Shown here piece after piece: positions 1 to 64,000 of a DNA stretch of 64,000 nt. Position numbers and translations under genes: made by a program. Below the pieces are notes generated by a model, which was given only the letters and a program-made list of their open reading frames with translations, searched no databases and was not told the origin of the DNA. The DNA comes from Tistrella mobilis (GTDB lineage: Bacteria; Pseudomonadota; Alphaproteobacteria; Tistrellales; Tistrellaceae): positions 909,501-973,500 of the forward strand of contig NZ_CP121017.1 in NCBI RefSeq assembly GCF_041468085.1, read 5' to 3'. Within the stretch, counting starts at the first letter, position 1. Each line of letters starts with the position of its first letter.

Positions 1-748
1 GGCCGAGTGAAGCCGAGGGGGCAAACCCCACCCCACCGGCGAGATGTGCGGCCAGGGTGGCGACCAGATCCCCGTGCCGCGCCGGCACGACCACCACCCC
101 GAAGGCATTGGGGCGATCCGCCAGCCGGGCCAGACCGGTTTCGAAGCGCTGGCGGCCGGCGGGGATGTCGGGATAGCCGGCGGCAACGGCATCGAACAGC
201 TCTGCCGTCAGCCCCCCCTGATGGTCCAGAAAGGCATCGAGCCGGCGAAGCCCCTGAACGCGGGCAACGGCGAAGGCATGGTGCAGAAGGCGTTCGGCAC
301 GTCTGTGCCGGGCATCGCCCTGCGCCATGCCGGGCAGATCATGGATGATCATCAGATCCAGCGCCGGATGGCGGCTGGCGATGGCGGGGGCCATGGCGCG
401 GCAGGGGCGGGTGGTGGCGAAGAGGTCGAAACCGCGCCGAAGCGCCTGCACCGGGCAGGCCATGCCGGCCGGCGGCGCGGCGACCGGCGCGCGGTAGAGC
501 ACGCCGGTGCGGCGCAGGCTATGTTGTGCGGCCGCGGCGAGGACCGCATCTTCATCGTCGCAATGCCGGGCGTGGCTGCCCGCATCGATCGGCTCGACCG
601 CGATACGGGCGCCGGCGGCCAGCAGGATGCGGAGGCTCGCCTGCATGATCTCGGGACCGATGCCGTCGCCGAAGACGATGCTGATCGGCCGGCTCGCCCG
701 GCCCTGCCGGGGGTCGGCCTGGGGTCGATGGGGGATCTGCTCGGTCAT
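1..748 (-). CDS. Isocitrate/isopropylmalate dehydrogenase family protein, C-terminus cut by window edge
   Basis: Reading down from the ATG at 748 the frame is open to the window edge. The N-terminus carries the family nucleotide-binding start FGDGIGPEIM, and the last visible residues read GGVGFAPSASLG, which matches the conserved GGLGLAPSAN-type motif near the NAD(P) site of this beta-decarboxylating dehydrogenase family. Such enzymes oxidise 2-hydroxy acids carrying a 3-carboxylate (isocitrate, isopropylmalate, tartrate, homoisocitrate) in the cytosol. About 249 residues are visible of the usual 340-370, so the substrate cannot be assigned. It is divergent from a LysR gene that is its likely regulator (inference). 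Confidence 0.85.
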   Translation of the reverse strand, partial: MTEQIPHRPQADPRQGRASRPISIVFGDGIGPEIMQASLRILLAAGARIAVEPIDAGSHARHCDDEDAVLAAAAQHSLRRTGVLYRAPVAAPPAGMACPVQALRRGFDLFATTRPCRAMAPAIASRHPALDLMIIHDLPGMAQGDARHRRAERLLHHAFAVARVQGLRRLDAFLDHQGGLTAELFDAVAAGYPDIPAGRQRFETGLARLADRPNAFGVVVVPARHGDLVATLAAHLAGGVGFAPSASLG

Positions 749-877
749 GGGGCGCCTCCGCTCCGCTCAGGCGTCGCCGGCCGTGATGATGCCGGCTTGA
801 ACCCATGCTGTCCTGCACCATGTCTTTTGTGAAATTGATAGTCTGCTGCCTCTCTATTGAGATGGTAAATATTGGGA
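749..877. promoter_or_regulatory. Divergent promoter region, dehydrogenase / LysR
   Basis: This 129-bp gap separates two divergent start codons and is locally AT-richer than its surroundings (around 825-875). A LysR operator is expected here, but no clear T-N11-A palindrome could be picked with confidence. Confidence 0.4.
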
Positions 878-1768
878 ATGGCAATGCCCGCACCCGTGAA
901 CCTGGATGTCGACCTGTTGCGCACGCTGGTCACCGTGGCCGATGCGGGCGGGTTTTCCCGCGCCGCCGACCGGCTTCTGCGCAACCAGTCCACGATCTCG
1001 CTGCAGATCAAGCGGCTGGAGGAGAGGGTTGGGGCGGTGCTGCTGGAGCGCGGCCCCCGCCATGTGCGCCTGACCGGCGAAGGCCAGGTGATCGTGGATT
1101 ATGCCCGCCGGATCCTGGCGCTGAACGACGAGCTGATGGACCGGGTGCGCCAGCCCGAGATTGCGGGCCTGGTACGGCTGGGGGCGCCCGAGGATTTCGC
1201 CACCAGCCATCTGCCCGGGGTGCTGGCGCGCTTCGCCCAGGAACATCCGGCGGTGGGGCTGGAGGTCACCTGCGACCTGACGCTGAACCTGTTCGACCGC
1301 TTCGCCGCCGGCGATCTGGACCTGGCGCTGGTGAAGCGCGAGCCGAGCGCGCCGCTTCTCGGCACCCGGGTCTGGCGTGAGCCGCTGGTCTGGGTGGCGG
1401 CGGAGCGCGGGGTGGCGATGCGCCAGGGCCCCCTGCCGCTGGCGGTATCGCCGGCGCCCTGCGTCTATCGCAAGCGCGCGACCGATGCGCTGGATGCGGC
1501 GGGCCGGCCCTGGCGGATCGCCTATACCTGCGGGGCGCTGACCGGCACCCATGCCGCGGTGCGTGCCGGGCTGGGGGTGACGGTGCTGCCCAAGGACATG
1601 GTGCCGGCGGATCTGGTGATGCTGGACGAAGAGGCCGGGCTGCCGGGCCTGGCCGATACCGAGATGGCGCTGCTGGTGGCGGCCGATATCGGCCCCCCGG
1701 CCCAGCGGCTGCGCGAATATGTGATCCGCGAGCTGGAGCGGGGCCGGGGGGAAGGGACGACGGGGTGA
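878..1768 (+). CDS. LysR-type transcriptional regulator
   Basis: About 296 residues, the usual LysR length. An N-terminal winged helix-turn-helix (residues about 8-66, with FSRAADRLLRNQSTISLQIKRLE in two parts) is followed by a periplasmic-binding-protein-like effector domain. A TTG at 872 and ATGs at 878 and 884 are possible starts; I chose 878, but 884 is equally plausible. It is divergent from the IDH-family gene across about 130 bp, the classic layout of a LysR regulator and its target. The effector is unknown. Confidence 0.9.
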   Translation: MAMPAPVNLDVDLLRTLVTVADAGGFSRAADRLLRNQSTISLQIKRLEERVGAVLLERGPRHVRLTGEGQVIVDYARRILALNDELMDRVRQPEIAGLVRLGAPEDFATSHLPGVLARFAQEHPAVGLEVTCDLTLNLFDRFAAGDLDLALVKREPSAPLLGTRVWREPLVWVAAERGVAMRQGPLPLAVSPAPCVYRKRATDALDAAGRPWRIAYTCGALTGTHAAVRAGLGVTVLPKDMVPADLVMLDEEAGLPGLADTEMALLVAADIGPPAQRLREYVIRELERGRGEGTTG

Positions 1769-1790
1769 TCCCGACCGCCGTGCGGCCCGG

Positions 1791-2990
1791 TCAGCCGGCG
1801 AGCACGGTGCGGACCAGCTGCACCCACCAGCTGGCGCCGATGGGCGCCGCGTCGTCGTTGAAGTCGTAGGCCGGGTTGTGAAGCAGGCAGCCGCCTTCGG
1901 TCGGGCCGTTGCCGAGCCAGACATAGCAGCCGGGCTTTTCGCCCAGCATGAAGGCGAAATCTTCCGACGCCATCGACGGCGTCGGGGCGTGGTCGATGGC
2001 GGCCGCCCCGACCACTTTTGCCGCGGCAGTCGCGGCCAGGGCGGTTTCCGACGGGGTGTTGATGGTGGCGGGATAGCGGCGTTCGTAGCGCAGCTCGCCC
2101 AGGCAGTCATGGGCGGCGGCGGAATGTTCCACCAGGGTGGCGAGCCGGCGTTCGATCACCGCCTGCACCTCGGGCCGGAAGCTGCGCGCGGTGCCGCGGA
2201 TCACGATCGTCTCTGGGATCACGTTCCAGGTGTCGCCGCCATGGATCTGGGTGACCGAGACGACGGCGCCGTCGAGCGGGTTGATCGACCGGCCCGGGAT
2301 GGTCTGGAGCTGGGTGACCAGATGCGCCGCCGCCGTCACCGCATCGCGGCCCAGATCGGGCATGGCGGCATGGCAGCCGCGGCCGCGGATGGTGATCTCG
2401 AAAATGTCGAACCCGGCCATCATCGGCCCCGGCGCCATCGCCATCCGGCCGATCGCCAGGCCCGGCCAGTTGTGCATGCCGAAGACCATGTCGGCGGGGA
2501 AGCGGGTGAAGAGCCCGTCTTCGACCATCGCCCGGCCGCCACCCTCGTTCTCTTCCGCCGGCTGGAAGACCAGATGGACCGTGCCGGCGAAATCCGGATC
2601 CGCCGCCAGCACCCTGGCCGCCCCCAGCAGCATGGCGGTGTGGCCGTCATGGCCGCAGGCATGCATGCGGCCGGGATGGCGCGAGCGGTGGGCGAAGTCG
2701 TTGACCTCGGTCACGTGCAGCGCATCCATATCGGCCCGCAGCGCGATCGCCTTGCCGGCACCGCGCCGGCCGCGGATCGTGCCGACCACCCCGGTACGGC
2801 CGATGCCGGTCGTGACCTCGATGCCGAACTCGGCAAGCCTGCCCGCCACGAAAGCCGCGGTCTCGTGCTCTTCGAAGGCGGTTTCGGGATGGGCGTGGAG
2901 ATGGTGGCGCCAGCCGCGCATTTCGTCGGCAATGGCCGCAATGGCGGGATCGATGGCGACGTCGTTGCGGGGGGTATTGGTATCTGGCAT
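1791..2990 (-). CDS. M20-family amidohydrolase (hippurate/N-acyl-amino-acid hydrolase type)
   Basis: About 399 residues from the ATG at 2990. An upstream in-frame start at 3038 would read into the 62-bp repeat and is rejected. Motifs of the M20D amidohydrolase family are present: HAHPE near the start, the metal ligand region ADMDALHV, CGHDGHTAMLLGAA, and the glutamate-rich EENEGGGRAM segment. These zinc/manganese enzymes hydrolyse N-acyl amino acids such as hippurate or N-acetyl amino acids in the cytosol. The gene lies downstream of L-serine deaminase and a membrane pair on the same strand, so a pathway that imports, deacylates and deaminates an amino-acid conjugate is plausible (inference). 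Confidence 0.9.
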   Translation of the reverse strand: MPDTNTPRNDVAIDPAIAAIADEMRGWRHHLHAHPETAFEEHETAAFVAGRLAEFGIEVTTGIGRTGVVGTIRGRRGAGKAIALRADMDALHVTEVNDFAHRSRHPGRMHACGHDGHTAMLLGAARVLAADPDFAGTVHLVFQPAEENEGGGRAMVEDGLFTRFPADMVFGMHNWPGLAIGRMAMAPGPMMAGFDIFEITIRGRGCHAAMPDLGRDAVTAAAHLVTQLQTIPGRSINPLDGAVVSVTQIHGGDTWNVIPETIVIRGTARSFRPEVQAVIERRLATLVEHSAAAHDCLGELRYERRYPATINTPSETALAATAAAKVVGAAAIDHAPTPSMASEDFAFMLGEKPGCYVWLGNGPTEGGCLLHNPAYDFNDDAAPIGASWWVQLVRTVLAG

Positions 2991-3007
2991 CTGGCAGGTC
3001 CTTGTTT

Positions 3008-3139
3008 TTGTCCCTCGCCGGGCGGGGTGCTTCCGCACCCCTTGGCCGCCGCCTCAATGGCGGCTTGGGTCTGTTTGTTGTCCCTCGCCGGGCGGGGTGC
3101 TTCCGCACCCCTTGGCCGCCGCCTCAATGGCGGCTTGGG
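3008..3139. repeat. Tandem direct repeat, 62 bp twice, hairpin-forming
   Basis: Two near-identical copies, 3008-3069 and 3078-3139, have a period of 70 bp. Each contains two potential hairpins: GGGGTGC/GCACCCC around a 4-base loop, and a GCCGCC/GGCGGC stem. The repeat fills most of the gap between the amidohydrolase start and the serine deaminase stop, so it would be transcribed between the two cistrons. It may terminate or stabilise the message. Confidence 0.85.
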
Positions 3140-3169
3140 GGCTGCGCCCCCCGAAGCGGCGCCCTGCGG

Positions 3170-4558
3170 TCAGCAGACCGGCACGTTGACGGCCAGGCCG
3201 CCCAGGCTGGTTTCCTTGTATTTGCTCTGCATGTCGTGGCCGGTCTCTTTCATAGTGCGGATGACCGTGTCGAGCGAGACCACGTGGCGGCCGTCGCCGG
3301 CGAGCGCCAGAAGGGCGGCGTTGACCGCCTTGACGGCGCCCATGGCGTTGCGTTCGATGCAGGGGATCTGGACTAGGCCGGCGACGGGGTCGCAGGTCAT
3401 GCCCAGATGGTGTTCCATGGCGATCTCGGCGGCGTTCTCGACCTGCGCGGGCGTGCCGCCGAGCGCTGCGGCGAGGCCGCCCGCGGCCATGGAACTGGCA
3501 ACGCCCACCTCTCCCTGGCAGCCGACCTCGGCGCCCGAGATGGAGGCGTTGAGCTTGTAGAGCATGCCGATCGCCGCGGCGGTGAAGAGCAGGGTATCGG
3601 CCGCCTCTTCGCTGCCGGTGCCGGAATGGCGGAGCAGCCAGGCCAGGACCGCCGGCACGATGCCGGCGGCCCCGTTGGTCGGCGCGGTGACGATGCGACC
3701 GCCGGCCGCATTCTCTTCATTGACCGCGATCGCATAGGCCGACAGCCGCTCGAACCCGTCGAGCGCGGGGAGCGTGTTGGCGCCGGCGCGTTCGGCCAGC
3801 CTGCGGGCGAGATCGGCGGCGCGGCGCCGGGTCAGCCGCCCGGGCAGCGGGCCGTCGGTGGCCAGACCGCGGTCGACCGCCCCCAGCATCGCGGCCTTGA
3901 TCGCCCCCAGCCGGCGCGCGGTTTCGGCCGGCCCCCAGAGGGCATGCTCGTTCTTGCGCACGATGTCGGCGATGGACAGCCCGGTGGCTTCGGTGAGCGC
4001 GATCAGCTCGGCGCCGGTCGAGAAAGGGTGGGGAAGGGGGCCGCGATCGCCATGGACCGGGGCATCGCCCGCCCGGGCCTCGGTCTCGGCGCCCGAGACC
4101 ACGAAGCCGCCGCCGATCGAATAGAAGCTCTCGTCGGCCAGCACGCCGCCCGCGGCATCGCGGGCGGTGAAGTGCATGCCGTTGGTGTGGTGGGGCAGGG
4201 TATCGCCCATGCGCCAGACCAGATCGGTCTCGGGATCGAAGGTGATCAGCTTCCGGCCGAGTGCCGCCAGGCGCTTCGACAGGCGGACGCCTTCGACGAT
4301 GCCGGTGATCGCATCGGGCTCGACGCCGTCGGGGGTCTCTCCGGCAAGGCCCAGGATCAGGGCGGTATCGGTGGCATGGCCGCGGCCGGTGAGGGCGAGC
4401 GAGCCATAGACCTCGACGGTGATGCCGGCCAGCGCGTCGAAGCGGCCGGCCCGGTCCAGCCCGGCAAGGAAGCGGCGGGCGGCGACCATCGGCCCGACGG
4501 TGTGGGAACTGGAGGGGCCGATGCCGATCTTGAACAGATCAAAAAGGCTGAGCGACAT
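3170..4558 (-). CDS. sdaA: L-serine ammonia-lyase, iron-sulfur dependent, single chain
   Basis: 462 residues, the length of one-chain L-serine dehydratases. It begins [22 protein letters not shown], the conserved substrate-binding start of the beta domain. The alpha domain holds [33 protein letters not shown] and [16 protein letters not shown], which supply the cysteines of the [4Fe-4S] cluster. It converts L-serine to pyruvate and ammonia. It lies 98 bp downstream of the DUF3100-type pair on the same strand, with a strong hairpin in the gap. Confidence 0.95.
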
Positions 4559-4579
4559 GGGGCGGCTGGTCCATCCGGA

Positions 4580-4621
4580 CGGCGCGGCGCCGGGAGGGGG
4601 ACCTCCGCGGCGCCGCGCGCT
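4580..4621. terminator. Strong GC hairpin upstream of sdaA
   Basis: An inverted repeat GCGCGGCGCC / GGCGCCGCGC flanks a central GGGAGG...CCTCC stem between the membrane-pair stop and the sdaA start. There is no T tract, so it may act as a weak terminator, attenuator or processing site rather than a full rho-independent terminator. Confidence 0.4.
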
Positions 4622-4656
4622 GTTGGCGTGTCGTTCAGGTGGATATGGGCGCCGGA

Positions 4657-5175
4657 TCAGGTCCAGGCGAGCATCAGCTCCGCCACCAGCACCGAGCCCA
4701 GATAGGTGCCGAAGAAGACCAGCACCGCGACCAGGGCCAGCTTCCAGCCCGATTTCTTCGCGGTCAGGATCTCTTCGCGCGCGATGGCGAAGCCGGCATA
4801 GGCGAGGGTGGGGGTGGTGAGCGCCAGGAAGTCGATGGCCTTCACCTGTTCCAGAACCCAGGCGGAGCCCGGTGTGAAGGGCAGGGTGACGGCCATGCCG
4901 ACCAGCGAGATCCAGGCGACGCTGGGCAGGTAGAAGGGCATGATCTTGGTCAGCACCAGGCCCGCCAGGCAGATCGCGTAGAGCACCGCGATGCCGGTGA
5001 GGTTGTGCAGGAAGCCGACCTCGTGATTGACGGCGTTGACCACCAGGTCGATCGCGCAGACCACGATCAGGACCAGGGCATGGTCCAGCAGGTTGAGCTT
5101 GCGCTCGTCCGGCTCGGCCGCGACGCTGAGGGTGCCGTCGGTATAGGTGGTTCCGGGCTGCATGGTCTTCGACAT
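4657..5175 (-). CDS. Small integral membrane protein, partner of DUF3100-type protein
   Basis: About 172 residues with four to five hydrophobic segments, including LNLLDHALVLIVVCAIDLVV, LTGIAVLYAICLAGLVL and LALVAVLVFFGTYLGSVL. The start is either the ATG at 5175, preceded by a GGAGTGAGG Shine-Dalgarno-like stretch, or a GTG at 5184 overlapping the upstream stop by four bases. I do not recognise a characterised family. Tight coupling to the next gene suggests the two form one membrane complex, perhaps a transporter (inference). Confidence 0.75.
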   Translation of the reverse strand: MSKTMQPGTTYTDGTLSVAAEPDERKLNLLDHALVLIVVCAIDLVVNAVNHEVGFLHNLTGIAVLYAICLAGLVLTKIMPFYLPSVAWISLVGMAVTLPFTPGSAWVLEQVKAIDFLALTTPTLAYAGFAIAREEILTAKKSGWKLALVAVLVFFGTYLGSVLVAELMLAWT

Positions 5176-5180
5176 GGGCC

Positions 5181-6011
5181 TCACTCCCCGGCGGCGGCGC
5201 GGGCCGCGGTCTCGTGCCGGCCGCGGGTCATGGCATAGAGCTTCTCGACCAGCGGCAGGGCGATGAACAGGCCGGCATAAAGGCCGGTCGCATAGGTGAG
5301 CAGGTTGGAGGCGCCGGCGAGCGCCAGCAGCTCGTCCTTCATCTCGGGCAGGGCGGTTGCAAGCGCGCCCGAGCAGGCGGCCATCATCGAGCCCGAGCCG
5401 ACACCGCAGGCCATGGCCAGCGAGCGCGGATCAAAAATGTCGGCGGTGGCGAAGATCGAGGCCAGCACCGCGAAGATGAAGGTGCCGAACAGCGTGCCGA
5501 TGACATAGACGCCCATCACGCCGGTGCCTTCGGGGGATTTCAGCGTGTAGCGGTCGGCGATGATCGCGATATTGGGCTCGCGCGCGATCGAGAAGGTGGC
5601 GCCGATCGCCTCGCGGCCGAGGCCCAGCACCCAGACGGCGATCGGGAAGGCGACCAGCACGGTGCCCAGATTGCCCAGTTCCTGCAGCAGCAGGGCGGGG
5701 CCCGCCTCGATGATCTTGTCGATCGCCGGGCCGATGGTGGTGCCGAACTTGGCGATGAACGGCATGATCGCGATCACGATCAGCGGCGAGGCGGCCTTGA
5801 CCTCGCGCGAGCGGATCAGCCTGCCCGCCGGCTTCACGATGTTCGGGTTCATGAGCGCCGCCATGAGGAAGGCATAGAGCAGCGGCAGCAGCAGGATCGC
5901 GCCGATCCCGATCGGGATGCGCCGGATGCCGATCAGCTCGGCGATGATCGCCAGCACGAGTACGGCAAGATGCAGCCGCCAGAGCTGCATCGTTTCTTTG
6001 ATGACGGACAT
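5181..6011 (-). CDS. DUF3100-type multi-spanning membrane protein, putative transporter
   Basis: 276 residues with about eight hydrophobic segments. It starts with LHLAVLVLAIIAELIGI and later carries a glycine-rich ACGVGSGSMMAACSGAL segment. From memory the pattern resembles the uncharacterised DUF3100 family. The start at 6011 has a GGGGGGA ribosome site about 7 bases upstream. With the following small membrane gene, serine deaminase and M20 hydrolase it forms a same-strand cluster, divergent in function from the LysR gene upstream. A role as importer of the hydrolase substrate is inference only. Confidence 0.75.
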   Translation of the reverse strand: MSVIKETMQLWRLHLAVLVLAIIAELIGIRRIPIGIGAILLLPLLYAFLMAALMNPNIVKPAGRLIRSREVKAASPLIVIAIMPFIAKFGTTIGPAIDKIIEAGPALLLQELGNLGTVLVAFPIAVWVLGLGREAIGATFSIAREPNIAIIADRYTLKSPEGTGVMGVYVIGTLFGTFIFAVLASIFATADIFDPRSLAMACGVGSGSMMAACSGALATALPEMKDELLALAGASNLLTYATGLYAGLFIALPLVEKLYAMTRGRHETAARAAAGE

Positions 6012-6174
6012 GAAGCGTCCCCCCGATTGGCTGGAGGTGAGACGTGAACCTTCCCAAGGTCGACACGTTATTTCACGGGAGGGGCGCCACTCCCCGGGCG
6101 CAGGCCCCCGTTCATCCCGCCAGAATCAAAACTGTGGCCGGTGGCGGCAAGCGCTTTAAAGAGACGCTGCCGTT

Positions 6175-6220
6175 GCCGGGACGGCAACAGCGCCCGTCAT
6201 GCCGGGACGGCAACAGCGCC
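6175..6220. repeat. Short direct repeat, 20 bp twice
   Basis: The same 20-bp stretch occurs at 6175-6194 and 6201-6220 (period 26) between the DUF3100-type gene and the LysR stop codon. It contains GCCGGGACGGC and may be a protein-binding site; function unknown. Confidence 0.7.
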
Positions 6221-6222
6221 GG

Positions 6223-7134
6223 TCACCCGCGATGGGCCTCGATCAGGTGCTGGCGGAAGACCCGGGCGATTTCGGACAGCGCCGGGACCGGGAAATGGGC
6301 GGCGCAGAGGGCGACGCCGAAGGAGACCAGATCGGGGCGCAGCGCCCGCATGCGGCCGGCCTCCACCCATTGCGCGGCATAGTGGCGGGGCAGGAAGCTG
6401 ACGAAACGCCCGCTCAGCACCAGATGCGCCAGGCCTTCCATGGAATAGGCGGTGGCGGCGGGCGGGTCGGCGAACAGCGTGCCATAGCCGGTGGCGATGG
6501 CATAGCCGCGCCGGGCATGGGCCTGGGCGCCCAGCCGGTCGAGGGTGAGCTGCTTCGCCTCTGCCCCGAAAAGGGGATGGCGGGCGCCGCAATAGAGGTT
6601 CTGTTCCTCGTGGAAAAGCTGCTGTAGTTGCACCGCCGCATTCATCGGCTGGTTCGGCACGATAGCGATTTCCATCTGCCGGTTGAGCAGCGCGCTTTCG
6701 ATCTGGTTGGGTGAGACCACGGTCAGGGTGACATGGACGTCGGGCACCGCCTGGTTGAAGGCGGCGATGGCGGCATCGAGCGCGCAGCGCGGGTTTTCGA
6801 CCACCGCATCGACCGTACCCAGCCGGAGTTCGCCCACCAGCCGGCCGCGCATCACCCCCACCTCGCTGCGGAAATTATCGAGGGCGGCAAAGCACTTGAT
6901 CGTTTCGGCATAGACCTTCTGGCCGTGTTCGGTAAGCGCGAAGCCCGACCGGCCGCGCCGGCAGAGGGTGAGGCCGAGCCGGGTTTCCAGCGCCGCCATC
7001 TGGGCACTGATCGTGGAGCGGGAAATGCCGAGTTCGGCCTGGGCCGGCGTGAAGCCGCCATTTTCGACCACCGACCGGAAGATGCGCAGCTGGCGCAGAT
7101 CGACATCGCTGAGCGGCGGGACGTGCAGGGACAT
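6223..7134 (-). CDS. LysR-type transcriptional regulator
   Basis: 303 residues from the ATG at 7134; a TTG at 7146 is the other possible start. The N-terminal helix-turn-helix (residues about 8-65, including ELGISRSTISAQMAALE) is typical of LysR, followed by an effector-binding domain. It sits divergent from the ureohydrolase gene and upstream of the DUF3100-type cluster, so either unit may be its target. The effector is unknown. Confidence 0.9.
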   Translation of the reverse strand: MSLHVPPLSDVDLRQLRIFRSVVENGGFTPAQAELGISRSTISAQMAALETRLGLTLCRRGRSGFALTEHGQKVYAETIKCFAALDNFRSEVGVMRGRLVGELRLGTVDAVVENPRCALDAAIAAFNQAVPDVHVTLTVVSPNQIESALLNRQMEIAIVPNQPMNAAVQLQQLFHEEQNLYCGARHPLFGAEAKQLTLDRLGAQAHARRGYAIATGYGTLFADPPAATAYSMEGLAHLVLSGRFVSFLPRHYAAQWVEAGRMRALRPDLVSFGVALCAAHFPVPALSEIARVFRQHLIEAHRG

Positions 7135-7238
7135 GATGCGTCGCAAAATCCGGACGTGAAGTTTTGTACTTCGATCTTATTGGACGTGTCTTCCCATGAC
7201 AACCTGACCGGAGCAGCCCCTCTTTGGAGCCCCGTTCC

Positions 7239-8252
7239 ATGCCCGATACCAGTCCCGCCGCGCCCCCCGCCCCCGCTCCAGCTCCCGTCTTCCGGCCCGT
7301 CTCCGCCTTCGACGTGCCGCGCTATGCCGGCCCTGCGAGTTTCATGCGCCTGCCGCTGGTCGATATCGACGCGGCCGCGGCGGCGGCGGTGGAGATCGGC
7401 ATTCTGGGCGTGCCCTGGGACGGCGGCACCACCAACCGCCCGGGCGCCCGCCACGGTCCCCGCCAGCTGCGCGACCTGTCGTGCATGCTGCGGCCCCTGC
7501 ACCCGGCGACAGGCGACGACCCCTATGCCCGGGCGGCGGTGGCCGATCTGGGCGATGTGCCGGTCAACCCGGCCGATCTGATGGACACGCTGCAGCGCAT
7601 CACCGGTTTCTACGAGCGGGTGAAGCGGCAGGGCATCCTGCCGCTGTCGGCCGGCGGCGACCATCTGATGTCCTATCCGATCCTGAAGGCGCTGGCCGCC
7701 GACGGCCCCGTGGGGCTGATCCATTTCGATGCCCATACCGACCTGTTCCACGACTATTTCGGCGGCTTCCGCTACACCCACGGCACCCCCTTCCGCCGCG
7801 CGATCGAAGACGGGCTGGTGGACCCGAAACGGGTGGTGCAGATCGGCATCCGCGGCACGATGTATGACGGATCCGACGTCGCCTGGGGGCTGGCGCAGGG
7901 GGTGCGGATCATCCGCATCGAGGAATGCGAGGCCCGCGGCGTCGAGGATGTGATGGCCGAGGCCCGCGCGATCGCCGGCACGGCGCCCACTTACCTCACC
8001 TTCGACATCGACTGCCTGGACCCCGCCTTCGCACCCGGCACCGGCACGCCCGAGATCGGCGGCCTGACCACGCGAGAGGCGCAGCGCATGCTGCGCGCGC
8101 TGGCCGGGCTCAACCTGATCGGCGCGGATCTGGTGGAGGTCTCGCCGCCCTTCGATCCGGCCGGCGGCACCGCCTGGGTCGGCGCCTCGCTGATGTTCGA
8201 ACTGCTCTGCCTGCTTGCCGTGTCGCCCGCGCTCCGCGGCCGCGCCGGCTGA
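7239..8252 (+). CDS. Ureohydrolase family protein (agmatinase / guanidino-compound hydrolase)
   Basis: 337 residues. The ATG at 7239 has a GGAG site at 7226-7229; a TTG at 7224 is rejected. Ureohydrolase motifs holding the binuclear metal site are intact: GGDH near residue 141, HFDAHTD near 165, and DIDCLDPAFAPGTGTPE near 256. Enzymes of this family hydrolyse a guanidino group to urea plus an amine (agmatine, guanidinobutyrate, guanidinopropionate, or guanidine itself in nickel-dependent members). The gene is directly followed by a three-gene ABC importer, so the substrate is probably imported. Which guanidino compound is used cannot be read from sequence alone. Confidence 0.9.
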   Translation: MPDTSPAAPPAPAPAPVFRPVSAFDVPRYAGPASFMRLPLVDIDAAAAAAVEIGILGVPWDGGTTNRPGARHGPRQLRDLSCMLRPLHPATGDDPYARAAVADLGDVPVNPADLMDTLQRITGFYERVKRQGILPLSAGGDHLMSYPILKALAADGPVGLIHFDAHTDLFHDYFGGFRYTHGTPFRRAIEDGLVDPKRVVQIGIRGTMYDGSDVAWGLAQGVRIIRIEECEARGVEDVMAEARAIAGTAPTYLTFDIDCLDPAFAPGTGTPEIGGLTTREAQRMLRALAGLNLIGADLVEVSPPFDPAGGTAWVGASLMFELLCLLAVSPALRGRAG

Positions 8253-8290
8253 TCGTCTGCGCCCCACCACCCTGATCCGGAGGATCGCCC

Positions 8291-9286
8291 ATGCCCATGC
8301 GGATCCGTTCCCGCCTCGGCGCCGCCGCCCTTGGCCTCGCGCTCGTCTTCGGTGCCGGCGCGCCGGCCGGCGCTGCCGAAAAACTCAAGCTCGCGCTCTC
8401 CACCTGGGTCGGTTACGGCCCGCTGTTCATCGCCCGCGACCAGGGCTTCTTCGCGAAGGAAGGGCTGGAGGTCGATCTGGTGATGATGGAGGACGTGAAG
8501 ACCCGCATGCCGGCGCTGGCCGCCGGCCGGGTCGATGTCGCGGTCACCACCATCGATACGGTGCTGGGCTTTTCGACGGCCGAACGGCCGCTGACCTATC
8601 TGTTCGCGATCGACGACAGCCGCGGCGGCGACGGCATCGTCGCCCGGCGCGAGATCACCTCGGTCGCCGGCCTGAAGGGGCGCACGGTCGCCTATACCGA
8701 AGGCTCGGTGTCGCAATTCTTCCTGAGCGTGCTGCTGAAGGATGCCGGGCTGACGCTGGCCGATATCGAGACCCGCAACATGACCGCCGGCGATGCCGGG
8801 GCGGCCTTCGTGGCCGGGCGGGTGGATGCGGCGGTGACCTGGGAACCGTGGCTGAGCCGCGGCAAGGCGACGCCCCATGGCGCGGTGCTGGTGGACAGCG
8901 CCAGCCGGCCGGGGCTGATCGCCGATGTCATGGTCACCACGGTGCCGACGCTGGAGGCGCGCCGGCCGGCGCTGCAGGCGCTCTACCGGGCCTGGAGTGC
9001 CGCGGTCGACTGGCAGAAGACCCACGAGGCCGAGGCCGACCGGATCATGGCCAAGGGGGTGGGCGGCTGGCTGGAAGACCCGGCGGTCTTTGCCGAAACC
9101 CGCGCCGGCATCGCCTTCTACGATGCCGATATGAACCGCCGCTTCATGGACCCGGCCAATCCGGACGGCATTCTGGCCACCATCACCATGGCGCAGAGCC
9201 TGGGCGAGGCGGCAGGGCTGTTCAAGGCGGCGGCCGGGCCGGCCCGGATGATCGCGACCGGCGTGGTTGCCGGCGTGGTTGACTGA
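8291..9286 (+). CDS. ABC transporter substrate-binding protein, NMT1/SsuA type
   Basis: 331 residues. A signal peptide (RSRLGAAALGLALVFGAGAPAGAA) ends near residue 29. The mature part begins LKLALSTWVGYGPLFIARDQ, the typical start of the nitrate/sulfonate/taurine and thiamine-precursor binding protein fold. The start ATG at 8291 follows a CGGAGGA site. It lies 38 bp after the ureohydrolase and just before its permease, so it is likely the periplasmic receptor of that importer. The ligand is unknown; a guanidino compound is suggested by the neighbour. Confidence 0.9.
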   Translation: MPMRIRSRLGAAALGLALVFGAGAPAGAAEKLKLALSTWVGYGPLFIARDQGFFAKEGLEVDLVMMEDVKTRMPALAAGRVDVAVTTIDTVLGFSTAERPLTYLFAIDDSRGGDGIVARREITSVAGLKGRTVAYTEGSVSQFFLSVLLKDAGLTLADIETRNMTAGDAGAAFVAGRVDAAVTWEPWLSRGKATPHGAVLVDSASRPGLIADVMVTTVPTLEARRPALQALYRAWSAAVDWQKTHEAEADRIMAKGVGGWLEDPAVFAETRAGIAFYDADMNRRFMDPANPDGILATITMAQSLGEAAGLFKAAAGPARMIATGVVAGVVD

Positions 9287-9309
9287 GCGTGAGCGGAGGG
9301 CCGGTACCC

Positions 9310-10104
9310 ATGTGGACCAGAACGCTGTTTTCGCCCAAGATTTCGCTGCCACGCGGCACCTCTCTGGGCCTCGGCGCCGCATCGGTGCTGGCCATCGCCG
9401 GGCTCTGGTGCGGGCTCACCTATGGCGGGTTGACCCCGCCCGACTTCCTGGCCACCCCCGGCCAGGTGCTGGGGGCGGGGCTGGAGCGGATCCTGAACCT
9501 GTCGCTGTTCGGCCATATCGTCGCCAGCCTGCAGGTGATCCTGGCGGGTTTCCTTCTGGCCTCGGTGCTGGCGGTGCCGATCGGCATTCTGATGGGCAGC
9601 TTCCCGGCGGTGCAGGCGCTGGTGGAGCCGGTGACCGGCTTCATGCGCTACATCCCGATCTCGGCCCTGATCCCGCTGCTGATCCTGTGGATCGGCATCG
9701 GGGTGGAGCAGAAGATCATGGTGATCTTCCTCGGCACCTTCTTTCAGCAGCTGATCCTGATCTCGGACGTCTCGGCGCGGGTGAGCCGGGATCTGGTCGA
9801 CTGCGCCTATACGCTGGGCGCCAGCCGCGGCCAGGTGGTGCGCCAGGTGCTGGTGCCCGCCTGCCTGCCCGGGGTGATGGACAATCTGCGCGTCACCATG
9901 GGCTGGGCCTGGACCTATCTGGTGGTGGCCGAGCTGGTCGCGGCCGATAGCGGCCTGGGCTACATGATCCTGAACGCCATGCGCGGCCTGTTCACCGATG
10001 TGATCCTGCTGGGCGTGCTGACCATCGGGCTGTTGGGGCTGATCACCGACGCCCTGTTCAAATGGCTGCGCCGGCGCCTGCTGCCCTGGGCCGCCGGCCT
10101 CTGA
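9310..10104 (+). CDS. ABC transporter permease, SsuC/TauC type
   Basis: 264 residues from the ATG at 9310; a GTG at 9289 is possible but less likely. About six transmembrane segments are visible, with a binding-protein-dependent transport (EAA-like) loop around AYTLGASRGQVVRQVLVPACLPGV that contacts the ATPase. The gene sits between the binding protein and the ATPase of the same importer. Confidence 0.9.
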   Translation: MWTRTLFSPKISLPRGTSLGLGAASVLAIAGLWCGLTYGGLTPPDFLATPGQVLGAGLERILNLSLFGHIVASLQVILAGFLLASVLAVPIGILMGSFPAVQALVEPVTGFMRYIPISALIPLLILWIGIGVEQKIMVIFLGTFFQQLILISDVSARVSRDLVDCAYTLGASRGQVVRQVLVPACLPGVMDNLRVTMGWAWTYLVVAELVAADSGLGYMILNAMRGLFTDVILLGVLTIGLLGLITDALFKWLRRRLLPWAAGL

Positions 10105-10181
10105 GCCGGCCCCCTTCCTCCGAGACAGCCCCCTTCCGCCGACCTGGCCCTTCCTGCGCTTCCGATCGGGTGGTGACCCCT

Positions 10182-10973
10182 ATGAGCCTGCTTGACATCG
10201 CGGATGTGTCCGTCCGCTTCCAGACCCGCGGCAAACCCCCGGTGGTGGCGCTGGATGATGTGTCGCTGACCGTGCGCCCGGATACCTTCTCGGTGATCGT
10301 CGGCCCCTCGGGCTGCGGCAAATCCACCCTGCTCCGGCTGGTGGCCGGGCTGGAACGCCCGGATGACGGCCGGATCACCCTGGACGGACGCCCGATCGAC
10401 GGCCCCTCGCGGGAGCGGGGGATGGTGTTCCAGAGCTACACCCTGTTCCCCTGGCTGACGGTGCGCGAGAACGTGATGTTCGGGCCGAAGCTGGACGGTA
10501 TGGCCAGGGCCGCGCGCGCCGCCATCGCCGACGAGCTGATCGAAGCGGTGCACCTGACCGGCTTCGGTGATGCCTATCCGACGGAACTGTCGGGCGGCAT
10601 GCGCCAGCGCGTGGCCCTGGCCCGGGCGCTGGCCAACGACCCGCGCATCCTGCTGATGGACGAACCCTTCGGCGCGCTGGACAGCCAGACCCGCCAGGTG
10701 ATGCAGGAACTGCTGCTGGAGATCTGGCAGCAGCGCCGCAAGACCGTGCTGTTCATCACCCACGACATCGACGAGGCGATCCTGCTGGGCGACGAGGTCC
10801 ATGTGATGAGCGCGCGCCCCGGGCGCATCCGGTCGTCCATGGTGATCGACCTGCCCCGCCCGCGCGGCATCGACGCCCTGACCACGGGGGATTTCATGGG
10901 CTGGAAGAAGCGGATCCTGGGGCTGATGCATGCCGAGGCGGTGCGGGTGGCGGGGGGGCCGGTTGGACGGTGA
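10182..10973 (+). CDS. ABC transporter ATP-binding protein, SsuB/TauB type
   Basis: 263 residues from the ATG at 10182; the frame is open upstream but that stretch overlaps the permease and is not protein-like. Walker A (GPSGCGKST), Q-loop (FQSYTLFPW), ABC signature ([15 protein letters not shown]) and Walker B (ILLMDEPFGALD) are all intact. It energises the importer encoded just upstream. The last 30 bp fall inside a 120-bp duplicated sequence, so the final residues (VAGGPVGR) may not be ancestral. Confidence 0.92.
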   Translation: MSLLDIADVSVRFQTRGKPPVVALDDVSLTVRPDTFSVIVGPSGCGKSTLLRLVAGLERPDDGRITLDGRPIDGPSRERGMVFQSYTLFPWLTVRENVMFGPKLDGMARAARAAIADELIEAVHLTGFGDAYPTELSGGMRQRVALARALANDPRILLMDEPFGALDSQTRQVMQELLLEIWQQRRKTVLFITHDIDEAILLGDEVHVMSARPGRIRSSMVIDLPRPRGIDALTTGDFMGWKKRILGLMHAEAVRVAGGPVGR

Positions 10974-11241
10974 TCGTCCGGAGCAGTCATGTCGTTTTCA
11001 GGGGCTGTCCGGCGCCGTCATATCCGGTGGTCGCACCATACGGCCACCGTCATCCCGGCGGAACGGAGCAGGTGAGCGGCACGGTCGCCCCCTTGCCCGC
11101 TGCTGCGGCGTCGCCGTTTGGGTGCGGGCACCAGGGGGGCCGTTTGGACGGCGATCGTCCGGGGCAGTCATGTCGTTTTCAGGGGCTGTCCGGCGCCGTC
11201 ATATCCGGTGGTCGCACCATACGGCCACCGTCATCCCGGCG
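10942..11241. repeat. Direct duplication of about 120 bp, overlapping a gene end
   Basis: Copy A (10942-11060) and copy B (11122-11241) are nearly identical, offset by about 180 bp. Copy A covers the last 30 bp and stop of the ABC ATPase gene. Copy B carries the same gene-end sequence without the gene. The intervening 60 bp are unique. No coding sequence is supported here. Confidence 0.85.
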
Positions 11242-11331
11242 AAGGCCGGGATCCAGGTTCGTCTCCGCGCGAAGAACGTCGGAAGACCGTCGAACGACCT
11301 GCCGCCTGTCCCGATAGCCAAGTTCGCCACC
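11229..11331 (-). repeat. Inverted copy of the CRISPR-flanking repeat
   Basis: Reverse-complement similarity to the segment around 11965-12071, including CATCCCGGCGAAGGCCGGGAT and the adjoining TCTCCGCGCGAAGA stretch. It belongs to the same dispersed intergenic repeat family as the two direct copies that flank the CRISPR array. The core is a GGCCTTCGCC-centred palindrome. Confidence 0.75.
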
Positions 11332-11384
11332 ATGGCTGACATGTCGGTCCCTGCAAATATTCGCCATCCATTCCCGTAGAAGCC

Positions 11385-11474
11385 AACCTGGATCCCGGCC
11401 TTCGCCGGGATGACGGTATAAATGTCGGGTGGGGACTGGCAGGTCCTGAGTCGGACGGGGCTGTCGGGATATGG
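11385..11474 (+). repeat. Left direct repeat flanking the CRISPR array
   Basis: About 90 bp running from AACCTGGATCCCGGCCTTCG to the bases just before the first CRISPR repeat. It matches 12040-12130 over its whole length with scattered differences. The core palindrome CCCGGCCTTCGCCGGG could form a hairpin. Confidence 0.85.
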
Positions 11475-11486
11475 TGTTGCGTTCGA

Positions 11487-11775
11487 ATTTCAATCCACGC
11501 ACCCGCAAGGGTGCGACGCGCCGCGATCGGCCATCCCGATCAGCCCGCCAGGTTTCAATCCACGCACCCGCAAGGGTGCGACGCCGCGCGTCCGTCGACG
11601 ATCGGCAGATGCCGGGTTTCAATCCACGCACCCGCAAGGGTGCGACCATCCTTCTCATTCCAGAGACGCGCATAGGTTTTGTTTCAATCCACGCACCCGC
11701 AAGGGTGCGACCCCGTCCGGCCGCTCGACCAGCATTCCGGCCAGGTTTCAATCCACGCACCCGCAAGGGTGCGAC
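11487..11775 (-). CRISPR. Orphan CRISPR array, type I-C-like, five repeats and four spacers
   Basis: Five 31-bp repeats at 11487-11517, 11552-11582, 11616-11646, 11681-11711 and 11745-11775 are separated by spacers of 34, 33, 34 and 33 bp. The repeat, read on the minus strand, starts GTCGCACCC, has an internal hairpin CGCACCC/GGGTGCG and ends GTGGATTGAAAC, the form typical of type I-C arrays. The leftmost repeat differs in its terminal base, as expected for the leader-distal end, so the leader should be on the right and the array is likely transcribed leftward. All four spacers differ. No cas gene lies in the window, so the array must depend on Cas proteins encoded elsewhere or be inactive. 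Confidence 0.95.
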
Positions 11776-11925
11776 TCACCCCTTCTTAATACCCTGAATC
11801 CGGGGCCGGAAAAAGGCGATCAGCGCGAACCTACTCCGGAGGTCATGCTTTGGTATGAACATGATGATTTTGTGAAATTTAACTGATTGAAAATTGGCGA
11901 GAATTTTTTCCGCGAACCTCCCGGG
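11776..11925 (-). promoter_or_regulatory. Putative CRISPR leader
   Basis: The sequence right of the array is clearly AT-richer than the surrounding DNA, with TTTGTGAAATTTAAC and GAAAATTGGCGAGAATTTTT stretches. It lies at the leader-proximal end inferred from repeat orientation and from the degenerate repeat on the other side. No coding region is seen. Confidence 0.6.
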
Positions 11926-12039
11926 GTTTTTTACGGGAGCTTGGGGTTCGCGGGCGAGGCGGGGTGGGTCTGGGGGCGGTGGCCTGGGACGGCTGTCGGG
12001 GCAGGCGGCAGGTGGTTCGATGGTCTTCGTGCGGAGACG

Positions 12040-12130
12040 AACCTGGATCCCGGCCTTCGCCGGGATGACGGTATAAATATTGGGTGGGATATTGGCATGT
12101 ACTGAGTCGGACAGGGCTGTCGGAATACGG
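12040..12130 (+). repeat. Right direct repeat flanking the CRISPR array
   Basis: About 91 bp matching 11385-11474 in the same orientation. The two copies bracket a 565-bp segment holding the CRISPR array and its putative leader. The rest of the gap up to the LysR stop at 12330 holds nothing I can name. Confidence 0.85.
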
Positions 12131-12329
12131 AAGGGGACAAGTACCTGGACGTCGCATGGGGATCAGCGCAGTGGCCCTGCCTCACGCGTATGAATATGCA
12201 AAAGATGTAATAAAGTTTCCATGACCGGCGCAAATGGTCGTGCCTTCAAACTCCCCCTCTTCCGGCCCTTTGTCAAGGGCGGCCTGTGGCGGCACGGTCC
12301 GGGGGGGAGGGCGGGAAAGGCCCGCGGCG

Positions 12330-13247
12330 TCACCCCGCTTCCGCGCCGAAGGCTTCCATATGGTGGGCCATGAGGTCGGCGACGGCGCGGACGGCGCCGG
12401 TGCGGGGGCGGCCGGAGCGGACGACGATGCGGGAGGGGACGTGGGCCAGCGGGGCGTCGGTCAGCGGGATGGCGTGGACCTCGCCGCGGCGGAGCTGGCG
12501 GGAGACGGCGAAGGCCGGCAGATAGGTGATGCCGGCGCCGCCGAGCACGAAATGCATGGCGACGTTGATCGAATCGGTGACGAGCTTGGGCCGGATGCGC
12601 AGGCCCGAGGCGGCCTCCGCCCCTGCGATCAGCTTGCGGACGCCGAAGGTTTCGGCGAGCAGTGCCGCCGGCTGATCGAGGGTTTCGGCCAGCTGGCAGC
12701 TGTCGCGGCCGGCGAGCGCATGGCCGGGCGGCACCAGAACGCAGAGCGGCTTGTCGGCCTCTGCCAGCACGTCGAGTTCGGGCAGGCGCGGTGGGTTGAA
12801 GACCAGGCCGATATCATAGGCATCCTTCAGGATGCCCTGCATCATCCGGTCGGTGCCGCCGACATCGATCGAGAGCTGCACCTCGGGATAGGTGCGGGCC
12901 AGTGCCGAGACCGCGTGGTGCATAAGGTCGACCACGAAGCCCTCGCCGGTGATGACATGCACCCGGCCGGCGATGCCGCCCTTGGCGGCGGCCAGTTCGG
13001 CGGCGAAACCGTCGTCGAGTTCCAGCCGGCGGCGGGCATGGCCGGCGACCAGGCGGCCGGCTTCGGTGAAGCGGATGCCCTGTTTGGTGCGCTCCATCAG
13101 CAGCACGCCCAGATCGGCTTCGAGCCCGGCCACCTGACGGCTGATCGCCGAGGGCGCGATGTGCAGCCCGTCGGCGGCCGCCCGGATCGAGCCCGCCTCG
13201 AACACCGCCAGGAAATAGCGCAGCGGCTTGTCGTCGATCCGCAGCAT
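12330..13247 (-). CDS. LysR-type transcriptional regulator
   Basis: 305 residues from the ATG at 13247; an upstream in-frame start at 13337 adds residues unlike any LysR start. The helix-turn-helix covers residues about 5-62 (LHIAPSAISRQVAGLEADLG), followed by the effector domain. It is divergent from the beta-hydroxyacid dehydrogenase and aldehyde dehydrogenase pair and is likely their regulator (inference from layout). Confidence 0.9.
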   Translation of the reverse strand: MLRIDDKPLRYFLAVFEAGSIRAAADGLHIAPSAISRQVAGLEADLGVLLMERTKQGIRFTEAGRLVAGHARRRLELDDGFAAELAAAKGGIAGRVHVITGEGFVVDLMHHAVSALARTYPEVQLSIDVGGTDRMMQGILKDAYDIGLVFNPPRLPELDVLAEADKPLCVLVPPGHALAGRDSCQLAETLDQPAALLAETFGVRKLIAGAEAASGLRIRPKLVTDSINVAMHFVLGGAGITYLPAFAVSRQLRRGEVHAIPLTDAPLAHVPSRIVVRSGRPRTGAVRAVADLMAHHMEAFGAEAG

Positions 13248-13531
13248 GATCCCCGTTCTCCTGATCCGGTCACGACCGGCGGGTCTTGCCGCCGGCCGGG
13301 TGACGAAACCCGTCGCCATCCGTTGCCATAACGGCAACGCGCCGTTCCGGCAATAGCGCTTGAGCGGGGGGCTGGCGCGCGCTCATTTTCGGGGGGCGGA
13401 CAGCCGGAAAACATCCCCCGCCCGGATGTCCGCGCAAGATCATGAGGCAGGCGGCCCAAGTCACGGCCGGCCTGTCATCGGGTCTTCGCCCGCGATCGAC
13501 ATTCCCCCTCACGCTTTCCAGGAGTGACGAC

Positions 13532-14398
13532 ATGACCGACCGACGGGTCGCCGTCATCGGCCTCGGCAATATGGGCGCCGCCATGGCAGCCACGCTGGCG
13601 AAGGCCGGCTTCGCGGTCACCGGCTATGATCCGGCGCCGGATGCCGAAGCCCGCGCCAGGGCGGCCGGCATCGCGCTGGCGGCAAGCCCGGCCGCGGCCT
13701 TTGCCGCCGCAGAGATCGCCGTGCTGTCGCTGCCGATGGCCGCGCATGTCGAGGCGGTGCTGGCGGGGGAGGGCGGTCTTCTGGCCGCCGCCCTGACCGG
13801 ACGGCTGGTGATCGACACCACGACGTCCGAGCCCGCGGTGACCCGCCGGCTGGCGGCGGCGCTGGCGGAAGCCGGCCATGCCCTGGTCGATGCCCCGGTC
13901 TCGGGCGGGCCGGCCGGGGCCGCGGCCGGCACGCTGACCATGATGGTCGGCGGTGCGTCGGCCGATATCGACCGCGCCCGGCCGGTGCTGGAGGCGCTGT
14001 CGGCGAAGATCTCGCTGTGCGGCGCGGTGGGGGCCGGCCATGTGGTCAAGCTGGTCAACAACCTGCTCTGTGCCGCGCATCTGCTGACCGTGTCGGAAGC
14101 GGTGCGAATGGGCGTCGCCGCCGGGGTCGAGGCCGAAACCCTGATCGGCGCGCTGAACGCCGGATCGGGCCGGGCCGGCGTGTCGGAGGTGAACTTCCCG
14201 CGCTGGATCCTGTCGGGCAGCTTCGACAGCGGCTTCACCATGGGGCTGATGCGCAAGGATGTGCGCCTGGCCGAGGCGCTGGCGGCCGAGACCGGCCAGG
14301 CCATGCCGCTGCTGGAGGTGGCGGGGCGGCTCTGGCGCGAGAGTGCCGCCGGCCTGGCCGATGGCGAGGATTTCAACCGCATTGCCGCGCTCGACTGA
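13532..14398 (+). CDS. NAD-dependent beta-hydroxyacid dehydrogenase (3-hydroxyisobutyrate dehydrogenase family)
   Basis: 288 residues from the ATG at 13532, which follows an AGGAG site. The N-terminal Rossmann motif GLGNMGAAMA, the substrate-binding signature DAPVSGGPAGA and the catalytic lysine region GAGHVVKLVNNLL are all present. Members oxidise 3-hydroxyisobutyrate, tartronate semialdehyde, 2-hydroxymethylglutarate and similar acids. The aldehyde dehydrogenase begins 17 bp downstream, so an alcohol-to-aldehyde-to-acid sequence is plausible. The substrate is unknown. Confidence 0.9.
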   Translation: MTDRRVAVIGLGNMGAAMAATLAKAGFAVTGYDPAPDAEARARAAGIALAASPAAAFAAAEIAVLSLPMAAHVEAVLAGEGGLLAAALTGRLVIDTTTSEPAVTRRLAAALAEAGHALVDAPVSGGPAGAAAGTLTMMVGGASADIDRARPVLEALSAKISLCGAVGAGHVVKLVNNLLCAAHLLTVSEAVRMGVAAGVEAETLIGALNAGSGRAGVSEVNFPRWILSGSFDSGFTMGLMRKDVRLAEALAAETGQAMPLLEVAGRLWRESAAGLADGEDFNRIAALD

Positions 14399-14414
14399 CC
14401 CGGGAGCCCGAGAC

Positions 14415-15974
14415 ATGACTGACATGACCGCCCATCGCCCGGCCGACAGCACGGCCGAAATCCGCGCCATCTTTGCCCGCCTGACCGGTTCCGACCGGAT
14501 CGGCAGCTTCGTCGACGGCCGGGTGGTCGATGGCGAAGGCGAGGCGCTGCCCCTGATCGACCCCGCAACCGGCCGCCTTGTGCTGAGCCTGGCCGATGGC
14601 GGTGCGGCGCTGGTGGACGAGGCGGCGGCGGCGGCCCTGGCCGGCCAGACCGCCTGGGCCGGGCTGACCCATGCCGCGCGCGGCCGGGTGCTGTGGGCGG
14701 CGGCCCAGGCGGTGCGGGCGCGGATCGAGGATTTCGCCCGGCTGGAAAGCCTGACCGCCGGCAAGCCGCTGCGCGACACCCGCGCCGAGGCGACCAAGGT
14801 CGCCGAGATGTTCGAATATTATGCCGGCTGGGCCGACAAGCTGCATGGCGCGGTGATCCCCGTGCCGACCAGCCATCTGAACTATACCCGCTACGAGCCC
14901 TATGGCGTGGTGGTGCAGATCACGCCCTGGAATGCGCCGATCTTCACCGCCGGCTGGCAGCTGGCCCCGGCGCTGGCGACCGGCAATGCCGTGCTGCTGA
15001 AGCCGTCGGAGCTGACGCCGCTGACCTCGGTGGCGCTGGGCGCGGTGATCACGGAAGCCGGCGTGCCGGCGGGGGCGGTCAACGTGCTGATCGGTGCCGG
15101 CCATACGGTCGGGGCGGCGGCGATCGCGCATCCGGCCTGTGCGAAGGTGGTGTTCGTGGGCTCGCCCGCAACCGGTGCCCGTATCGCGGCGCAGGCGGCG
15201 GCGCGGGTGGTGCCCTGCGTTCTGGAGCTGGGCGGCAAATCGGCCAATATCGTCTTCGCCGATGCCGATCTGGACCGGGCGGTTCTGGGCGCCCAGGCGG
15301 CGATCTTCTCGGGCGCCGGCCAGTCCTGCGTGGCGGGATCGCGGCTGCTGGTCGACCGGCGGGTGCATGACCGGGTGGTGGCGCGGCTGGCCGAGGCGGC
15401 CGGCCGGATCCCGATCGGCGACCCGCTGGACCCCGCGACCCAGATCGGCCCGATCGTGAGCGGCGCCCAGCATGCCCGGATCGGCGAGCTGGTCGGCCGC
15501 GGCCTGGCGCAGGGTGCCCGCGCGGCCGCGGGCGCCGGGCGGCCGGCAGGGCTGGCCGGCGGCGGGCTGGAAGACGGTTTCTTCTATGCCCCGACCGTGC
15601 TGGCCGGCGTTGCCAACAGCATGGAGGTGGCGCGCGAAGAGATCTTCGGGCCGGTGGTCTCGGTGATCCCCTTCGACGACGAGGCCGAGGCGGTGGCGAT
15701 CGCCAATGACAGCCGTTTCGGCCTGGCCGGCGCGGTCTGGACGCAGGATGTCGGCCGGGCACACCGGGTGGCGGCGGCGGTGAAGGCCGGCACCTTCTGG
15801 ATCAACGGCTACAAGACCATCGGCGTGATGTCGCCCTTCGGCGGCTTCGGCGAGAGCGGCTATGGCCGCTCCAGCGGCTATGAGGGCCTGCTGGAATATG
15901 TGCGGGTGAAGAGCGTGTGGGTCGAAACCGCCGCCAGCGCCGTGCCCGCCTTCGGCTACGCGCCGCCGGCCTGA
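14415..15974 (+). CDS. NAD(P)-dependent aldehyde dehydrogenase
   Basis: 519 residues from the ATG at 14415, with a GGGAG site just upstream. It has the aldehyde dehydrogenase hallmarks: PWNAPIF near the coenzyme site, the glutamate motif LELGGKSANIVF and the catalytic cysteine in GAGQSCVAGSR. It is slightly longer than the 480-500 residues usual for betaine-aldehyde-dehydrogenase-like members because of an N-terminal extension. It is co-directional with and close to the beta-hydroxyacid dehydrogenase. Confidence 0.93.
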   Translation: MTDMTAHRPADSTAEIRAIFARLTGSDRIGSFVDGRVVDGEGEALPLIDPATGRLVLSLADGGAALVDEAAAAALAGQTAWAGLTHAARGRVLWAAAQAVRARIEDFARLESLTAGKPLRDTRAEATKVAEMFEYYAGWADKLHGAVIPVPTSHLNYTRYEPYGVVVQITPWNAPIFTAGWQLAPALATGNAVLLKPSELTPLTSVALGAVITEAGVPAGAVNVLIGAGHTVGAAAIAHPACAKVVFVGSPATGARIAAQAAARVVPCVLELGGKSANIVFADADLDRAVLGAQAAIFSGAGQSCVAGSRLLVDRRVHDRVVARLAEAAGRIPIGDPLDPATQIGPIVSGAQHARIGELVGRGLAQGARAAAGAGRPAGLAGGGLEDGFFYAPTVLAGVANSMEVAREEIFGPVVSVIPFDDEAEAVAIANDSRFGLAGAVWTQDVGRAHRVAAAVKAGTFWINGYKTIGVMSPFGGFGESGYGRSSGYEGLLEYVRVKSVWVETAASAVPAFGYAPPA

Positions 15975-16032
15975 TTGCGGGCAACCGCCCGCCCCGGTCG
16001 GGGCGGGCGGGTTCCCGGTTTACGGACTTTTC

Positions 16033-17778
16033 TTACAGGCTCTTCGCCAGTTCTTCCTTCTTCACCTTGCCGGTGGCGGTCATCGGCAGGGTGTCGACGA
16101 TGCGGATCTCGGGCACCTTGTAGACCGCCATGGCCTTGCGGCACCAGGCGTCGAGCACATCGGCGGTGATGCCTTCGGCGCGGTCGGGGTCCAGCCGGAT
16201 GAAGGCGACCGGAACCTCGCCCTTGTCGGCATCGGGGCGGCCGATCACGGCGCTGCCGGCGATGGCCGGGTGCTGGCCCAGCAGCGTCTCGATTTCCGAG
16301 GGGAAGACGCTCATGCCCTTGACCTTCAGCATCTCCTTGCGCCGGCCCAGATAGCGGAACGAGCCGTCCTCTTCGATCACGCCGATATCGCCGGTGCGCA
16401 GCCAGCCGTCGACCAGCGCCTCCGCGGTGGCCTCGGGCTTGTTGAGATAGCCCTTGAGCAGAGAGGGCGTGCGGATCAGCACCTCGCCCTCGGCGCCGAG
16501 CGGCTTCAGCTCTCCGGTCGTGAAATCGCAGATCTTGACCTCGGTGCCCGGCACCGGGAAGCCCACGAAGACCGGGGCGGATTTGAGGTCGTAATCATCC
16601 GCCTGCATGCCGGTGGTGAAGGTGTCCGAGGTGTGGGTCTCGGTCATGCCGTACGAGGTCTCGCGGAGCGTGAGGCCGGTCAGCTCGTGCCAGCGGCGGC
16701 GGAACTCCGGGTTCAGCTTCTTCACGAACGAGATCGTGGTCATGGAGCGCAGCGACGAGAGGTCGCGGGCGGTGATGTCGGGCCGGTCCATCAGCTCGAC
16801 GATGTTGTCCATGATCATCGAGCCGCGGCTGACCCGGTAGCGCTCGATCGCGGCCAGCACCGCATCGCCGTCCCAGCGCGCCAGCAGCACCATGGTCGAG
16901 CCGCTGAAGACCGGCAGCAGCACACCCAGATTTTCGCCCGCGATCCAGAACACCGGCAGGAAGTTCAGCAGCACGTCGGTCTCGTCGCCCGGCGACACGA
17001 AGCTGGCGGAGGCGGCCGAGGTATAGACCATGTCGCGCTGGGTGTGGATGCAGCCCTTGGGCATGCCGGTGGTGCCGCCGGTGTAGTTGATGGCGGCCCA
17101 GGCATCCAGATCGGCCTGATGGTCGGGGCGCGGGCCGGTCTCTGCCGCCAGCACCTCCATGAACCGGCCGTCGGCGCCGGCGCAGTCGCGCGGGGCGGCG
17201 AACAGCCCCGCCGGCACCGGCAGGGTCGGCTCGCCCTCGGGTGCCATGTCGGCGAAGGCGGTGGTGTAGACCGTCTTGAGCGCCGTTCTGGCCCGCACCG
17301 CCTCGACCAGCGGATAAAGCTGGTCCAGCACCACGATCACCTTGGCTTCGGTGTCGTTCAGCTCGTAGGCGAGTTCCAGTTCCTTGAACATCGGGTTGAC
17401 CGGCACATGGATGCAGCCGGCCTTGAGGATGCCGTAAAAGGCGATCAGGAATTGCGGGCAGTTGGGCAGGAACACGGCGACCCGGTCGCCCGGCACCAGG
17501 CCCAGAGCGGCCAGATGGGCGGCGAAGCGGTCCGACAGCCGGTCCAGTTCACCGAAGCTGATCTCGCGACCATAGAAGATGATCGCGGTCTTGTCGGGAT
17601 TGGCGGCCGCGCGCCGGCTGAGATAATCGGTGATCGCGATCTCGCCCAGCGGGTAATGCGCCTGGCGCGGCAACCCGGCCGGCCAGCGATCCTCGCGGAG
17701 CTTCGCGACATGGGCGAGATAGGCGGCTTCATCGGCGAAGCCCGACGCAGTGGCGGGTGCAGCGGCGGCGGTGGTCAT
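16033..17778 (-). CDS. AMP-dependent acyl-CoA synthetase / ligase
   Basis: 581 residues from the ATG at 17778, which follows a GGAGAGGAG site. The adenylate-forming core motif YTGGTTGMPKG lies near residue 230, SYGMTET marks the A5 region, and the C-terminal A10 lysine lies in TGKVKKEEL. It activates a carboxylic acid to its CoA thioester via an acyl adenylate. It is divergent from an acyl-CoA carboxyltransferase gene, suggesting activation followed by carboxylation of the same acyl group (inference). Chain length specificity cannot be read. Confidence 0.92.
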   Translation of the reverse strand: MTTAAAAPATASGFADEAAYLAHVAKLREDRWPAGLPRQAHYPLGEIAITDYLSRRAAANPDKTAIIFYGREISFGELDRLSDRFAAHLAALGLVPGDRVAVFLPNCPQFLIAFYGILKAGCIHVPVNPMFKELELAYELNDTEAKVIVVLDQLYPLVEAVRARTALKTVYTTAFADMAPEGEPTLPVPAGLFAAPRDCAGADGRFMEVLAAETGPRPDHQADLDAWAAINYTGGTTGMPKGCIHTQRDMVYTSAASASFVSPGDETDVLLNFLPVFWIAGENLGVLLPVFSGSTMVLLARWDGDAVLAAIERYRVSRGSMIMDNIVELMDRPDITARDLSSLRSMTTISFVKKLNPEFRRRWHELTGLTLRETSYGMTETHTSDTFTTGMQADDYDLKSAPVFVGFPVPGTEVKICDFTTGELKPLGAEGEVLIRTPSLLKGYLNKPEATAEALVDGWLRTGDIGVIEEDGSFRYLGRRKEMLKVKGMSVFPSEIETLLGQHPAIAGSAVIGRPDADKGEVPVAFIRLDPDRAEGITADVLDAWCRKAMAVYKVPEIRIVDTLPMTATGKVKKEELAKSL

Positions 17779-17977
17779 GATCCAGGCATCTCCTCTCCCG
17801 CGCGGGCGGTCCGCCGTCTCCCGCGGGGCCGGCATGCCCCGGTCTTCGGCAGCGGATCCCTGCACCGCGCATGGGCCCAAGTGAAGCACCGGCCCCAGGC
17901 TAATTCAAACGTTTATTTGATCAGCGTTGACGCATCGCCCATACTTTGCCGACAACAAGAACGAGGAAACGTTCCAT

Positions 17978-19525
17978 ATGAGCTGGGAAGCCGATATCGA
18001 GGACCTGCGCCGTCGTCAGGCGATGACCGCGCGGATGGGTGGTGAAGAAAAAGTCGCGCGTCAGCATGCCAACGGCAAGCTGACGGTGCGGGAGCGCATC
18101 GACGCCCTGCTGGACCAGGGCAGCTTTCGCGAGATCGGCTCGGTCGCCGGCCGCGGCAGCTATGATGCGGACGGCAATCTGGTCGATCTGTCGCCGGCCA
18201 ATTTCGTCTTCGGCCGCGGCCGGATCGACGGCCGGCCGGTGGTGGTGGGCGGTGATGATTTCACCGTCCGCGGCGGTGCCGCCGATGCCTCGATCCACGA
18301 AAAGCAGGTGCAGTGCGAAAAGCTGGCCGGGGAATACCGCCAGCCGCTGATCCGCCTGGTCGACGGCACCGGCGGCGGCGGCTCGGTCAAATCCTACGAG
18401 ACCATCGGCCATACCTATGTGCCCGCCAATCCCGGCTGGGAGGTGGTGGTGCAGAACCTTGAAACCATCCCGGTCGTGGCGCTGGCGCTGGGCTCGGTGG
18501 CGGGGCTCGGCGCCGCGAAGACGGTTGCCAGCCATTATTCGCTGATGGTGAAGGACATCTCGCAGATGTTCATCGCCGGCCCCGCGGTGGTGGCGCGGGC
18601 GGGCGAAAGCCTGACCAAGGAAGAGCTGGGCGGCGCGATGATCCACGCCAAGGCCGGCGCGGTCGACGATGTGGTCGAAAGCGAGGCCGAGGCGTTCGAG
18701 CGCGCCCGCCGTTTCCTCTCTTACCTGCCGTCTTCGGTGGACGAGCTGCCGCCCCGGATTGCGCCGACCGACGATCCGGAGCGCCGCGACGACTGGCTGA
18801 TCAAGGCGGTGCCCCGGGAACGCCGCCGGGTCTATGACATGCGCCGGATCGTGAAATCGGTGGTCGACCAGGGCAGTTTCTTCGAGATGGGCAAGTGGTT
18901 CGGCCGCTCGGCCATCACCGGCCTGGCCCGGATCGACGGCTGGCCGGTGGCCGTGCTGGCCAGCGACCCGCATTTCTACGGCGGCGGCTGGACGGCCGAC
19001 ACGGCGCAGAAGGTGGTGCGCTTCGTGGACCTTGCCGACACCTTCCACCTGCCGGTGGTGCATCTGGTCGACATCCCGGGTTTCCTGATCGGGCTGGATG
19101 CCGAGAAGACCGCCACCATCCGCCACGGCGCCCGGGCGCTTTCGGCGGTGTATCAGGCGCGGGTGCCCTGGTGCACGGTTGTCATCCGCCGGGCCTTCGG
19201 CGTGGCTGGCGCCGCGATGATGAACCATACCCGCGCGCGCTATCGCTTTGCCTGGCCCTCGGGCGACTGGGGATCGCTGCCCATGGAAGGGGGGATCGAG
19301 GTCGCCTATCGCGCCGAACTCGACAAGGCTCCCGACCGCGAGGCCGCGATGGCCGAAATCACCGAACGGCTGGAAAAGGTCCGCTCCCCCTTCCGCAGCG
19401 CCGAGGCCTTCTCGATCGAGGAAATCATCGACCCCCGCGACACCCGCCCGCTGCTCTGCGAATTCGCCAATCTGGCGGCTCCGCTGCGCAGGCCGGGCTT
19501 CAGGGCGGCGGGGTTCAGGCCCTGA
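17978..19525 (+). CDS. Acyl-CoA carboxylase carboxyltransferase subunit (propionyl/methylcrotonyl-CoA type)
   Basis: 515 residues from the ATG at 17978 with a GAGGA site. It has the two crotonase-like halves of the biotin-dependent carboxyltransferase beta subunit: the N-half opens with KLTVRERIDALLDQGSF, and the C-half contains VVHLVDIPGFLIG and RRAFGVAGAAMM. It would move carboxyl from biotin to an acyl-CoA. No biotin carboxylase or biotin carrier gene is nearby, so partners must be elsewhere. Confidence 0.9.
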   Translation: MSWEADIEDLRRRQAMTARMGGEEKVARQHANGKLTVRERIDALLDQGSFREIGSVAGRGSYDADGNLVDLSPANFVFGRGRIDGRPVVVGGDDFTVRGGAADASIHEKQVQCEKLAGEYRQPLIRLVDGTGGGGSVKSYETIGHTYVPANPGWEVVVQNLETIPVVALALGSVAGLGAAKTVASHYSLMVKDISQMFIAGPAVVARAGESLTKEELGGAMIHAKAGAVDDVVESEAEAFERARRFLSYLPSSVDELPPRIAPTDDPERRDDWLIKAVPRERRRVYDMRRIVKSVVDQGSFFEMGKWFGRSAITGLARIDGWPVAVLASDPHFYGGGWTADTAQKVVRFVDLADTFHLPVVHLVDIPGFLIGLDAEKTATIRHGARALSAVYQARVPWCTVVIRRAFGVAGAAMMNHTRARYRFAWPSGDWGSLPMEGGIEVAYRAELDKAPDREAAMAEITERLEKVRSPFRSAEAFSIEEIIDPRDTRPLLCEFANLAAPLRRPGFRAAGFRP

Positions 19526-19550
19526 CGGCATCCGTACCACCGGCTTCCGC

Positions 19551-19584
19551 GAAGCCCCGCCATCAGGCGGGGCTTCGTATTTTT
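19551..19584 (+). terminator. Rho-independent terminator
   Basis: A perfect stem GAAGCCCCGCC / GGCGGGGCTTC with a 4-base loop is followed by TATTTTT, 26 bp after the carboxyltransferase stop. Confidence 0.85.
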
Positions 19585-19947
19585 CGGGTGAGGCGGGCTT
19601 CGCCCCCGGATGTCCGGCGGTCGAATACTTTGAAAATATTGCGGTCTGTTGTTTGTAGCAGATCGGGACACCATATGTTCAAGATCTGGCGGGGCGTATC
19701 GACGCCCGGATAACTGTCGCAGACCGGGCGATTTCAGGCGCAGGGGGGATCATCGTCCCTGCAGAAGGCGATCGATGCCGAGGGGCGGCGCCAGCGTGAT
19801 CATGGTGGGCCGTGATCATGGTCGTCAGCAGGACCGGCGCGCCGAAGACAGCGGCAGACGCGGAACCAAAGTGATCCCGAGCCGTTTCATTCCGGAGCCT
19901 CTGGCGAGAGAGCCTCTGACGATTCCGGCCCAGCAAGAGTACACAGC
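19585..19947. other. Gene-free stretch upstream of the desaturase
   Basis: About 360 bp with lower GC than the window and no credible reading frame. It probably carries the desaturase promoter; no site could be named with confidence. Confidence 0.5.
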
Positions 19948-21012
19948 ATGAATACATCAGCAGATCTGCGACGGGATGCGCGGCATTTCCAGGCGCCGAT
20001 CTTACACAAGAGCCTCCTCCAGGTGGCAACATCGTTCGGCGGCTTCTGGGCCAGCTGTGCCGCCATGTATCTCTTAAGCGATATATCCTACTGGCTGTCG
20101 CTGGCGCTTGCTCCGCTGGCCGCCGGGTTTCTGGTGCGCATCTTCATCATTCAGCATGATTGCGGGCACTGGTCGTTTTTTCGCGAACGCCGGGCAAACG
20201 ATCTTCTGGGCTTTGCCTGCAGCCTCTTCACGCTGGCGCCTTACGCATCCTGGCGCCGTCAGCATGCGGGCCATCACGGCGTGTGGAACAATCTCGACCG
20301 CCGGCAGAGCGGCGCCGACATCTATTCATCCTGCCTCACCGTCGCCGAATACAACGACCTTAGCCCGTGGCGGCGCTGGTGGTGCCGGACGACCCGGCAT
20401 CCGCTGGTCGCCAATCTTCTCCTGCCGCCCCTGGTCTTTCTGGGGCTCTACCGGGTGCCGTTCGACGCACCGCCGACATGGCGACGCGAACGTCGGGCGG
20501 TCTATGTGACCGATGCGGCGCTGGTCGCGCTATTCGGTGGCCTGGGTCTGCTGCTCGGCTTCGGTGAGGTCGCGAGCATACAACTTCCGGTCATGATATT
20601 GGCGTCGATCATCGGCGTATGGCTGTTTTCCGTCCAGCATCGGGCCGAGACGACGCGGTGGGCGCGCGAGCGTGACTGGGATCCGGTCTCAGCCTCCCTG
20701 CAGGGATCGACCTGCCTGCGCCTGCCGGCCGTTCTGCAATGGTTCACCGGGAATATCGGTTTTCATCATGTGCATCATCTGAATGCACGCATCCCCAACT
20801 ATCGGCTCCAGGAATGTCATGAGTCGATCCGCGAGCTGCATGATGTTCCGACCCTGTCCCTCCGGGCGGGGCTCGGCGCGGTGCGCTATGCCCTGTGGGA
20901 CGAACAGCGCGGACGCATGGTCACGTTCCGCGAGGCAGGGCGCATATCCGACACGGCAATGCCGCCAGCCTGCCCCGCCGGCAGGCCCCCGGTCGTGAAA
21001 GCGGGCGACTGA
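19948..21012 (+). CDS. Fatty acid desaturase, membrane-bound
   Basis: 354 residues. Three histidine clusters bind the di-iron centre: HDCGH near residue 70, HAGHH near 107 and HHVHH near 272. Hydrophobic pairs lie before the first and between the second and third clusters, the topology of acyl-lipid desaturases of the delta-12/omega-3 group. It would introduce a double bond into membrane lipid acyl chains using O2. Base composition is less GC-rich than the flanking genes, and it is followed by toxin-antitoxin remnants, which hints at acquisition. Regiospecificity cannot be assigned. Confidence 0.88.
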   Translation: MNTSADLRRDARHFQAPILHKSLLQVATSFGGFWASCAAMYLLSDISYWLSLALAPLAAGFLVRIFIIQHDCGHWSFFRERRANDLLGFACSLFTLAPYASWRRQHAGHHGVWNNLDRRQSGADIYSSCLTVAEYNDLSPWRRWWCRTTRHPLVANLLLPPLVFLGLYRVPFDAPPTWRRERRAVYVTDAALVALFGGLGLLLGFGEVASIQLPVMILASIIGVWLFSVQHRAETTRWARERDWDPVSASLQGSTCLRLPAVLQWFTGNIGFHHVHHLNARIPNYRLQECHESIRELHDVPTLSLRAGLGAVRYALWDEQRGRMVTFREAGRISDTAMPPACPAGRPPVVKAGD

Positions 21013-21147
21013 TCGAGGGATCGTCTGCCATTTCAGGCGGTTGTCAGAACCCGTCTGGAGACCCGCATGTGGACCCGGGCCACGCACCTGCCGCTCTGCG
21101 CATTCACCGGCCTGGCGACCTGAACGGACACGGCCGGAGACAGGGTC

Positions 21148-21432
21148 ATGACCAGCATCACCATCCACGATCTGGACAACGCGCTGACACGCCGCCTCAG
21201 TCGCCGCGCCGCCGAGCACGGCCGGTCGGTGGAAGAGGAAGCGCGGGACATCCTGCACCAGGTGATCACCGGCAGCACGGCCGAGGACGCGGACATGAAG
21301 GCGGCGCAGGGTCGGGCCGCCGTGTCGGAAAACCTGGGCCGGACCATTCATGCCCGCTTTGCCGCCATTGGTGGGGTGGATCTGGAGGCTCCGGGGCGGG
21401 GGACAATGCGCGAACCGCCGTCATTTTCCTGA
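21148..21432 (+). CDS. FitA/VapB-type antitoxin with RHH N-terminus
   Basis: 94 residues. The N-terminus TSITIHDLDNALTRRLSRRAAEHGRSVEEEARDIL (read in two parts) is the ribbon-helix-helix pattern of FitA-like plasmid-stability antitoxins. It is followed 18 bp later by a PIN-domain toxin start. It would bind the operon promoter and neutralise the toxin. The partner is truncated, so it may now act alone. Confidence 0.85.
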   Translation: MTSITIHDLDNALTRRLSRRAAEHGRSVEEEARDILHQVITGSTAEDADMKAAQGRAAVSENLGRTIHARFAAIGGVDLEAPGRGTMREPPSFS

Positions 21433-21450
21433 GGGCTGCGGATCGCACGC

Positions 21451-21711
21451 ATGATTCTGGTCGACACCAATGTCATCTCGGACGTGATGCGCGCCGTTCC
21501 CGCGGCTGTGGTCCTGGACTGGTTCGCGCGGCACGAGCCGACGGAGCTTTTCCTCAGCGCCATCAGCGAGGCCGAGTTGCGACGGGGGCTGCTGCCTCTC
21601 CGGTTGATTGACTTCCGGCCGCCGTTGACCGACAGTCCCGACATCGGCTTTGAGAATGCGGGCGAACGCCTCCCCTCATCGTCAACGGTTTACGATCCAA
21701 AACCCGCCTGA
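21451..21711 (+). pseudogene. VapC/FitB PIN-domain toxin, truncated
   Basis: The first 45 residues are a good PIN-domain start: MILVDTNVISDVMR with the first acidic active-site residue, then ISEAELRRG with the second. The product then diverges and stops at 86 residues, whereas this family has about 135-145. The DxD-type acidic residues of the C-terminal half are missing, so ribonuclease activity is not expected. An internal deletion or frameshift has removed the rest, and the stop codon lies inside a terminator hairpin. Confidence 0.8.
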
Positions 21712-21728
21712 TACGGCGGGTTTTGTGA
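21699..21728 (+). terminator. Rho-independent terminator (possibly bidirectional)
   Basis: Perfect stem AAAACCCGCC / GGCGGGTTTT with a 6-base loop; the T run follows on the plus strand and the mirrored A run serves the minus strand. It ends the toxin-antitoxin unit. Confidence 0.85.
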
Positions 21729-21776
21729 TTTCAGCCAGAAAGAAAGGCGGGTATCTCCTGTCTTCGGACACGCTTT

Positions 21777-22118
21777 TCAGCGCCGCCGCCGCTCCATCAC
21801 CCCCACAATCCCCGCCAGCAGTTCCACATCTTCTTCCGGCAACAGCTTCACCCCGTTGAGGACTTTCAGGGCGCTGTCGGACATGGTCTGCAGTTCGCCG
21901 GGGGCGGGCAGGGTGTCGAGGAAGAAGTCGGCGATCCGCACGTTCAGGATGCGGGCGAGCTGGTCGAGCGTGCGGATGCTGGTGATCACCCGGCCGCGTT
22001 CGAAATTGGAGATGGTTTCGACGTTCTTGCGCATCAATTGGGCAAGCTGCGCCTGCGTCAGACCGCGGGCTTCGCGGAACGCTCTGATGCGTGTGCCGAT
22101 GTGAATGCCGATGTCCAT
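21777..22118 (-). CDS. XRE-family helix-turn-helix protein
   Basis: 113 residues. Residues about 8-62 form a cro/C1-type helix-turn-helix (RAFREARGLTQAQLAQLM, then TISNFERGR). The C-terminal 40 residues are unlike known dimerisation domains and end in an arginine run. It stands alone, convergent with the toxin-antitoxin unit. The target is unknown. Confidence 0.85.
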   Translation of the reverse strand: MDIGIHIGTRIRAFREARGLTQAQLAQLMRKNVETISNFERGRVITSIRTLDQLARILNVRIADFFLDTLPAPGELQTMSDSALKVLNGVKLLPEEDVELLAGIVGVMERRRR

Positions 22119-22262
22119 GGGCCCGATCCTGCGGACAAAGCCATCGGCTGACCATCTGCGTAATACACGGGGTCTTTTACCCTATGTAATTTTAGGGTAT
22201 GGGTGGCGTTCGGCGCATGGGGAGGCGTGCGGATCAACCGCGGATAGGGCAGGTGCAGGGGC

Positions 22263-22814
22263 ATGGCGACGGGAAACCGGCGGGGCGGGCGCAGATCGGG
22301 CAGGCGGGTGGCGGCCGTCACCCTCCCACCCCCCGCCCATGCCGCCTGGCAACGCCTGCCGCCTGAACTTGTCCCTTTCGATCCGTCCCCGCCGGACGGG
22401 GGCGCGCGGCCGGTCTGGTATCTGGCGGCCGAGGGGCGGGAGAGTGTGCTGGTCGCCAGCTGCCGCGCCGGTGGCGGGCCGGTGCTGTACTGGGTGGCAC
22501 TGGCCGGGGCCGCGCGTGCCGGCGGGCGGGTGCCGCCGGGGGTGGCGGCGCTGGAGGTGGTGTGGCGGGTGGGCGACGGGCCGGCAGAGGCCGGTGTCTG
22601 GTGGGCCGGGCCCACGCCCGACATGCTGCGGCCGGAAGGCGATCTGGCGCTGCTGGAGCGGCTGGCCGGCGAGACGCGTTTCGAAATGCAGGGCGCCCGG
22701 CTGCCCGTCCAGCGCTTCGACGTGACCGGCACCGCAACCGTGGTCACCGATGTGGTGACGGCCTGCCTGCCCGGCCGCACCGCCCCGCCGGCATCCGCCG
22801 CCCCAACCGACTGA
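22263..22814 (+). CDS. Hypothetical protein
   Basis: 183 residues in a frame with an amino-acid pattern that looks like a folded protein (VLYWVALAGAARAGG; FEMQGARLPVQRFDVTG; VVTDVVTACLPG). The last part vaguely resembles the C-terminus of invasion-associated-locus-B-like or TrbI-adjacent small proteins, but not enough to name it. No signal peptide is seen. It is convergent with the LodB-like gene. The opposite strand is also open here, so some doubt remains. Confidence 0.55.
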   Translation: MATGNRRGGRRSGRRVAAVTLPPPAHAAWQRLPPELVPFDPSPPDGGARPVWYLAAEGRESVLVASCRAGGGPVLYWVALAGAARAGGRVPPGVAALEVVWRVGDGPAEAGVWWAGPTPDMLRPEGDLALLERLAGETRFEMQGARLPVQRFDVTGTATVVTDVVTACLPGRTAPPASAAPTD

Positions 22815-22831
22815 CGCGGGGAAAGGCCGGA

Positions 22832-24133
22832 TCAGCCCTGGCCCGATCGCCCCGCCCAGAATTCCGCCCCCGCGAACCGCCCCGCCGCCTGGGCGTAATA
22901 GGCGGCCAGACGGCTGAGATAGACCGCACGAAGGCGGGCCTGCGCCGCAACCACCTGGGCGACGGCGCTGGTGTCGCCGCCAAGTGCCGCATCCACCGCG
23001 CGCGCCGCCTGGCGGCCGGCATGCATGGCCGACAGCAGCCCCTGCGCCGACAGCGGGTCCCAGGCCTGGCCGGCATCGCCCGCCGCGATCCAGCCGGGGC
23101 CGGCCAGCCGGTCGAGCGCGGTTCCGCCGGCATCGCAGGCGGCGATCTGGTCCAGCGCCGCCCCGGCATCGGCATGGCCGGTCAGACGGGCGAGATGGGG
23201 GGCCGCAAGCCGTGCCGCATGCCAGCGCGGCCGGTCGGCCAGGATGCGCGCCGCCGTGGCCGGGGTGGTGTGCAGCGCCGCCATCACCGCGCCCGACGGC
23301 AGACGCGCGGCATACCACCAGCCCTCGGGCACCGCCTCGATCACCGTCCGGTCGAAGCCCGGATCGGCCATCGGGCCGTCGGTGACGCAGAGCCTTGCGA
23401 AGATCGCGATCAGGCGGTCGTCGCGCAGCCGGCCCGCGCCCAGCTGGCGGGCGACGGCCGCCCGCCGCCCGGTGGCGTCGATCAGCCAGCGCGCCAGCAC
23501 CGGCGGCCCGCCATCGGAGAAATCGACCCGCCAGAGCGGCGCCGTATCCGGCCCCGCATCGCGCCCCGTGCTGTCGGTCACCAACCGGTCGACCTTCACC
23601 ACCCGCGCCCGCCGCCATCCGGCGCCGGCATCGATGGCCGCCTCCCGAAGGGCCGCGTCGAAGGCCGGGCGGTCCAGCCGCCAGCCGGGCCCGTCGGGGC
23701 TGCGCAGGAAATCGGTCGCCTCCAGCTCGCCGGAGGCCCAGGCGGACCAGCTGCCGCGGACGCGGGTATGGCGGTCGGGATCGGGCGGCGGCAGGCCGGC
23801 CGCGCGGAAGAAACCGGCCGCGGCCCCGGGCAGGGCCTCGCCGATCTTCAGCTCCGCCGGGGCGCCGCCCGCGCCGCCGGATACGCCGCCGGCCGGGCCG
23901 GGGCGCAGGCGCCCCGGATCTGCGATCATCGCCCGGCGCCCGGCCATGGCCAGCGCATGCGCCGCAACGGCCCCGGCCGGGCCGCCGCCGGCGATCAGGA
24001 CATCGACCACGCGGGCGGCCGGTGCAGCCGGCCGCCCGGGCCGGGCATCAGCGGCGTCTGTCGGTGTGGCGGACACGGATCGACCGGAACTCCTCCATCT
24101 GTGCCTCGCTTTCCCAGCCGGCGCGGCGGGCAT
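22832..24133 (-). CDS. LodB-like FAD-dependent oxidoreductase
   Basis: 433 residues if started at the ATG at 24133, which has a GGAGA site and overlaps the LodA-like gene by about 86 bp; a GTG at 24010 would give about 392 residues beginning at the dinucleotide fold. That fold reads VDVLIAGGGPAGAVAAH; later motifs are WLIDATGRRA and IAAGDAGQAWDPLSAQGL, as in tryptophan-halogenase/geranylgeranyl-reductase-like flavoproteins. LodB proteins of this type are required to build the cysteine tryptophylquinone cofactor in LodA. Position immediately after the LodA-like gene supports that role. Confidence 0.82.
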   Translation of the reverse strand: MPAAPAGKARHRWRSSGRSVSATPTDAADARPGRPAAPAARVVDVLIAGGGPAGAVAAHALAMAGRRAMIADPGRLRPGPAGGVSGGAGGAPAELKIGEALPGAAAGFFRAAGLPPPDPDRHTRVRGSWSAWASGELEATDFLRSPDGPGWRLDRPAFDAALREAAIDAGAGWRRARVVKVDRLVTDSTGRDAGPDTAPLWRVDFSDGGPPVLARWLIDATGRRAAVARQLGAGRLRDDRLIAIFARLCVTDGPMADPGFDRTVIEAVPEGWWYAARLPSGAVMAALHTTPATAARILADRPRWHAARLAAPHLARLTGHADAGAALDQIAACDAGGTALDRLAGPGWIAAGDAGQAWDPLSAQGLLSAMHAGRQAARAVDAALGGDTSAVAQVVAAQARLRAVYLSRLAAYYAQAAGRFAGAEFWAGRSGQG

Positions 24134-25967
24134 CGCTCTCCGGCCCCTTGGCCGGGGCGGCAGCAGTGAAGGCGGCCTTCATCAACGCGGCCCCACGGCT
24201 TTCCACAAAGATCACCGGCGGCAGATCGGCGTCATCCTGCACGCCCGGGCGCGCTTCCACAATGCCCTGGGCACCGAAACGGGCAATCATCTGGTCCATC
24301 ACGTCGGCAACGCTGCCGGTGAAGCCGCGCATCCAGCTGGCCCGGCGCTGGAAGGCCGCCACCCGCTGACTGCGGGGCAGGCTCTCATCCATCACCGTCT
24401 GGTAGTCTTCCTCCGTCAGCACCTGGTTCGGCACCCGTGCCGGCCAGAAGGACGGCAGATAGGGGTCGTAAGCCGCATCATAGCCCGACCGGCAGAAGGC
24501 CGTGTCGCCCTGCCAGGGCAGCGCCATCCAGCGCGTCACATCCCCCGGCGCCTGGGCATAGACCGGCCCGCCGGGGCTGAGCGCCACCGCCTGGGTCAGT
24601 TCCTTGCCGTAATCCTGCTCCGGCTGGCCGGCCGGGCGATGGCGCAGGCGATAGGGCGCCTGATACATGCTGCCATGGCGCATCGGCCAGGTGACCTCGC
24701 AGCCCGGATGGAAGGCATCGGCGATGCAGTAATGCAGGGCCGCCTTGTCCAGCATTGCCGGCTGATCTTCCAGCGGCACCTGATCGATGCTGTGCGGGGC
24801 GGGCCCCGAGGGCCGGTCGTCGGTGAAACGCCCCTCGACCCACATTTCCATCAGCGCCGCCCGGGTGGCCGACATCGGCAGATAGTTGTTCGGGTCATCG
24901 GACTGGAACGAGCCATAGGCATCGCCATAGAGCCAGGGCCAGACGCTGGGTTCGCAGGCGATGGTGTGCGGCGCGCGGAAGGCGTTGTAAATGTTCCGCC
25001 GCAGCTCCATCCAGGGGTCGTCGCCGCCCGCGGGCGGGGTCGCCAGCCTGTCGATCAGGGCGGGATCGGTGAAATCCATCGGCCCGCCGGCGCCGAACAG
25101 CCCGGCAAAGCCCTTGTTGACCCATTGCAGCCCCGTCAGCCGTTCCAGCACCGGCTGGATATCGCGGGCAAAGGAGGCGACATCCGGCATCGGCAGCCGG
25201 CCGCTTTCAATATAGGTGTCGGTCAACAGGTCGTGGAGCGTGCGCCACGAGATGACGTCGGGCGCATAATTCGGCGGCGCCACCACCACCCAGGCCGGTT
25301 CCACCGGCAGCGGCCGGCCATCCAGCACCACCGCCGCCGTCACCGGCCCGTCGGAGGTGTCGTCGTACCAGTCATCGGCATTGTTGAAGCTGTTCGGATC
25401 CTCGGGCCGGTAGACCGGTGCCCCCGAGGGGGAGGCAGAGGCCCCGCGGCCGCCCAGGAACAGCAGCCGCCCGGCATCATCGGTCCGGATCTCGCCCAGC
25501 GGCACCACCGTGTCCTTGAACTTGCCGGTGTCGAAGGCATGGTCGGCGCCGCCCGAGACATCGGGCCCGGAGATGCTGCGCGGACCGGGATCGATCACCA
25601 GGATGCCGCGCTGGGCGAAGGGGACGTCGGGGTTGCGGCGCGGCACGGCCATCGTCGCCGCTTCGGGGATGTCCAGCGCCGCCTGAAACTGGTACCAGGC
25701 GGCCTTGCGGTTCACCGGATGTACCGTCCAGGTGATGTCGGCATCCGCCGCCGTCAGCTCGCGCACCACCCGGCCTTCGGCGTCATAGCCATAAATCCGG
25801 AACCGTGCCGCCTGACGCTTCAGCGCCCCGGCCTCGTCGCGATAAAAGCCGGGCTCTTCAGGCTGTGGTGTGGTCACTTCAGGGCCGATGTAATACGCCG
25901 TGACGGCATCGCCGATGCGTGCCACCCCGATTGCCGGGTGGATTGCCGCCCGCACGATCTCTGCCAT
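24048..25967 (-). CDS. LodA-like cysteine-tryptophylquinone (CTQ) amino acid oxidase
   Basis: 639 residues from the ATG at 25967, which follows GGAGG. The start VRAAIHPAIGVARIGD is typical of LodA/GoxA proteins. Residues about 417-427 (DAFHPGCEVTW) hold the likely CTQ cysteine, Cys423. Trp485 in MALPWQGD is the likely partner tryptophan, 62 residues later, close to the 65-residue spacing I recall for Marinomonas LodA. Known members oxidatively deaminate lysine (LodA) or glycine (GoxA), releasing H2O2, and the lysine enzyme is antimicrobial. The substrate here is not known. It is followed by its LodB-type maturation partner. Confidence 0.85.
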   Translation of the reverse strand: MAEIVRAAIHPAIGVARIGDAVTAYYIGPEVTTPQPEEPGFYRDEAGALKRQAARFRIYGYDAEGRVVRELTAADADITWTVHPVNRKAAWYQFQAALDIPEAATMAVPRRNPDVPFAQRGILVIDPGPRSISGPDVSGGADHAFDTGKFKDTVVPLGEIRTDDAGRLLFLGGRGASASPSGAPVYRPEDPNSFNNADDWYDDTSDGPVTAAVVLDGRPLPVEPAWVVVAPPNYAPDVISWRTLHDLLTDTYIESGRLPMPDVASFARDIQPVLERLTGLQWVNKGFAGLFGAGGPMDFTDPALIDRLATPPAGGDDPWMELRRNIYNAFRAPHTIACEPSVWPWLYGDAYGSFQSDDPNNYLPMSATRAALMEMWVEGRFTDDRPSGPAPHSIDQVPLEDQPAMLDKAALHYCIADAFHPGCEVTWPMRHGSMYQAPYRLRHRPAGQPEQDYGKELTQAVALSPGGPVYAQAPGDVTRWMALPWQGDTAFCRSGYDAAYDPYLPSFWPARVPNQVLTEEDYQTVMDESLPRSQRVAAFQRRASWMRGFTGSVADVMDQMIARFGAQGIVEARPGVQDDADLPPVIFVESRGAALMKAAFTAAAPAKGPESDARRAGWESEAQMEEFRSIRVRHTDRRR

Positions 25968-26279
25968 TCGTCCTGCCTCCCTCTCCGCCGGCCCCGCTTC
26001 CGGCGCGCCGGTTATCGAGACCTGTTGGGCACATGATGCCAGCAGCCCTCCCGGAATGCATCGGATCTTTTCGCTTTGCGCGCTATACACGTCGGGCTTG
26101 CATCTTGCGGGCGAGAAAACGGGCATGGCCGCGGCCGGCAGCCGACGCCGTCATCCCGCATCCCATGCATTCCGCGGCGGTCCGCGATTGAGCGGACCGG
26201 CCTTCGCCGTCTATGCTGTCGGGGCCGCGCGGGTGCGGCCGGGACGGGGCGAACGACAGGCACGGAGATCACGCGACGC

Positions 26280-27251
26280 ATGGCGCGACAATCAGCGCGG
26301 CGGAAGCCCACGCGGCCGGGATTGCGGCAGCGGTTCCTGGCGTGGTGGCGCGGGCGCAACCAGCCGGTGCTCGCCCTGCCGGCGCCGACGCCGGCCCTGC
26401 CGATCCTGGATCTGATCAACCGGGTGGACCCCGATCCGCCATCGGACGATCAGGTGATCGGCAAAAAGGGCAAGGGGCCGCTGTGGACGGTGGACCGGAT
26501 CACGGTCGCCGAACATCTGTGGGGCGAGGGCTTCATCCAGCCCGGCGGCCCTGAACTGGTCGACGAGCTGATCCGGCCGCTGAGCCTGGACAGTTCCATG
26601 CAGGTGCTCGACATCGGCGCCGGGCTGGGCGGGGTTGCGCGCGCGATCACGAAGCAGACCGATGCCTGGGTCACCGCCTTCGAGCCCGACCCGCTGCTGG
26701 CCGAGCGCGGCAACGAGTATTCGACCAAGGCCGGCCTTGGCCGCAAGGCGCCGGTGCAGCGCTTCGATGCCGGGGAAAGCAAGCTCAAGGCGAATGTCTA
26801 CGACGCGGTGATCAGCCGCGAGGCGCTGTTCACCATGCCCGACAAGCCGCAGCTGATCCGCAATCTGGCCGGCGCCCTGAAACCGCAGACCGGGCAGATG
26901 CTGTTCACCGACTATATGCTGCCCGCCCGGGGCTATGTGATCCCCGATCTTCGAACCTGGGCGGCGGTGGAACCGGTGATGCCCGACCCCTGGAGCCTGG
27001 ACGAGGCGCTGGCGACCATGGAGGCCCTGCGCCTGGACGTGCGCATCCGCGACGACATCAGCGAACTCGTCCATCGGATGATCCGGCGCGGCTGGGCGGA
27101 TTTCGCCAGACGGCTGGAAGGTGGCAACATGACCCGTGGCTTCCGTCGGGCGCTGCTGAAAGAGATCGAGATGTGGGCGGCGCGCGCGACGCTGATCGAA
27201 CGCGGCCATCTGAAGGTCTATCGGGTTTATGCCCGACGGGTGGGGCGCTAG
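26280..27251 (+). CDS. SAM-dependent class I methyltransferase
   Basis: 323 residues from the ATG at 26280, with a GGAG site about 15 bases upstream. A basic, proline-rich N-terminus of about 50 residues precedes the methyltransferase core; the SAM-binding motif VLDIGAGLGGVARAI lies near residue 120 and motif II includes VYDAVISREAL. The region resembles phosphoethanolamine- or sterol-type type-11 methyltransferases, but the substrate is not assignable. It overlaps the convergent hypothetical gene by four bases and is divergent from the LodA-like gene. Confidence 0.85.
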   Translation: MARQSARRKPTRPGLRQRFLAWWRGRNQPVLALPAPTPALPILDLINRVDPDPPSDDQVIGKKGKGPLWTVDRITVAEHLWGEGFIQPGGPELVDELIRPLSLDSSMQVLDIGAGLGGVARAITKQTDAWVTAFEPDPLLAERGNEYSTKAGLGRKAPVQRFDAGESKLKANVYDAVISREALFTMPDKPQLIRNLAGALKPQTGQMLFTDYMLPARGYVIPDLRTWAAVEPVMPDPWSLDEALATMEALRLDVRIRDDISELVHRMIRRGWADFARRLEGGNMTRGFRRALLKEIEMWAARATLIERGHLKVYRVYARRVGR

Positions 27252-27838
27252 GTCTTCGTGCCGGGTTTTCGCCGACGCGGCCGCCCCGGGCGGCGGCGGG
27301 GATCGGGAAGTGGCGCCGGGGGATCCGGGAGGGGAAATTCAGGCGGATCCGGCGGCGTGTCGATAAAGGGGGAGGCCTGCCACCAGTCGAGCCAGGCGTC
27401 GGGGTTTTTCACCCACCAGCTGGTGTCGTAATCGATGGCGATCATGCCCGGATGGTCCAGCGGGCTGAAGATGCGGTAACGCCAGCGCGGAATGACACAG
27501 CCATCCAACAGCACCATGCGCCGGAACACCACTGCCTCGGTCGGGTTGGCCGCCCAGTCGAGCGGTGGCGGCATGTCGGCATCGACCGGCCCTGCCGGCG
27601 CCCACAGCTGCACGTACCAGACGGGCAGTCCGGTTTCCGGGTCGCGCGGGGGCATGTCGGGGCCGGGCCCGTCGTCCAGCTGTCGGACCAGGCTGTCGGC
27701 GGCCACCATGGCCCGCCGCGCCTTGCGGATCAGGCGGTGCCGCGCCGCCACGGTGCCGCGCGACCTGCCGGTTCTTTCGACCGCCAGGCGGGCGGCCGTA
27801 TACGCAAGCGATGCAAGATCGAAGGCGGTGATCGTCAT
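27248..27838 (-). CDS. Hypothetical protein, proline/arginine-rich C-terminus
   Basis: 196 residues. The middle part ([35 protein letters not shown]) has the tryptophan-rich look of a real protein, while the last 35 residues are a low-complexity P/D/R tail. I do not recognise a family. No signal peptide or membrane segment is seen. Confidence 0.6.
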
Positions 27839-27918
27839 TGGTCGGGCAGAGCCTGATTGCGGTGGGCCGGTCCCTGTCAGAGTGGGCGAAACCGGCCGCG
27901 GCGATCAGCCCCGACGAT

Positions 27919-27936
27919 GCGGCCGCATGCGGCCGC
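27919..27936. repeat. Perfect 18-bp palindrome
   Basis: GCGGCCGCATGCGGCCGC is its own reverse complement. It lies between the divergent starts of the hypothetical gene and bL36, about 130 bp upstream of the latter, and may be an operator. Confidence 0.6.
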
Positions 27937-28067
27937 GGGACATGATCAAAACCCCGCGCTTCCGCGTTGACAGCCGCAGGGGGCATCGATATCCTCCGCG
28001 CACTTTTCGCCTGAGGAGGAGCCCGGGGCAGTGCCCGAGGGCGCGTGAACCCGCGAGGACCAGACCG

Positions 28068-28193
28068 ATGAAGGTGATCAACTCCCTGAAGAGCGCCAAG
28101 AAGCGCGACAAGAACTGCCGCGTTGTGCGCCGTAAGGGCCGCGTTTATATCATCAACAAGTCCAACCCGCGCATGAAGTGCCGCCAGGGCTGA
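28068..28193 (+). CDS. rpmJ: 50S ribosomal protein bL36
   Basis: 41 residues, [20 protein letters not shown] onward, ending MKCRQG. This is the long alphaproteobacterial-type bL36 with the SLKS-x-K insertion and the conserved [12 protein letters not shown] block. Only two cysteines remain of the four zinc ligands of the zinc form, so it is a non-zinc (C-minus-like) version. It is monocistronic, with its own terminator. Confidence 0.95.
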
Positions 28194-28270
28194 TCCATCG
28201 GATCGGCCGGCAGCTTCCGGCGCCGGACTTGAGATGATCCCGGTATGTCATGACCGGGTGACGCTTTCGA

Positions 28271-28303
28271 AAAGCCGCCGTCCTTCGGGACGGCGGCTTT
28301 TTC
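28271..28303 (+). terminator. Rho-independent terminator of rpmJ
   Basis: Stem AAAGCCGCCGTCC / GGACGGCGGCTTT with a TTCG tetraloop followed by TT, 77 bp after the bL36 stop. Confidence 0.9.
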
Positions 28304-28400
28304 GCGTCTGAACCGTTTCGCGTTTGCGGATCTTGCGGGCGGTATATGATGTCTTCTCACGCGTTCAACCTCGCGCCGCGCGACCCGAGGAGACGACCCG

Positions 28401-29888
28401 ATGCGCATGCCCGCCCCCGAAGCCGCAGCCCTTGCCCAGAGAGACGAGCTGATCGCCGAATTCCGCACCCTGCTGGGGCGGGATGCGGTGATCGCCGACC
28501 AGACCGGGCTGGAGGTCTACGAGAATGACGGGCTGACCGCCTATGCCCAGAAACCGATGGTGGCGGTGCTGCCGGCCACGACCGACGAAGTGGCGGGGGT
28601 GCTGAAGATCTGCGCCCGGCGCGGCATAAGGGTGGTGCCACGCGGGGCCGGCACCTCTTTGTCGGGCGGCGCGCTGCCGCTGGCCGACGGCGTGCTGCTC
28701 GGCCTGGGCCGATTCAACCGAATTCTGGATGTGGATGTTGCCAATCGCTGTGCGGTTGTGCAGCCCGGGGTGCCGAACCTGGCGATCACCACGGCGGTCG
28801 CGGCACACGGGCTGTATTACGCCCCCGACCCGTCCAGCCAGATCGCCTGTTCGATCGGCGGCAATGTCGCCGAGAATGCCGGCGGGGTGCATTGCCTGAA
28901 ATACGGCGTCACCACCAACAACATCCTGGGGCTGGAAATCGTGGTGATCGACGGCACGGTGGTCCGGCTGGGCGGCCGGCATATGGATGCCGGCGGCTAT
29001 GATCTGATGGGCGTGCTGACCGGATCGGAAGGCCTGCTGGGCGTGGTGACCGAGGTGACGGTGCGGCTGCTGCCGCGGCCGGAAACCGTGCGCGCCCTGC
29101 TGATGGGCTTTCCGCGGGTGGCCGATGCCGGCGCCTGCGTGGCCGAAATCATCGGGGCCGGGATCGTGCCCGCGGGGCTGGAGATGATGGACCGCGATGC
29201 GATCCACGCGGCCGAAGCCTTCTGCGATGCCGGCTACCCGCTGGATGTGGAGGCCCTGCTGATCGCCGAACTGGACGGGCCGGGGCCCGAGGTGGAGGCG
29301 CTGATCGCCCGGGTCGCCGCCATCGCGCGCGCGGCCGGCGCCACCAGCCTGCGCGAAAGCCGCGACGAGGCCGAACGCCAGCGCTTCTGGGCCGGACGCA
29401 AGGCGGCCTTCCCGGCGGTGGGGCGGATCTCGCCCGACTATTACTGCATGGACGGCACCATCCCGCGCGGCCGGCTGCCCGAGATGCTGGGGATCATTTC
29501 CGGGCTGACGCGCGAATACGGGCTGCGCTGCGCCAATGTCTTCCATGCCGGCGACGGCAATCTGCATCCGCTGATCCTGTATGACGCCAATGCCCCGGGA
29601 GAGCTGGAGCGGGCCGAGGCCTTCGGTGCCGAGATCCTGAAGGCCTGCGTGCGGCTGGGCGGCGTGCTGACCGGCGAACACGGCGTCGGCATCGAAAAGC
29701 GCGACCTGATGGGCGAGATGTTCACCGAAACCGATCTGGCCCATCAGCAGCGGCTGAAATGCGCCTTCGACCCCGACGGGCTGCTGAACCCGGGCAAGGT
29801 GTTCCCGACCCTGCATCGCTGTGCCGAGCTGGGCCGGATGCATGTCCATCACGGGCAGCTGCCCCACGCCCATCTGCCGAGGTTCTGA
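28401..29888 (+). CDS. glcD: Glycolate oxidase subunit GlcD (FAD-linked)
   Basis: 495 residues. It has the FAD-binding type 4 domain (PRGAGTSLSGGALPL; GGNVAENAGGVHCLKYGVT) and the C-terminal FAD-linked oxidase domain with VFHAGDGNLHPLI and LTGEHGVGIEKR. GlcD is the catalytic flavoprotein that oxidises glycolate (and D-lactate) to glyoxylate and passes electrons to GlcE and GlcF at the membrane. A GAGGAGA site lies about 10 bases before the ATG. First gene of glcDEF. Confidence 0.95.
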   Translation: MRMPAPEAAALAQRDELIAEFRTLLGRDAVIADQTGLEVYENDGLTAYAQKPMVAVLPATTDEVAGVLKICARRGIRVVPRGAGTSLSGGALPLADGVLLGLGRFNRILDVDVANRCAVVQPGVPNLAITTAVAAHGLYYAPDPSSQIACSIGGNVAENAGGVHCLKYGVTTNNILGLEIVVIDGTVVRLGGRHMDAGGYDLMGVLTGSEGLLGVVTEVTVRLLPRPETVRALLMGFPRVADAGACVAEIIGAGIVPAGLEMMDRDAIHAAEAFCDAGYPLDVEALLIAELDGPGPEVEALIARVAAIARAAGATSLRESRDEAERQRFWAGRKAAFPAVGRISPDYYCMDGTIPRGRLPEMLGIISGLTREYGLRCANVFHAGDGNLHPLILYDANAPGELERAEAFGAEILKACVRLGGVLTGEHGVGIEKRDLMGEMFTETDLAHQQRLKCAFDPDGLLNPGKVFPTLHRCAELGRMHVHHGQLPHAHLPRF

Positions 29889-29892
29889 GCCG

Positions 29893-31125
29893 ATGACCAC
29901 AGAGAGCTTCAGGCCCGCCGATGCGGCTGAGCTGGTGGAGATCGTGGCCGCATCGGCCGCGGCCGGCCGGAGCCTGGCGGTGGTGGCCGGCGGCAGCAAG
30001 GCCGGGCTTGGCCGGCCGGTCGACGCGGCGGCCCGGCTGGATCTGGGGGCGCTGACCGGCATCGTGGACTATCAGCCGGAGGAGCTGATGCTGACCGCGC
30101 GACCGGCGACGCCGCTGGCCGAGGTGGCGGCCCTGCTGGCCGGACGCGGCCAGATGCTGGCCTTCGAGCCGCCGGGCCTTGCCGCCCTTTGCGGCGCGCC
30201 CGATGCGGTGCCGACCCTGGGCGGCACGGTTGCGGCGGGGCTGGCGGGGCCGCGGCGGATCCGCGCCGGCAGCGCCCGCGACCATCTTCTGGGGCTGGAG
30301 GCGGTGAGCGGCCGCGGCGAGCGCTTCAAGGCCGGGGCGAAGGTGGTGAAGAACGTCACCGGCTATGACCTGCCCAAGCTGATCGCTGGCAGTTTCGGCA
30401 CGCTGGCGCTGATGACCGAGATGACGCTGAAGGTGCTGCCGGCGCCCGAAGATGCGGTCACCCTGGTGCTGCCGATGGCGGCGGCCCCGGCGGTGGCCGC
30501 CATGGCCCGGCTGCAGGCCGGGCCGCTGGAGCCGACGGCGCTGGCCTGGCTGCCGGCGACGCTGGCGCGCGCCGCCGATCTGCCGGAGGCGCGGGACGGT
30601 GCGCTGCTGGTGCGCTTCGAAGGCCCCGACGGTGCGCTGGCCGACCGGGTGGGCCGGGCGGAAGACAGCGGGCTTGGCGGCTGCGCGGCGGTGCTGGATC
30701 TGGCCAACAGCCAAAAGTTGTGGTCTGGGATTGCAGAGGTTGTGCCGATCCTGGCGCCCGAGACGGAAGAGCTGGTCTGGCGGCTGTCGGTGCCGCCGGC
30801 TGCGGGGGCGGCGCTGCTGTATGATGCGGTGGCGGGGGTGGGCGCGCGCGGCTTCATCGACTGGGGCGGTGGGCTGGTCTGGCTGGCGGTGCCGGCGGGG
30901 ACCGGGGATGACGGCGGCGCCGCGGCGCTGCGGGCCCTGGTTGCCCGCCATGGCGGCGGCCATGCCACGCTGATGCGCGCCCCCCCGGCCCTGCGCCGCC
31001 GGGTGCCGGTGTTCGAGCCCGAGGCGCCGGGTCTGGCCGCCCTGTCGGAACGGGTGCGCCAGGGCTTCGATCCGCTTCGTCTGCTGAATCCGGGCCGCAT
31101 GCGCGCTGTGGAGATGGAACCATGA
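29893..31125 (+). CDS. glcE: Glycolate oxidase subunit GlcE (FAD-binding)
   Basis: 410 residues from the ATG at 29893, four bases after the glcD stop. An FAD-binding type 4 fold is present: VVAGGSKAGLG, then VKNVTGYDLPKLIAGSFGTL, which is characteristic of GlcE. It lacks the FAD-oxidase C-terminal domain of GlcD, as expected. It overlaps glcF by four bases. Confidence 0.93.
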   Translation: MTTESFRPADAAELVEIVAASAAAGRSLAVVAGGSKAGLGRPVDAAARLDLGALTGIVDYQPEELMLTARPATPLAEVAALLAGRGQMLAFEPPGLAALCGAPDAVPTLGGTVAAGLAGPRRIRAGSARDHLLGLEAVSGRGERFKAGAKVVKNVTGYDLPKLIAGSFGTLALMTEMTLKVLPAPEDAVTLVLPMAAAPAVAAMARLQAGPLEPTALAWLPATLARAADLPEARDGALLVRFEGPDGALADRVGRAEDSGLGGCAAVLDLANSQKLWSGIAEVVPILAPETEELVWRLSVPPAAGAALLYDAVAGVGARGFIDWGGGLVWLAVPAGTGDDGGAAALRALVARHGGGHATLMRAPPALRRRVPVFEPEAPGLAALSERVRQGFDPLRLLNPGRMRAVEMEP

Positions 31126-32453
31126 AGACCAGTTTCGCCCCCGAGCGCCTGGCCGACCCCGCGATCGCCGAGGCCGAGCAGATCCTGCGGCGCTGCGTGC
31201 ATTGCGGCTTCTGCACCGCCACCTGCCCGACCTTCCTGGAACTGGGCGACGAGCGCGACAGCCCGCGCGGCCGGATCTACATGATGAAAGGCATGCTGGA
31301 ACGCGACGAGCCGGCGACGGCCGAGGTGGTGCGCCATATCGACCGCTGCCTGGGCTGTTTCGCCTGCATGACCACCTGCCCGTCGGGGGTGGACTATATG
31401 CATCTGTCCGACATGGCGCGGGCACGGGTGGCTGAGACCTATACCCGCCCGTTGCCCGAACGGCTGCTGCGCGGGCTGCTGGCCCGGCTGCTGCCCTATC
31501 CGGGCCGGTTCCGGGCGGCGCTGATCGGCGGGCGGATCGCGAAACGGCTGGGCATCGGCCGCTGGCTGGGTGCCCTCCGGCCCGAACTCAAGGCCATGAT
31601 GGCGCTGATGCCCGACGCAGTGCCGGCGCCGGCGGCGACCGACCGGCCGCAGCTCTGGCCGGCCGAAGGCACCCGCCGGGGGCGGGTGGCGCTGCTGGCC
31701 GGCTGCGCCCAGCAGGTGCTGGCGCCGGGGATCAACGCCGCGACCATCCGGGTGCTGACCCGCCACGGCTTCGATGTGGTGGTGGCGCGCGAGGCCGGGT
31801 GCTGCGGCGCGCTGGTGCAGCATATGGGGCTGATGGAGCAGGCTCGGGATCAGGCCCGGCGCAATGTCGCCGCCTGGGCGGCGCTGGCGGACCAGCCGGG
31901 CGGGCTGGACGCCATCGTGGTCACGACGTCGGGCTGCGGCACCCCGATCAAGGATTACGGCCATCTTCTGGCCGGCGACGCCTATTATGCCGATCGGGCC
32001 CGGCTGGTGGCGGGGCTGGCCCGCGACGTGACCGAGGTGCTGGCGGATCTGGATCTGACACCGGTGCGCGGCCTGCCGGCCGGGCTGCCGGTCGCCTATC
32101 ACGCCGCCTGTTCGCTGCAGCACGGCCAGAAGATCCGCGATGTGCCGAAAGAGGTGCTGAAGCGGTTGGGCATCACGCCGCTGGAACCGGCGGAGCCTCA
32201 TATCTGCTGCGGTTCTGCCGGCACCTACAACATGCTGCAGCCGGAACTGGCCGGGCGGCTGGGCGCCCGCAAGGCGCAGAACCTGCGCCGCACCGGGGCG
32301 GCGGTGGTGGCGGCAGGCAATCTGGGCTGTCTGACCCAGATTGCCGCACATCTGCCCGAGGCCCGTTTCATCCACACTGTGGAACTTGCCGACTGGCTGA
32401 CCGGCGGGCCGATGCCCGAGGCGCTGACGGGTGCGGTCGACGGGGTGGTGTGA
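31122..32453 (+). CDS. glcF: Glycolate oxidase iron-sulfur subunit GlcF
   Basis: 443 residues. Two 4Fe-4S motifs lie near the N-terminus (CVHCGFCTATCP and CLGCFACMTTCP). Two cysteine-rich CCG domains follow (EAGCCGALVQHMG and PHICCGSAGTYN). It carries electrons from the flavin subunits to the quinone pool. It starts in a four-base overlap with glcE. Its last 46 codons occur again, diverged, at 33217-33354 and in part near 32527-32606. Confidence 0.95.
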   Translation: MKTSFAPERLADPAIAEAEQILRRCVHCGFCTATCPTFLELGDERDSPRGRIYMMKGMLERDEPATAEVVRHIDRCLGCFACMTTCPSGVDYMHLSDMARARVAETYTRPLPERLLRGLLARLLPYPGRFRAALIGGRIAKRLGIGRWLGALRPELKAMMALMPDAVPAPAATDRPQLWPAEGTRRGRVALLAGCAQQVLAPGINAATIRVLTRHGFDVVVAREAGCCGALVQHMGLMEQARDQARRNVAAWAALADQPGGLDAIVVTTSGCGTPIKDYGHLLAGDAYYADRARLVAGLARDVTEVLADLDLTPVRGLPAGLPVAYHAACSLQHGQKIRDVPKEVLKRLGITPLEPAEPHICCGSAGTYNMLQPELAGRLGARKAQNLRRTGAAVVAAGNLGCLTQIAAHLPEARFIHTVELADWLTGGPMPEALTGAVDGVV

Positions 32454-32459
32454 GCGTGG

Positions 32460-32545
32460 TCAGGAGACGTTGTCGTCGCTGTCGAGGTTGGTCATGCCAC
32501 CGATAGCGGTTTCCGACATCGGCAATTCGGCGAGCCGGGCTGTCC
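32460..32545 (-). pseudogene. Peptide P1: 5'-truncated copy of the W-x-K-P-x-L peptide family
   Basis: The minus-strand frame ending at the TCA of 32460-32462 reads RLAELPMSETAIGG followed by MTNLDSDDNVS. This matches the second half of the paralogous peptides (RL-x-E-x-P-x-S-x-T-A-x-GG, C-terminal S). The W-x-K-P part is missing and no ATG lies in frame, so it is probably a remnant. Its stop lies six bases after the glcF stop, exactly the spacing seen at the second glcF end and P4. Confidence 0.6.
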
Positions 32546-32606
32546 GGCCCGGATCATCACGCCGGTATCCGAGGCGCTGGCGGGTATGACGCTGGCCGGT
32601 TGACGG
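32527..32606 (+). pseudogene. Degenerate glcF 3'-end fragment
   Basis: The first 30 bp (GGCGAGCCGGGCTGTCCGGC onward) align with the start of the better-preserved fragment at 33217. The last part (CCGAGGCGCTGGCGGG) aligns with the end of glcF; the middle is deleted. It stands next to the 3' end of P2, repeating the glcF-peptide arrangement. Confidence 0.5.
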
Positions 32607-32626
32607 AAGAGGCAATCTAAGCGGGA

Positions 32627-32764
32627 TCAGGATACACCCCGAATGCCGTCATCGGGCGCTCCGTAGGCGATCTCCGTTTCTGATGCCGGGCTCAGGCTCA
32701 GCTCGGGCTTACGCCAGGCTTGGCGTGAGGGGCGGGCCTTCCGGTTGTCGACCTTTTTAGCCAT
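32627..32764 (-). CDS. Peptide P2 of the W-x-K-P-x-L family
   Basis: 45 residues from the ATG at 32764. The sequence has a basic N-terminus, then W17-R-K-P20-E-L22, then P26-A-S-E-T30, a glycine and the ending GVS. The frame stays open about 130 bp further upstream, and codons there (YISR...L-x-A) resemble the region upstream of P4, so the true start may be farther out. The Trp-x-x-Pro-x-Leu spacing is like the Y-x-x-P-x-L leader element recognised by the PqqD-like domain in lasso-peptide systems (family knowledge), but no such protein is encoded here. Precursor peptide is inference. Confidence 0.6.
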   Translation of the reverse strand: MAKKVDNRKARPSRQAWRKPELSLSPASETEIAYGAPDDGIRGVS

Positions 32765-32898
32765 GTGGTGGCAGCTTTCATTTCTGGATAGAGGGATAAC
32801 CCTGTCGGCTTGAAGCCTGCAATATGATACAGTATTCGCACGCGAGATGTATATCTGCTGAGTCGACGGTCGATCTTCATTATCGAACAGGCGCAAAT

Positions 32899-32965
32899 CG
32901 GTCAGCGGTCACCAAATCGGGCCATTACTGCGCCATGGGCCGCCGTGATCCGGGCGAGCTGTGAC
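32899..32965 (-). pseudogene. Sulfotransferase 3'-end remnant
   Basis: In the frame ending at the TGA of 32903-32905, the minus strand reads LARITAAHGAVMARFGDR, nearly the same as the last residues of the sulfotransferase at 33634 (IARIEAAHGAVMARFDYR). No other part of that gene is present. It lies just upstream of P2, as the full sulfotransferase lies upstream of P4, which indicates duplication of a sulfotransferase-peptide segment. Confidence 0.8.
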
Positions 32966-33073
32966 GGGGGGGGCGCCCCCGCCGGCCGCGGTGTCCGATG
33001 CCGGCATTTCGTCGAGCCGGGGCTTCTGCCAGCGCGTGCGGCCGGGCATCAACCTGCGACTTTGATCGGTCAT
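32909..33073 (-). CDS. Peptide P3 of the W-x-K-P-x-L family, 3' end replaced
   Basis: 54 residues from the ATG at 33073. It contains R-W-Q-K-P-R-L-D-E-M-P-A-S-D-T-A-A-G-G-G, matching P2 and P4. After that the family similarity stops at a run of eight cytosines and the frame runs out of phase through the sulfotransferase remnant to a stop at 32909. The C-terminal 20 residues are therefore probably not ancestral. It may be a fusion product of a deletion. Confidence 0.55.
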   Translation of the reverse strand: MTDQSRRLMPGRTRWQKPRLDEMPASDTAAGGGAPPVTARPDHGGPWRSNGPIW

Positions 33074-33216
33074 TGCGTCATGCCCTTATCCGGACATTGA
33101 GACCACAGCTGCAGGGTGCCGATATTGTATGCCGAGAAAGCCCTTGGATGCATCGTGTCCGGATACGTCTTCGATTTCTTTGACGGGGATTATTTCGAGT
33201 CACCGGTGTCGAGGTC

Positions 33217-33354
33217 GGCGATCCGGGCCGTTTGACCCGGATCCCCGCCCATCTGCCCGAGACGCGCTTCATCCACACTGTGGAACTTGCCGACTGGCTG
33301 ACCGGCGGGCCGATGCCGGAAGGGCTGGCGGGGGTAGTTGAGGACGTGGCATGA
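33217..33354 (+). pseudogene. Duplicated glcF 3' end (46 codons)
   Basis: The frame reads GDPGRLTRIPAHLPETRFIH, then TVELADWLTGGPMPEGLAG, and stops at 33352-33354. It matches the last 46 codons of glcF, with the central 40 bp almost identical in DNA. There is no start codon or upstream glcF sequence. Its stop is followed six bases later by the stop codon of P4 on the other strand, exactly as glcF is by P1. Confidence 0.9.
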
Positions 33355-33360
33355 CCCGGA

Positions 33361-33498
33361 TCAGGAAATGCCAAACTTGCCGTCGGCCCTGTTCCCGCCG
33401 CTAAACGCCGTCTGTGACGTCGGGGTCTGGTTCAGCTGGGGCTTGTGCCACACTTTGCGTGAGACATTGATCTTATGATCGTGGATCTTACTGGTCAT
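33361..33498 (-). CDS. Peptide P4 of the W-x-K-P-x-L family
   Basis: 45 residues from the ATG at 33498, the same length as P2. It has a basic N-terminus, W17-H-K-P20-Q-L22, P26-T-S-Q-T30, a GG pair and the ending GIS. The frame is open from the sulfotransferase stop to here with a second possible start at 33552; the upstream codons (LYISREAAYI) resemble those upstream of P2. It is the peptide gene next to the intact sulfotransferase and HprK-like genes. It may be their substrate or a precursor peptide (inference). Confidence 0.65.
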   Translation of the reverse strand: MTSKIHDHKINVSRKVWHKPQLNQTPTSQTAFSGGNRADGKFGIS

Positions 33499-33633
33499 GC
33501 TTACCGCTGCTTTGATGCTGATGTTGAATGGTTTCTCAGCCTTGAGACTCATCAAAGTGATATAGGCCGCTTCCCGGGAGATGTACAGACCCCGATCCGT
33601 GTTGAAATATGACCGTTCAGGGGAGCGGGCCGA

Positions 33634-34500
33634 TCAGCGGTAGTCGAAGCGGGCCATGACTGCACCATGGGCCGCTTCGATCCGGGCGATCTGAGCCGGG
33701 GTCAGCGCGGTGCGCCAGCCCGCGACGCGGCCCTGGCGGAAAAAGCGCCGGCCGGGGGCGGCGGCATTCGTGAAGCCGGTTTCGGCTTCGCGGCGCTGCA
33801 GGCGGCTGAAGGTGGTGCCGTCGACCGCCCCGGCAATGGTCGCGGGATCGGCTGGCCAGCCGAGGAAACGGGCGATGCGCGTGAAGATGTGGTGCGGATC
33901 GGCCACCATATCCTCGTAGCGGATGATCAGGACAGGGAATCCCAGAGGGGCAGCCGTCCAGCTGTCGGCATGGGCCGACCAGCTGCCGAGCGGCTGGCGG
34001 AGCTGGCCGTAAAGACCGTCGCCGCCGGTGTCGATGGCGGTATCGGGTTTTGCCAGAAGATCGATGGCGGCATCGATCGACAGGCCCCAGTGATGGGCAT
34101 TGGAGACGGCGAGATCGCGCGGATCCCGGACCAGGTAGACGGCGCCGCGAGTGAGCGCCGGCGGGAAGACCGGACGGCCATCCGGGGTGGCGGTGAAGGC
34201 CTCGTGCGTGCGGTGGAGATGCAGGCCGGGATCCGCCGTCAGCCGCCGCGCGAAAGCCGCCGGGCGGAGGTTCGACGCCTCGTCATCGGTGAGCCAGGCA
34301 CTGTCGAGGCCGAGGCAGCGGTCGAAAACTGCCCGGTTGCTGGCCATGGTGAGCCAGCCCTGATCGAGCACGTCGAAATCCGGCGCCGCGCCGCCGTGCT
34401 TCAGGCTCCAGAGCGCCAGCCGGAGCCAGGTGCTGCCGGATTTGGGATAGGCGGTCACCCAGACGAAGCCGTCCCCCGGCGTGATGCGGGGCGCGGTCAT
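33634..34500 (-). CDS. PAPS-dependent sulfotransferase
   Basis: 288 residues. The 5'-phosphosulfate loop is YPKSGSTWLRLALWSL near residue 15, and the 3'-phosphate-binding motif is VYLVRDPRDLAVSNAHHW near residue 125, both intact. A HRTHEA stretch may hold the catalytic histidine. The protein would transfer sulfate from PAPS to a hydroxyl or amine of an unknown acceptor. Its ATG overlaps the HprK-like stop by four bases, so the two are translationally coupled. The acceptor could be the neighbouring peptides (inference). Confidence 0.9.
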   Translation of the reverse strand: MTAPRITPGDGFVWVTAYPKSGSTWLRLALWSLKHGGAAPDFDVLDQGWLTMASNRAVFDRCLGLDSAWLTDDEASNLRPAAFARRLTADPGLHLHRTHEAFTATPDGRPVFPPALTRGAVYLVRDPRDLAVSNAHHWGLSIDAAIDLLAKPDTAIDTGGDGLYGQLRQPLGSWSAHADSWTAAPLGFPVLIIRYEDMVADPHHIFTRIARFLGWPADPATIAGAVDGTTFSRLQRREAETGFTNAAAPGRRFFRQGRVAGWRTALTPAQIARIEAAHGAVMARFDYR

Positions 34501-35345
34501 GACATGGCCTCGACATGATCGGCGAGCCGGGCCGGGGCCCGCCAGTCGCGGCGATGACGCAGACGAATGAGCGGCGCATGGCCGGGCAGGGCCGCGACCT
34601 CGGCGAAGATCGGCCGGGCGCCGCGCAGGATGCGGCCCTCATAGAGCTGGCGGACGTTGCCCTCCATGGTCTGGAAGGCTTCGAGGCCGCGGGCCGGCAA
34701 GACCTCCAGATCGCTGCCGCCGATGGTCTGCCAGAGGTGGAAGATCGCCGTGACCGGCAGGGGGATCGTGTGCCGCGCCGTCGGCAGATGACGCAGCCGC
34801 GGCACCCCCGCCCGGCGCCGCCGCGGCGGCGGGCCATCGATGCGATCGGCAGAACGGGCACTGGCATCGGCATGCAGGGTGAGCCCGGCCGGGCCGGGCA
34901 GGATGAGGGCCGGCCCCGGCAGGCCCGAGAGCACGACGATGCCGTCGGCCAGCAGATGATGACCGCGGGCGAGGAGTTCGGCCGCAAGCAGGGATTTGCC
35001 GCTGCCGGACGCGCCGGTGATCAGCACGGCCCGCCCGCCGATCACCACCGCCGTGCCCGACACCGGCAGCAGGCCGTGGATATGGCAGGCAAGGCCGGGG
35101 AGCATGTCTTCGGCAAGCAGCAGCCGGGCGGCCGCGGGATCGATGGCGCCGGTGGTGTCGATCACCGCATGCCGGGCGGCGGCATCCAGATGGCAGCCGC
35201 CGCCGATGGGACCGGCGAGGCGTATGCTGCGGTCGGCCTCGATCCGGATCAGCGGGCCGGCATCCAGCGGCGGCGCTTCAGGCAGGGACGGCAGCGGCCC
35301 TGCGGTGATGTCGATCTGCGGGACGGCGGCGGGTGCGGTCACCAT
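34497..35345 (-). CDS. HPr kinase/phosphorylase-like protein
   Basis: 282 residues from the ATG at 35345. The P-loop GASGSGKS lies at residues about 111-118, followed by LARGHHLLADGIVVL, resembling the HprK segment where DD follows the P-loop helix. It lacks the N-terminal domain and the PTS context of true HprK. HprK-like kinases occur in RiPP clusters, for example the PadeK/ThcoK kinases that phosphorylate lasso peptides, and in PqqD-associated 'HPr-rel' systems. It overlaps the Rrf2 gene upstream by one base and the sulfotransferase downstream by four. Confidence 0.8.
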   Translation of the reverse strand: MVTAPAAVPQIDITAGPLPSLPEAPPLDAGPLIRIEADRSIRLAGPIGGGCHLDAAARHAVIDTTGAIDPAAARLLLAEDMLPGLACHIHGLLPVSGTAVVIGGRAVLITGASGSGKSLLAAELLARGHHLLADGIVVLSGLPGPALILPGPAGLTLHADASARSADRIDGPPPRRRRAGVPRLRHLPTARHTIPLPVTAIFHLWQTIGGSDLEVLPARGLEAFQTMEGNVRQLYEGRILRGARPIFAEVAALPGHAPLIRLRHRRDWRAPARLADHVEAMS

Positions 35346-35794
35346 CAGATGTGGTACATCAGGGTCTGGCGGTCGGCATCCGACAGGCTGCGCATCTCGG
35401 CGAGCGTGCGGTTGTCGAGGATGCCGGCGATCGCATTGCGGACATCCATCATCATCAGCCGCACGGCACACTGTTCCTCGTCGGTGCAGTCGTCACAGCG
35501 GCGATAGGACCGGCGGCTGGCGCAGGCGATGGGGGCGAGCGGGCCGTCGAGCACCCGGATCACATGACCGATCCGGATGTCGGAAGCCGGGCGGGCAAGG
35601 GTGTAGCCGCCGCCCTTGCCCTTCTTGCTGTGCACGAAGCCGGCATTGCGCAGCTCGCCCAGGATCGCGTCGAGGAATTTCTTGGGGATTTCGTTTTCGG
35701 CGGCAATGTCGGAGACCAGGGACAATTCACCCGGCTCTTTGCCCGCCAGATGCACCAGGGCCTTGAGCCCGTACTTGCCCTTGTTGGTCAGCAT
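35345..35794 (-). CDS. Rrf2-family transcriptional regulator
   Basis: 149 residues. The start MLTNKGKYGLKALVHLA and the winged helix (NEIPKKFLDAILGELRNAGFV, then SKKGKGGGYTLA) are typical of Rrf2/IscR. A cysteine cluster C-x8-C-x2-C-x6-C (CASRRSYRRCDDCTDEEQC) in the C-terminal half could ligate an Fe-S cluster or sense redox or thiols. The stop and the HprK-like ATG share a base (TGATG), tying it to the kinase and sulfotransferase. It probably regulates this operon; sulfur or redox control would fit (inference). Confidence 0.9.
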   Translation of the reverse strand: MLTNKGKYGLKALVHLAGKEPGELSLVSDIAAENEIPKKFLDAILGELRNAGFVHSKKGKGGGYTLARPASDIRIGHVIRVLDGPLAPIACASRRSYRRCDDCTDEEQCAVRLMMMDVRNAIAGILDNRTLAEMRSLSDADRQTLMYHI

Positions 35795-37016
35795 ATCTGT
35801 CGAGGGTCTCCGCAGGCCGTGCCGGAAAGTCTCCGTGGCCGCTAGAGATAGTGGAATGATGCCACAGGATCAACGCCGCAAGGCCGAGCAGGGCGCCGAA
35901 ACCGGTGAGCGCGGCATCCTGCCCCCAGCGGTCGGCGACCAGCCCGGTCAGGATCACCGGCAGGCTGAAGCCGGCATAGGCAAGCAGGAAGAAGCCGGCG
36001 GTCGCCCGGGTGGCGGCTTGGCCTGCCCGCATCAGCACGCCGGCGAGGCCGCCCGCATGGATCAGCCCGTAGCAGGCGGTGGCGGCCAGCGCCGTGCCCG
36101 CGAAGACCGCCGCGATGCTGCCCGAAAGGGCGCCCCAGGCGATGAGCGGATAGCTGGCCATCAGCACCAGCAGGCCGCGGCGGACGGCCCGTTCCGGCGC
36201 CATGCGCCGTGCGGTCGGCACCGCCAGGATGCCGGGCACGATCACCAGGAAGGTGGCGAAACCGGCATGGGCATCAAGCCCGGCGCGGGCGAGGGTGGCG
36301 GGCAGCACCGCGATCACCAGCCCGACCACCGCCCAGGCGATGAAGATCGCACCGCCGAAGACCAGCGTTCCGGGCGGAAAGGCCGGGCGCCGGAAGATCC
36401 CGCCCCGGGCCGTAAGGCGCAGCGCATCGGGCAGACCGTGCAGCCCGGCGAATGCCAGACAGGCAAGGCCGATCCAGGCCGGGCCGCTCAACGGCCGCAT
36501 CCAGGCCAGCGGATCGAGCAGCAGGCAGAGCGCGGTTGCCGCGGCACCGAAACCGAAGCCGAAAGTGGTGGCGACCGAGACCCGGGCCGCGATCCGCCGC
36601 GGATCGGTGCCGGGGGGAAACTGCGCGGTCATCAAGGCGGGCGCCAGGGTCGAGGTGGTGGCGACCGCGATGCCGAGCAGGGCCCGCGACAGGCCGAGGG
36701 TGGCGATGCCCGGCCAGAGGATCATGACAAGATCGGCCAGGACGGCGAGGCCGAGGGCAAGCCTGGCCGTGCGCGCAGCCCCCAGCCGGTCGGGCAGGCC
36801 GCTGCCGGCCAGCAGCACCGGCAGGGCGCCGCCGACATAGGCCGCGAAGGCAAGCCCGGCCATGGCCGTGCCGTGACCATCGGCTTGCGCCAGCCGGGCG
36901 GCGAGCGGCGTGTGCAGATTAGCCGCCGTGGTGACGGTGAGCAGGGCCAGCGCCAGCCGTGCCGGCGATCCGGTACGGCGGGGGCGCGATCGGGCGGTGG
37001 TGAGATCGGCGGTCAT
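35727..37016 (-). CDS. Major facilitator superfamily transporter
   Basis: 429 residues with about twelve hydrophobic segments and an internal loop GGALPVLLAGSGLPDRLGAAR corresponding to the MFS A motif region. The last 22 codons run over the Rrf2 start (68 bp overlap); the hydrophilic C-terminal tail may therefore be read-through of a short tail. A 27-bp palindrome lies about 100 bp upstream. The substrate is unknown. Its place between the double-glycine peptide and the kinase/sulfotransferase genes makes a peptide or amino-acid exporter possible. Confidence 0.88.
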   Translation of the reverse strand: MTADLTTARSRPRRTGSPARLALALLTVTTAANLHTPLAARLAQADGHGTAMAGLAFAAYVGGALPVLLAGSGLPDRLGAARTARLALGLAVLADLVMILWPGIATLGLSRALLGIAVATTSTLAPALMTAQFPPGTDPRRIAARVSVATTFGFGFGAAATALCLLLDPLAWMRPLSGPAWIGLACLAFAGLHGLPDALRLTARGGIFRRPAFPPGTLVFGGAIFIAWAVVGLVIAVLPATLARAGLDAHAGFATFLVIVPGILAVPTARRMAPERAVRRGLLVLMASYPLIAWGALSGSIAAVFAGTALAATACYGLIHAGGLAGVLMRAGQAATRATAGFFLLAYAGFSLPVILTGLVADRWGQDAALTGFGALLGLAALILWHHSTISSGHGDFPARPAETLDRYADQQGQVRAQGPGASGGQRAG

Positions 37017-37112
37017 CGGTCAGCTTCCCATGCGCGGCGGGCATGCCGCGCCGGTCAGCCTGCCGTGACGGCCCCGCCATCACCAGGGACGGGCCGTGCC
37101 GGAAACGACCGG

Positions 37113-37139
37113 ACCGTACCTGCCATTCGCAGGTACGGT
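37113..37139. promoter_or_regulatory. 27-bp palindrome, operator copy 1 (upstream of MFS gene)
   Basis: ACCGTACC-N11-GGTACGGT. The half-sites are perfect inverted repeats and the spacing is the same as at 37433. It lies 97 bp upstream of the MFS ATG and touches the stop of the small peptide gene. There is no T run, so a terminator is less likely than an operator, probably for the MocR-type regulator. Confidence 0.75.
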
Positions 37140-37301
37140 TCAGCTGAACCGCGTTCTGGGGACGATCCCGCCTGAGACGCCGTCCAGCTGGTCGTCGCTG
37201 AGATTGTTCTGCTCCACCGCAGGGGCAGCCGGTGGCACCGGCTTTTCGTCGGCCCTGGGGGGCAGGTTCCCGGTCGGGGGCGTCGTCGTCTTGTCCGTCA
37301 T
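37140..37301 (-). CDS. Small peptide with double-glycine-type motif
   Basis: 53 residues from the ATG at 37301 (GGAG about 8 bases upstream); a start at 37328 would add nine residues. The N-terminus is proline-rich and acidic, then NLSDDQLDGVSGG followed by eight residues, IVPRTRFS. The LS-x-x-x-L-x-x-V-x-GG pattern is that of double-glycine leader peptides of bacteriocin-type or Nif11-like precursors cleaved by C39 peptidases. The very short segment after GG is unusual. No C39 peptidase transporter is in the window. It is flanked by the two 27-bp palindromes and precedes the MFS gene. Confidence 0.6.
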   Translation of the reverse strand: MTDKTTTPPTGNLPPRADEKPVPPAAPAVEQNNLSDDQLDGVSGGIVPRTRFS

Positions 37302-37432
37302 CGGTCCGGCTCCGCGGCGGGTGGGCATCTGACGGCAGCGTGCCAGCCGGGCTGCGGTGCAGGCCAGCCTCTGCAGAGGGGCGGTAAACCGCGATTGCCC
37401 CGCGCGGGCGGGGCCGTCGTCATCGGGGCTCG

Positions 37433-37459
37433 ACCGTACCCCCGATCGGGCGGTACGGT
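37433..37459. promoter_or_regulatory. 27-bp palindrome, operator copy 2 (upstream of MocR gene)
   Basis: ACCGTACC-N11-GGTACGGT, the same half-sites and spacer length as 37113-37139 with a different spacer. It lies 33 bp upstream of the MocR-type ATG, at a position suited to autoregulation, and upstream of the small peptide gene in the other direction. Confidence 0.75.
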
Positions 37460-37492
37460 TATCAAACCCCGCCCCGCCCGGTGACCCGGCCC

Positions 37493-38893
37493 ATGATCCC
37501 GACCCTCGACCGCCGCCGCCCCGAACCGCTGGCCGATCAGCTGGCCGCCGCCATGATCGCCTGGATCGATGCGCGCGGGCCCGGGGCGGTTGCGGGTGCG
37601 GCCCTGCCCTCGATCCGCCGGATGGCGGCAGAGGCGGGGGTCAGCCGCAACACGGTGGTCGAGGCCTATGACCGGCTGGTGGCCGAAGGGCGGATCCTGT
37701 CGCGTCCCGGGGTGGGGTTCCGGGTGGCGCTACCTGCGGCGCCGCTGCCCCCGGCCGCCCCCGATCCGGGCGGGGTGGCCGCGGTGGCGGACCGGGTGTG
37801 GCGGCTCTATGACGACCGGCCGGCGCTGCTCAGGCTGGGCGGCGGCCGGCTGCCCGACGACTGGCACGACACCGCCGATCTGGCGCGCGCCATCCGCCGG
37901 GTGGCGCGGGAAGGCGGGCGGGCGCTGATCGATTACGGCACGCCGCTGGGGGAGCCGCGGCTGCGCCGGCTGGTGGCGCAGCGTCTGGCCCGGCTGTCGG
38001 TGCCGGTGGCGGAAGACCGGGTGATGCTGACCACCGGCGCCAGCCAGGCGCTGGATGTGGTGATCCGCGCATTGACCCGGCCGGGGGATGCGGTGCTGGT
38101 GGAAGATCCGGGCTATCACAACCTGTTCGGCCTGCTGCGCCTGCAGGGCGTGCGGATGGTGGCGGTGCCGCGACGGGTGGACGGGCCGGATCTTCAGGCG
38201 CTGGACGCGGCGGCCGCCGCAAGCGGTGCCCGGCTGTTCGTGACCAACGGCGTGCTCCACAACCCGACCGGATCGACCACCACGCCGCAGATCGCCCATG
38301 GCCTGCTGAAGATCGCGGCGCGCCGCGACCTGACCATCGTCGAAGACGACATCTATGCCGATTTCGAAGAGGGCGCACCGGCCGTCAGGCTGGCGGCGCT
38401 GGACGGGCTCGACCGGGTGGTGATGCTGGGCAGTTTCTCGAAACCGCTCTCATCCGCGCTCAGGGTCGGCTATGTGGCGGCGGCGCCATCGCGGATGCGC
38501 GGGCTGGTGGATGTGAAGATGCTGTCCTCGGTCGCCTCGTCGCGCTTTGCCGAACAGGTGATGGCGGTGCTGATCGAGACCGGCGGCCTGCGGCGCACGG
38601 CCGAGGCGCTGACCCGGCGCCTGGCCCGCCAGCGCGCGGCCCTGCTGCCGGCGCTGCGCCGGGCCGGCTGGCGGCTGTTCACGGAACCCCGCGGCGGCAT
38701 GTTCGTCTGGGCGGCGCATGACGACGCAGCCGATGCCCGCCTGCTGGTCGACGCGGCGGCAGCCCGCGGCATCGGCCTGGTCTCCGGCGCGGTCTTCCGG
38801 CCGGGGCTGGACGAGGGGCCGTGGCTCAGGATCAACATCGCCGCCGCGGCGGATCCGCGGGCGCGGGCGTTTCTGAAGGATCCGCTGGGCTGA
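37493..38893 (+). CDS. MocR/PdxR-type regulator (GntR helix-turn-helix fused to aminotransferase fold)
   Basis: 466 residues from the ATG at 37493; a GTG at 37481 is an alternative. Residues about 10-75 form the GntR winged helix (LPSIRRMAAEAGVSRNTVVEAYDRLV). The rest is a class I aminotransferase fold with DDIYADFE and the PLP lysine in GSFSKPLSSALRVGY. MocR proteins use PLP to control vitamin B6, GABA, taurine or D-amino acid genes. It is divergent from the small peptide and MFS genes and shares a palindrome with them. Confidence 0.92.
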   Translation: MIPTLDRRRPEPLADQLAAAMIAWIDARGPGAVAGAALPSIRRMAAEAGVSRNTVVEAYDRLVAEGRILSRPGVGFRVALPAAPLPPAAPDPGGVAAVADRVWRLYDDRPALLRLGGGRLPDDWHDTADLARAIRRVAREGGRALIDYGTPLGEPRLRRLVAQRLARLSVPVAEDRVMLTTGASQALDVVIRALTRPGDAVLVEDPGYHNLFGLLRLQGVRMVAVPRRVDGPDLQALDAAAAASGARLFVTNGVLHNPTGSTTTPQIAHGLLKIAARRDLTIVEDDIYADFEEGAPAVRLAALDGLDRVVMLGSFSKPLSSALRVGYVAAAPSRMRGLVDVKMLSSVASSRFAEQVMAVLIETGGLRRTAEALTRRLARQRAALLPALRRAGWRLFTEPRGGMFVWAAHDDAADARLLVDAAAARGIGLVSGAVFRPGLDEGPWLRINIAAAADPRARAFLKDPLG

Positions 38894-38897
38894 ACGG

Positions 38898-39437
38898 TCA
38901 ACCCTCCTGCGGCAGCAGCAGCGGGCCGGTGCCGGGGGCGAAGACGTGTTCGTTGAGGTTGCAGCCGGGGCCCTTGCGGTCGACGACCAGAAGATGGGCC
39001 ATGTCCAGCACCGTGAGCGGCAGATGCCAGGTGCCGCGGCGATAGCTGACGCCCTGGCGGCCGTCGGTGACGAAGGCCTGCATGGTTGCCGGATCGGGCT
39101 GGCGGCTGGCGGCCGGCGCCACCACGATCACGAAGCGGCAGCGGGTGAGCGGCATGAAGGCCTGGCTGCCGAGGGGGTGACGTTCCATCACCTCGATCAC
39201 CAGCGGCAGCGAGACCGCTTCATGGGCCAGGAACAGGCTGATCGCACCATAGCCCTCACCATCCGTCTCCACCCGCGCGAGCTGATCATAGCGCAGCGTC
39301 GTGCCGCCATTGATCGCGATCGGCGCGCGGCCGGGATCGGCGGCGTCGAGAACCTCGCCGAAGGGGGCGAAGGCCGCGCGGGTCAGGCGCCGCGGCCTTA
39401 GGATGGTGCGGGTATGGGCCTGCATCTGAACGCTCAC
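38898..39437 (-). CDS. allA: Ureidoglycolate lyase
   Basis: 179 residues from a GTG at 39437 that overlaps the allantoicase stop by four bases (GTGA); an ATG at 39425 is the alternative. Family motifs are AFAPFGEVLDA at the start, MERHPLGSQAFMPL, and YRRGTWHLPLTVLD near the end. It splits (S)-ureidoglycolate into glyoxylate and urea, the step after allantoicase. The start codon coupling shows co-translation with the upstream gene. Confidence 0.93.
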   Translation of the reverse strand: MSVQMQAHTRTILRPRRLTRAAFAPFGEVLDAADPGRAPIAINGGTTLRYDQLARVETDGEGYGAISLFLAHEAVSLPLVIEVMERHPLGSQAFMPLTRCRFVIVVAPAASRQPDPATMQAFVTDGRQGVSYRRGTWHLPLTVLDMAHLLVVDRKGPGCNLNEHVFAPGTGPLLLPQEG

Positions 39438-40447
39438 TCCACGGCGCCGGGCACACCGAAGATGCGCAACCGGTTGACGCCGCCGTCGGGGAAGATGTTG
39501 AAGCGGATATGGGACACCACGCGATCCGCATCGGGCGTAAAGCCGTGCGGCGCATCTGGTCCAAGCTTGCGGGAGGTCAGGATCTCCGCCCAGAACAGGC
39601 TCTGCGGCACCGTTGCCGCATCCGCCGCATCGGGCGCCATCACGCCCTGAACCGAGCAGGTGTCGGGATAATTACCCTTGAACTCACGCGTGTCGATTTC
39701 GATAAACGCAACCCTGCCCGGCGTCGCCAGGCGGATGATGCACCAGTCGTGGCCGGGTTCGCGCCGCCGCCGGGTTTCCCAGCCATCCTCCATGCGCGGT
39801 GCAAGGCCGGGCAGCAGCAGGTTGCGCGGGTCGCCGTAATGGGCGTCGTTCCAGGCGATCACCCGGGCACCGCCCAGGGCCGAGGACAGCTCCACCAACC
39901 CGTCGGCACGCGGTGCCGGCAGGCCGGCCGGGCGGCCCAGGATGCGCAGCCGCGCAACGCCGCCATCGGGGAAGATGTCGAGCTTCAGATGCGTCCAGGG
40001 CCGGCCGTCCGCCGTGCGCACCGCCGGATCGGGCAGGAAGGCGTTGGGGGCATCGCCCTGAAGGGGCGCGGGGGCCAGGATCGGCTGCCAGCGCGGATCA
40101 TCGGCGGTGGGGGTCTCGGCCGGGTCGGCCGCGGCGATCGCCCACAGACCGGCGGCAGCCGGGTAATTGCCGGTGAAATGGCGGGTGTCGATCTCGATCG
40201 CATCGATCCAGCCGGGGGCGGCCAGCGCCAGCACGCACCAGTCATGGCCGCCATCGCGGCGGCGGCGGGTTTCCCAGCCATCCATCCACTTGCCGGCTTC
40301 GTCGTATTTGCCGGGGATGAAGACCGGGGCGGCATCGTCGATCAACCGCTCCAGCGCACCGAAGAACTGGTCGGAACAGCTGAGCGTGCGCGCACCCAGC
40401 GCGCGGGAGGCAAGGTTGATGGCGGCGGTGGGGGCGAAGCTCGGCAT
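39434..40447 (-). CDS. alc: Allantoicase
   Basis: 337 residues from the ATG at 40447. Two tandem allantoicase repeats are seen: each contains DGWETRRRR, H-DWC, IEIDTR-F-GNYP and an F-PDGGV-RLRI ending (residues about 45-180 and 215-335). It hydrolyses allantoate to ureidoglycolate and urea. It forms a unit with ureidoglycolate lyase. Upstream is a GntR regulator on the same strand. Confidence 0.95.
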   Translation of the reverse strand: MPSFAPTAAINLASRALGARTLSCSDQFFGALERLIDDAAPVFIPGKYDEAGKWMDGWETRRRRDGGHDWCVLALAAPGWIDAIEIDTRHFTGNYPAAAGLWAIAAADPAETPTADDPRWQPILAPAPLQGDAPNAFLPDPAVRTADGRPWTHLKLDIFPDGGVARLRILGRPAGLPAPRADGLVELSSALGGARVIAWNDAHYGDPRNLLLPGLAPRMEDGWETRRRREPGHDWCIIRLATPGRVAFIEIDTREFKGNYPDTCSVQGVMAPDAADAATVPQSLFWAEILTSRKLGPDAPHGFTPDADRVVSHIRFNIFPDGGVNRLRIFGVPGAVE

Positions 40448-40502
40448 GGATCTGATGTCCGTTCCGTGATGGGGGCCCGCGGTGGGAGCCTGAAAACCGT
40501 GG

Positions 40503-41186
40503 TCAGGGCCGCAGCACGCCGACGCCGGCGCGGCTGGCGGCGGACAGGATGTGGCGGTGCATGGCATCGCGCGCGCCCTGCGGGCTGCGGGCGCGGATCT
40601 GCGCCAGGATGCGTTCATGTTCATCCAGCGGCGCGCGCACGCTTTCGCGATTGGCGAAGGGGATGCGCCGGGTTTCGGCCAGCATCGGCCCGGCCGGCCG
40701 CATCGCCGCCGGAAACAGCGGATTGCCGGCCGCGACCAGAAGCCGCTGGTGGAAATCGCCATCGGCCTGGGCGGCCCGCACCAGATCGCCCTCGGCGAGG
40801 GCGGCCCGCATCTCGGCCACGGTTTCGGCCAGCCGCTCGATTTCGCCATCGGCGGCGGTGATCGCAACCAGCCCCGAGACGAAGGGCTCGATCGCCAGCC
40901 GCAGCTGGTAGACCCGCGCGGCATGGGTGTAGCGGTCGCCGCGCGGCCCCGGGGCGGTGTCGTCGGCCGAAGGGTCGGAGACGAAGACGCCCTTGCCGGC
41001 CCGCACCCGCACCAGACCCAGGGTTTCGAGCACGGTCAGTGCTTCCCTGAGCGAGGTGCGGCTGACACCCAGCCGTTCGGCCAGCGCGCGCTGGGCGGGC
41101 AGCGCCTCGCCGGGGGCAAGCTCACCCGCCAGGATCATGCGCTGCAGGCGCTCGGCAACGTATTCGGGAACGCTGTCTCCGGCCAA
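40503..41186 (-). CDS. GntR-family regulator, FCD (FadR) subfamily
   Basis: 227 residues from a TTG at 41186; no better ATG exists, and a GAAGGAG site sits just upstream of it. Residues about 8-72 form the winged helix (LAERLGVSRTSLREALTVLETLGLV), followed by the alpha-helical FCD ligand domain with metal ligands in the helical bundle (HQRLL, then H in RDAMHRHIL). It lies between the ureide genes and the divergent ABC importer and is likely the local repressor. A three-fold repeat at its promoter fits autoregulation. Confidence 0.9.
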   Translation of the reverse strand: MAGDSVPEYVAERLQRMILAGELAPGEALPAQRALAERLGVSRTSLREALTVLETLGLVRVRAGKGVFVSDPSADDTAPGPRGDRYTHAARVYQLRLAIEPFVSGLVAITAADGEIERLAETVAEMRAALAEGDLVRAAQADGDFHQRLLVAAGNPLFPAAMRPAGPMLAETRRIPFANRESVRAPLDEHERILAQIRARSPQGARDAMHRHILSAASRAGVGVLRP

Positions 41187-41202
41187 ATCCGGCTCCTTCG
41201 GC

Positions 41203-41229
41203 TAGACCGGTCAGACCAGTTAGACCGGT
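41203..41229. promoter_or_regulatory. Triple 9-bp repeat, GntR operator candidate
   Basis: Three direct copies of YAGACCRGT (TAGACCGGT, CAGACCAGT, TAGACCGGT) lie 17-43 bp upstream of the GntR start. The middle also forms the dyad GGTCAGACC, which on the other strand is GGTCTGACC, the core of FadR-type sites. Confidence 0.7.
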
Positions 41230-41458
41230 TGGCTTTCGGGAAGCATGGCCGGATTTCTACGGGTTTGCAAGCAGATGCCGGGGGTGGCATGCTGGTGTTA
41301 TGCAAAAACGGCGTTGACTCATGATTAAACAATGGGCACGCTTAAAACATGAGCAGCGGCAACAGGGGGCCGCGGGATGTGCCGGATCCGGCCGTCCCGA
41401 CCGGGGGGTCGGGGCCGGGCGATCAGGGCGAGGCGTCAACAAGCGGGGAGTGCGGGGC

Positions 41459-42283
41459 ATGACGATGACCAGGCGGTTCGGAGCCGGGCTGCGGCGGCGC
41501 AGCGTGCTGGGGGCGATGGCGGCTGCCGTGCTGGTGGCGGCCACCGGCGGCTTCGGCATGACGGCCGAAGCGGCGGGGCTGGAGGCGATTCAGAAGGCGG
41601 GGGTGCTGCGCGTGGCGGTCCCGCAGGATTTCCCGCCCTTCGGCTCCGTCGGCCCCGACATGGCGCCGCGCGGCTATGACGTGGACATGGCCCGGCTGAT
41701 CGGCGATGCGCTGGGGGTGAAGACCGAACTGGTGCCGGTGACCAGCGCCAACCGCATCCCGTATCTGACCACCGACAAGGTCGATCTGGTGATCTCCAGC
41801 CTGGGCAAGAACCCGGAACGTGAGGCGGTGATCGATTTCACCAACGCCTATGCGCCGTTCTACAACGGCGTCTTCGGCCCGGCGGATCTGAAGATTGCGG
41901 GCGCGGCCGATCTGGCCGGCCATACGGTCGGCGTCACCCGCGGGGCGATCGAGGATCTGGAGCTGTCCAAGATCGCGCCGGCCGAGGCCACCATCCGCCG
42001 CTACGAGGACAATAACGGCACCATCCAGGCTTTCCTTTCGGGACAGGTGGAGCTGGTGGCGACCGGCAATGTGGTCGCGGCCGCCATCCTTGAGCGCAAC
42101 CCGCGCACCCGGCCCGAGCCCAAATTCCTGATCAAGAACTCGCCCTGCTATATCGGCGTCGCGAAGGGGGAGACGGCGCTGGTGGCAAAGGTGAACGAGA
42201 TCATCGCCGCCGCCAGGGCCGATGGCCGGCTGTCGAAGATTTCGGAAACCTGGCTGGGGGCGCCGCTGCCGGCGGATCTCTGA
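41459..42283 (+). CDS. Polar amino acid-type ABC transporter substrate-binding protein
   Basis: 274 residues from the ATG at 41459 with a GGGGAG site. A twin-arginine-like/Sec signal (RRRSVLGAMAAAVLVAATGG, cleavage after AEA) is followed by LRVAVPQDFPPFGSVG and GYDVDMARLIGDALG, the family-3 solute-binding protein signature. It lies divergent from the ureide gene cluster. The ligand is unknown; allantoate or a related ureido acid is a guess from context. Confidence 0.9.
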   Translation: MTMTRRFGAGLRRRSVLGAMAAAVLVAATGGFGMTAEAAGLEAIQKAGVLRVAVPQDFPPFGSVGPDMAPRGYDVDMARLIGDALGVKTELVPVTSANRIPYLTTDKVDLVISSLGKNPEREAVIDFTNAYAPFYNGVFGPADLKIAGAADLAGHTVGVTRGAIEDLELSKIAPAEATIRRYEDNNGTIQAFLSGQVELVATGNVVAAAILERNPRTRPEPKFLIKNSPCYIGVAKGETALVAKVNEIIAAARADGRLSKISETWLGAPLPADL

Positions 42284-42393
42284 CGGCAGGGCAGACGGGG
42301 CGGGGGCGGTGACGGGTGGCCCTGCCGCCCCCGCCCTTGGCCATCCCTGCATCGGCCCTGCCCATCGGCCCACCCTTCCCGGAAGGGCAGTCC

Positions 42394-43119
42394 ATGGCCT
42401 ATCAGTTTGATTTCACGCCGATCCTGACCTATTCCGACGTGCTGCTCCGCGGGGTGGTGCTGACGGTGGAGCTGATCCTGGTCGGCGGCATTTTCGGCGT
42501 ACTGCTGGGCATCCTGTGTGCCTGGGCGCGGTCGGAGCGCATACCGGTGGCGGCGGGGATCGTGGCCGCCTATGTCGAACTGATCCGCAACACGCCGTTC
42601 ATCGTGCAGCTGTTCTTCATCTTCTTCGGCCTGCCCGCGGCGGGTGTGCGGCTGGGCGAGGTGGAGGCGGCGATGATCGCCATGGTGGTCAATCTGGGCG
42701 CCTATTCGGCCGAGATCATCCGCGCCGGCATCCAGGCCGTGCCCAAGGGGCAGTGGGAGGCGGCGGCGAGCCTGGGCATGACCCGGGCGGAATGCTTCCG
42801 CCATGTCGTGCTGGTGCCGGCGCTGCGCAAGATCTGGCCGGCGCTGTCCAGCCAGATCGTCATCGTGATGCTGGGCTCGTCGGTCTGCTCGCAGATCGCG
42901 GCCGAAGAGTTGAGCTTCGCCGCCAATTTCATCCAGTCGCGCAGCTTCCGCGCCTTCGAGGCCTATCTGGCGGCGACCGCGATCTATCTGGGCCTGGCCA
43001 TCCTGACCCGGATGATCCTGCGCCGGCTGGGCGACCGGCTGCTCTACCGCGCCGCGCGCCATGCGGCCCTGAGCGCCGGCCGTGCCGTCGCCGTCGGCGG
43101 AGGTGCGGTCCATGGTTGA
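42394..43119 (+). CDS. Polar amino acid ABC transporter permease, HisM/GlnP type
   Basis: 241 residues from the ATG at 42394. About five transmembrane segments are present, with the conserved ELIRNTPFIVQLFFIFFGLP, and the EAA-like loop KGQWEAAASLGMTRAECFRHVVLV. The first of two permeases of the heterodimeric type. Confidence 0.92.
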   Translation: MAYQFDFTPILTYSDVLLRGVVLTVELILVGGIFGVLLGILCAWARSERIPVAAGIVAAYVELIRNTPFIVQLFFIFFGLPAAGVRLGEVEAAMIAMVVNLGAYSAEIIRAGIQAVPKGQWEAAASLGMTRAECFRHVVLVPALRKIWPALSSQIVIVMLGSSVCSQIAAEELSFAANFIQSRSFRAFEAYLAATAIYLGLAILTRMILRRLGDRLLYRAARHAALSAGRAVAVGGGAVHG

Positions 43120-43748
43120 ATTCGGCACGCTCGACATCCTGCGCAACCTGATCGATGCCGCGCTCTGGACGGTGGTGTTGTCGGTGATCGCCTTTGCGGG
43201 CGGCGCCCTGGTCGGGCTGGTGGCGCTGTTCGCCCTGGTCTCGGGCCGGCGGCTGCCGGTGATGCTGGCGCGCGGCTATGTCGAGGCCTTCCAGGGCACG
43301 CCGCTGCTGATGCAGCTGTTCCTGATCTTCTTCGGCCTGCCGCTGGCGGGGATCGAGGTGTCGGCCTGGACGGCGGCGATCGTGTCGCTGGTGCTGTTCA
43401 CCGGCGCCTTCCTGGCCGAGATCTGGCGCGGCTGCGTGGAGGCGGTGCCCAAGGGCCAGTCCGAGGCCGCCCAGGCGCTGGCCATGTCCTATGTGGAGCG
43501 CATGCGCTGGGTGATCCTGCCCCAGGCGATGCGGATCGCGGTGCCGCCGACGGTGGGCTTCTCGGTCCAGGTGGTCAAGGGCACGGCGCTGACCTCGATC
43601 ATCGGCTTCGTGGAACTGGCCAAGGCCGGCACGATGATCGCCAATGCCACCTTCGAGCCTTTCACCGTCTATGGCTTCGTGGCGCTGATCTATTTCGCGC
43701 TCTGCTACCCGCTGTCATTTGCCGCCCGCCGGCTGGAAAGGAGGCTTC

Positions 43749-43762
<14 letters not shown>
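43112..43762 (+). CDS. Polar amino acid ABC transporter permease, HisQ/GlnP type
   Basis: 216 residues from the ATG at 43112, overlapping the first permease by eight bases. It contains EAFQGTPLLMQLFLIFFGLP and the loop KGQSEAAQALAMSYVERMRWVILP. It forms the membrane channel with the upstream permease. Confidence 0.92.
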
Positions 43763-44522
<760 letters not shown>

Positions 44523-44708
44523 ACGGGAACACTGTCTATCATAAGAAACCACCGAGAGAAAACCATGCACCCCGACAAGATAGGGCAGCTTTCCTGAATA
44601 TTCTGCAGGCATTGCGGCGCTTCGTCGCAAGTTCAGGCCCTTAACGTATTCTTCATCGCCCGCACATGAAGATGCTGCGCAGGTTCACACCATCAACAGG
44701 CGCGCATC

Positions 44709-46229
44709 ATGTTCTGGCGGAAGAATGACGGTATGGAGGGAGCCGACGGAGAAGCGGCTCGTCAGATGGAGCTTCTCGGCCGGCATGCCGGTGTGGGGTT
44801 GTGGGATGCGGTGCTCTATCAGGGCGACGCGATGCACGCCAAGGCCTCGTGGCACTTTTCGGACGAGTTCCGCCGGCTGGTGGGCTTCGCCCATGGCGAC
44901 CGGCAGGGCTTTCCCGACAAGGTGCAGTCCTGGTCCGACCGGCTGCATCCCGAGGATTCCGGCTATACCTTCGATGCCTTCGCCGCCTGCCTGAACGACA
45001 AGAGCGGCCGCACCGGCTATGACGTCACCTACCGGCTGAAGATGAAGGACGGCGCCTGGCGCTGGTTCCGCGCGGTGGGCGGCGTGGCCCGCGATGCCCA
45101 GGGCAACCCGCTGCGCGCCTGCGGCTCGCTGATCGACGTGCATGACCAGAAGGTGGATGTCGAGCGCATGGCCCTGCTGTCGCGCCATGCCGGTATCGGC
45201 CTCTGGGACGCCCAGCTCTACGAGGGCGACGCCATGCATCCGAAGGCGCAGTGGCGCTTTTCGGGCGAGTTCCGCCGCCTGGTGGGCTTCGGATCGGATG
45301 ATCTGACCGGCTTTCCCGACAAGGTGAACGCCTGGTCCGACCGGATCCACCCCGAGGATACCGCGGCGACCTTTGCCGCTTTCGGCGCCTGCCTGAACGA
45401 CCGCAGCGGCCGTACCGGCTATGACGTCGCCTATCGGCTGAAGATGAAGGACGGCAGCTGGCGCTGGTTCAAGGCGATCGGCGGCGTGGCCCGCGATGCC
45501 AAGGGCAACCCGCTGCGCGCCTGCGGTTCGCTGATCGACATCCATGCCCAGAAGATGGCGGAGCTTGAGAACGAGCGCGCCGAGGCCAATCGCCGCAAGG
45601 GCATCCACGAGATCGCCGACACGCTCTCGGCCCGGGTCGGCAGTTCGGCCGATCGGGCCACCGCCAACACCCAGGTCGTGGCGACGGCGACCGAGGAACT
45701 CTCGGCCTCGGTGGGCGAGATTGCCGCCCGCTCCAGCGCGGCCGCCAATGCCTCGGCGACGGCCGCGAACGAGGCGACGCGCACCAACGAGACGGTGCAG
45801 GCCCTGGTTGCGGCCGGCGAGCGCATCGGCGTGGTCATCAAGCTGATCAACAACATCGCCAGCCAGACCAATCTGCTGGCGCTGAACGCCACCATCGAAG
45901 CCGCCCGCGCCGGCGAGGCCGGCAAGGGCTTCGCGGTCGTCGCGGGCGAGGTGAAGAACCTGGCCCAGCAGACCGCCTCCGCCACCGACGAGATCGTCGA
46001 ACAGATCGCCTCGGTCCAGCGCGAGGCCGCCCGCACGGTGGATGCGATCCATGCCATCTCGGCCGCCATCGGCGAGGTTCAGACCATCTCGGCCTCCATC
46101 GCCTCGGCGGTGGCCGAGCAGGACGCGGCGGCGCGCGAGATTTCCGCCAGCATCACCCAGGTCGCCCGCGATGTAGGCGACGTGTCGGAAAATGTCGGCG
46201 CGGTGACCCGGCAGCTTCGGGCCGGGTAA
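44709..46229 (+). CDS. Soluble methyl-accepting chemotaxis protein with two PAS domains
   Basis: 506 residues and no transmembrane segment. Two tandem PAS_3-type domains lie at about 20-148 and 154-284 and are close copies of each other: both contain [32 protein letters not shown] and YRLKMKDG. The methyl-accepting signalling domain follows, with the hairpin tip [20 protein letters not shown] near residue 380. The receptor would sense an intracellular signal, possibly a cofactor-bound one as in Aer2/McpB-like PAS receptors. It is transcribed alone and ended by a strong terminator. Confidence 0.92.
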
Positions 46230-46263
46230 GCGGACGGGGCGGACGGCCAGGAACGGACGGAAT

Positions 46264-46303
46264 GCCGCCGGGGAGGGGACTCTCCGGCGGTTTTTCTTTT
46301 TTT
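46264..46303 (+). terminator. Rho-independent terminator
   Basis: Stem CCGCCGG/CCGGCGG around a purine-rich loop followed by TTTTTCTTTTTTT, 35 bp after the chemoreceptor stop. Confidence 0.85.
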
Positions 46304-46363
46304 CAGAGGCATGTCGTGGAGCCGATGTCTACAGCTGGCGGAGGACAGGGAGACCTATCCCCT

Positions 46364-46672
46364 TCACAGGTCATTGTCACAGAGGATGGTCTGGTCGATA
46401 TGGCGTCGACCATGCATGACACGTACGATTTCGACATCGTCACCGACGACACGATAAAGTGTCAGCCAAGAACCGGTTGTCAGCTTGCGGATGCCCGGCA
46501 GCCTGGCCCCAACCGTTGCCCCGGACTCAGGATATCGCGCAAGGCGCCACCAATGGCGCTCAATCAGGTCGAGTGTCCGGTCCGCAGCGTCGGGATTTTC
46601 CTGCGCGATATACGACCAGATTTCGATCAGGTCACGGTCGGCTCGACGGCTGCGGACGAGCCGGTAGGTCAT
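46364..46672 (-). CDS. ParE/RelE-type toxin
   Basis: 102 residues. The start YRLVRSRRADRDLIEIWSYI and the end (LYRVVGDDVEIVRVMHGRRHID in two parts) are typical of ParE-like toxins of the RelE/ParE fold. Its ATG and the antitoxin stop share one base (TGATG). ParE proteins inhibit gyrase; RelE-like ones cut ribosome-bound mRNA. Full length appears intact. Confidence 0.9.
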   Translation of the reverse strand: MTYRLVRSRRADRDLIEIWSYIAQENPDAADRTLDLIERHWWRLARYPESGATVGARLPGIRKLTTGSWLTLYRVVGDDVEIVRVMHGRRHIDQTILCDNDL

Positions 46673-46953
46673 CAGTCCTGGCCCTGCCTGGCGGCCTCGA
46701 ACCGCCGCCGTGCCTCAGCTTTGACGTCCGCCATGGTCGCAAGCGTGCTGCGGCCGCTCTCAAGCCCCTCTTGCACGGCTGCGCACAGCTCTTCGACCGT
46801 GTAGCCTAGCAGGTCACGCCGCTCCTTCCATTCCCGCACGGCATCCTGCACGACATCGGCCGCGGTCGCATACTCTCCGGAAGAGACCGCGGAATGAACG
46901 GCGCCGGTCAATTCGGGGGTGAGTGCGACAGAGATTCTGCTGGTAGCGGCCAT
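46672..46953 (-). CDS. ParD-type antitoxin
   Basis: 93 residues. A ribbon-helix-helix N-terminus (SRISVALTPELTGAVHSAV) and the SGEYATAADVVQDAVREW segment are typical of ParD. The C-terminal part is charged and helical, as expected for toxin binding. It is translationally coupled to the toxin gene downstream and probably autoregulates the pair. Confidence 0.9.
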   Translation of the reverse strand: MAATSRISVALTPELTGAVHSAVSSGEYATAADVVQDAVREWKERRDLLGYTVEELCAAVQEGLESGRSTLATMADVKAEARRRFEAARQGQD

Positions 46954-47213
46954 CTCTTACCTCCTGATCCGGCGACATCCATGCTTCCCGGAGCGGTCGG
47001 CCGGTTTTTGTCCACCCGGAGCTTCGGGTACCGGGTCTGCTCAATTTTCAGAGTATGGCTGTCGGGATGTCGGGTTTCAATCGGCCACCGCGTCACAGGC
47101 ATGGGTTGGCAGATCCGGCCAATCATGGATCTGACGACATCATCGAGCCCCCGTAGATATTTTGTCGATAGCTGGACTGAAGGTTGTGTTTCTGCTGAAC
47201 GCATCCGGCGCCC
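46954..47213. other. Gene-free stretch between two antitoxin genes
   Basis: About 260 bp without a credible reading frame, holding the divergent promoters of the ParDE unit and the Phd-type gene. GC is lower than average. Confidence 0.5.
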
Positions 47214-47242
47214 TTGACAGAAAATTGCGAACCTCATAGCTC
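47214..47242 (+). promoter_or_regulatory. Candidate sigma-70 promoter of the Phd-type antitoxin
   Basis: TTGACA at 47214-47219 and TAGCTC at 47237-47242 are spaced 17 bases, ending 35 bp before the ATG at 47277. The -10 match is weak. Confidence 0.35.
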
Positions 47243-47276
47243 GTGGGAGATCCGTATTTCAAGGCTGGGGGGCGAG

Positions 47277-47534
47277 ATGCTCAAGGTCAGCGCGACGGAG
47301 TTCGAGCGGAATCTGGCCTGCTATCAGGCTGTGGCGCAAATGCAGCCGGTCCTGATCACCGGTCACGGTCATGCTGCCTCGGTCCTTATCTCGGCGGAGG
47401 AATATCGTCGGCTGAGGCGCCGGGACCGTCAGGTCATGGGCCTTTCGGATTTTACCCAGGCGGATATCGCCGCAGTGGACGTCTCTCGCCCGCCGGACTC
47501 GTCCCGGGCCTATGACGACGAGCTGCCGGGCTGA
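47277..47534 (+). CDS. Phd/YefM-type antitoxin, no partner toxin
   Basis: 85 residues from the ATG at 47277. The N-terminus MLKVSATEFERNLACYQAVA and VLITGHGHAASVLISAEEYRRL (in parts) is the Phd/YefM fold. The C-terminal 30 residues would bind a toxin. The next 250 bp encode no RelE, Doc or PIN protein, so the gene is an orphan. Confidence 0.85.
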   Translation: MLKVSATEFERNLACYQAVAQMQPVLITGHGHAASVLISAEEYRRLRRRDRQVMGLSDFTQADIAAVDVSRPPDSSRAYDDELPG

Positions 47535-47791
47535 CCATCTGCTTTCCGGGCATTTGTGATCCGCAGTGGTGATGGGAGGTCCGCGCACCCGAAAGGGGTG
47601 CGACGTGTGCCTGGGGTTCGCGGAAATCGGGGCAGGTGAGGCCATGATTGCCCCGGGTGTGGAGTGGTTACAAGGGGATATGCGCGGGGAGCGGGGGCCG
47701 GGGGGAACCGGTGGGTCCGGGCGTGGTTCGGGTGGCGGGTGGGGGGATGTCTGCCCATATGATAATGCGCCACAGCAGCAGGAGCCGGATC
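47535..47791. other. Intergenic stretch with CRISPR-like hairpin
   Basis: No gene is seen. At 47584-47604 lies CGCACCC-GAAA-GGGGTGCGAC, resembling the hairpin half of the CRISPR repeat at 11.5 kb with one extra base. It may simply be the terminator of the antitoxin gene. Confidence 0.4.
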
Positions 47792-49207
<1,416 letters not shown>

Positions 49208-49228
49208 GCCCCCCGTCACACCGCCCCC

Positions 49229-49699
49229 TCACACGGGCAGCTCGGTGGTCGACAGGATTTCTTTGAGCACGAAGAAGGTGCGGATCTGGCGCACGCCGGG
49301 CAGTTTGATGATCTCTCCGGCGTGCAGCTTGTTGAAGCGGGCAAGGTCGCGGGTGCGGAGCAGGAGGAAGTAATCCACCTCGCCCGCCACCAGATGGCAT
49401 TCCAGGCAGCCGCTGAGGCTGCGGGCCGCGGTTTCGAAGGCCTCGAAGCTTTCGGGTGTGGAGCGGTCGAGCACCACGCCCACGAAGACCAGCGTGGTCA
49501 TGTCCACCGCTTCCGGATCGATCATGGCGACGGTGCGGCGGATGATGCCCTGGGCCTTCAGCTTTTCCACCCGCCGCAGACAGGCGGTGGCGCTGAGATT
49601 GACCCGCCGGGCCAGTTCCGTATTCGGCAGATCGGCATCGCGCTGCAGCTGGCGCAGAATGTTGCGGTCGATACGATCCAGACTGTGATCGCCGTCCAT
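49229..49699 (-). CDS. acdR: Lrp/AsnC-family regulator of ACC deaminase (AcdR-type)
   Basis: 156 residues. It has an AsnC-type helix-turn-helix (residues about 8-65, LPNTELARRVNLSATACLRRVEKL) and a RAM ligand-binding domain (FVGVVLDRSTPESFEAFE; LVAGEVDYFLLLRTRDL). It is divergent from acdS across about 195 bp, the standard acdR-acdS arrangement in which the Lrp-type protein activates acdS in response to ACC. Confidence 0.9.
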   Translation of the reverse strand: MDGDHSLDRIDRNILRQLQRDADLPNTELARRVNLSATACLRRVEKLKAQGIIRRTVAMIDPEAVDMTTLVFVGVVLDRSTPESFEAFETAARSLSGCLECHLVAGEVDYFLLLRTRDLARFNKLHAGEIIKLPGVRQIRTFFVLKEILSTTELPV

Positions 49700-49895
49700 G
49701 GCGGGCCCTCCGGGTGGCGCAGGAAAATTGCGTCCTGTGTGAGAATCATGCAGTTCAGACAGGCATCATGTCGAGATCACGACGGATTCCTCGACAGTTC
49801 CGGATCACAACGCATTTGCCCTGACGCGATGTCCGCAACACGATTCCAGGGTGGGCGGAGGGAGCCGCCCGCAACTTTCGAGGGAGGTTGCGACC
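49700..49895. promoter_or_regulatory. acdR-acdS divergent promoter region
   Basis: The 196-bp gap is AT-richer around 49730-49790 and should hold the AcdR/Lrp box. No single operator could be picked reliably. Confidence 0.5.
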
Positions 49896-50912
49896 ATGAA
49901 TCTGGATCGTTTCGCGCGTCATCGCCTGACCTTCGGCCCAAGCCCGATCGAGCGGCTGGACCGGCTGTCGGCGGCGCTGGGCGGCGGCGTCACCATCTGG
50001 GCCAAGCGCGAGGACTGCAATTCGGGCCTGGCCTTCGGCGGCAACAAGCTGCGCAAGCTGGAATATCTGGTGCCCGAGGCCCTGGCCGAAGGGGCCGATA
50101 CGCTGGTCACCATCGGCGGCATCCAGTCCAACCACACCCGTCAGGTGGCGGCGGTGGCGGCGAAGCTGGGGATGCGCTGCCGGCTGGTGCAGGAGAACTG
50201 GGTCGATTATCACGATGCGGTTTATGACCGGGTCGGCAATATCCTGATGAGCCGGATCATGGGCGCCGAGGTCGAGCTGGTCGATGCCGGCTTCGGCATC
50301 TCGTTCAAGGAAAGCTGGGAACGGGCGCTGGAGGATGTCCGCCGCCGCGGCGGCCGGCCCTATGCGATCCCGGCCGGGGCGTCGGATCATCGCCTGGGCG
50401 GGCTGGGTTTCGTGGGCTTCGCCGAAGAAGTGCGGGCGCAGGAGCGCGAGCTGGGGCTGCGCTTTGATTATGTCATCGTCTGCTCGGTGACCGGCAGCAC
50501 CCAGGCCGGCATGGTGGTGGGCTTCGCCGCCGACGGTCGCGCGCGCCAGGTGATCGGCATCGACGCCTCGGCCACGCCCGACGAAACCCATGCCCAGATC
50601 CTGCGGATTGCACAGCGCACCGCCGATCTGGTCGGGCTGGGCCGGCCGGTGACGGCCGAGGACGTGGTGCTGGAACGGGGCTATGCCTACCCGTCCTATG
50701 GCGTGCCGTCGGCCGAAACCAACGAGGCGATCCGGCTGGCCGCCCGGACCGAGGGCATGATCACCGACCCGGTCTATGAGGGCAAATCCATGCAGGGGAT
50801 GATCGACCTGATCCGCACCGGCCGGATCCCCGCGGGCGCCAATGTGCTCTATGCCCATCTGGGCGGGGTGCCGGCGATCAACGCCTACAGCTTCCAGTAT
50901 CGCAACGGTTGA
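49896..50912 (+). CDS. acdS: 1-aminocyclopropane-1-carboxylate deaminase
   Basis: 338 residues from the ATG at 49896 after a GAGGGAGG site, the usual AcdS length. The PLP lysine is Lys51 in FGGNKLRK. The Y-E pair of the active site is intact in [11 protein letters not shown] near residues 294-295, which separates true ACC deaminases from D-cysteine desulfhydrases. It opens the cyclopropane ring of ACC, the plant ethylene precursor, to 2-oxobutyrate and ammonia, which suggests contact with plants or their exudates. Confidence 0.96.
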
Positions 50913-50966
50913 GGATCAGCCGGGGGCGGCACCGTCGATCATCTGACGGTCGGCTGCTCCCGCATC

Positions 50967-51956
50967 TCATGCCGCCCTGAGTTCCGGGATCGGCGGTTCC
51001 AGTTCTCCGGCATAGTGGCAGGCGACCTGGTGGTCGTCGGGGAAGCGGCGCAGGGCCGGTTTTTCGGTGCGGCAGCGGTCGGTGGCGAAGGGGCAGCGGC
51101 CGGCGAAGCGGCAGCCCGGGGGCGGGTCGATCGGGCTCGGCGGTTCGCCGGTGATGGTGAAGCGCTCCGCGGGCGCCGTGCCGGCATGGCGTTCCGGCGA
51201 CAGCGCCGAGGCCATCAGCGACCAGGTATAGGGGTGGCGGGCACTGGCGAAGAGCCGGCCGGTCGGGGCCTGTTCGACGAATTCGCCCAGATACATCACC
51301 GCCACCCGGGTGCAGATGTGCTGTACCACCGCCAGATCGTGCGAGATGAAGACGTAGGTGAGGCCGCGATCGCGCTGCAGGCCCTTGAGCAGGTTCAGGA
51401 TCTGGGCCTGGATGGCGACGTCCAGCGCCGAGACCGGCTCGTCGCAGACCACCAGTTTCGGGCTGGTGACCATGGCCCGCGCGATGCACAGCCGCTGGCG
51501 CTGGCCGCCCGAGAACTGGTGCGGGAACAGCCGGCGGGCATCGGGGTGCAGCCCCACCTGCCGGAACATGGCGTCGACCTGGCCGTCGCGGTCGGATTTC
51601 GCCCCCAGATTCATCAGGTCCAGCGGCTCGCGCACTGCCGCACCGGCGCGCAGCCGCGGGTTCAGCGAGGAGAACGGGTCCTGAAACACCATCTGGATCA
51701 TCGGGCGGAGCCGGCGCAGCGCCTCGCCCGAGGCGGTGCCGAGATCATGGCCGTCGAGGCGGATATGACCCTCGACCGGATCGACCAGACGCATCAGCGC
51801 CCGGGCGGTGGTGGACTTGCCCGAGCCGCTTTCGCCGACGATGCCGAAGCATTCACCCTCTGCGACCTGAAAGCTGACCCCGTCGACCGCATGCACGGTC
51901 TTGCCCGAGGGCAGGGGGAAATGGACCTTGAGGTCTTCGACCGAAAACAGGCTCAT
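50967..51956 (-). CDS. Dipeptide/oligopeptide ABC transporter ATP-binding protein (DppF/OppF)
   Basis: 329 residues. Walker A GESGSGKST, signature FSGGQRQRLCIARAM and Walker B KLVVCDEPVSALD are intact, and the C-terminal cysteine-rich oligopeptide-transporter extension (GCRFAGRCPFATDRC) is present. Its ATG overlaps the stop of the paired ATPase by four bases. Last gene of the Dpp-type unit. Confidence 0.94.
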   Translation of the reverse strand: MSLFSVEDLKVHFPLPSGKTVHAVDGVSFQVAEGECFGIVGESGSGKSTTARALMRLVDPVEGHIRLDGHDLGTASGEALRRLRPMIQMVFQDPFSSLNPRLRAGAAVREPLDLMNLGAKSDRDGQVDAMFRQVGLHPDARRLFPHQFSGGQRQRLCIARAMVTSPKLVVCDEPVSALDVAIQAQILNLLKGLQRDRGLTYVFISHDLAVVQHICTRVAVMYLGEFVEQAPTGRLFASARHPYTWSLMASALSPERHAGTAPAERFTITGEPPSPIDPPPGCRFAGRCPFATDRCRTEKPALRRFPDDHQVACHYAGELEPPIPELRAA

Positions 51957-52963
51957 GGCCGCGCCTCCGTGCCATGGGGGGTGACGTGCCAGCAGAGCGC
52001 CGCCTGGGCGGGGCCGGTCGGCACCAGCGGCGGCGCCTCGGCATGGCAGCGGGCATCGGCCAGGCCGCAGCGCGGGCCGAAACGACAGGCCCGCGGGAAG
52101 CGGCCGAGCGGCGGCACCATGCCCGGGATCTCGCCCAGGCCGCGCGGATCGGGCTCAAGGGCGGCGGCGCCGAGCCGGAGCCGGGGCGTGCAGGACATGA
52201 GACCGCGCGTATAGGGATGCGAGGGGGCGCCCAGAATGGCATCGACCGGGCCGCGTTCGACGCATTTGCCGGCATAGAGCACCGCGACCTCGTCGGCCAT
52301 GTCGGCGACCGCCCCCAGATCATGGGTGATCAGCAGGATGGCGGTGCCGGTGTCCATCTGGAGTTCGTGCAACAGCCTGAAGATCTGCGCCTGAACGGTG
52401 ACGTCGAGGGCGGTGGTCGGCTCGTCGGCGATGATCACCCGCGGCCGGCAGGCCAGCGCGATGGCGATCATCACCCGCTGGCGCATGCCGCCCGACAGCT
52501 CGTGCGGATAGGCGTCGAGCCGCTGTTCGGGGCCGGGGATGTGGACCGCGCGCAGCATTTCCAGCGCGATCTCGCGCGCTTCCGCCCGGCTGCGGCCCTG
52601 ATGCAGTTCCACCACCTCGGCGATCTGCCGCCCCACGGTCATCACCGGGTTGAGCGAGGTCATCGGCTCCTGAAAGATCATCGAGATGGCGTTGCCGCGC
52701 AGCTGGCGCAGCCGCGGGGCGGCAAGGCGGGTCAGGTCTTCGCCGTCAAACAGGATCTCGCCGCCGGTGACCGCGAAGCGTTCAGGCAGCAGACCCATGG
52801 TGGCGAGTGCGGTCATCGACTTGCCGCAGCCGCTTTCGCCGACCACGCCCAGCGTGCGCCCGGCATGGAGGTCGAGCGAGACCCCGTCGAGGACCGAGAG
52901 CGACCGGCCGCCGATGTCGACCTCGACCTTCAGGTCGCGGATGGAGAGGATCGGATCGGCCAT
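51953..52963 (-). CDS. Dipeptide/oligopeptide ABC transporter ATP-binding protein (DppD/OppD)
   Basis: 336 residues from the ATG at 52963, whose A is also the last base of the upstream stop (TGATG); a GTG at 52966 is an alternative. Walker [10 protein letters not shown], signature [15 protein letters not shown] and Walker [13 protein letters not shown] are intact. The C-terminal oligopeptide domain has [14 protein letters not shown]. Confidence 0.94.
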
Positions 52964-53877
52964 CACCGCTTCCTCAGCTTGGGGTTCAGCGCATCATTGA
53001 TGCCGTCGCCGACCAGGCTGATCGCCAGGACGGTGATGAAGATCGCCACACCCGGCAGGGTGACGGTCCACCAGGCATCGAGCAGGTAATTGCGGTTCTG
53101 GCCGATGATCAGCCCCCAGGACATGGTGTTGGGATCGCCGAGCCCCAGGAAGCTCAACCCCGCTTCGAACAGGATGGCAGTGCCGACGGCAAGGCCCGCC
53201 GCCACCACCAGCGGCGGCAGGGCGCCCGGCAGGATCACCCGGAAGATCAGATAGGCGTCGCGGGCGCCCGAGGTGCGGGCGGCGGCGACATAGTCGAGCT
53301 TGCGGATGCGCAGGAATTCCGCCCGGGCAAGGCGGGCCACCTGCGGCCAGGCGACCGCGCCGATCGCGACGGTGATGATCGGCAGCGAGGCGCCGAAGAT
53401 GGTGACCAGCACCATGGCCAGCAGCAGCGGCGGCAGGATCTGGAAGAATTCCGTCACCTTCATCAGCGCCGCATCCATGACGCCGCCGAAATAGCCGGCG
53501 AGCGAGCCGATCAGAATGCCGATCCCCACCGAGATGGCGGCGGCGGTGCCGCCGACCGCAAGCGTCGCCCGGCCGCCGGCGATGATGCCGGCCAGGATGT
53601 CGCGGCCCAGATAATCGGTGCCGAAGGGCGCGTAGTCGCCCAAGGGCGGGGTGAAGGGCACGTCGACCATCGAATAGGGATCGACCGGGTAGAGAACCGG
53701 CCCGACGAAGGTTGCAAGCAGCACCAGGGCCAGCAGCAGAATGCCCAGAATGGCCGACTGGTTGCGGGCGAAGGCGCGGAAGAACTCGACGGCCGGATGC
53801 ACCGGGCGCGGTGCGTCCGGGGCCGGGTCGGCGGCCGGCGCGGAGACGCCTGCGGCGGTTGCGGTCTGGTCGGTCAT
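52963..53877 (-). CDS. Dipeptide ABC transporter permease (DppC type)
   Basis: 304 residues with a cytosolic N-terminus, six membrane segments and the DppC loop AARTSGARDAYLIFRVILPGALP. APFGTDYLGRDILAGIIAGG is characteristic. It overlaps its neighbours on both sides. Confidence 0.93.
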   Translation of the reverse strand: MTDQTATAAGVSAPAADPAPDAPRPVHPAVEFFRAFARNQSAILGILLLALVLLATFVGPVLYPVDPYSMVDVPFTPPLGDYAPFGTDYLGRDILAGIIAGGRATLAVGGTAAAISVGIGILIGSLAGYFGGVMDAALMKVTEFFQILPPLLLAMVLVTIFGASLPIITVAIGAVAWPQVARLARAEFLRIRKLDYVAAARTSGARDAYLIFRVILPGALPPLVVAAGLAVGTAILFEAGLSFLGLGDPNTMSWGLIIGQNRNYLLDAWWTVTLPGVAIFITVLAISLVGDGINDALNPKLRKR

Positions 53878-54893
53878 CGCGGGGCTCCGGTGACTTTGGG
53901 CTTGCGCGCGGCAGCGGGCTTGCGGGTGCGGATGCGCGGATCGACGAGGCCATAGGCGATGTCGGTGAGGATGTTGGCCACCACCACCAGGATCGCCGAG
54001 AAGAACAGGATCCCGAGCAGGGTGGGATAGTCGCGGCGCAGGATGCTTTCGAAGGCGAGCCGGCCGAGGCCCGGCCAGTTGAACACCGTCTCGACCAGCA
54101 CGGCGCCGGCGAAGAGCTGGCCGAATTGCAGCCCGACCATGGTCACCACCGGGATCAGCGCATTGCGCAGCGCATGGCCATAGACCACGCGGCGCTCGCT
54201 CAACCCCTTGGCGCGGGCGGTGCGGATGTAATCGGCCCCCAGCACGTCGAGCATGGTGGCGCGCGACAGCCGGGAATAGATCGCGATGTAGATCGAGGCG
54301 AGCGTCACCGCCGGCAGCACCAGATGGTGGGCGACATCGGCCACGCCGCCGAGGAAGGTTTCGGCGCCGCGGACATCGGCCATGCCCGAGACCGGGAACA
54401 GCGGCAGGATCGACGAGAACAGGATGACCAGCATCAGCCCGGTCCAGAACACCGGCGCCGAATACCCGGCGAGCGAGACCAGCGTCACCAGATAGTTGAG
54501 CGGGCCGCGCGGCCGGCGGGCGGAGAAGATGCCGAGCAGCGTGCCGACCAGCACCGCGACCGCAAGTGCCGTCACCACCAGCAGGATCGTCGCCGGCAGC
54601 CGCTGGAGGATCAGCGACAGCACCGGTTCCTTGAAATAATAGGAGAAGCCGAAATCGCCGTGGAGGATCTTCCAGACATAGACCCCGAGCTGGACGTGCA
54701 GCGGCTGGTCGAGCCCGTATTCCGCCCGCATGCGGGCGATCAGCTCTTCCGAGGCGCCGCCCATCTCGCCGACGATGACCGAAACCGGATCACCCGGCGC
54801 CATCTGGATCAGCAGGAAGTTCAGCACCACCACCGCCAGCAGCAGGCCGAGGGTCGATGCCAGGCGGCTGAAAAGGGGAAGCAGGCGTTTCAT
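53874..54893 (-). CDS. Dipeptide ABC transporter permease (DppB type)
   Basis: 339 residues. The N-terminal membrane helix is followed by IQMAPGDPVSVIVGEMG, and the transport loop is TARAKGLSERRVVYGHALRNALIP, as in DppB. It starts 105 bp after the binding-protein gene. Confidence 0.93.
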   Translation of the reverse strand: MKRLLPLFSRLASTLGLLLAVVVLNFLLIQMAPGDPVSVIVGEMGGASEELIARMRAEYGLDQPLHVQLGVYVWKILHGDFGFSYYFKEPVLSLILQRLPATILLVVTALAVAVLVGTLLGIFSARRPRGPLNYLVTLVSLAGYSAPVFWTGLMLVILFSSILPLFPVSGMADVRGAETFLGGVADVAHHLVLPAVTLASIYIAIYSRLSRATMLDVLGADYIRTARAKGLSERRVVYGHALRNALIPVVTMVGLQFGQLFAGAVLVETVFNWPGLGRLAFESILRRDYPTLLGILFFSAILVVVANILTDIAYGLVDPRIRTRKPAAARKPKVTGAPR

Positions 54894-54954
54894 GTCGTGC
54901 CCCGGCTCGTGGATCGGGTGGGACGGGCGGGCGCGGGGGAATGGATGGGGGTGA

Positions 54955-54974
54955 TGCGGCCCAGGCAGGCCGCA
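54955..54974. terminator. Intercistronic hairpin after the binding-protein gene
   Basis: Stem TGCGGCC / GGCCGCA with a 6-base loop between the stop of the binding-protein gene and the dppB-like start. Such hairpins commonly raise the abundance of binding-protein mRNA over permease mRNA. Confidence 0.5.
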
Positions 54975-54998
54975 CCACCCACGCGCCGGCAGAGACGG

Positions 54999-56594
54999 TT
55001 ACTTCTTGTCCCAGTAGACCTCGTCCATGGGCGAGGCGGCACCCCAGATGGTGAGCGGCGGGTTCTTCAGGTTGGATTTGTAGACCGTGTTGAACGGCGT
55101 GACGTTCAGGTACAGGATCGGCGCGTCGTCGACGACGATCTTCTGGAACTCTGCATAGAGCGCCGCGCGCTTCGCCGGATCCATCTCCTGGCCGGCCTGT
55201 TCCAGAATGCGGTCGACGTCCGGGTTGCTGTACTGCTGGGTGTTGGACCAGATCACACCCTTGCGGATGTTCGACGACACATAGGTGCGGTTCACGCCGA
55301 TGACCGGGTCGCCCCAGTTGTAGACATTGTCTTCGGTGACGTCGAAATCATAGTTGGAGATGCGCTGCGCCCAGGTCGGGAAGTCGGGCGAATTGCGGAC
55401 CTCGACCTCGATGCCGACCTGACGGAGCTGGGTGCGCAGATATTCGACGATGTTGCGCCCCTGATCGGTGAAGCCGGGGATGTAGTCGGCGGTCATCTTC
55501 AGGCGCACGCCATCGGCACCGGGCTTGAGCCCGGCCTTGTCGAGCAGCTCTTTCGCCTTGGCCAGATCCAGATCGTAATGTTCGACCTGATCGGTGGCGA
55601 GCGGCGAGGAGGGCACGATCGGCCCGTAGGCCCGCTGGGCGACACCGCCGAGCAGGCGGTCCAGGATGAACTTCTTGTCGATCGCATAGCCGATCGCGCG
55701 GCGCACATCCGGGTTGTCGAAGGGCGGCTTCTTCGTGTTGAAGGCCAGCCAGTTGAGGGCGCCGAAGCCGTCGGACCCCTTGTCCGAGACGGTCAGCCCC
55801 TCGGTCTTCTGCAGCATCTGGATGTCGCGGACGGCCGAGACATAGGGCACCAGATCCAGGTCACCCCGGCGCATCGACAGCACCATGCTGGTCGGGTCGC
55901 CGATGATCTGGACGATGACCTCGTCCAGATAGGGGCGGCCCTTGATGAAGAAGTTCGGATTCTTCTTCAGCTTGTAGTATTCGCCCTGCTTGTATTCCTC
56001 GAAGACGAAGGGGCCCGAGCCGACCGGCTTCAGGTTGGCGGGGTTGGACTGGATGTCGCCCTGGCCATAGACGTGTTCGGGCAGGATCGGCATCAGCGCC
56101 GGCGACATCGCCAGCAGCAGCGCGGGATGCGGATGGGCGAGTTTGATGACCGCGGTCTGCGGGTCCGGCGTTTCGACGTCGGTGACCGGCGCCAGCATGG
56201 TGGTGAAGGGGTGGTTCTTCTTGATCGTCATGATCGAGAATTTCACGTCTTCCGACGTGATCGGCTGGCCGTCATGGAAGGTCGCCCCCTCCACCAGATG
56301 CAGCGTCACCGACAGGCCGTCGGCCGCCACCTCCCAGCTTTTGGCCAGATAGGGCTGCGGGTTCCAGTTGGCGTCATAGCGCAGCGGGCTGGCGAAGATC
56401 TGGGTCGAGGCAAGCGCCGTCGCCTGGCCGGACTGAATGGCGCCGTTGAAATGGCGCGGCACCTGGGTGGTGCCGACCACCAGCGTGCCGCCGTCTTCGG
56501 GCGCCGCCTTGGCCCCCGCCCCGCCGAGCGCCGTGGCCCCAAGGGCGAGTGCGACCGCGGCCGCGAGCGTGAACTGCTTCAGTCTGTTCAGCAT
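54999..56594 (-). CDS. ABC transporter substrate-binding protein, family 5 (DppA/OppA)
   Basis: 531 residues. A signal peptide (LKQFTLAAAVALALGATALG, cleavage after AKA) precedes the solute-binding family-5 domain: LAKSWEVAADGLSVTLHLVEGATFHDG in parts, then DVKFSIMTIKK. It would bind a peptide or a peptide-like solute in the periplasm. Its genes follow an amidohydrolase/aldehyde dehydrogenase cluster, so a non-peptide amide substrate is possible. Confidence 0.93.
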   Translation of the reverse strand: MLNRLKQFTLAAAVALALGATALGGAGAKAAPEDGGTLVVGTTQVPRHFNGAIQSGQATALASTQIFASPLRYDANWNPQPYLAKSWEVAADGLSVTLHLVEGATFHDGQPITSEDVKFSIMTIKKNHPFTTMLAPVTDVETPDPQTAVIKLAHPHPALLLAMSPALMPILPEHVYGQGDIQSNPANLKPVGSGPFVFEEYKQGEYYKLKKNPNFFIKGRPYLDEVIVQIIGDPTSMVLSMRRGDLDLVPYVSAVRDIQMLQKTEGLTVSDKGSDGFGALNWLAFNTKKPPFDNPDVRRAIGYAIDKKFILDRLLGGVAQRAYGPIVPSSPLATDQVEHYDLDLAKAKELLDKAGLKPGADGVRLKMTADYIPGFTDQGRNIVEYLRTQLRQVGIEVEVRNSPDFPTWAQRISNYDFDVTEDNVYNWGDPVIGVNRTYVSSNIRKGVIWSNTQQYSNPDVDRILEQAGQEMDPAKRAALYAEFQKIVVDDAPILYLNVTPFNTVYKSNLKNPPLTIWGAASPMDEVYWDKK

Positions 56595-56669
56595 GTGATG
56601 CCGTCCCCCGTTCTTGTCAGGTCGATCTGGCCGTTTCGGCCTCTCTGTCAGCTCTGGTCTTGTTTTTGG

Positions 56670-56702
56670 GTCGTCTGTCTTGTGGTCGTCTGTCTTGTGG
56701 TC
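56670..56702. repeat. Short tandem repeat, 15 bp twice
   Basis: The unit TCGTCTGTCTTGTGG occurs twice in direct tandem in the gap between the TSUP gene stop and the binding-protein start. Confidence 0.8.
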
Positions 56703-56715
56703 GGGAGGGCCGCGG

Positions 56716-57453
56716 TCAGGGCAGACCGTTCAGCCCCCGCAAGGCGGAGATGCCGGCCGTGATCGCAAGCAGGCCGATCGCGGCGCGGCGGTAGTTGCCC
56801 TCGCTCAACCGGGCGAAGACCCGGCCGCCGGCCCAGGTGCCGACGATCAGCGCCGGCAGCGCCACCAGGGCGGCGACGACCTGGTCGCGATGCAGCTGGC
56901 CGGCCAGGGCGAGGCCCGGCAGGGCCATGAGCGAGGTGAAGAAGAAGAAGACCATCAGCGAGGCGCGCACCCGTTTCGCCGGGGTGGCGGTGCCGAGGAA
57001 ATAGGCGATGGCCGGCGGCCCCGGCATGGCGGCGAGCCCCGAGAACAGGCCGGCCACCAGGCCGGCGCCGACCGCGCTGCCGCGGCCCGGGCGCAGCAGC
57101 CCCTGGGGGCGGCCGATCAGCACGGCCAGGCCCAGCATCACCACGCCGGCGATCACGATGCGCATCACATCCGGGCTCAACCGGTCGAGCAGCCAGATGC
57201 CGGGCATGGTGCCCAGAACCGCGCCCAGCGACAGGAAGGCGAGGGTGCGATGGTCGGTGTCGGCCCTGAGTGCCACCACGTCGCGCAGGCCGACGAAGCT
57301 TTGCAGCAGCAGCGCCACCGCGACGGCCTGGGCGGGGGGAACGGCCAGGCTCATCAGCGGCACGGCGGCCAGCGCGAAGCCGAAGCCGGTGATCCCGCGA
57401 AGGATGGCCGCCGCGAAGACGGCCGGAACGACGATAAGAAGGGTGCCCGACAT
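56716..57453 (-). CDS. TSUP/TauE-SafE-family membrane transporter
   Basis: 245 residues with about seven hydrophobic segments. The family start GITGFGFALAAVPLM and the second-half repeat GLFSGLAAMPGPPAIAYFL are present. These transporters export sulfite, sulfoacetate or other small organic anions. It begins 11 bp after the aldehyde dehydrogenase stop, so it may export an acidic end product. Confidence 0.9.
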   Translation of the reverse strand: MSGTLLIVVPAVFAAAILRGITGFGFALAAVPLMSLAVPPAQAVAVALLLQSFVGLRDVVALRADTDHRTLAFLSLGAVLGTMPGIWLLDRLSPDVMRIVIAGVVMLGLAVLIGRPQGLLRPGRGSAVGAGLVAGLFSGLAAMPGPPAIAYFLGTATPAKRVRASLMVFFFFTSLMALPGLALAGQLHRDQVVAALVALPALIVGTWAGGRVFARLSEGNYRRAAIGLLAITAGISALRGLNGLP

Positions 57454-57464
57454 CCGGCTCCGGC

Positions 57465-58988
57465 TCAGTCGAAATTGATGACGATGGTCTTCTTGCGGGT
57501 GAAGTGCTCCAGCATCGCTTCCAGCGAGGCTTCCTTGCCGAGCCCCGAGCGGCCGAAACCACCATAGGAGACATTGGGCTGGATGGTCAGGTTCTGGTTC
57601 ACCTGCACATAGCCGGCATCGATGCGCTGCGTGGCATCGAGCGCGGTGGAGAGAGAGGCGGTCCAGACCGTGGCCGCAAGCCCGTAATGGGTGGCGTTGG
57701 CGCGGGCGATCACCGCGTCGTAATCCGTCCAGGGCTGGATGACCGCCACGGGGCCGAAGATCTCTTCCTGCACGCAGGGGTGATCATCGGCGATGTCGGT
57801 GAGCAGGGTGGGCTGCATGAACAGCGCAGGATCGAGGGCGGGATCGTCTGGCAGGCGGCCGCAGCGGGTGATGCGGGCGCCGTCGCCCTCGGCCAGATCC
57901 AGATAGCGGCGGATGGTCGCCATCTGCTTCGCCGAGATGATCGTGCCGACATCGGTCGCCTCGTCGAGCGGATCGCCGATGACCAGCTGGTCGAGCCGGG
58001 CGGTGAGCGCCGCCAGAAAGGCGTCGTACAGCGCCTGATGGACATAGATCCGGCTGGAGGCGGTGCAGCTCTGGCCCTGGCGGGTGAAGCGCATGCCCGA
58101 AACCGCGCCCTCGACCGCCTTGGCCAGATCGGCATCGGCGCAGACGATCATCGGGCTCTTGCCGCCCAGCTCCAGGCTGACCGGCACGATCCGCCGGGCG
58201 CCGGCCTCGTAGACCGCCTGGCCGACCGCTTCCGACCCGGTGAAGGTGATCTTGGCGACATCGGGATGGCTCGTGAGGGCGGCACCGCAGAGGGCGCCGG
58301 TTCCCGAGACGACATTGATCACGCCCGCCGGCAGGTGGCGGGCCAGGATGGCGGCGGCGGCGAAGGTGGCATAGGGCGCCTCTTCCGAGGCCTTGACCAC
58401 CACCGTATTGCCGGCAACCAGCGCGGGCGCGATCTTCAGCATCATCAGCACCAGCGGCACGTTCCAGGGCAGGATCGCGGCGACGACGCCCAGCGGCTCG
58501 CGGGTGGTCATGGTCAGCATGCGCGGGTTGAAGGGGATGGTCTCACCCTTCAGTTCCGATCCGAGCCCGCCATAGAATTCCAGGATGTCGGCGGCGGTGC
58601 GCAGCTCGCCCCGGCATTCGGTGCGGATCGCCTTGCCGGTTTCCAGCGCCAGCACCCGGGCCAGATCCTCCAGCTCGTCGAGGATGGCACGGCCGGCGGC
58701 GGCGACCCGGCGGCCGCGATCGCGGGCCGGCATCGCCGCCCAGCCGGGCCAGGCCGCCCGGGCCGCCGCGACGGCGGCATCCACTTCGGCCGGGCCGGAT
58801 GCGGCGGTGACGCCGATGTCTGCGCCGGTGGCAGGCGCGATCACCGGCAGGGTCGCCGCGGCGGCAATGCGCTCGCCGCCGATCAGGTTCAGGCCCTGCC
58901 AGGCGGCGATGATGGCGTCGGCGGCCGGAGCTGTGGGGGCGGCCTGGGCTATGGGGGCGGCCTGGGCTGTGGACGTCTGCACGGTCAT
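57465..58988 (-). CDS. NAD(P)-dependent aldehyde dehydrogenase
   Basis: 507 residues. PWNVPLVLMMLKIAPALVAGN (in parts), the glutamate motif LELGGKSPMIV and the catalytic cysteine in RQGQSCTASSR are intact. The N-terminus contains an imperfect AQAAP repeat (AQAAPIAQAAPTAPAA). It lies downstream of the amidohydrolase and CobW genes and upstream of a TSUP transporter, so it may oxidise an aldehyde formed in that pathway. The substrate is unknown. Confidence 0.93.
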   Translation of the reverse strand: MTVQTSTAQAAPIAQAAPTAPAADAIIAAWQGLNLIGGERIAAAATLPVIAPATGADIGVTAASGPAEVDAAVAAARAAWPGWAAMPARDRGRRVAAAGRAILDELEDLARVLALETGKAIRTECRGELRTAADILEFYGGLGSELKGETIPFNPRMLTMTTREPLGVVAAILPWNVPLVLMMLKIAPALVAGNTVVVKASEEAPYATFAAAAILARHLPAGVINVVSGTGALCGAALTSHPDVAKITFTGSEAVGQAVYEAGARRIVPVSLELGGKSPMIVCADADLAKAVEGAVSGMRFTRQGQSCTASSRIYVHQALYDAFLAALTARLDQLVIGDPLDEATDVGTIISAKQMATIRRYLDLAEGDGARITRCGRLPDDPALDPALFMQPTLLTDIADDHPCVQEEIFGPVAVIQPWTDYDAVIARANATHYGLAATVWTASLSTALDATQRIDAGYVQVNQNLTIQPNVSYGGFGRSGLGKEASLEAMLEHFTRKKTIVINFD

Positions 58989-59031
58989 GATGCGGGGCTC
59001 CGGGGGCGAGAATGAAAAAGGGGGGCGGCCA

Positions 59032-59961
59032 TCAGTCTGCGTCGCCGCGCAACAGGGCGGCGAGATCGAGGCCGGGGGTGCTGGCGATGGCCATCAGCCG
59101 GGTGGCGGGCGCCTGATCCGGGGCGCCGTGATCCCGCGTGTCGGGGCCGAATTCCCACTGCCCCTGCACCCATTGCAGCAGCTGGGGGTGGGGGGCATCG
59201 GTGAACTGCACCCAGCCCTTCAGGCGCAGCAGGCTGCGCGGCAGGCGGCCGAGCGCCCGGTTCAGGGCGGCACGGTCGAAGGGCTGCGGGTCGGTCAGGG
59301 TCAGCGGATGGAAGATGCGGTCGTGGCCGGCGTGGTGATGGCCGTGCGGGGCGGCCGCGAAGATGGTGACCTCGTCGCGCACCAGCAGCGCGGCCGGGAT
59401 TTCGGCCCGCACGGTTTCGATCACCGGCCGGCCGGGGGCCAGGCGGCGCAGCGCCGCCCGCGCGGCATCGCGCGCCTGCGGGCCGGCCATGTCGACGCGG
59501 TTGAGCAGGATCAGATCGGCGCCGTCGAACTGGCGGGCGACGGTGTCGCCGACCAGCGGATCTTCCAGTTGGTCGGGCAGGTTGGCGGCATCGGCGAGCG
59601 TCACCACCAGATCCAGATGCAGGGCCGGGTCGAGCAGGGCGTATTCGGCCACCCGCCGCGGCTCTCCCACACCGCTGGTCTCGATCAGGATCCGCGCCGG
59701 GGCGGCCGCGACCGCCCGTGCGATGGCGGAAGCGAGCCCGTCGGCCATGGAACAGCAGATGCAGCCATTGGCGAGTTCGAAGGTGAGGCCGTCGCCGGAG
59801 TTGAGGACGGCGGCATCGACGTTGATTTCGCCGAAATCATTGACCAGAACCGCGGTGCGGGCCGGGCTTTCGGCCAGCAGCCGGTTCATCAGCGTGGTCT
59901 TGCCGCTGCCGAGAAAGCCGCCGATCACCGAGACCGGTATGGTCGCAGGCGGGGGCGACAT
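59032..59961 (-). CDS. CobW/P47K-family GTPase (putative metallochaperone)
   Basis: 309 residues from the ATG at 59961, whose first base is shared with the amidohydrolase stop. The P-loop GGFLGSGKTTLMN is at residues about 14-26, the metal-binding C-x-C-C motif is NGCICCSM near residue 67, and LLNRVD is the guanine motif region. A histidine run (HGHHHAGHD) near residue 205 may bind metal. COG0523 proteins deliver zinc, cobalt or other metals to enzymes; the coupled amidohydrolase is the natural client (inference). Confidence 0.92.
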   Translation of the reverse strand: MSPPPATIPVSVIGGFLGSGKTTLMNRLLAESPARTAVLVNDFGEINVDAAVLNSGDGLTFELANGCICCSMADGLASAIARAVAAAPARILIETSGVGEPRRVAEYALLDPALHLDLVVTLADAANLPDQLEDPLVGDTVARQFDGADLILLNRVDMAGPQARDAARAALRRLAPGRPVIETVRAEIPAALLVRDEVTIFAAAPHGHHHAGHDRIFHPLTLTDPQPFDRAALNRALGRLPRSLLRLKGWVQFTDAPHPQLLQWVQGQWEFGPDTRDHGAPDQAPATRLMAIASTPGLDLAALLRGDAD

Positions 59962-61607
59962 CACGCGGCTCCGATCGCGCTCTGGTGCGGCGTGCCGCCC
60001 AGGATGGTGCCCCAGATCCGGACATCCTTCAGCGCCTGGGGCGCGATCCCGGTGGGATCGTCCTCCAGCACCGCGAAATCGGCATATTTCCCGACCTCGA
60101 TCGAGCCGACGACATGGTCGAGACGCAGCTGCCAGGCGGCGCCCAGCGTGATGGCGTGGAGCGCGTCGGCGACGCTGATCTTCTCTTCCGGGCCAAGCTC
60201 GCGGCCGGTGGCCGTCTGCCGGTTGACCGCACACCAGGCGGTGAAGAGGGGGGCGAGCGGGGTGATCGGCGCGTCGGAATGCATGGCGAAGCGCACCCCT
60301 TCGGCCATGGCCGTGCCGCAGGCATCCATGCGCCGGGCGCGATCGGGGCCCATGGTCAGGGCGGCGTGCTGATCGCCCCAGTAATAGATGTGGTTGGCGA
60401 ACAGATTGGCGGCGATGCCGAGCGCCGCCATGCGCCGGAACTGCGCGGCATCGGCCATCTGGCAGTGCTGAAGCACATGGCGATGATCGGGGAAGGGGGC
60501 CTCCGCCAGGGCTTCGGCCAGGCAGTCGATGGCGAATTCCGAGGCCTGGTCGCCATTGACATGGATGTGCATCTGGATGCCGGCGGCGTTATAGGCCTTC
60601 ATCTGCGCCTTCAGCACGGCCGGCGGCTGGTTCCAGATGCCGTTGGGGGCGCCGTTGTGATAGCCGGGCCATTTCAGCCGGGCGGTGAAGCCCTGGATCG
60701 AGCCGTCGGTCATCACCTTGACGAGGCCCGGATGGAATTTGTCGTTGGCGCGCTCTTTCAGAACCGCCATGCGGGCGATGCCGGCCTCGGGCGCCCAGGC
60801 GGCGGCGGCCATGGCCGGGGCGATCCGCACCGGGAAATCCTCGGCCGTGGTGGCGGCGACATAGGCATCGAGTGCGGCATCGTCGAGCGGCGCGTAAAGA
60901 TCGGTGCAGGTGGTGACGCCGGCATTGGTGGCGGAGCGGCCGAAACGGCGGAGCGAGGCGATGCTGGTTTCGGTGAGGGCGAATTTCGCGCCCACGGCCT
61001 GGCGGGCATACTGCATCGCCGCCATTTCCTGCAACTCGCCGGTGACGTCGCCCTGGCCGTCGCGCAGGATGCCCTCGACGCCGGTCACCTGGAAGAGGCC
61101 GCCCCGGTCCAGCACCACGGTGTTGACGTTCATGATGTGGAAGCTGGCATGCATGACCAGCACCGGCCGGGTGGTCGAGACCCGGTCCAGATCATGCCGG
61201 GTCATGCGCGCGCCGCCGTAATAGATCGGATCGAAGCCCCAGGCGAGCAGCGGCTGATCGGGATCGGTGAGCGCTGCTTCCGCCCGCTGGAGGCGCTGGA
61301 CCGCGTCTTCGATGGACCTGATCCCGCCTTCCAGGCTGCCTTCGGGGGAATGGCGCGGGAAGAAGCCGAGGAAGGTATCGGCCCAGACCGCGCCTTCCAT
61401 CGCATGGCAATGCGCCTCGACCAGGCCGGGCATCAGCACCTTGTCGGCAAAGCGATCATCGATCGGGGCTCCCCAGCCGGCCGCATCTTCGGCATCACCC
61501 ACCGCCAGGATCCGCCCCTCACGTATCGCCACATGGGTGGCGACGGGGCGGTTGCGCGCCATGGTCAGGATTTTCCGGGCGCGGAAGACCTTGATCGGTT
61601 CGGACAT
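59961..61607 (-). CDS. Amidohydrolase family 3 (YtcJ-like)
   Basis: 548 residues. The metal-ligand motif is LMPGLVEAHCHAMEG near residue 65. Other parts are HVNGDQASEFAID, HVLQHCQMAD and HSDAPITPLAPLFT, typical of the YtcJ/ATZ-type amidohydrolase-3 family. It would hydrolyse an amide or cyclic compound using one or two metals. It heads a same-strand run with CobW, aldehyde dehydrogenase, TSUP and a Dpp-type transporter. Confidence 0.92.
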   Translation of the reverse strand: MSEPIKVFRARKILTMARNRPVATHVAIREGRILAVGDAEDAAGWGAPIDDRFADKVLMPGLVEAHCHAMEGAVWADTFLGFFPRHSPEGSLEGGIRSIEDAVQRLQRAEAALTDPDQPLLAWGFDPIYYGGARMTRHDLDRVSTTRPVLVMHASFHIMNVNTVVLDRGGLFQVTGVEGILRDGQGDVTGELQEMAAMQYARQAVGAKFALTETSIASLRRFGRSATNAGVTTCTDLYAPLDDAALDAYVAATTAEDFPVRIAPAMAAAAWAPEAGIARMAVLKERANDKFHPGLVKVMTDGSIQGFTARLKWPGYHNGAPNGIWNQPPAVLKAQMKAYNAAGIQMHIHVNGDQASEFAIDCLAEALAEAPFPDHRHVLQHCQMADAAQFRRMAALGIAANLFANHIYYWGDQHAALTMGPDRARRMDACGTAMAEGVRFAMHSDAPITPLAPLFTAWCAVNRQTATGRELGPEEKISVADALHAITLGAAWQLRLDHVVGSIEVGKYADFAVLEDDPTGIAPQALKDVRIWGTILGGTPHQSAIGAA

Positions 61608-61911
61608 CGGGTTCCCTCATCAGCAGCGGTCTTCACGACGCTATGAGGGCAGGGCAAAGGGGGACAGGGCCAGGGGGGGAGGTTGGGATGGGCCAGGATG
61701 TTCCGGCCGGGGCATGGGGTGGGGGCGGGATGTGCGGATGACAGGAACGGGTGGCAAAGGGGGATCCTTCGCTCTCTCGACCAATCCAGCGTCGCGTCAT
61801 CCTCATGCACTGGCATGTATTTTATTAAAATTCGAGAAATATTGACTCAGGAATCCTTTAAGTCATACAATTCAATCATTGGTTGTGTTTTGCAGCTGGG
61901 GGAGGTTGGTC
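61608..61911. other. Gene-free stretch, transition to AT-rich DNA
   Basis: About 300 bp. The left half is GC-rich and lies upstream of the amidohydrolase; from about 61800 base composition falls sharply. No gene is seen. It holds the promoters of the amidohydrolase operon and of the hypothetical gene. Confidence 0.5.
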
Positions 61912-62409
61912 ATGGCGCGGTTAGGACGTGAGGTTTGGGGGCAGCCGATTGCCCGGCATCAACAGCAGGTTATTGATCTGGTGTATGCCGGACGCTGCAA
62001 AGATGCTGCTTTGTATGACTCGCCGCAAAATATTGGACGCGCCTATTTACAAGGGGTTGCTGAGCTTCAGCGATACATAGGACATGAATACGGCTTTGAT
62101 CAGAAATTTCAGAATATCGCGAACTTTACAAATGAATGGATATCACATGTCGATTATATACATGAGCAATTTGTCGAATCTACGGATAACGTGAACGGTA
62201 TTCGTTCCAGGGATGTTCAATATGCTCTTGATGTTCTGGTTAACGGATTTTCCACCGGCGGTCTGCTGATGGAGATCGCGAAGGATATAGCTGGAGTCGT
62301 CATATCGGGGAGTATATCCAAAGCTGCCCGATATCATGCAGCACAGTTGGAATATAAAGAAAAGGTTGAGGAATACATCGTGCTTGAGGTTGTGGGAAGG
62401 CGTGGTTGA
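61912..62409 (+). CDS. Hypothetical protein in AT-rich islet
   Basis: 165 residues from the ATG at 61912, which follows a strong GGGGGAGG site. It is mostly helical and acidic, with many aromatic residues (GHEYGFDQKF; NEWISHVDYIHEQF). One moderately hydrophobic stretch lies near residues 116-135 (STGGLLMEIAKDIAGVVISG). No family is recognised. Codon use is clearly AT-richer than in all other genes, suggesting transfer. Confidence 0.7.
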   Translation: MARLGREVWGQPIARHQQQVIDLVYAGRCKDAALYDSPQNIGRAYLQGVAELQRYIGHEYGFDQKFQNIANFTNEWISHVDYIHEQFVESTDNVNGIRSRDVQYALDVLVNGFSTGGLLMEIAKDIAGVVISGSISKAARYHAAQLEYKEKVEEYIVLEVVGRRG

Positions 62410-62438
62410 TGGAGGGCTGCCATCGTTCAGAGTCCGGA

Positions 62439-62459
62439 AGGCCTGACCTTCCGGGCTCC
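62439..62459 (+). terminator. Hairpin after the hypothetical gene
   Basis: Stem TCCGGAAGG / CCTTCCGGG with a short loop, 30 bp downstream of the stop. No T run follows, so termination is uncertain. Confidence 0.45.
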
Positions 62460-62661
62460 TTGCGGCACTCAGCTCATATCGTTCATCCGACGGTTGCCAG
62501 GCAACATGATGTATGACGACGGTGGGAGACATGCCTGGCGCTTGGTGTCTCCGCGCCGGTCAGATAAGCATGAACGACACGGCAACAATGCCCGGTGATC
62601 GTCGGTGACTGTTGTATCAATCAGGTAGCCACGGATTCCTACCTGGATATTCCAGAGTCTT

Positions 62662-63444
62662 CTACTTTGGTTTATCAATCATTTCCGAAGCAAGAGCAAT
62701 AAAAAACGTCACAAAGAAAAACAGGGAGATTCCATAGAACGTATTCACTACGACTCCAAAAAAACTTCCGCCGATTTTCAGGGAGTCACCTGAAAATATG
62801 GAGGCGATTGTCAAAGTTCCTTTAAGTGCATCAATGGGATCCTTGACGTCAGATTCATTTGAAAATAATCCCAGGACCGTGCCCGTATAGCTTACGACAC
62901 TATAACTGACAGCCAATGTCAGAAGTTGGATGGCGGCCATGTCTGCGAAATGACTACGGGCAAGTCTTTTATGCTCATCTTCATCTATTTTTGAGAAATC
63001 CAGGCCCGTCTGGCGAATGATCCCAGATTTATTTATTTCAGAAAAGATCATATTGTAGCTTTGCGTGCGCATTAAATGGACATCATGCATGATCTGGAAG
63101 GTCATGATCCAGGCTCCGATGAAAACGCCCCAGAGCACAGGGGGATACACAAGCCACTGCGGATAGAAAACTTGAAGAATAATTAATGGGCATATTATCC
63201 CCGAGCTGCTTAATACAAAGCCGATAAATTTGAAGAGAAAGCTGGCCTGTAAGATGCCATCCGTGATGAGGAAGCGGTATGGGCGTCCGATGTAGGGAAA
63301 CGCACCTGGAATAGAAAGTAAAGCGTACGCGATGCCCCCAAGCGGGTGAGCATATCGCCTCATTAATACGGTTATGAACGTGACTGACACTCCAAGAAGA
63401 ATTTCCAGGAGCAACGGTGTAACTCCCCACAAATCGTCCAGCAT
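62662..63444 (-). CDS. Hypothetical multi-spanning membrane protein in AT-rich islet
   Basis: 260 residues with about six hydrophobic segments (for example LLLEILLGVSVTFITVLM, GIICPLIILQVFY, VLWGVFIGAWIMTFQIM and VVVNTFYGISLFFFVTFF). A hydrophilic central loop (residues about 120-160) contains KSGIIRQTGLDFSKIDEDEH. No family is recognised. It is convergent with the 165-residue gene and has the same AT-rich composition, so the two may have arrived together. Confidence 0.7.
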   Translation of the reverse strand: MLDDLWGVTPLLLEILLGVSVTFITVLMRRYAHPLGGIAYALLSIPGAFPYIGRPYRFLITDGILQASFLFKFIGFVLSSSGIICPLIILQVFYPQWLVYPPVLWGVFIGAWIMTFQIMHDVHLMRTQSYNMIFSEINKSGIIRQTGLDFSKIDEDEHKRLARSHFADMAAIQLLTLAVSYSVVSYTGTVLGLFSNESDVKDPIDALKGTLTIASIFSGDSLKIGGSFFGVVVNTFYGISLFFFVTFFIALASEMIDKPK

Positions 63445-63606
63445 GGTCTTCCCCCAGAAGGTTTAAGAAACAAAAAGTAGTATAATTTGTAAAAACAAAA
63501 TCAAAAGTTGATAAATAGCTCGTTGCATTTTACAGCAGCCGGGCTGTTGCCCGTTGCGGGAAGGGCCGTCGCGCTTCCGCACGAAAAAAATGGAAATGGG
63601 CCCTGA

Positions 63607-64000
63607 TCAGCCGGTTGCCCGCCCGACCTCCCGCGCCGCCCGCCCCAGCCTTTCCAGCCCCGGATCGATGCGGCGTTCCGAGATGTAGGAGATGCCGAGG
63701 CGGATGAAGCGGCCGGCCTGGGCTTCGGGCATGAAAGGGTCGCCGGATTCGATCAGCACGCCCAGATCGGCGGCGCGGTCGGCCAGCGCGCGGCCGTCGA
63801 TGTCGGGCGGGCATTCGAGCCAGAGGCAGGAGCCGCCGGTGGCGGGGGAGCGGCGGAAGCCGGGGAGGTGGCGGTCGCAGCCGTCGGCCATCCGGCGCCA
63901 GCGGGCCTCGTGGGCGGTGCGCAGCGAGCGGAGCAGGGCGGTGTAGTGGCCCTCCGCCAGGAAGATGCCGGCGGTGCGCTGGTTGTTGAGCGGCGTGGAG
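63607..64000 (-). CDS. MocR/PdxR-type aminotransferase-fold regulator, C-terminal part
   Basis: The frame is open from the right edge (STPLNNQRTAGIFLAEGHYT) to the stop at 63607, about 131 residues. The pattern FLAEGHYTALLRSLR and RFIRLGISYISERRIDPGLERL matches the C-terminus of MocR-type (GntR-aminotransferase) proteins. The N-terminal helix-turn-helix and PLP lysine lie outside the window, so a plain class I aminotransferase cannot be excluded. Confidence 0.8.
   Translation of the reverse strand, partial: STPLNNQRTAGIFLAEGHYTALLRSLRTAHEARWRRMADGCDRHLPGFRRSPATGGSCLWLECPPDIDGRALADRAADLGVLIESGDPFMPEAQAGRFIRLGISYISERRIDPGLERLGRAAREVGRATG

Follow-up and report, generated by a model that had tools for sequence, protein, structure and literature searches.

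A locus of Tistrella mobilis encoding small peptides beside a sulfotransferase and an HprK-like protein is probably a satellite module, comprising precursors and a sulfation function, of a dispersed lasso-type system whose maturation enzymes act in trans. It lies in a stretch of 64,000 nucleotides, hereafter the window (range G000:C4:909501-973500), G000 being the genome of the window and G001 and G002 two further Tistrella genomes.

All features of the locus are on the minus strand, in the order MFS-like, Rrf2, HprK-like, sulfotransferase, then P4, P3, P2 and P1. The MFS-like membrane protein (35727-37016), a possible exporter matching PF07690 with E 5e-7 and 29.4 bits for a curated cut-off of 33.4, also adjoins the locus in G001 and G002. 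The Rrf2-family regulator (35345-35794), part of the same series of overlapping genes, precedes the HprK-like gene (34497-35345, 282 aa, PF07475 with E 7.7e-9), its stop overlapping the start of the latter by 1 base. This regulator matches the CymR model at 91 bits (cut-off 195) and we speculate that a regulator with such a sub-threshold match to a cysteine regulator would suit a sulfate-dependent pathway. An ATGA overlap couples the HprK-like gene to the gene of the PAPS-type sulfotransferase (33634-34500, 288 aa, PF00685 with E 4.4e-27), as stated in the original prediction. The latter had also reported no cyclase, protease or PqqD-like protein and, consistently, profile searches returned no Asn_synthase, PqqD or Transglut_core3 match inside the window range.

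Two of the four small frames are complete precursors of 45 aa, which align end to end as had been noted, with 38% identity. P4 (33361-33498) has a leader running to T-A and the predicted core FSGGNRADGKFGIS, with Asp8 and a C-terminal Ser. P2 (32627-32764) has the predicted core IAYGAPDDGIRGVS, with Asp7/Asp8 and a C-terminal Ser. In P3 (32909-33073, 54 aa) the leader is intact and the 3' end is replaced, with loss of the C-terminal Ser; it continues into a relic (32902-32960, limits approximate, read from the sequence) corresponding to the 3' end of another sulfotransferase gene, so that only P2 and P4 are complete. This relic appears to be the trace of a tandem duplication, and some 40 codons from the 3' end of the adjacent gene on the plus strand, present twice, would suit such a local event. 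The P1 remnant (32460-32615) consists of a leader end and the core IGGMTNLDSDDNVS, one residue of which differs in G002. Its listed frame has a TTG start (32615), and the sole in-frame ATG is just ahead of the core (...LP-M-SETA). The motif R-x2-W-x-K-P-x-L-x3-P-x-S-x-T, originally attributed to all four frames, is matched by P2, P3 and P4 and not by P1, whose leader has no W-x-K-P. None of the four frames matched Pfam or NCBIfam at E 1.

P2 and P4 are genuine precursor genes. The corresponding locus of G001 and G002 has counterparts of both, P4 being present in two copies in G001; in all three genomes these peptides are open, with position 8 occupied by Asp and Ser as the last residue. There are three intact peptides at the locus in G001 and two in G002, making seven over the three Tistrella genomes. 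We also built a plain motif from the Tistrella peptides, W..P.[LIVMF].{7,9}T.{7,9}[DE].{4,8}S-stop, which in the six frames of the window recovered P2 and P4 only, gave 0 matches in 60 windows shuffled within 1-kb blocks, and gave 21 matches in 79 non-Tistrella sulfotransferase loci (1.12 Mb). Chance or non-coding frames were ruled out by the motif shuffles and the comparison of counterparts. The proposal that these are real peptides with a lasso-like leader was upheld, and homologs lie beside the same two genes in other genomes.

In the P2 group, the leader DNA and some 60 bases preceding it are nearly invariant among the three genomes and the core is divergent: pS and pN were 0.030 and 0.033 in the leader, 0.303 and 0.409 in the core (small samples), the changes of the core leaving Asp8 and the C-terminal Ser in place. 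This leader-core contrast was not seen in the P4 group, where pN/pS was 0.74 in the leader and 0.71 in the core (small samples). The overall Ka/Ks, calculated on few sites, was 0.73-2.83 in the P2 group and 0.41-0.93 in the P4 group. A Ka/Ks near 1, which had been proposed as a sign of frames not selected as proteins, was therefore observed in part. It does not refute coding, because the P2 group combines a nearly fixed leader with a fast core keeping Asp8 and Ser, as for RiPP cores, and such a measure is ill-suited to RiPP precursors.

The sulfotransferase is above the PF00685 cut-off and retains a YPKSGSTW loop, His99 and R125/D129/S133; we take the loop to be the 5' PSB loop and the histidine to be catalytic, and all three features (family match, loop and histidine) are those sought in a PAPS sulfotransferase. 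It is under strong constraint, with a dN/dS of 0.15-0.19 versus 0.37-0.59 for the HprK-like protein. It was compared with the best 80 of at least 543 confirmed relatives, which are spread over Proteobacteria, Bacteroidota, Chloroflexi, Acidobacteria and others. The sulfotransferase gene is immediately preceded by an HprK-like gene in 70 of these best 80; the other 10 have no adjacent HprK, 7 of them having none within 8 kb. Within 8 kb of these 70 pairs, AsnB-like genes were found in 53 cases, PqqD in 56, B2 in 46 and all three in 35; the corresponding values for the 38 pairs with full flanks were 34, 34, 25 and 22. Because the pair occurs mostly amid AsnB, PqqD and B2 genes and precursors with an acid and a final Ser, HprK-sulfotransferase can be regarded as a widespread lasso-type tailoring pair, in agreement with the tailoring role originally assigned to both enzymes. 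The focal locus consists of this same pair and precursors, minus the maturation genes. Outside the genus, no second HprK-sulfotransferase locus devoid of maturation genes but provided with peptides was found among the 38 full-flank pairs of the best 80 relatives; the sole pair of the 38 having no AsnB, PqqD and B2 (L144) gave no matching peptide in the motif scan. Within the Tistrella loci examined, a subset of the genus HprK matches, there are ten HprK-sulfotransferase pairs, three of them with an adjoining cyclase (L032, L050 and L049).

P2, P3 and P4 have the [WY]xxPxL leader motif and Thr at -2, and the acid at core positions 7-9 is Asp8 in P2 and P4 and is absent in P3. The usual lasso Gly at core position 1 is absent, Phe being found in P4 and Ile in P2, and the 14-aa cores have just six residues beyond Asp8, which is short for a threaded tail. 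Across the genus, 47 precursors were compiled by hand (an earlier set of 42, plus L047, L048, L050, L103b and L109d). For the core-position statistics, Thr was chosen by a rule blind to acids, an earlier version on 42 peptides having picked it partly by acid distance; L047 and P1, with no W..P followed by a Thr in range, fell outside the resulting set of 45. An acid was found at core 7-9 in 42/45 precursors (5000 shuffles: mean 12.4, highest 24) and exactly at core 8 in 34/45 (5000 shuffles: mean 4.3, highest 12), and 46/47 precursors end in Ser, the exception being the broken P3; these shuffle and Ser counts overstate significance, since the peptides are related and were found by models built on Ser-ending peptides. 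For comparison with the other HprK-sulfotransferase loci (best 80 of at least 543 relatives), 36 of 48 precursor rows from loci L118-L197 were taken, no shuffles being made for this set. Of the 12 rows dropped, seven were judged spurious by eye, two were doubtful (L183, L188), two came from Tistrella (L170) and one was a sister copy (L194). The precursors kept from these loci exhibit an acid at 7-9 in 31/33 cases with Thr, a C-terminal Ser in 29/36 and Gly1 in 6/33. By these sequence features P2 and P4 qualify as lasso-type precursors beside lasso-type tailoring genes; the claim of a lasso cluster fails at the locus, where there are no maturation genes and no Gly1. The suggestion of a different kind of modified peptide system is not favoured, since the gene pair is common in lasso-type clusters and the peptides conform to the core rule of lasso precursors.

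The HprK-like protein retains Walker A, Ser118 and the first Asp (Asp134), and in 3/3 Tistrella orthologues the catalytic His is replaced by Ser96 and the last Asp by Gly135, a sequence profile aligning Ser96 with the HprK His and Gly135 with the second Asp. We aligned 70 proteins, the focal one and 69 of 110 HprK stretches. The His column contains His in 64/70, Gln in 3 and Ser in 3, and position 135 is an acid in 67/70; only the focal protein and its two orthologues (3/70) lack both. A regular expression applied to 102/114 sequences, focal included, detected DG in the focal protein, its two orthologues and the protein of L137, the last being outside the alignment. The three proteins with Gln for His keep Asp-Asp and belong to the cyclase-linked Tistrella pairs, suggesting that the His by itself may be dispensable. 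The HprK paralogue of L033 has both the His and an acidic pair. The structure predicted for the focal protein (pLDDT 93) superposes on HprK/P with Z 13.9 over 129 residues at 2.2 A (model 90-282 on 134-281) and on PEPCK with a tied Z of 13.8 over 235 residues at 4.2 A, PEPCK coming first in the Foldseek order. Among the features of lasso kinases, the HprK-type fold (with PEPCK tied in Z) and Walker A are thus present, and the catalytic His and the Asp-Asp pair are missing. Lacking two catalytic residues, this protein makes it doubtful that phosphorylation is the main modification, as had been envisaged.

Candidate maturation genes are found elsewhere in the genome. In each of the three Tistrella genomes a single Transglut_core3 protein is above the Pfam cut-off, with weaker matches below it. 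That of G000 is on another contig (C1:736888) and passes NF033537 lasso_biosyn_B2 with 71.7 versus 33. The neighbourhood of this lone B2 is common to the three genomes; stretches of 10.5-14 kb around it contained no HprK, sulfotransferase, AsnB or PqqD, and no convincing precursor was detected there among frames from 20 aa, the best model matches having E 0.16 and 0.22 and none showing the whole motif. PqqD matches number 7 in G000, 7 in G001 and 10 in G002. Four AsnB-like cyclase candidates of G000 have a precursor nearby (L032, L035, L105 and L111), and the candidate closest to the focal locus (C4:1004395) shares its contig, some 60 kb away. The cyclase candidates scanned in G000 scored 93-178, far under the NCBIfam lasso cyclase cut-off of 525, and the cyclase of an HprK, sulfotransferase, PqqD and B2 locus in another genome scored 194, also under this value. 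The 383-aa protein following the L032 cyclase had no family match.

At E 0.001, 15, 17 and 16 precursors were matched in G000, G001 and G002, respectively, many of them being in the model by construction. Several Tistrella precursors form groups that have genes for an MBOAT acyltransferase and a GDSL-type protein next to them (L100, L101), and others have no such genes nearby (L104). A class-wide search of 289 genomes (three Tistrella) gave 7 positive genomes, i.e. 4/286 others, a count that is too low because the model was built on Tistrella peptides. In one non-Tistrella genome (G094), 3 of 4 precursors are in 15-kb stretches without AsnB, PqqD, B2 or sulfotransferase. These three lie near polA and rmuC and have no Thr at -2, and an HprK match is 3.5 kb off in L274.

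According to the mechanism we propose, the W-x-K-P-x-L leader of P2 and P4 would be bound in trans by one of the PqqD-type RRE proteins. The lone lasso B2 peptidase of the genome would cleave this leader off after T-x. An AsnB-like cyclase from elsewhere would then join the amine of core residue 1 to the side chain of Asp8. The on-site sulfotransferase would most likely sulfate the C-terminal Ser, predicted as the likeliest site because no other hydroxyl residue has a constant position among the seven intact peptides of the locus. The HprK-like protein, for which a loss of kinase activity is predicted, would most likely be a partner that binds the substrate or a nucleotide, or else a weak kinase.

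According to the accessible text of PMC10368454, kinase-linked lasso precursors have a YxxPxL motif, Thr(-2) except in an Ile/Val(-2) group, and Asp8 as the ring residue of BsfA; in those other than BsfA, the C-terminal Ser is phosphorylated (accessible parts of PMC10368454 and PMC8498205). The focal locus resembles the HprK-tailored lasso systems of paeninodin and of the kinases ThcoK and SyanK by its HprK-homologous gene next to a precursor, its C-terminal Ser and its lasso-type leader, and differs from them by the absence of B1, B2 and C, by the changed kinase residues and by the sulfotransferase coupled to the kinase-like gene (PMC8498205, same parts). It shares a YxxPxL-type leader, an Asp8 ring residue and an HprK-like kinase with the bsf cluster of Bradymonas sediminis, which is complete, has Ile at -2, and whose BsfK modifies Ser3 and retains His148 and Asp186-Asp187 (PMC10368454, same text). 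A sulfotransferase gene is also linked to a lasso precursor in Firmicutes clusters, which, unlike the focal locus, contain the essential lasso genes; the accessible parts of PMC8498205 call this sulfotransferase putative and give it no role. In titles and abstracts of the literature, subscription journals being mostly outside reach, neither a dispersed lasso system nor a characterised lasso sulfotransferase was found.

Several observations count against a satellite module. The locus itself encodes no RRE, B2 or cyclase, and we infer that distant ones act on P2 and P4; Gly1 is lacking, the tail has six residues, the cyclase scores are low and the peptide dN/dS is near 1. Moreover, P1 and P3 are broken, from which it follows that decay is under way. 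Such decay, together with the sulfotransferase relic, the lost HprK catalytic residues and the same peptide dN/dS, would fit the remnant of a once-complete lasso cluster whose product is no longer made. We judge this quite improbable given the low dN/dS of the sulfotransferase, the retention of Walker A and the first Asp in the HprK-like protein, whose changes are identical in the three genomes, and the open P2 and P4 counterparts with Asp at 8 and a final Ser. It is also unlikely that these precursors, although of lasso lineage, today undergo nothing more than cleavage and sulfation (or phosphorylation) of the C-terminal Ser, no macrolactam being formed; this would be a narrower version of the modified peptide system originally suggested. 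The seven Tistrella pairs of ten without an adjoining cyclase, the very short tails, and Gly1 being found in 4/34 precursors hand-labelled as not cyclase-linked versus 5/11 others would agree with a linear product, but the latter would not obviously need an Asp8 that is constant amid a changing core. In addition, B2-PqqD-AsnB loci (L138, L147, L169, L193) contain precursors in which Asp8 is combined with Phe, Leu, Ile, Val or Asn as the first core residue, although these precursors do not end in Ser.

The classical alternative is that the HprK-like protein is still an active kinase phosphorylating the C-terminal Ser, sulfation being secondary or directed to another residue. The retained Walker A, Ser118 and Asp134, the superposition on HprK/P and the status of the C-terminal Ser as a known target in other lasso precursors (accessible parts of PMC8498205) are in its favour. 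It nevertheless appears somewhat unlikely, the His and the last Asp being replaced and Ala changes of the matching BsfK residues harming solubility or activity (accessible text of PMC10368454); its odds overlap with those of the satellite module, since the two differ only in the role of the on-site enzymes.

We tentatively extend the satellite module to a genome-dispersed, combinatorial lasso-type system in which such modules add different end groups to the C-terminal Ser. One B2 and a few PqqD/cyclase pairs would mature at least 15 scattered precursors, in which the leader is conserved and the core, in most cases of 13-15 residues, changes fast. The end group would be a sulfate at the focal locus, added by the sulfotransferase with a kinase-derived, non-catalytic HprK partner; it might be a phosphate with nucleotidyl or sugar groups at the HprK-sulfotransferase-nucleotidyltransferase loci, and an acyl group at the MBOAT and GDSL loci. 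Prochlorosin-type lanthipeptides likewise rely on a small set of enzymes acting in trans on many dispersed precursors, whose leader is conserved and whose core varies. Tistrella would share this dispersed-precursor logic, the chemistry and the enzymes being different.

If this holds true, a single peptidase lying apart from the precursors and tailoring genes would cause searches for complete clusters to miss many precursors, and Tistrella would possess a natural lasso platform made of one machine with many substrates. The focal locus would combine a lasso kinase fold that has lost two catalytic residues with a neighbouring sulfotransferase, and would be a candidate for the first lasso sulfation, only a putative gene being mentioned in the accessible parts of PMC8498205. 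Sulfation (+79.957) and phosphorylation (+79.966) can be separated by high-resolution mass spectrometry, which makes the nature of this modification directly testable.

At the focal locus, the 3' end of a glcF-like gene has a near copy between the small peptide frames P4 and P3, the two segments lying at window positions 33232-33354 and 32330-32453 (both + strand). This near-duplicate is probably the trace of a tandem duplication. Upstream of the MFS-like gene, a 62-aa frame (37140-37328, - strand) carries a double-glycine leader, NLSDDQLDGVSGG, and weakly matches two families of bacteriocin leaders, CTB (E = 0.04) and mersacidin (E = 0.06).

Orphan precursor-like peptides were also observed in three loci (L273, L274 and L275) of genome G094, from another alphaproteobacterial family; their neighbouring genes include polA and rmuC, and the peptides lack the Thr at -2.

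Within the genus Tistrella, the gene set HprK-sulfotransferase-NTP_transf_6 was found with divergent precursors in L033, L043 and L045. These precursors exhibit a Cys close to their C-terminus (DGYCGS), no cyclase is present in the three loci, and L043 contains two tandem HprK-sulfotransferase pairs. A conserved protein of 360-383 aa, with no family match, follows PqqD and the cyclase in L032 (7576-8727) and L050 (8518-9600), and is a candidate partner where the leader peptidase B2 is missing.

Lasso-type precursor groups with DGSGQS-like ends adjoin genes for a GDSL-type protein and for an MBOAT acyltransferase resembling DltB in L100 (4720-8723), L101 (3963-7678) and L109 (4808-8671), the partners in L109 being putative, as frames of similar size only. 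Such groups possibly represent an acylation satellite. Finally, two methyltransferases, of TylF and CmcI types (assigned by Pfam for L034 and by similarity to L034 for L042 and L044), adjoin the PqqD and HprK-like genes, a further predicted tailoring set.
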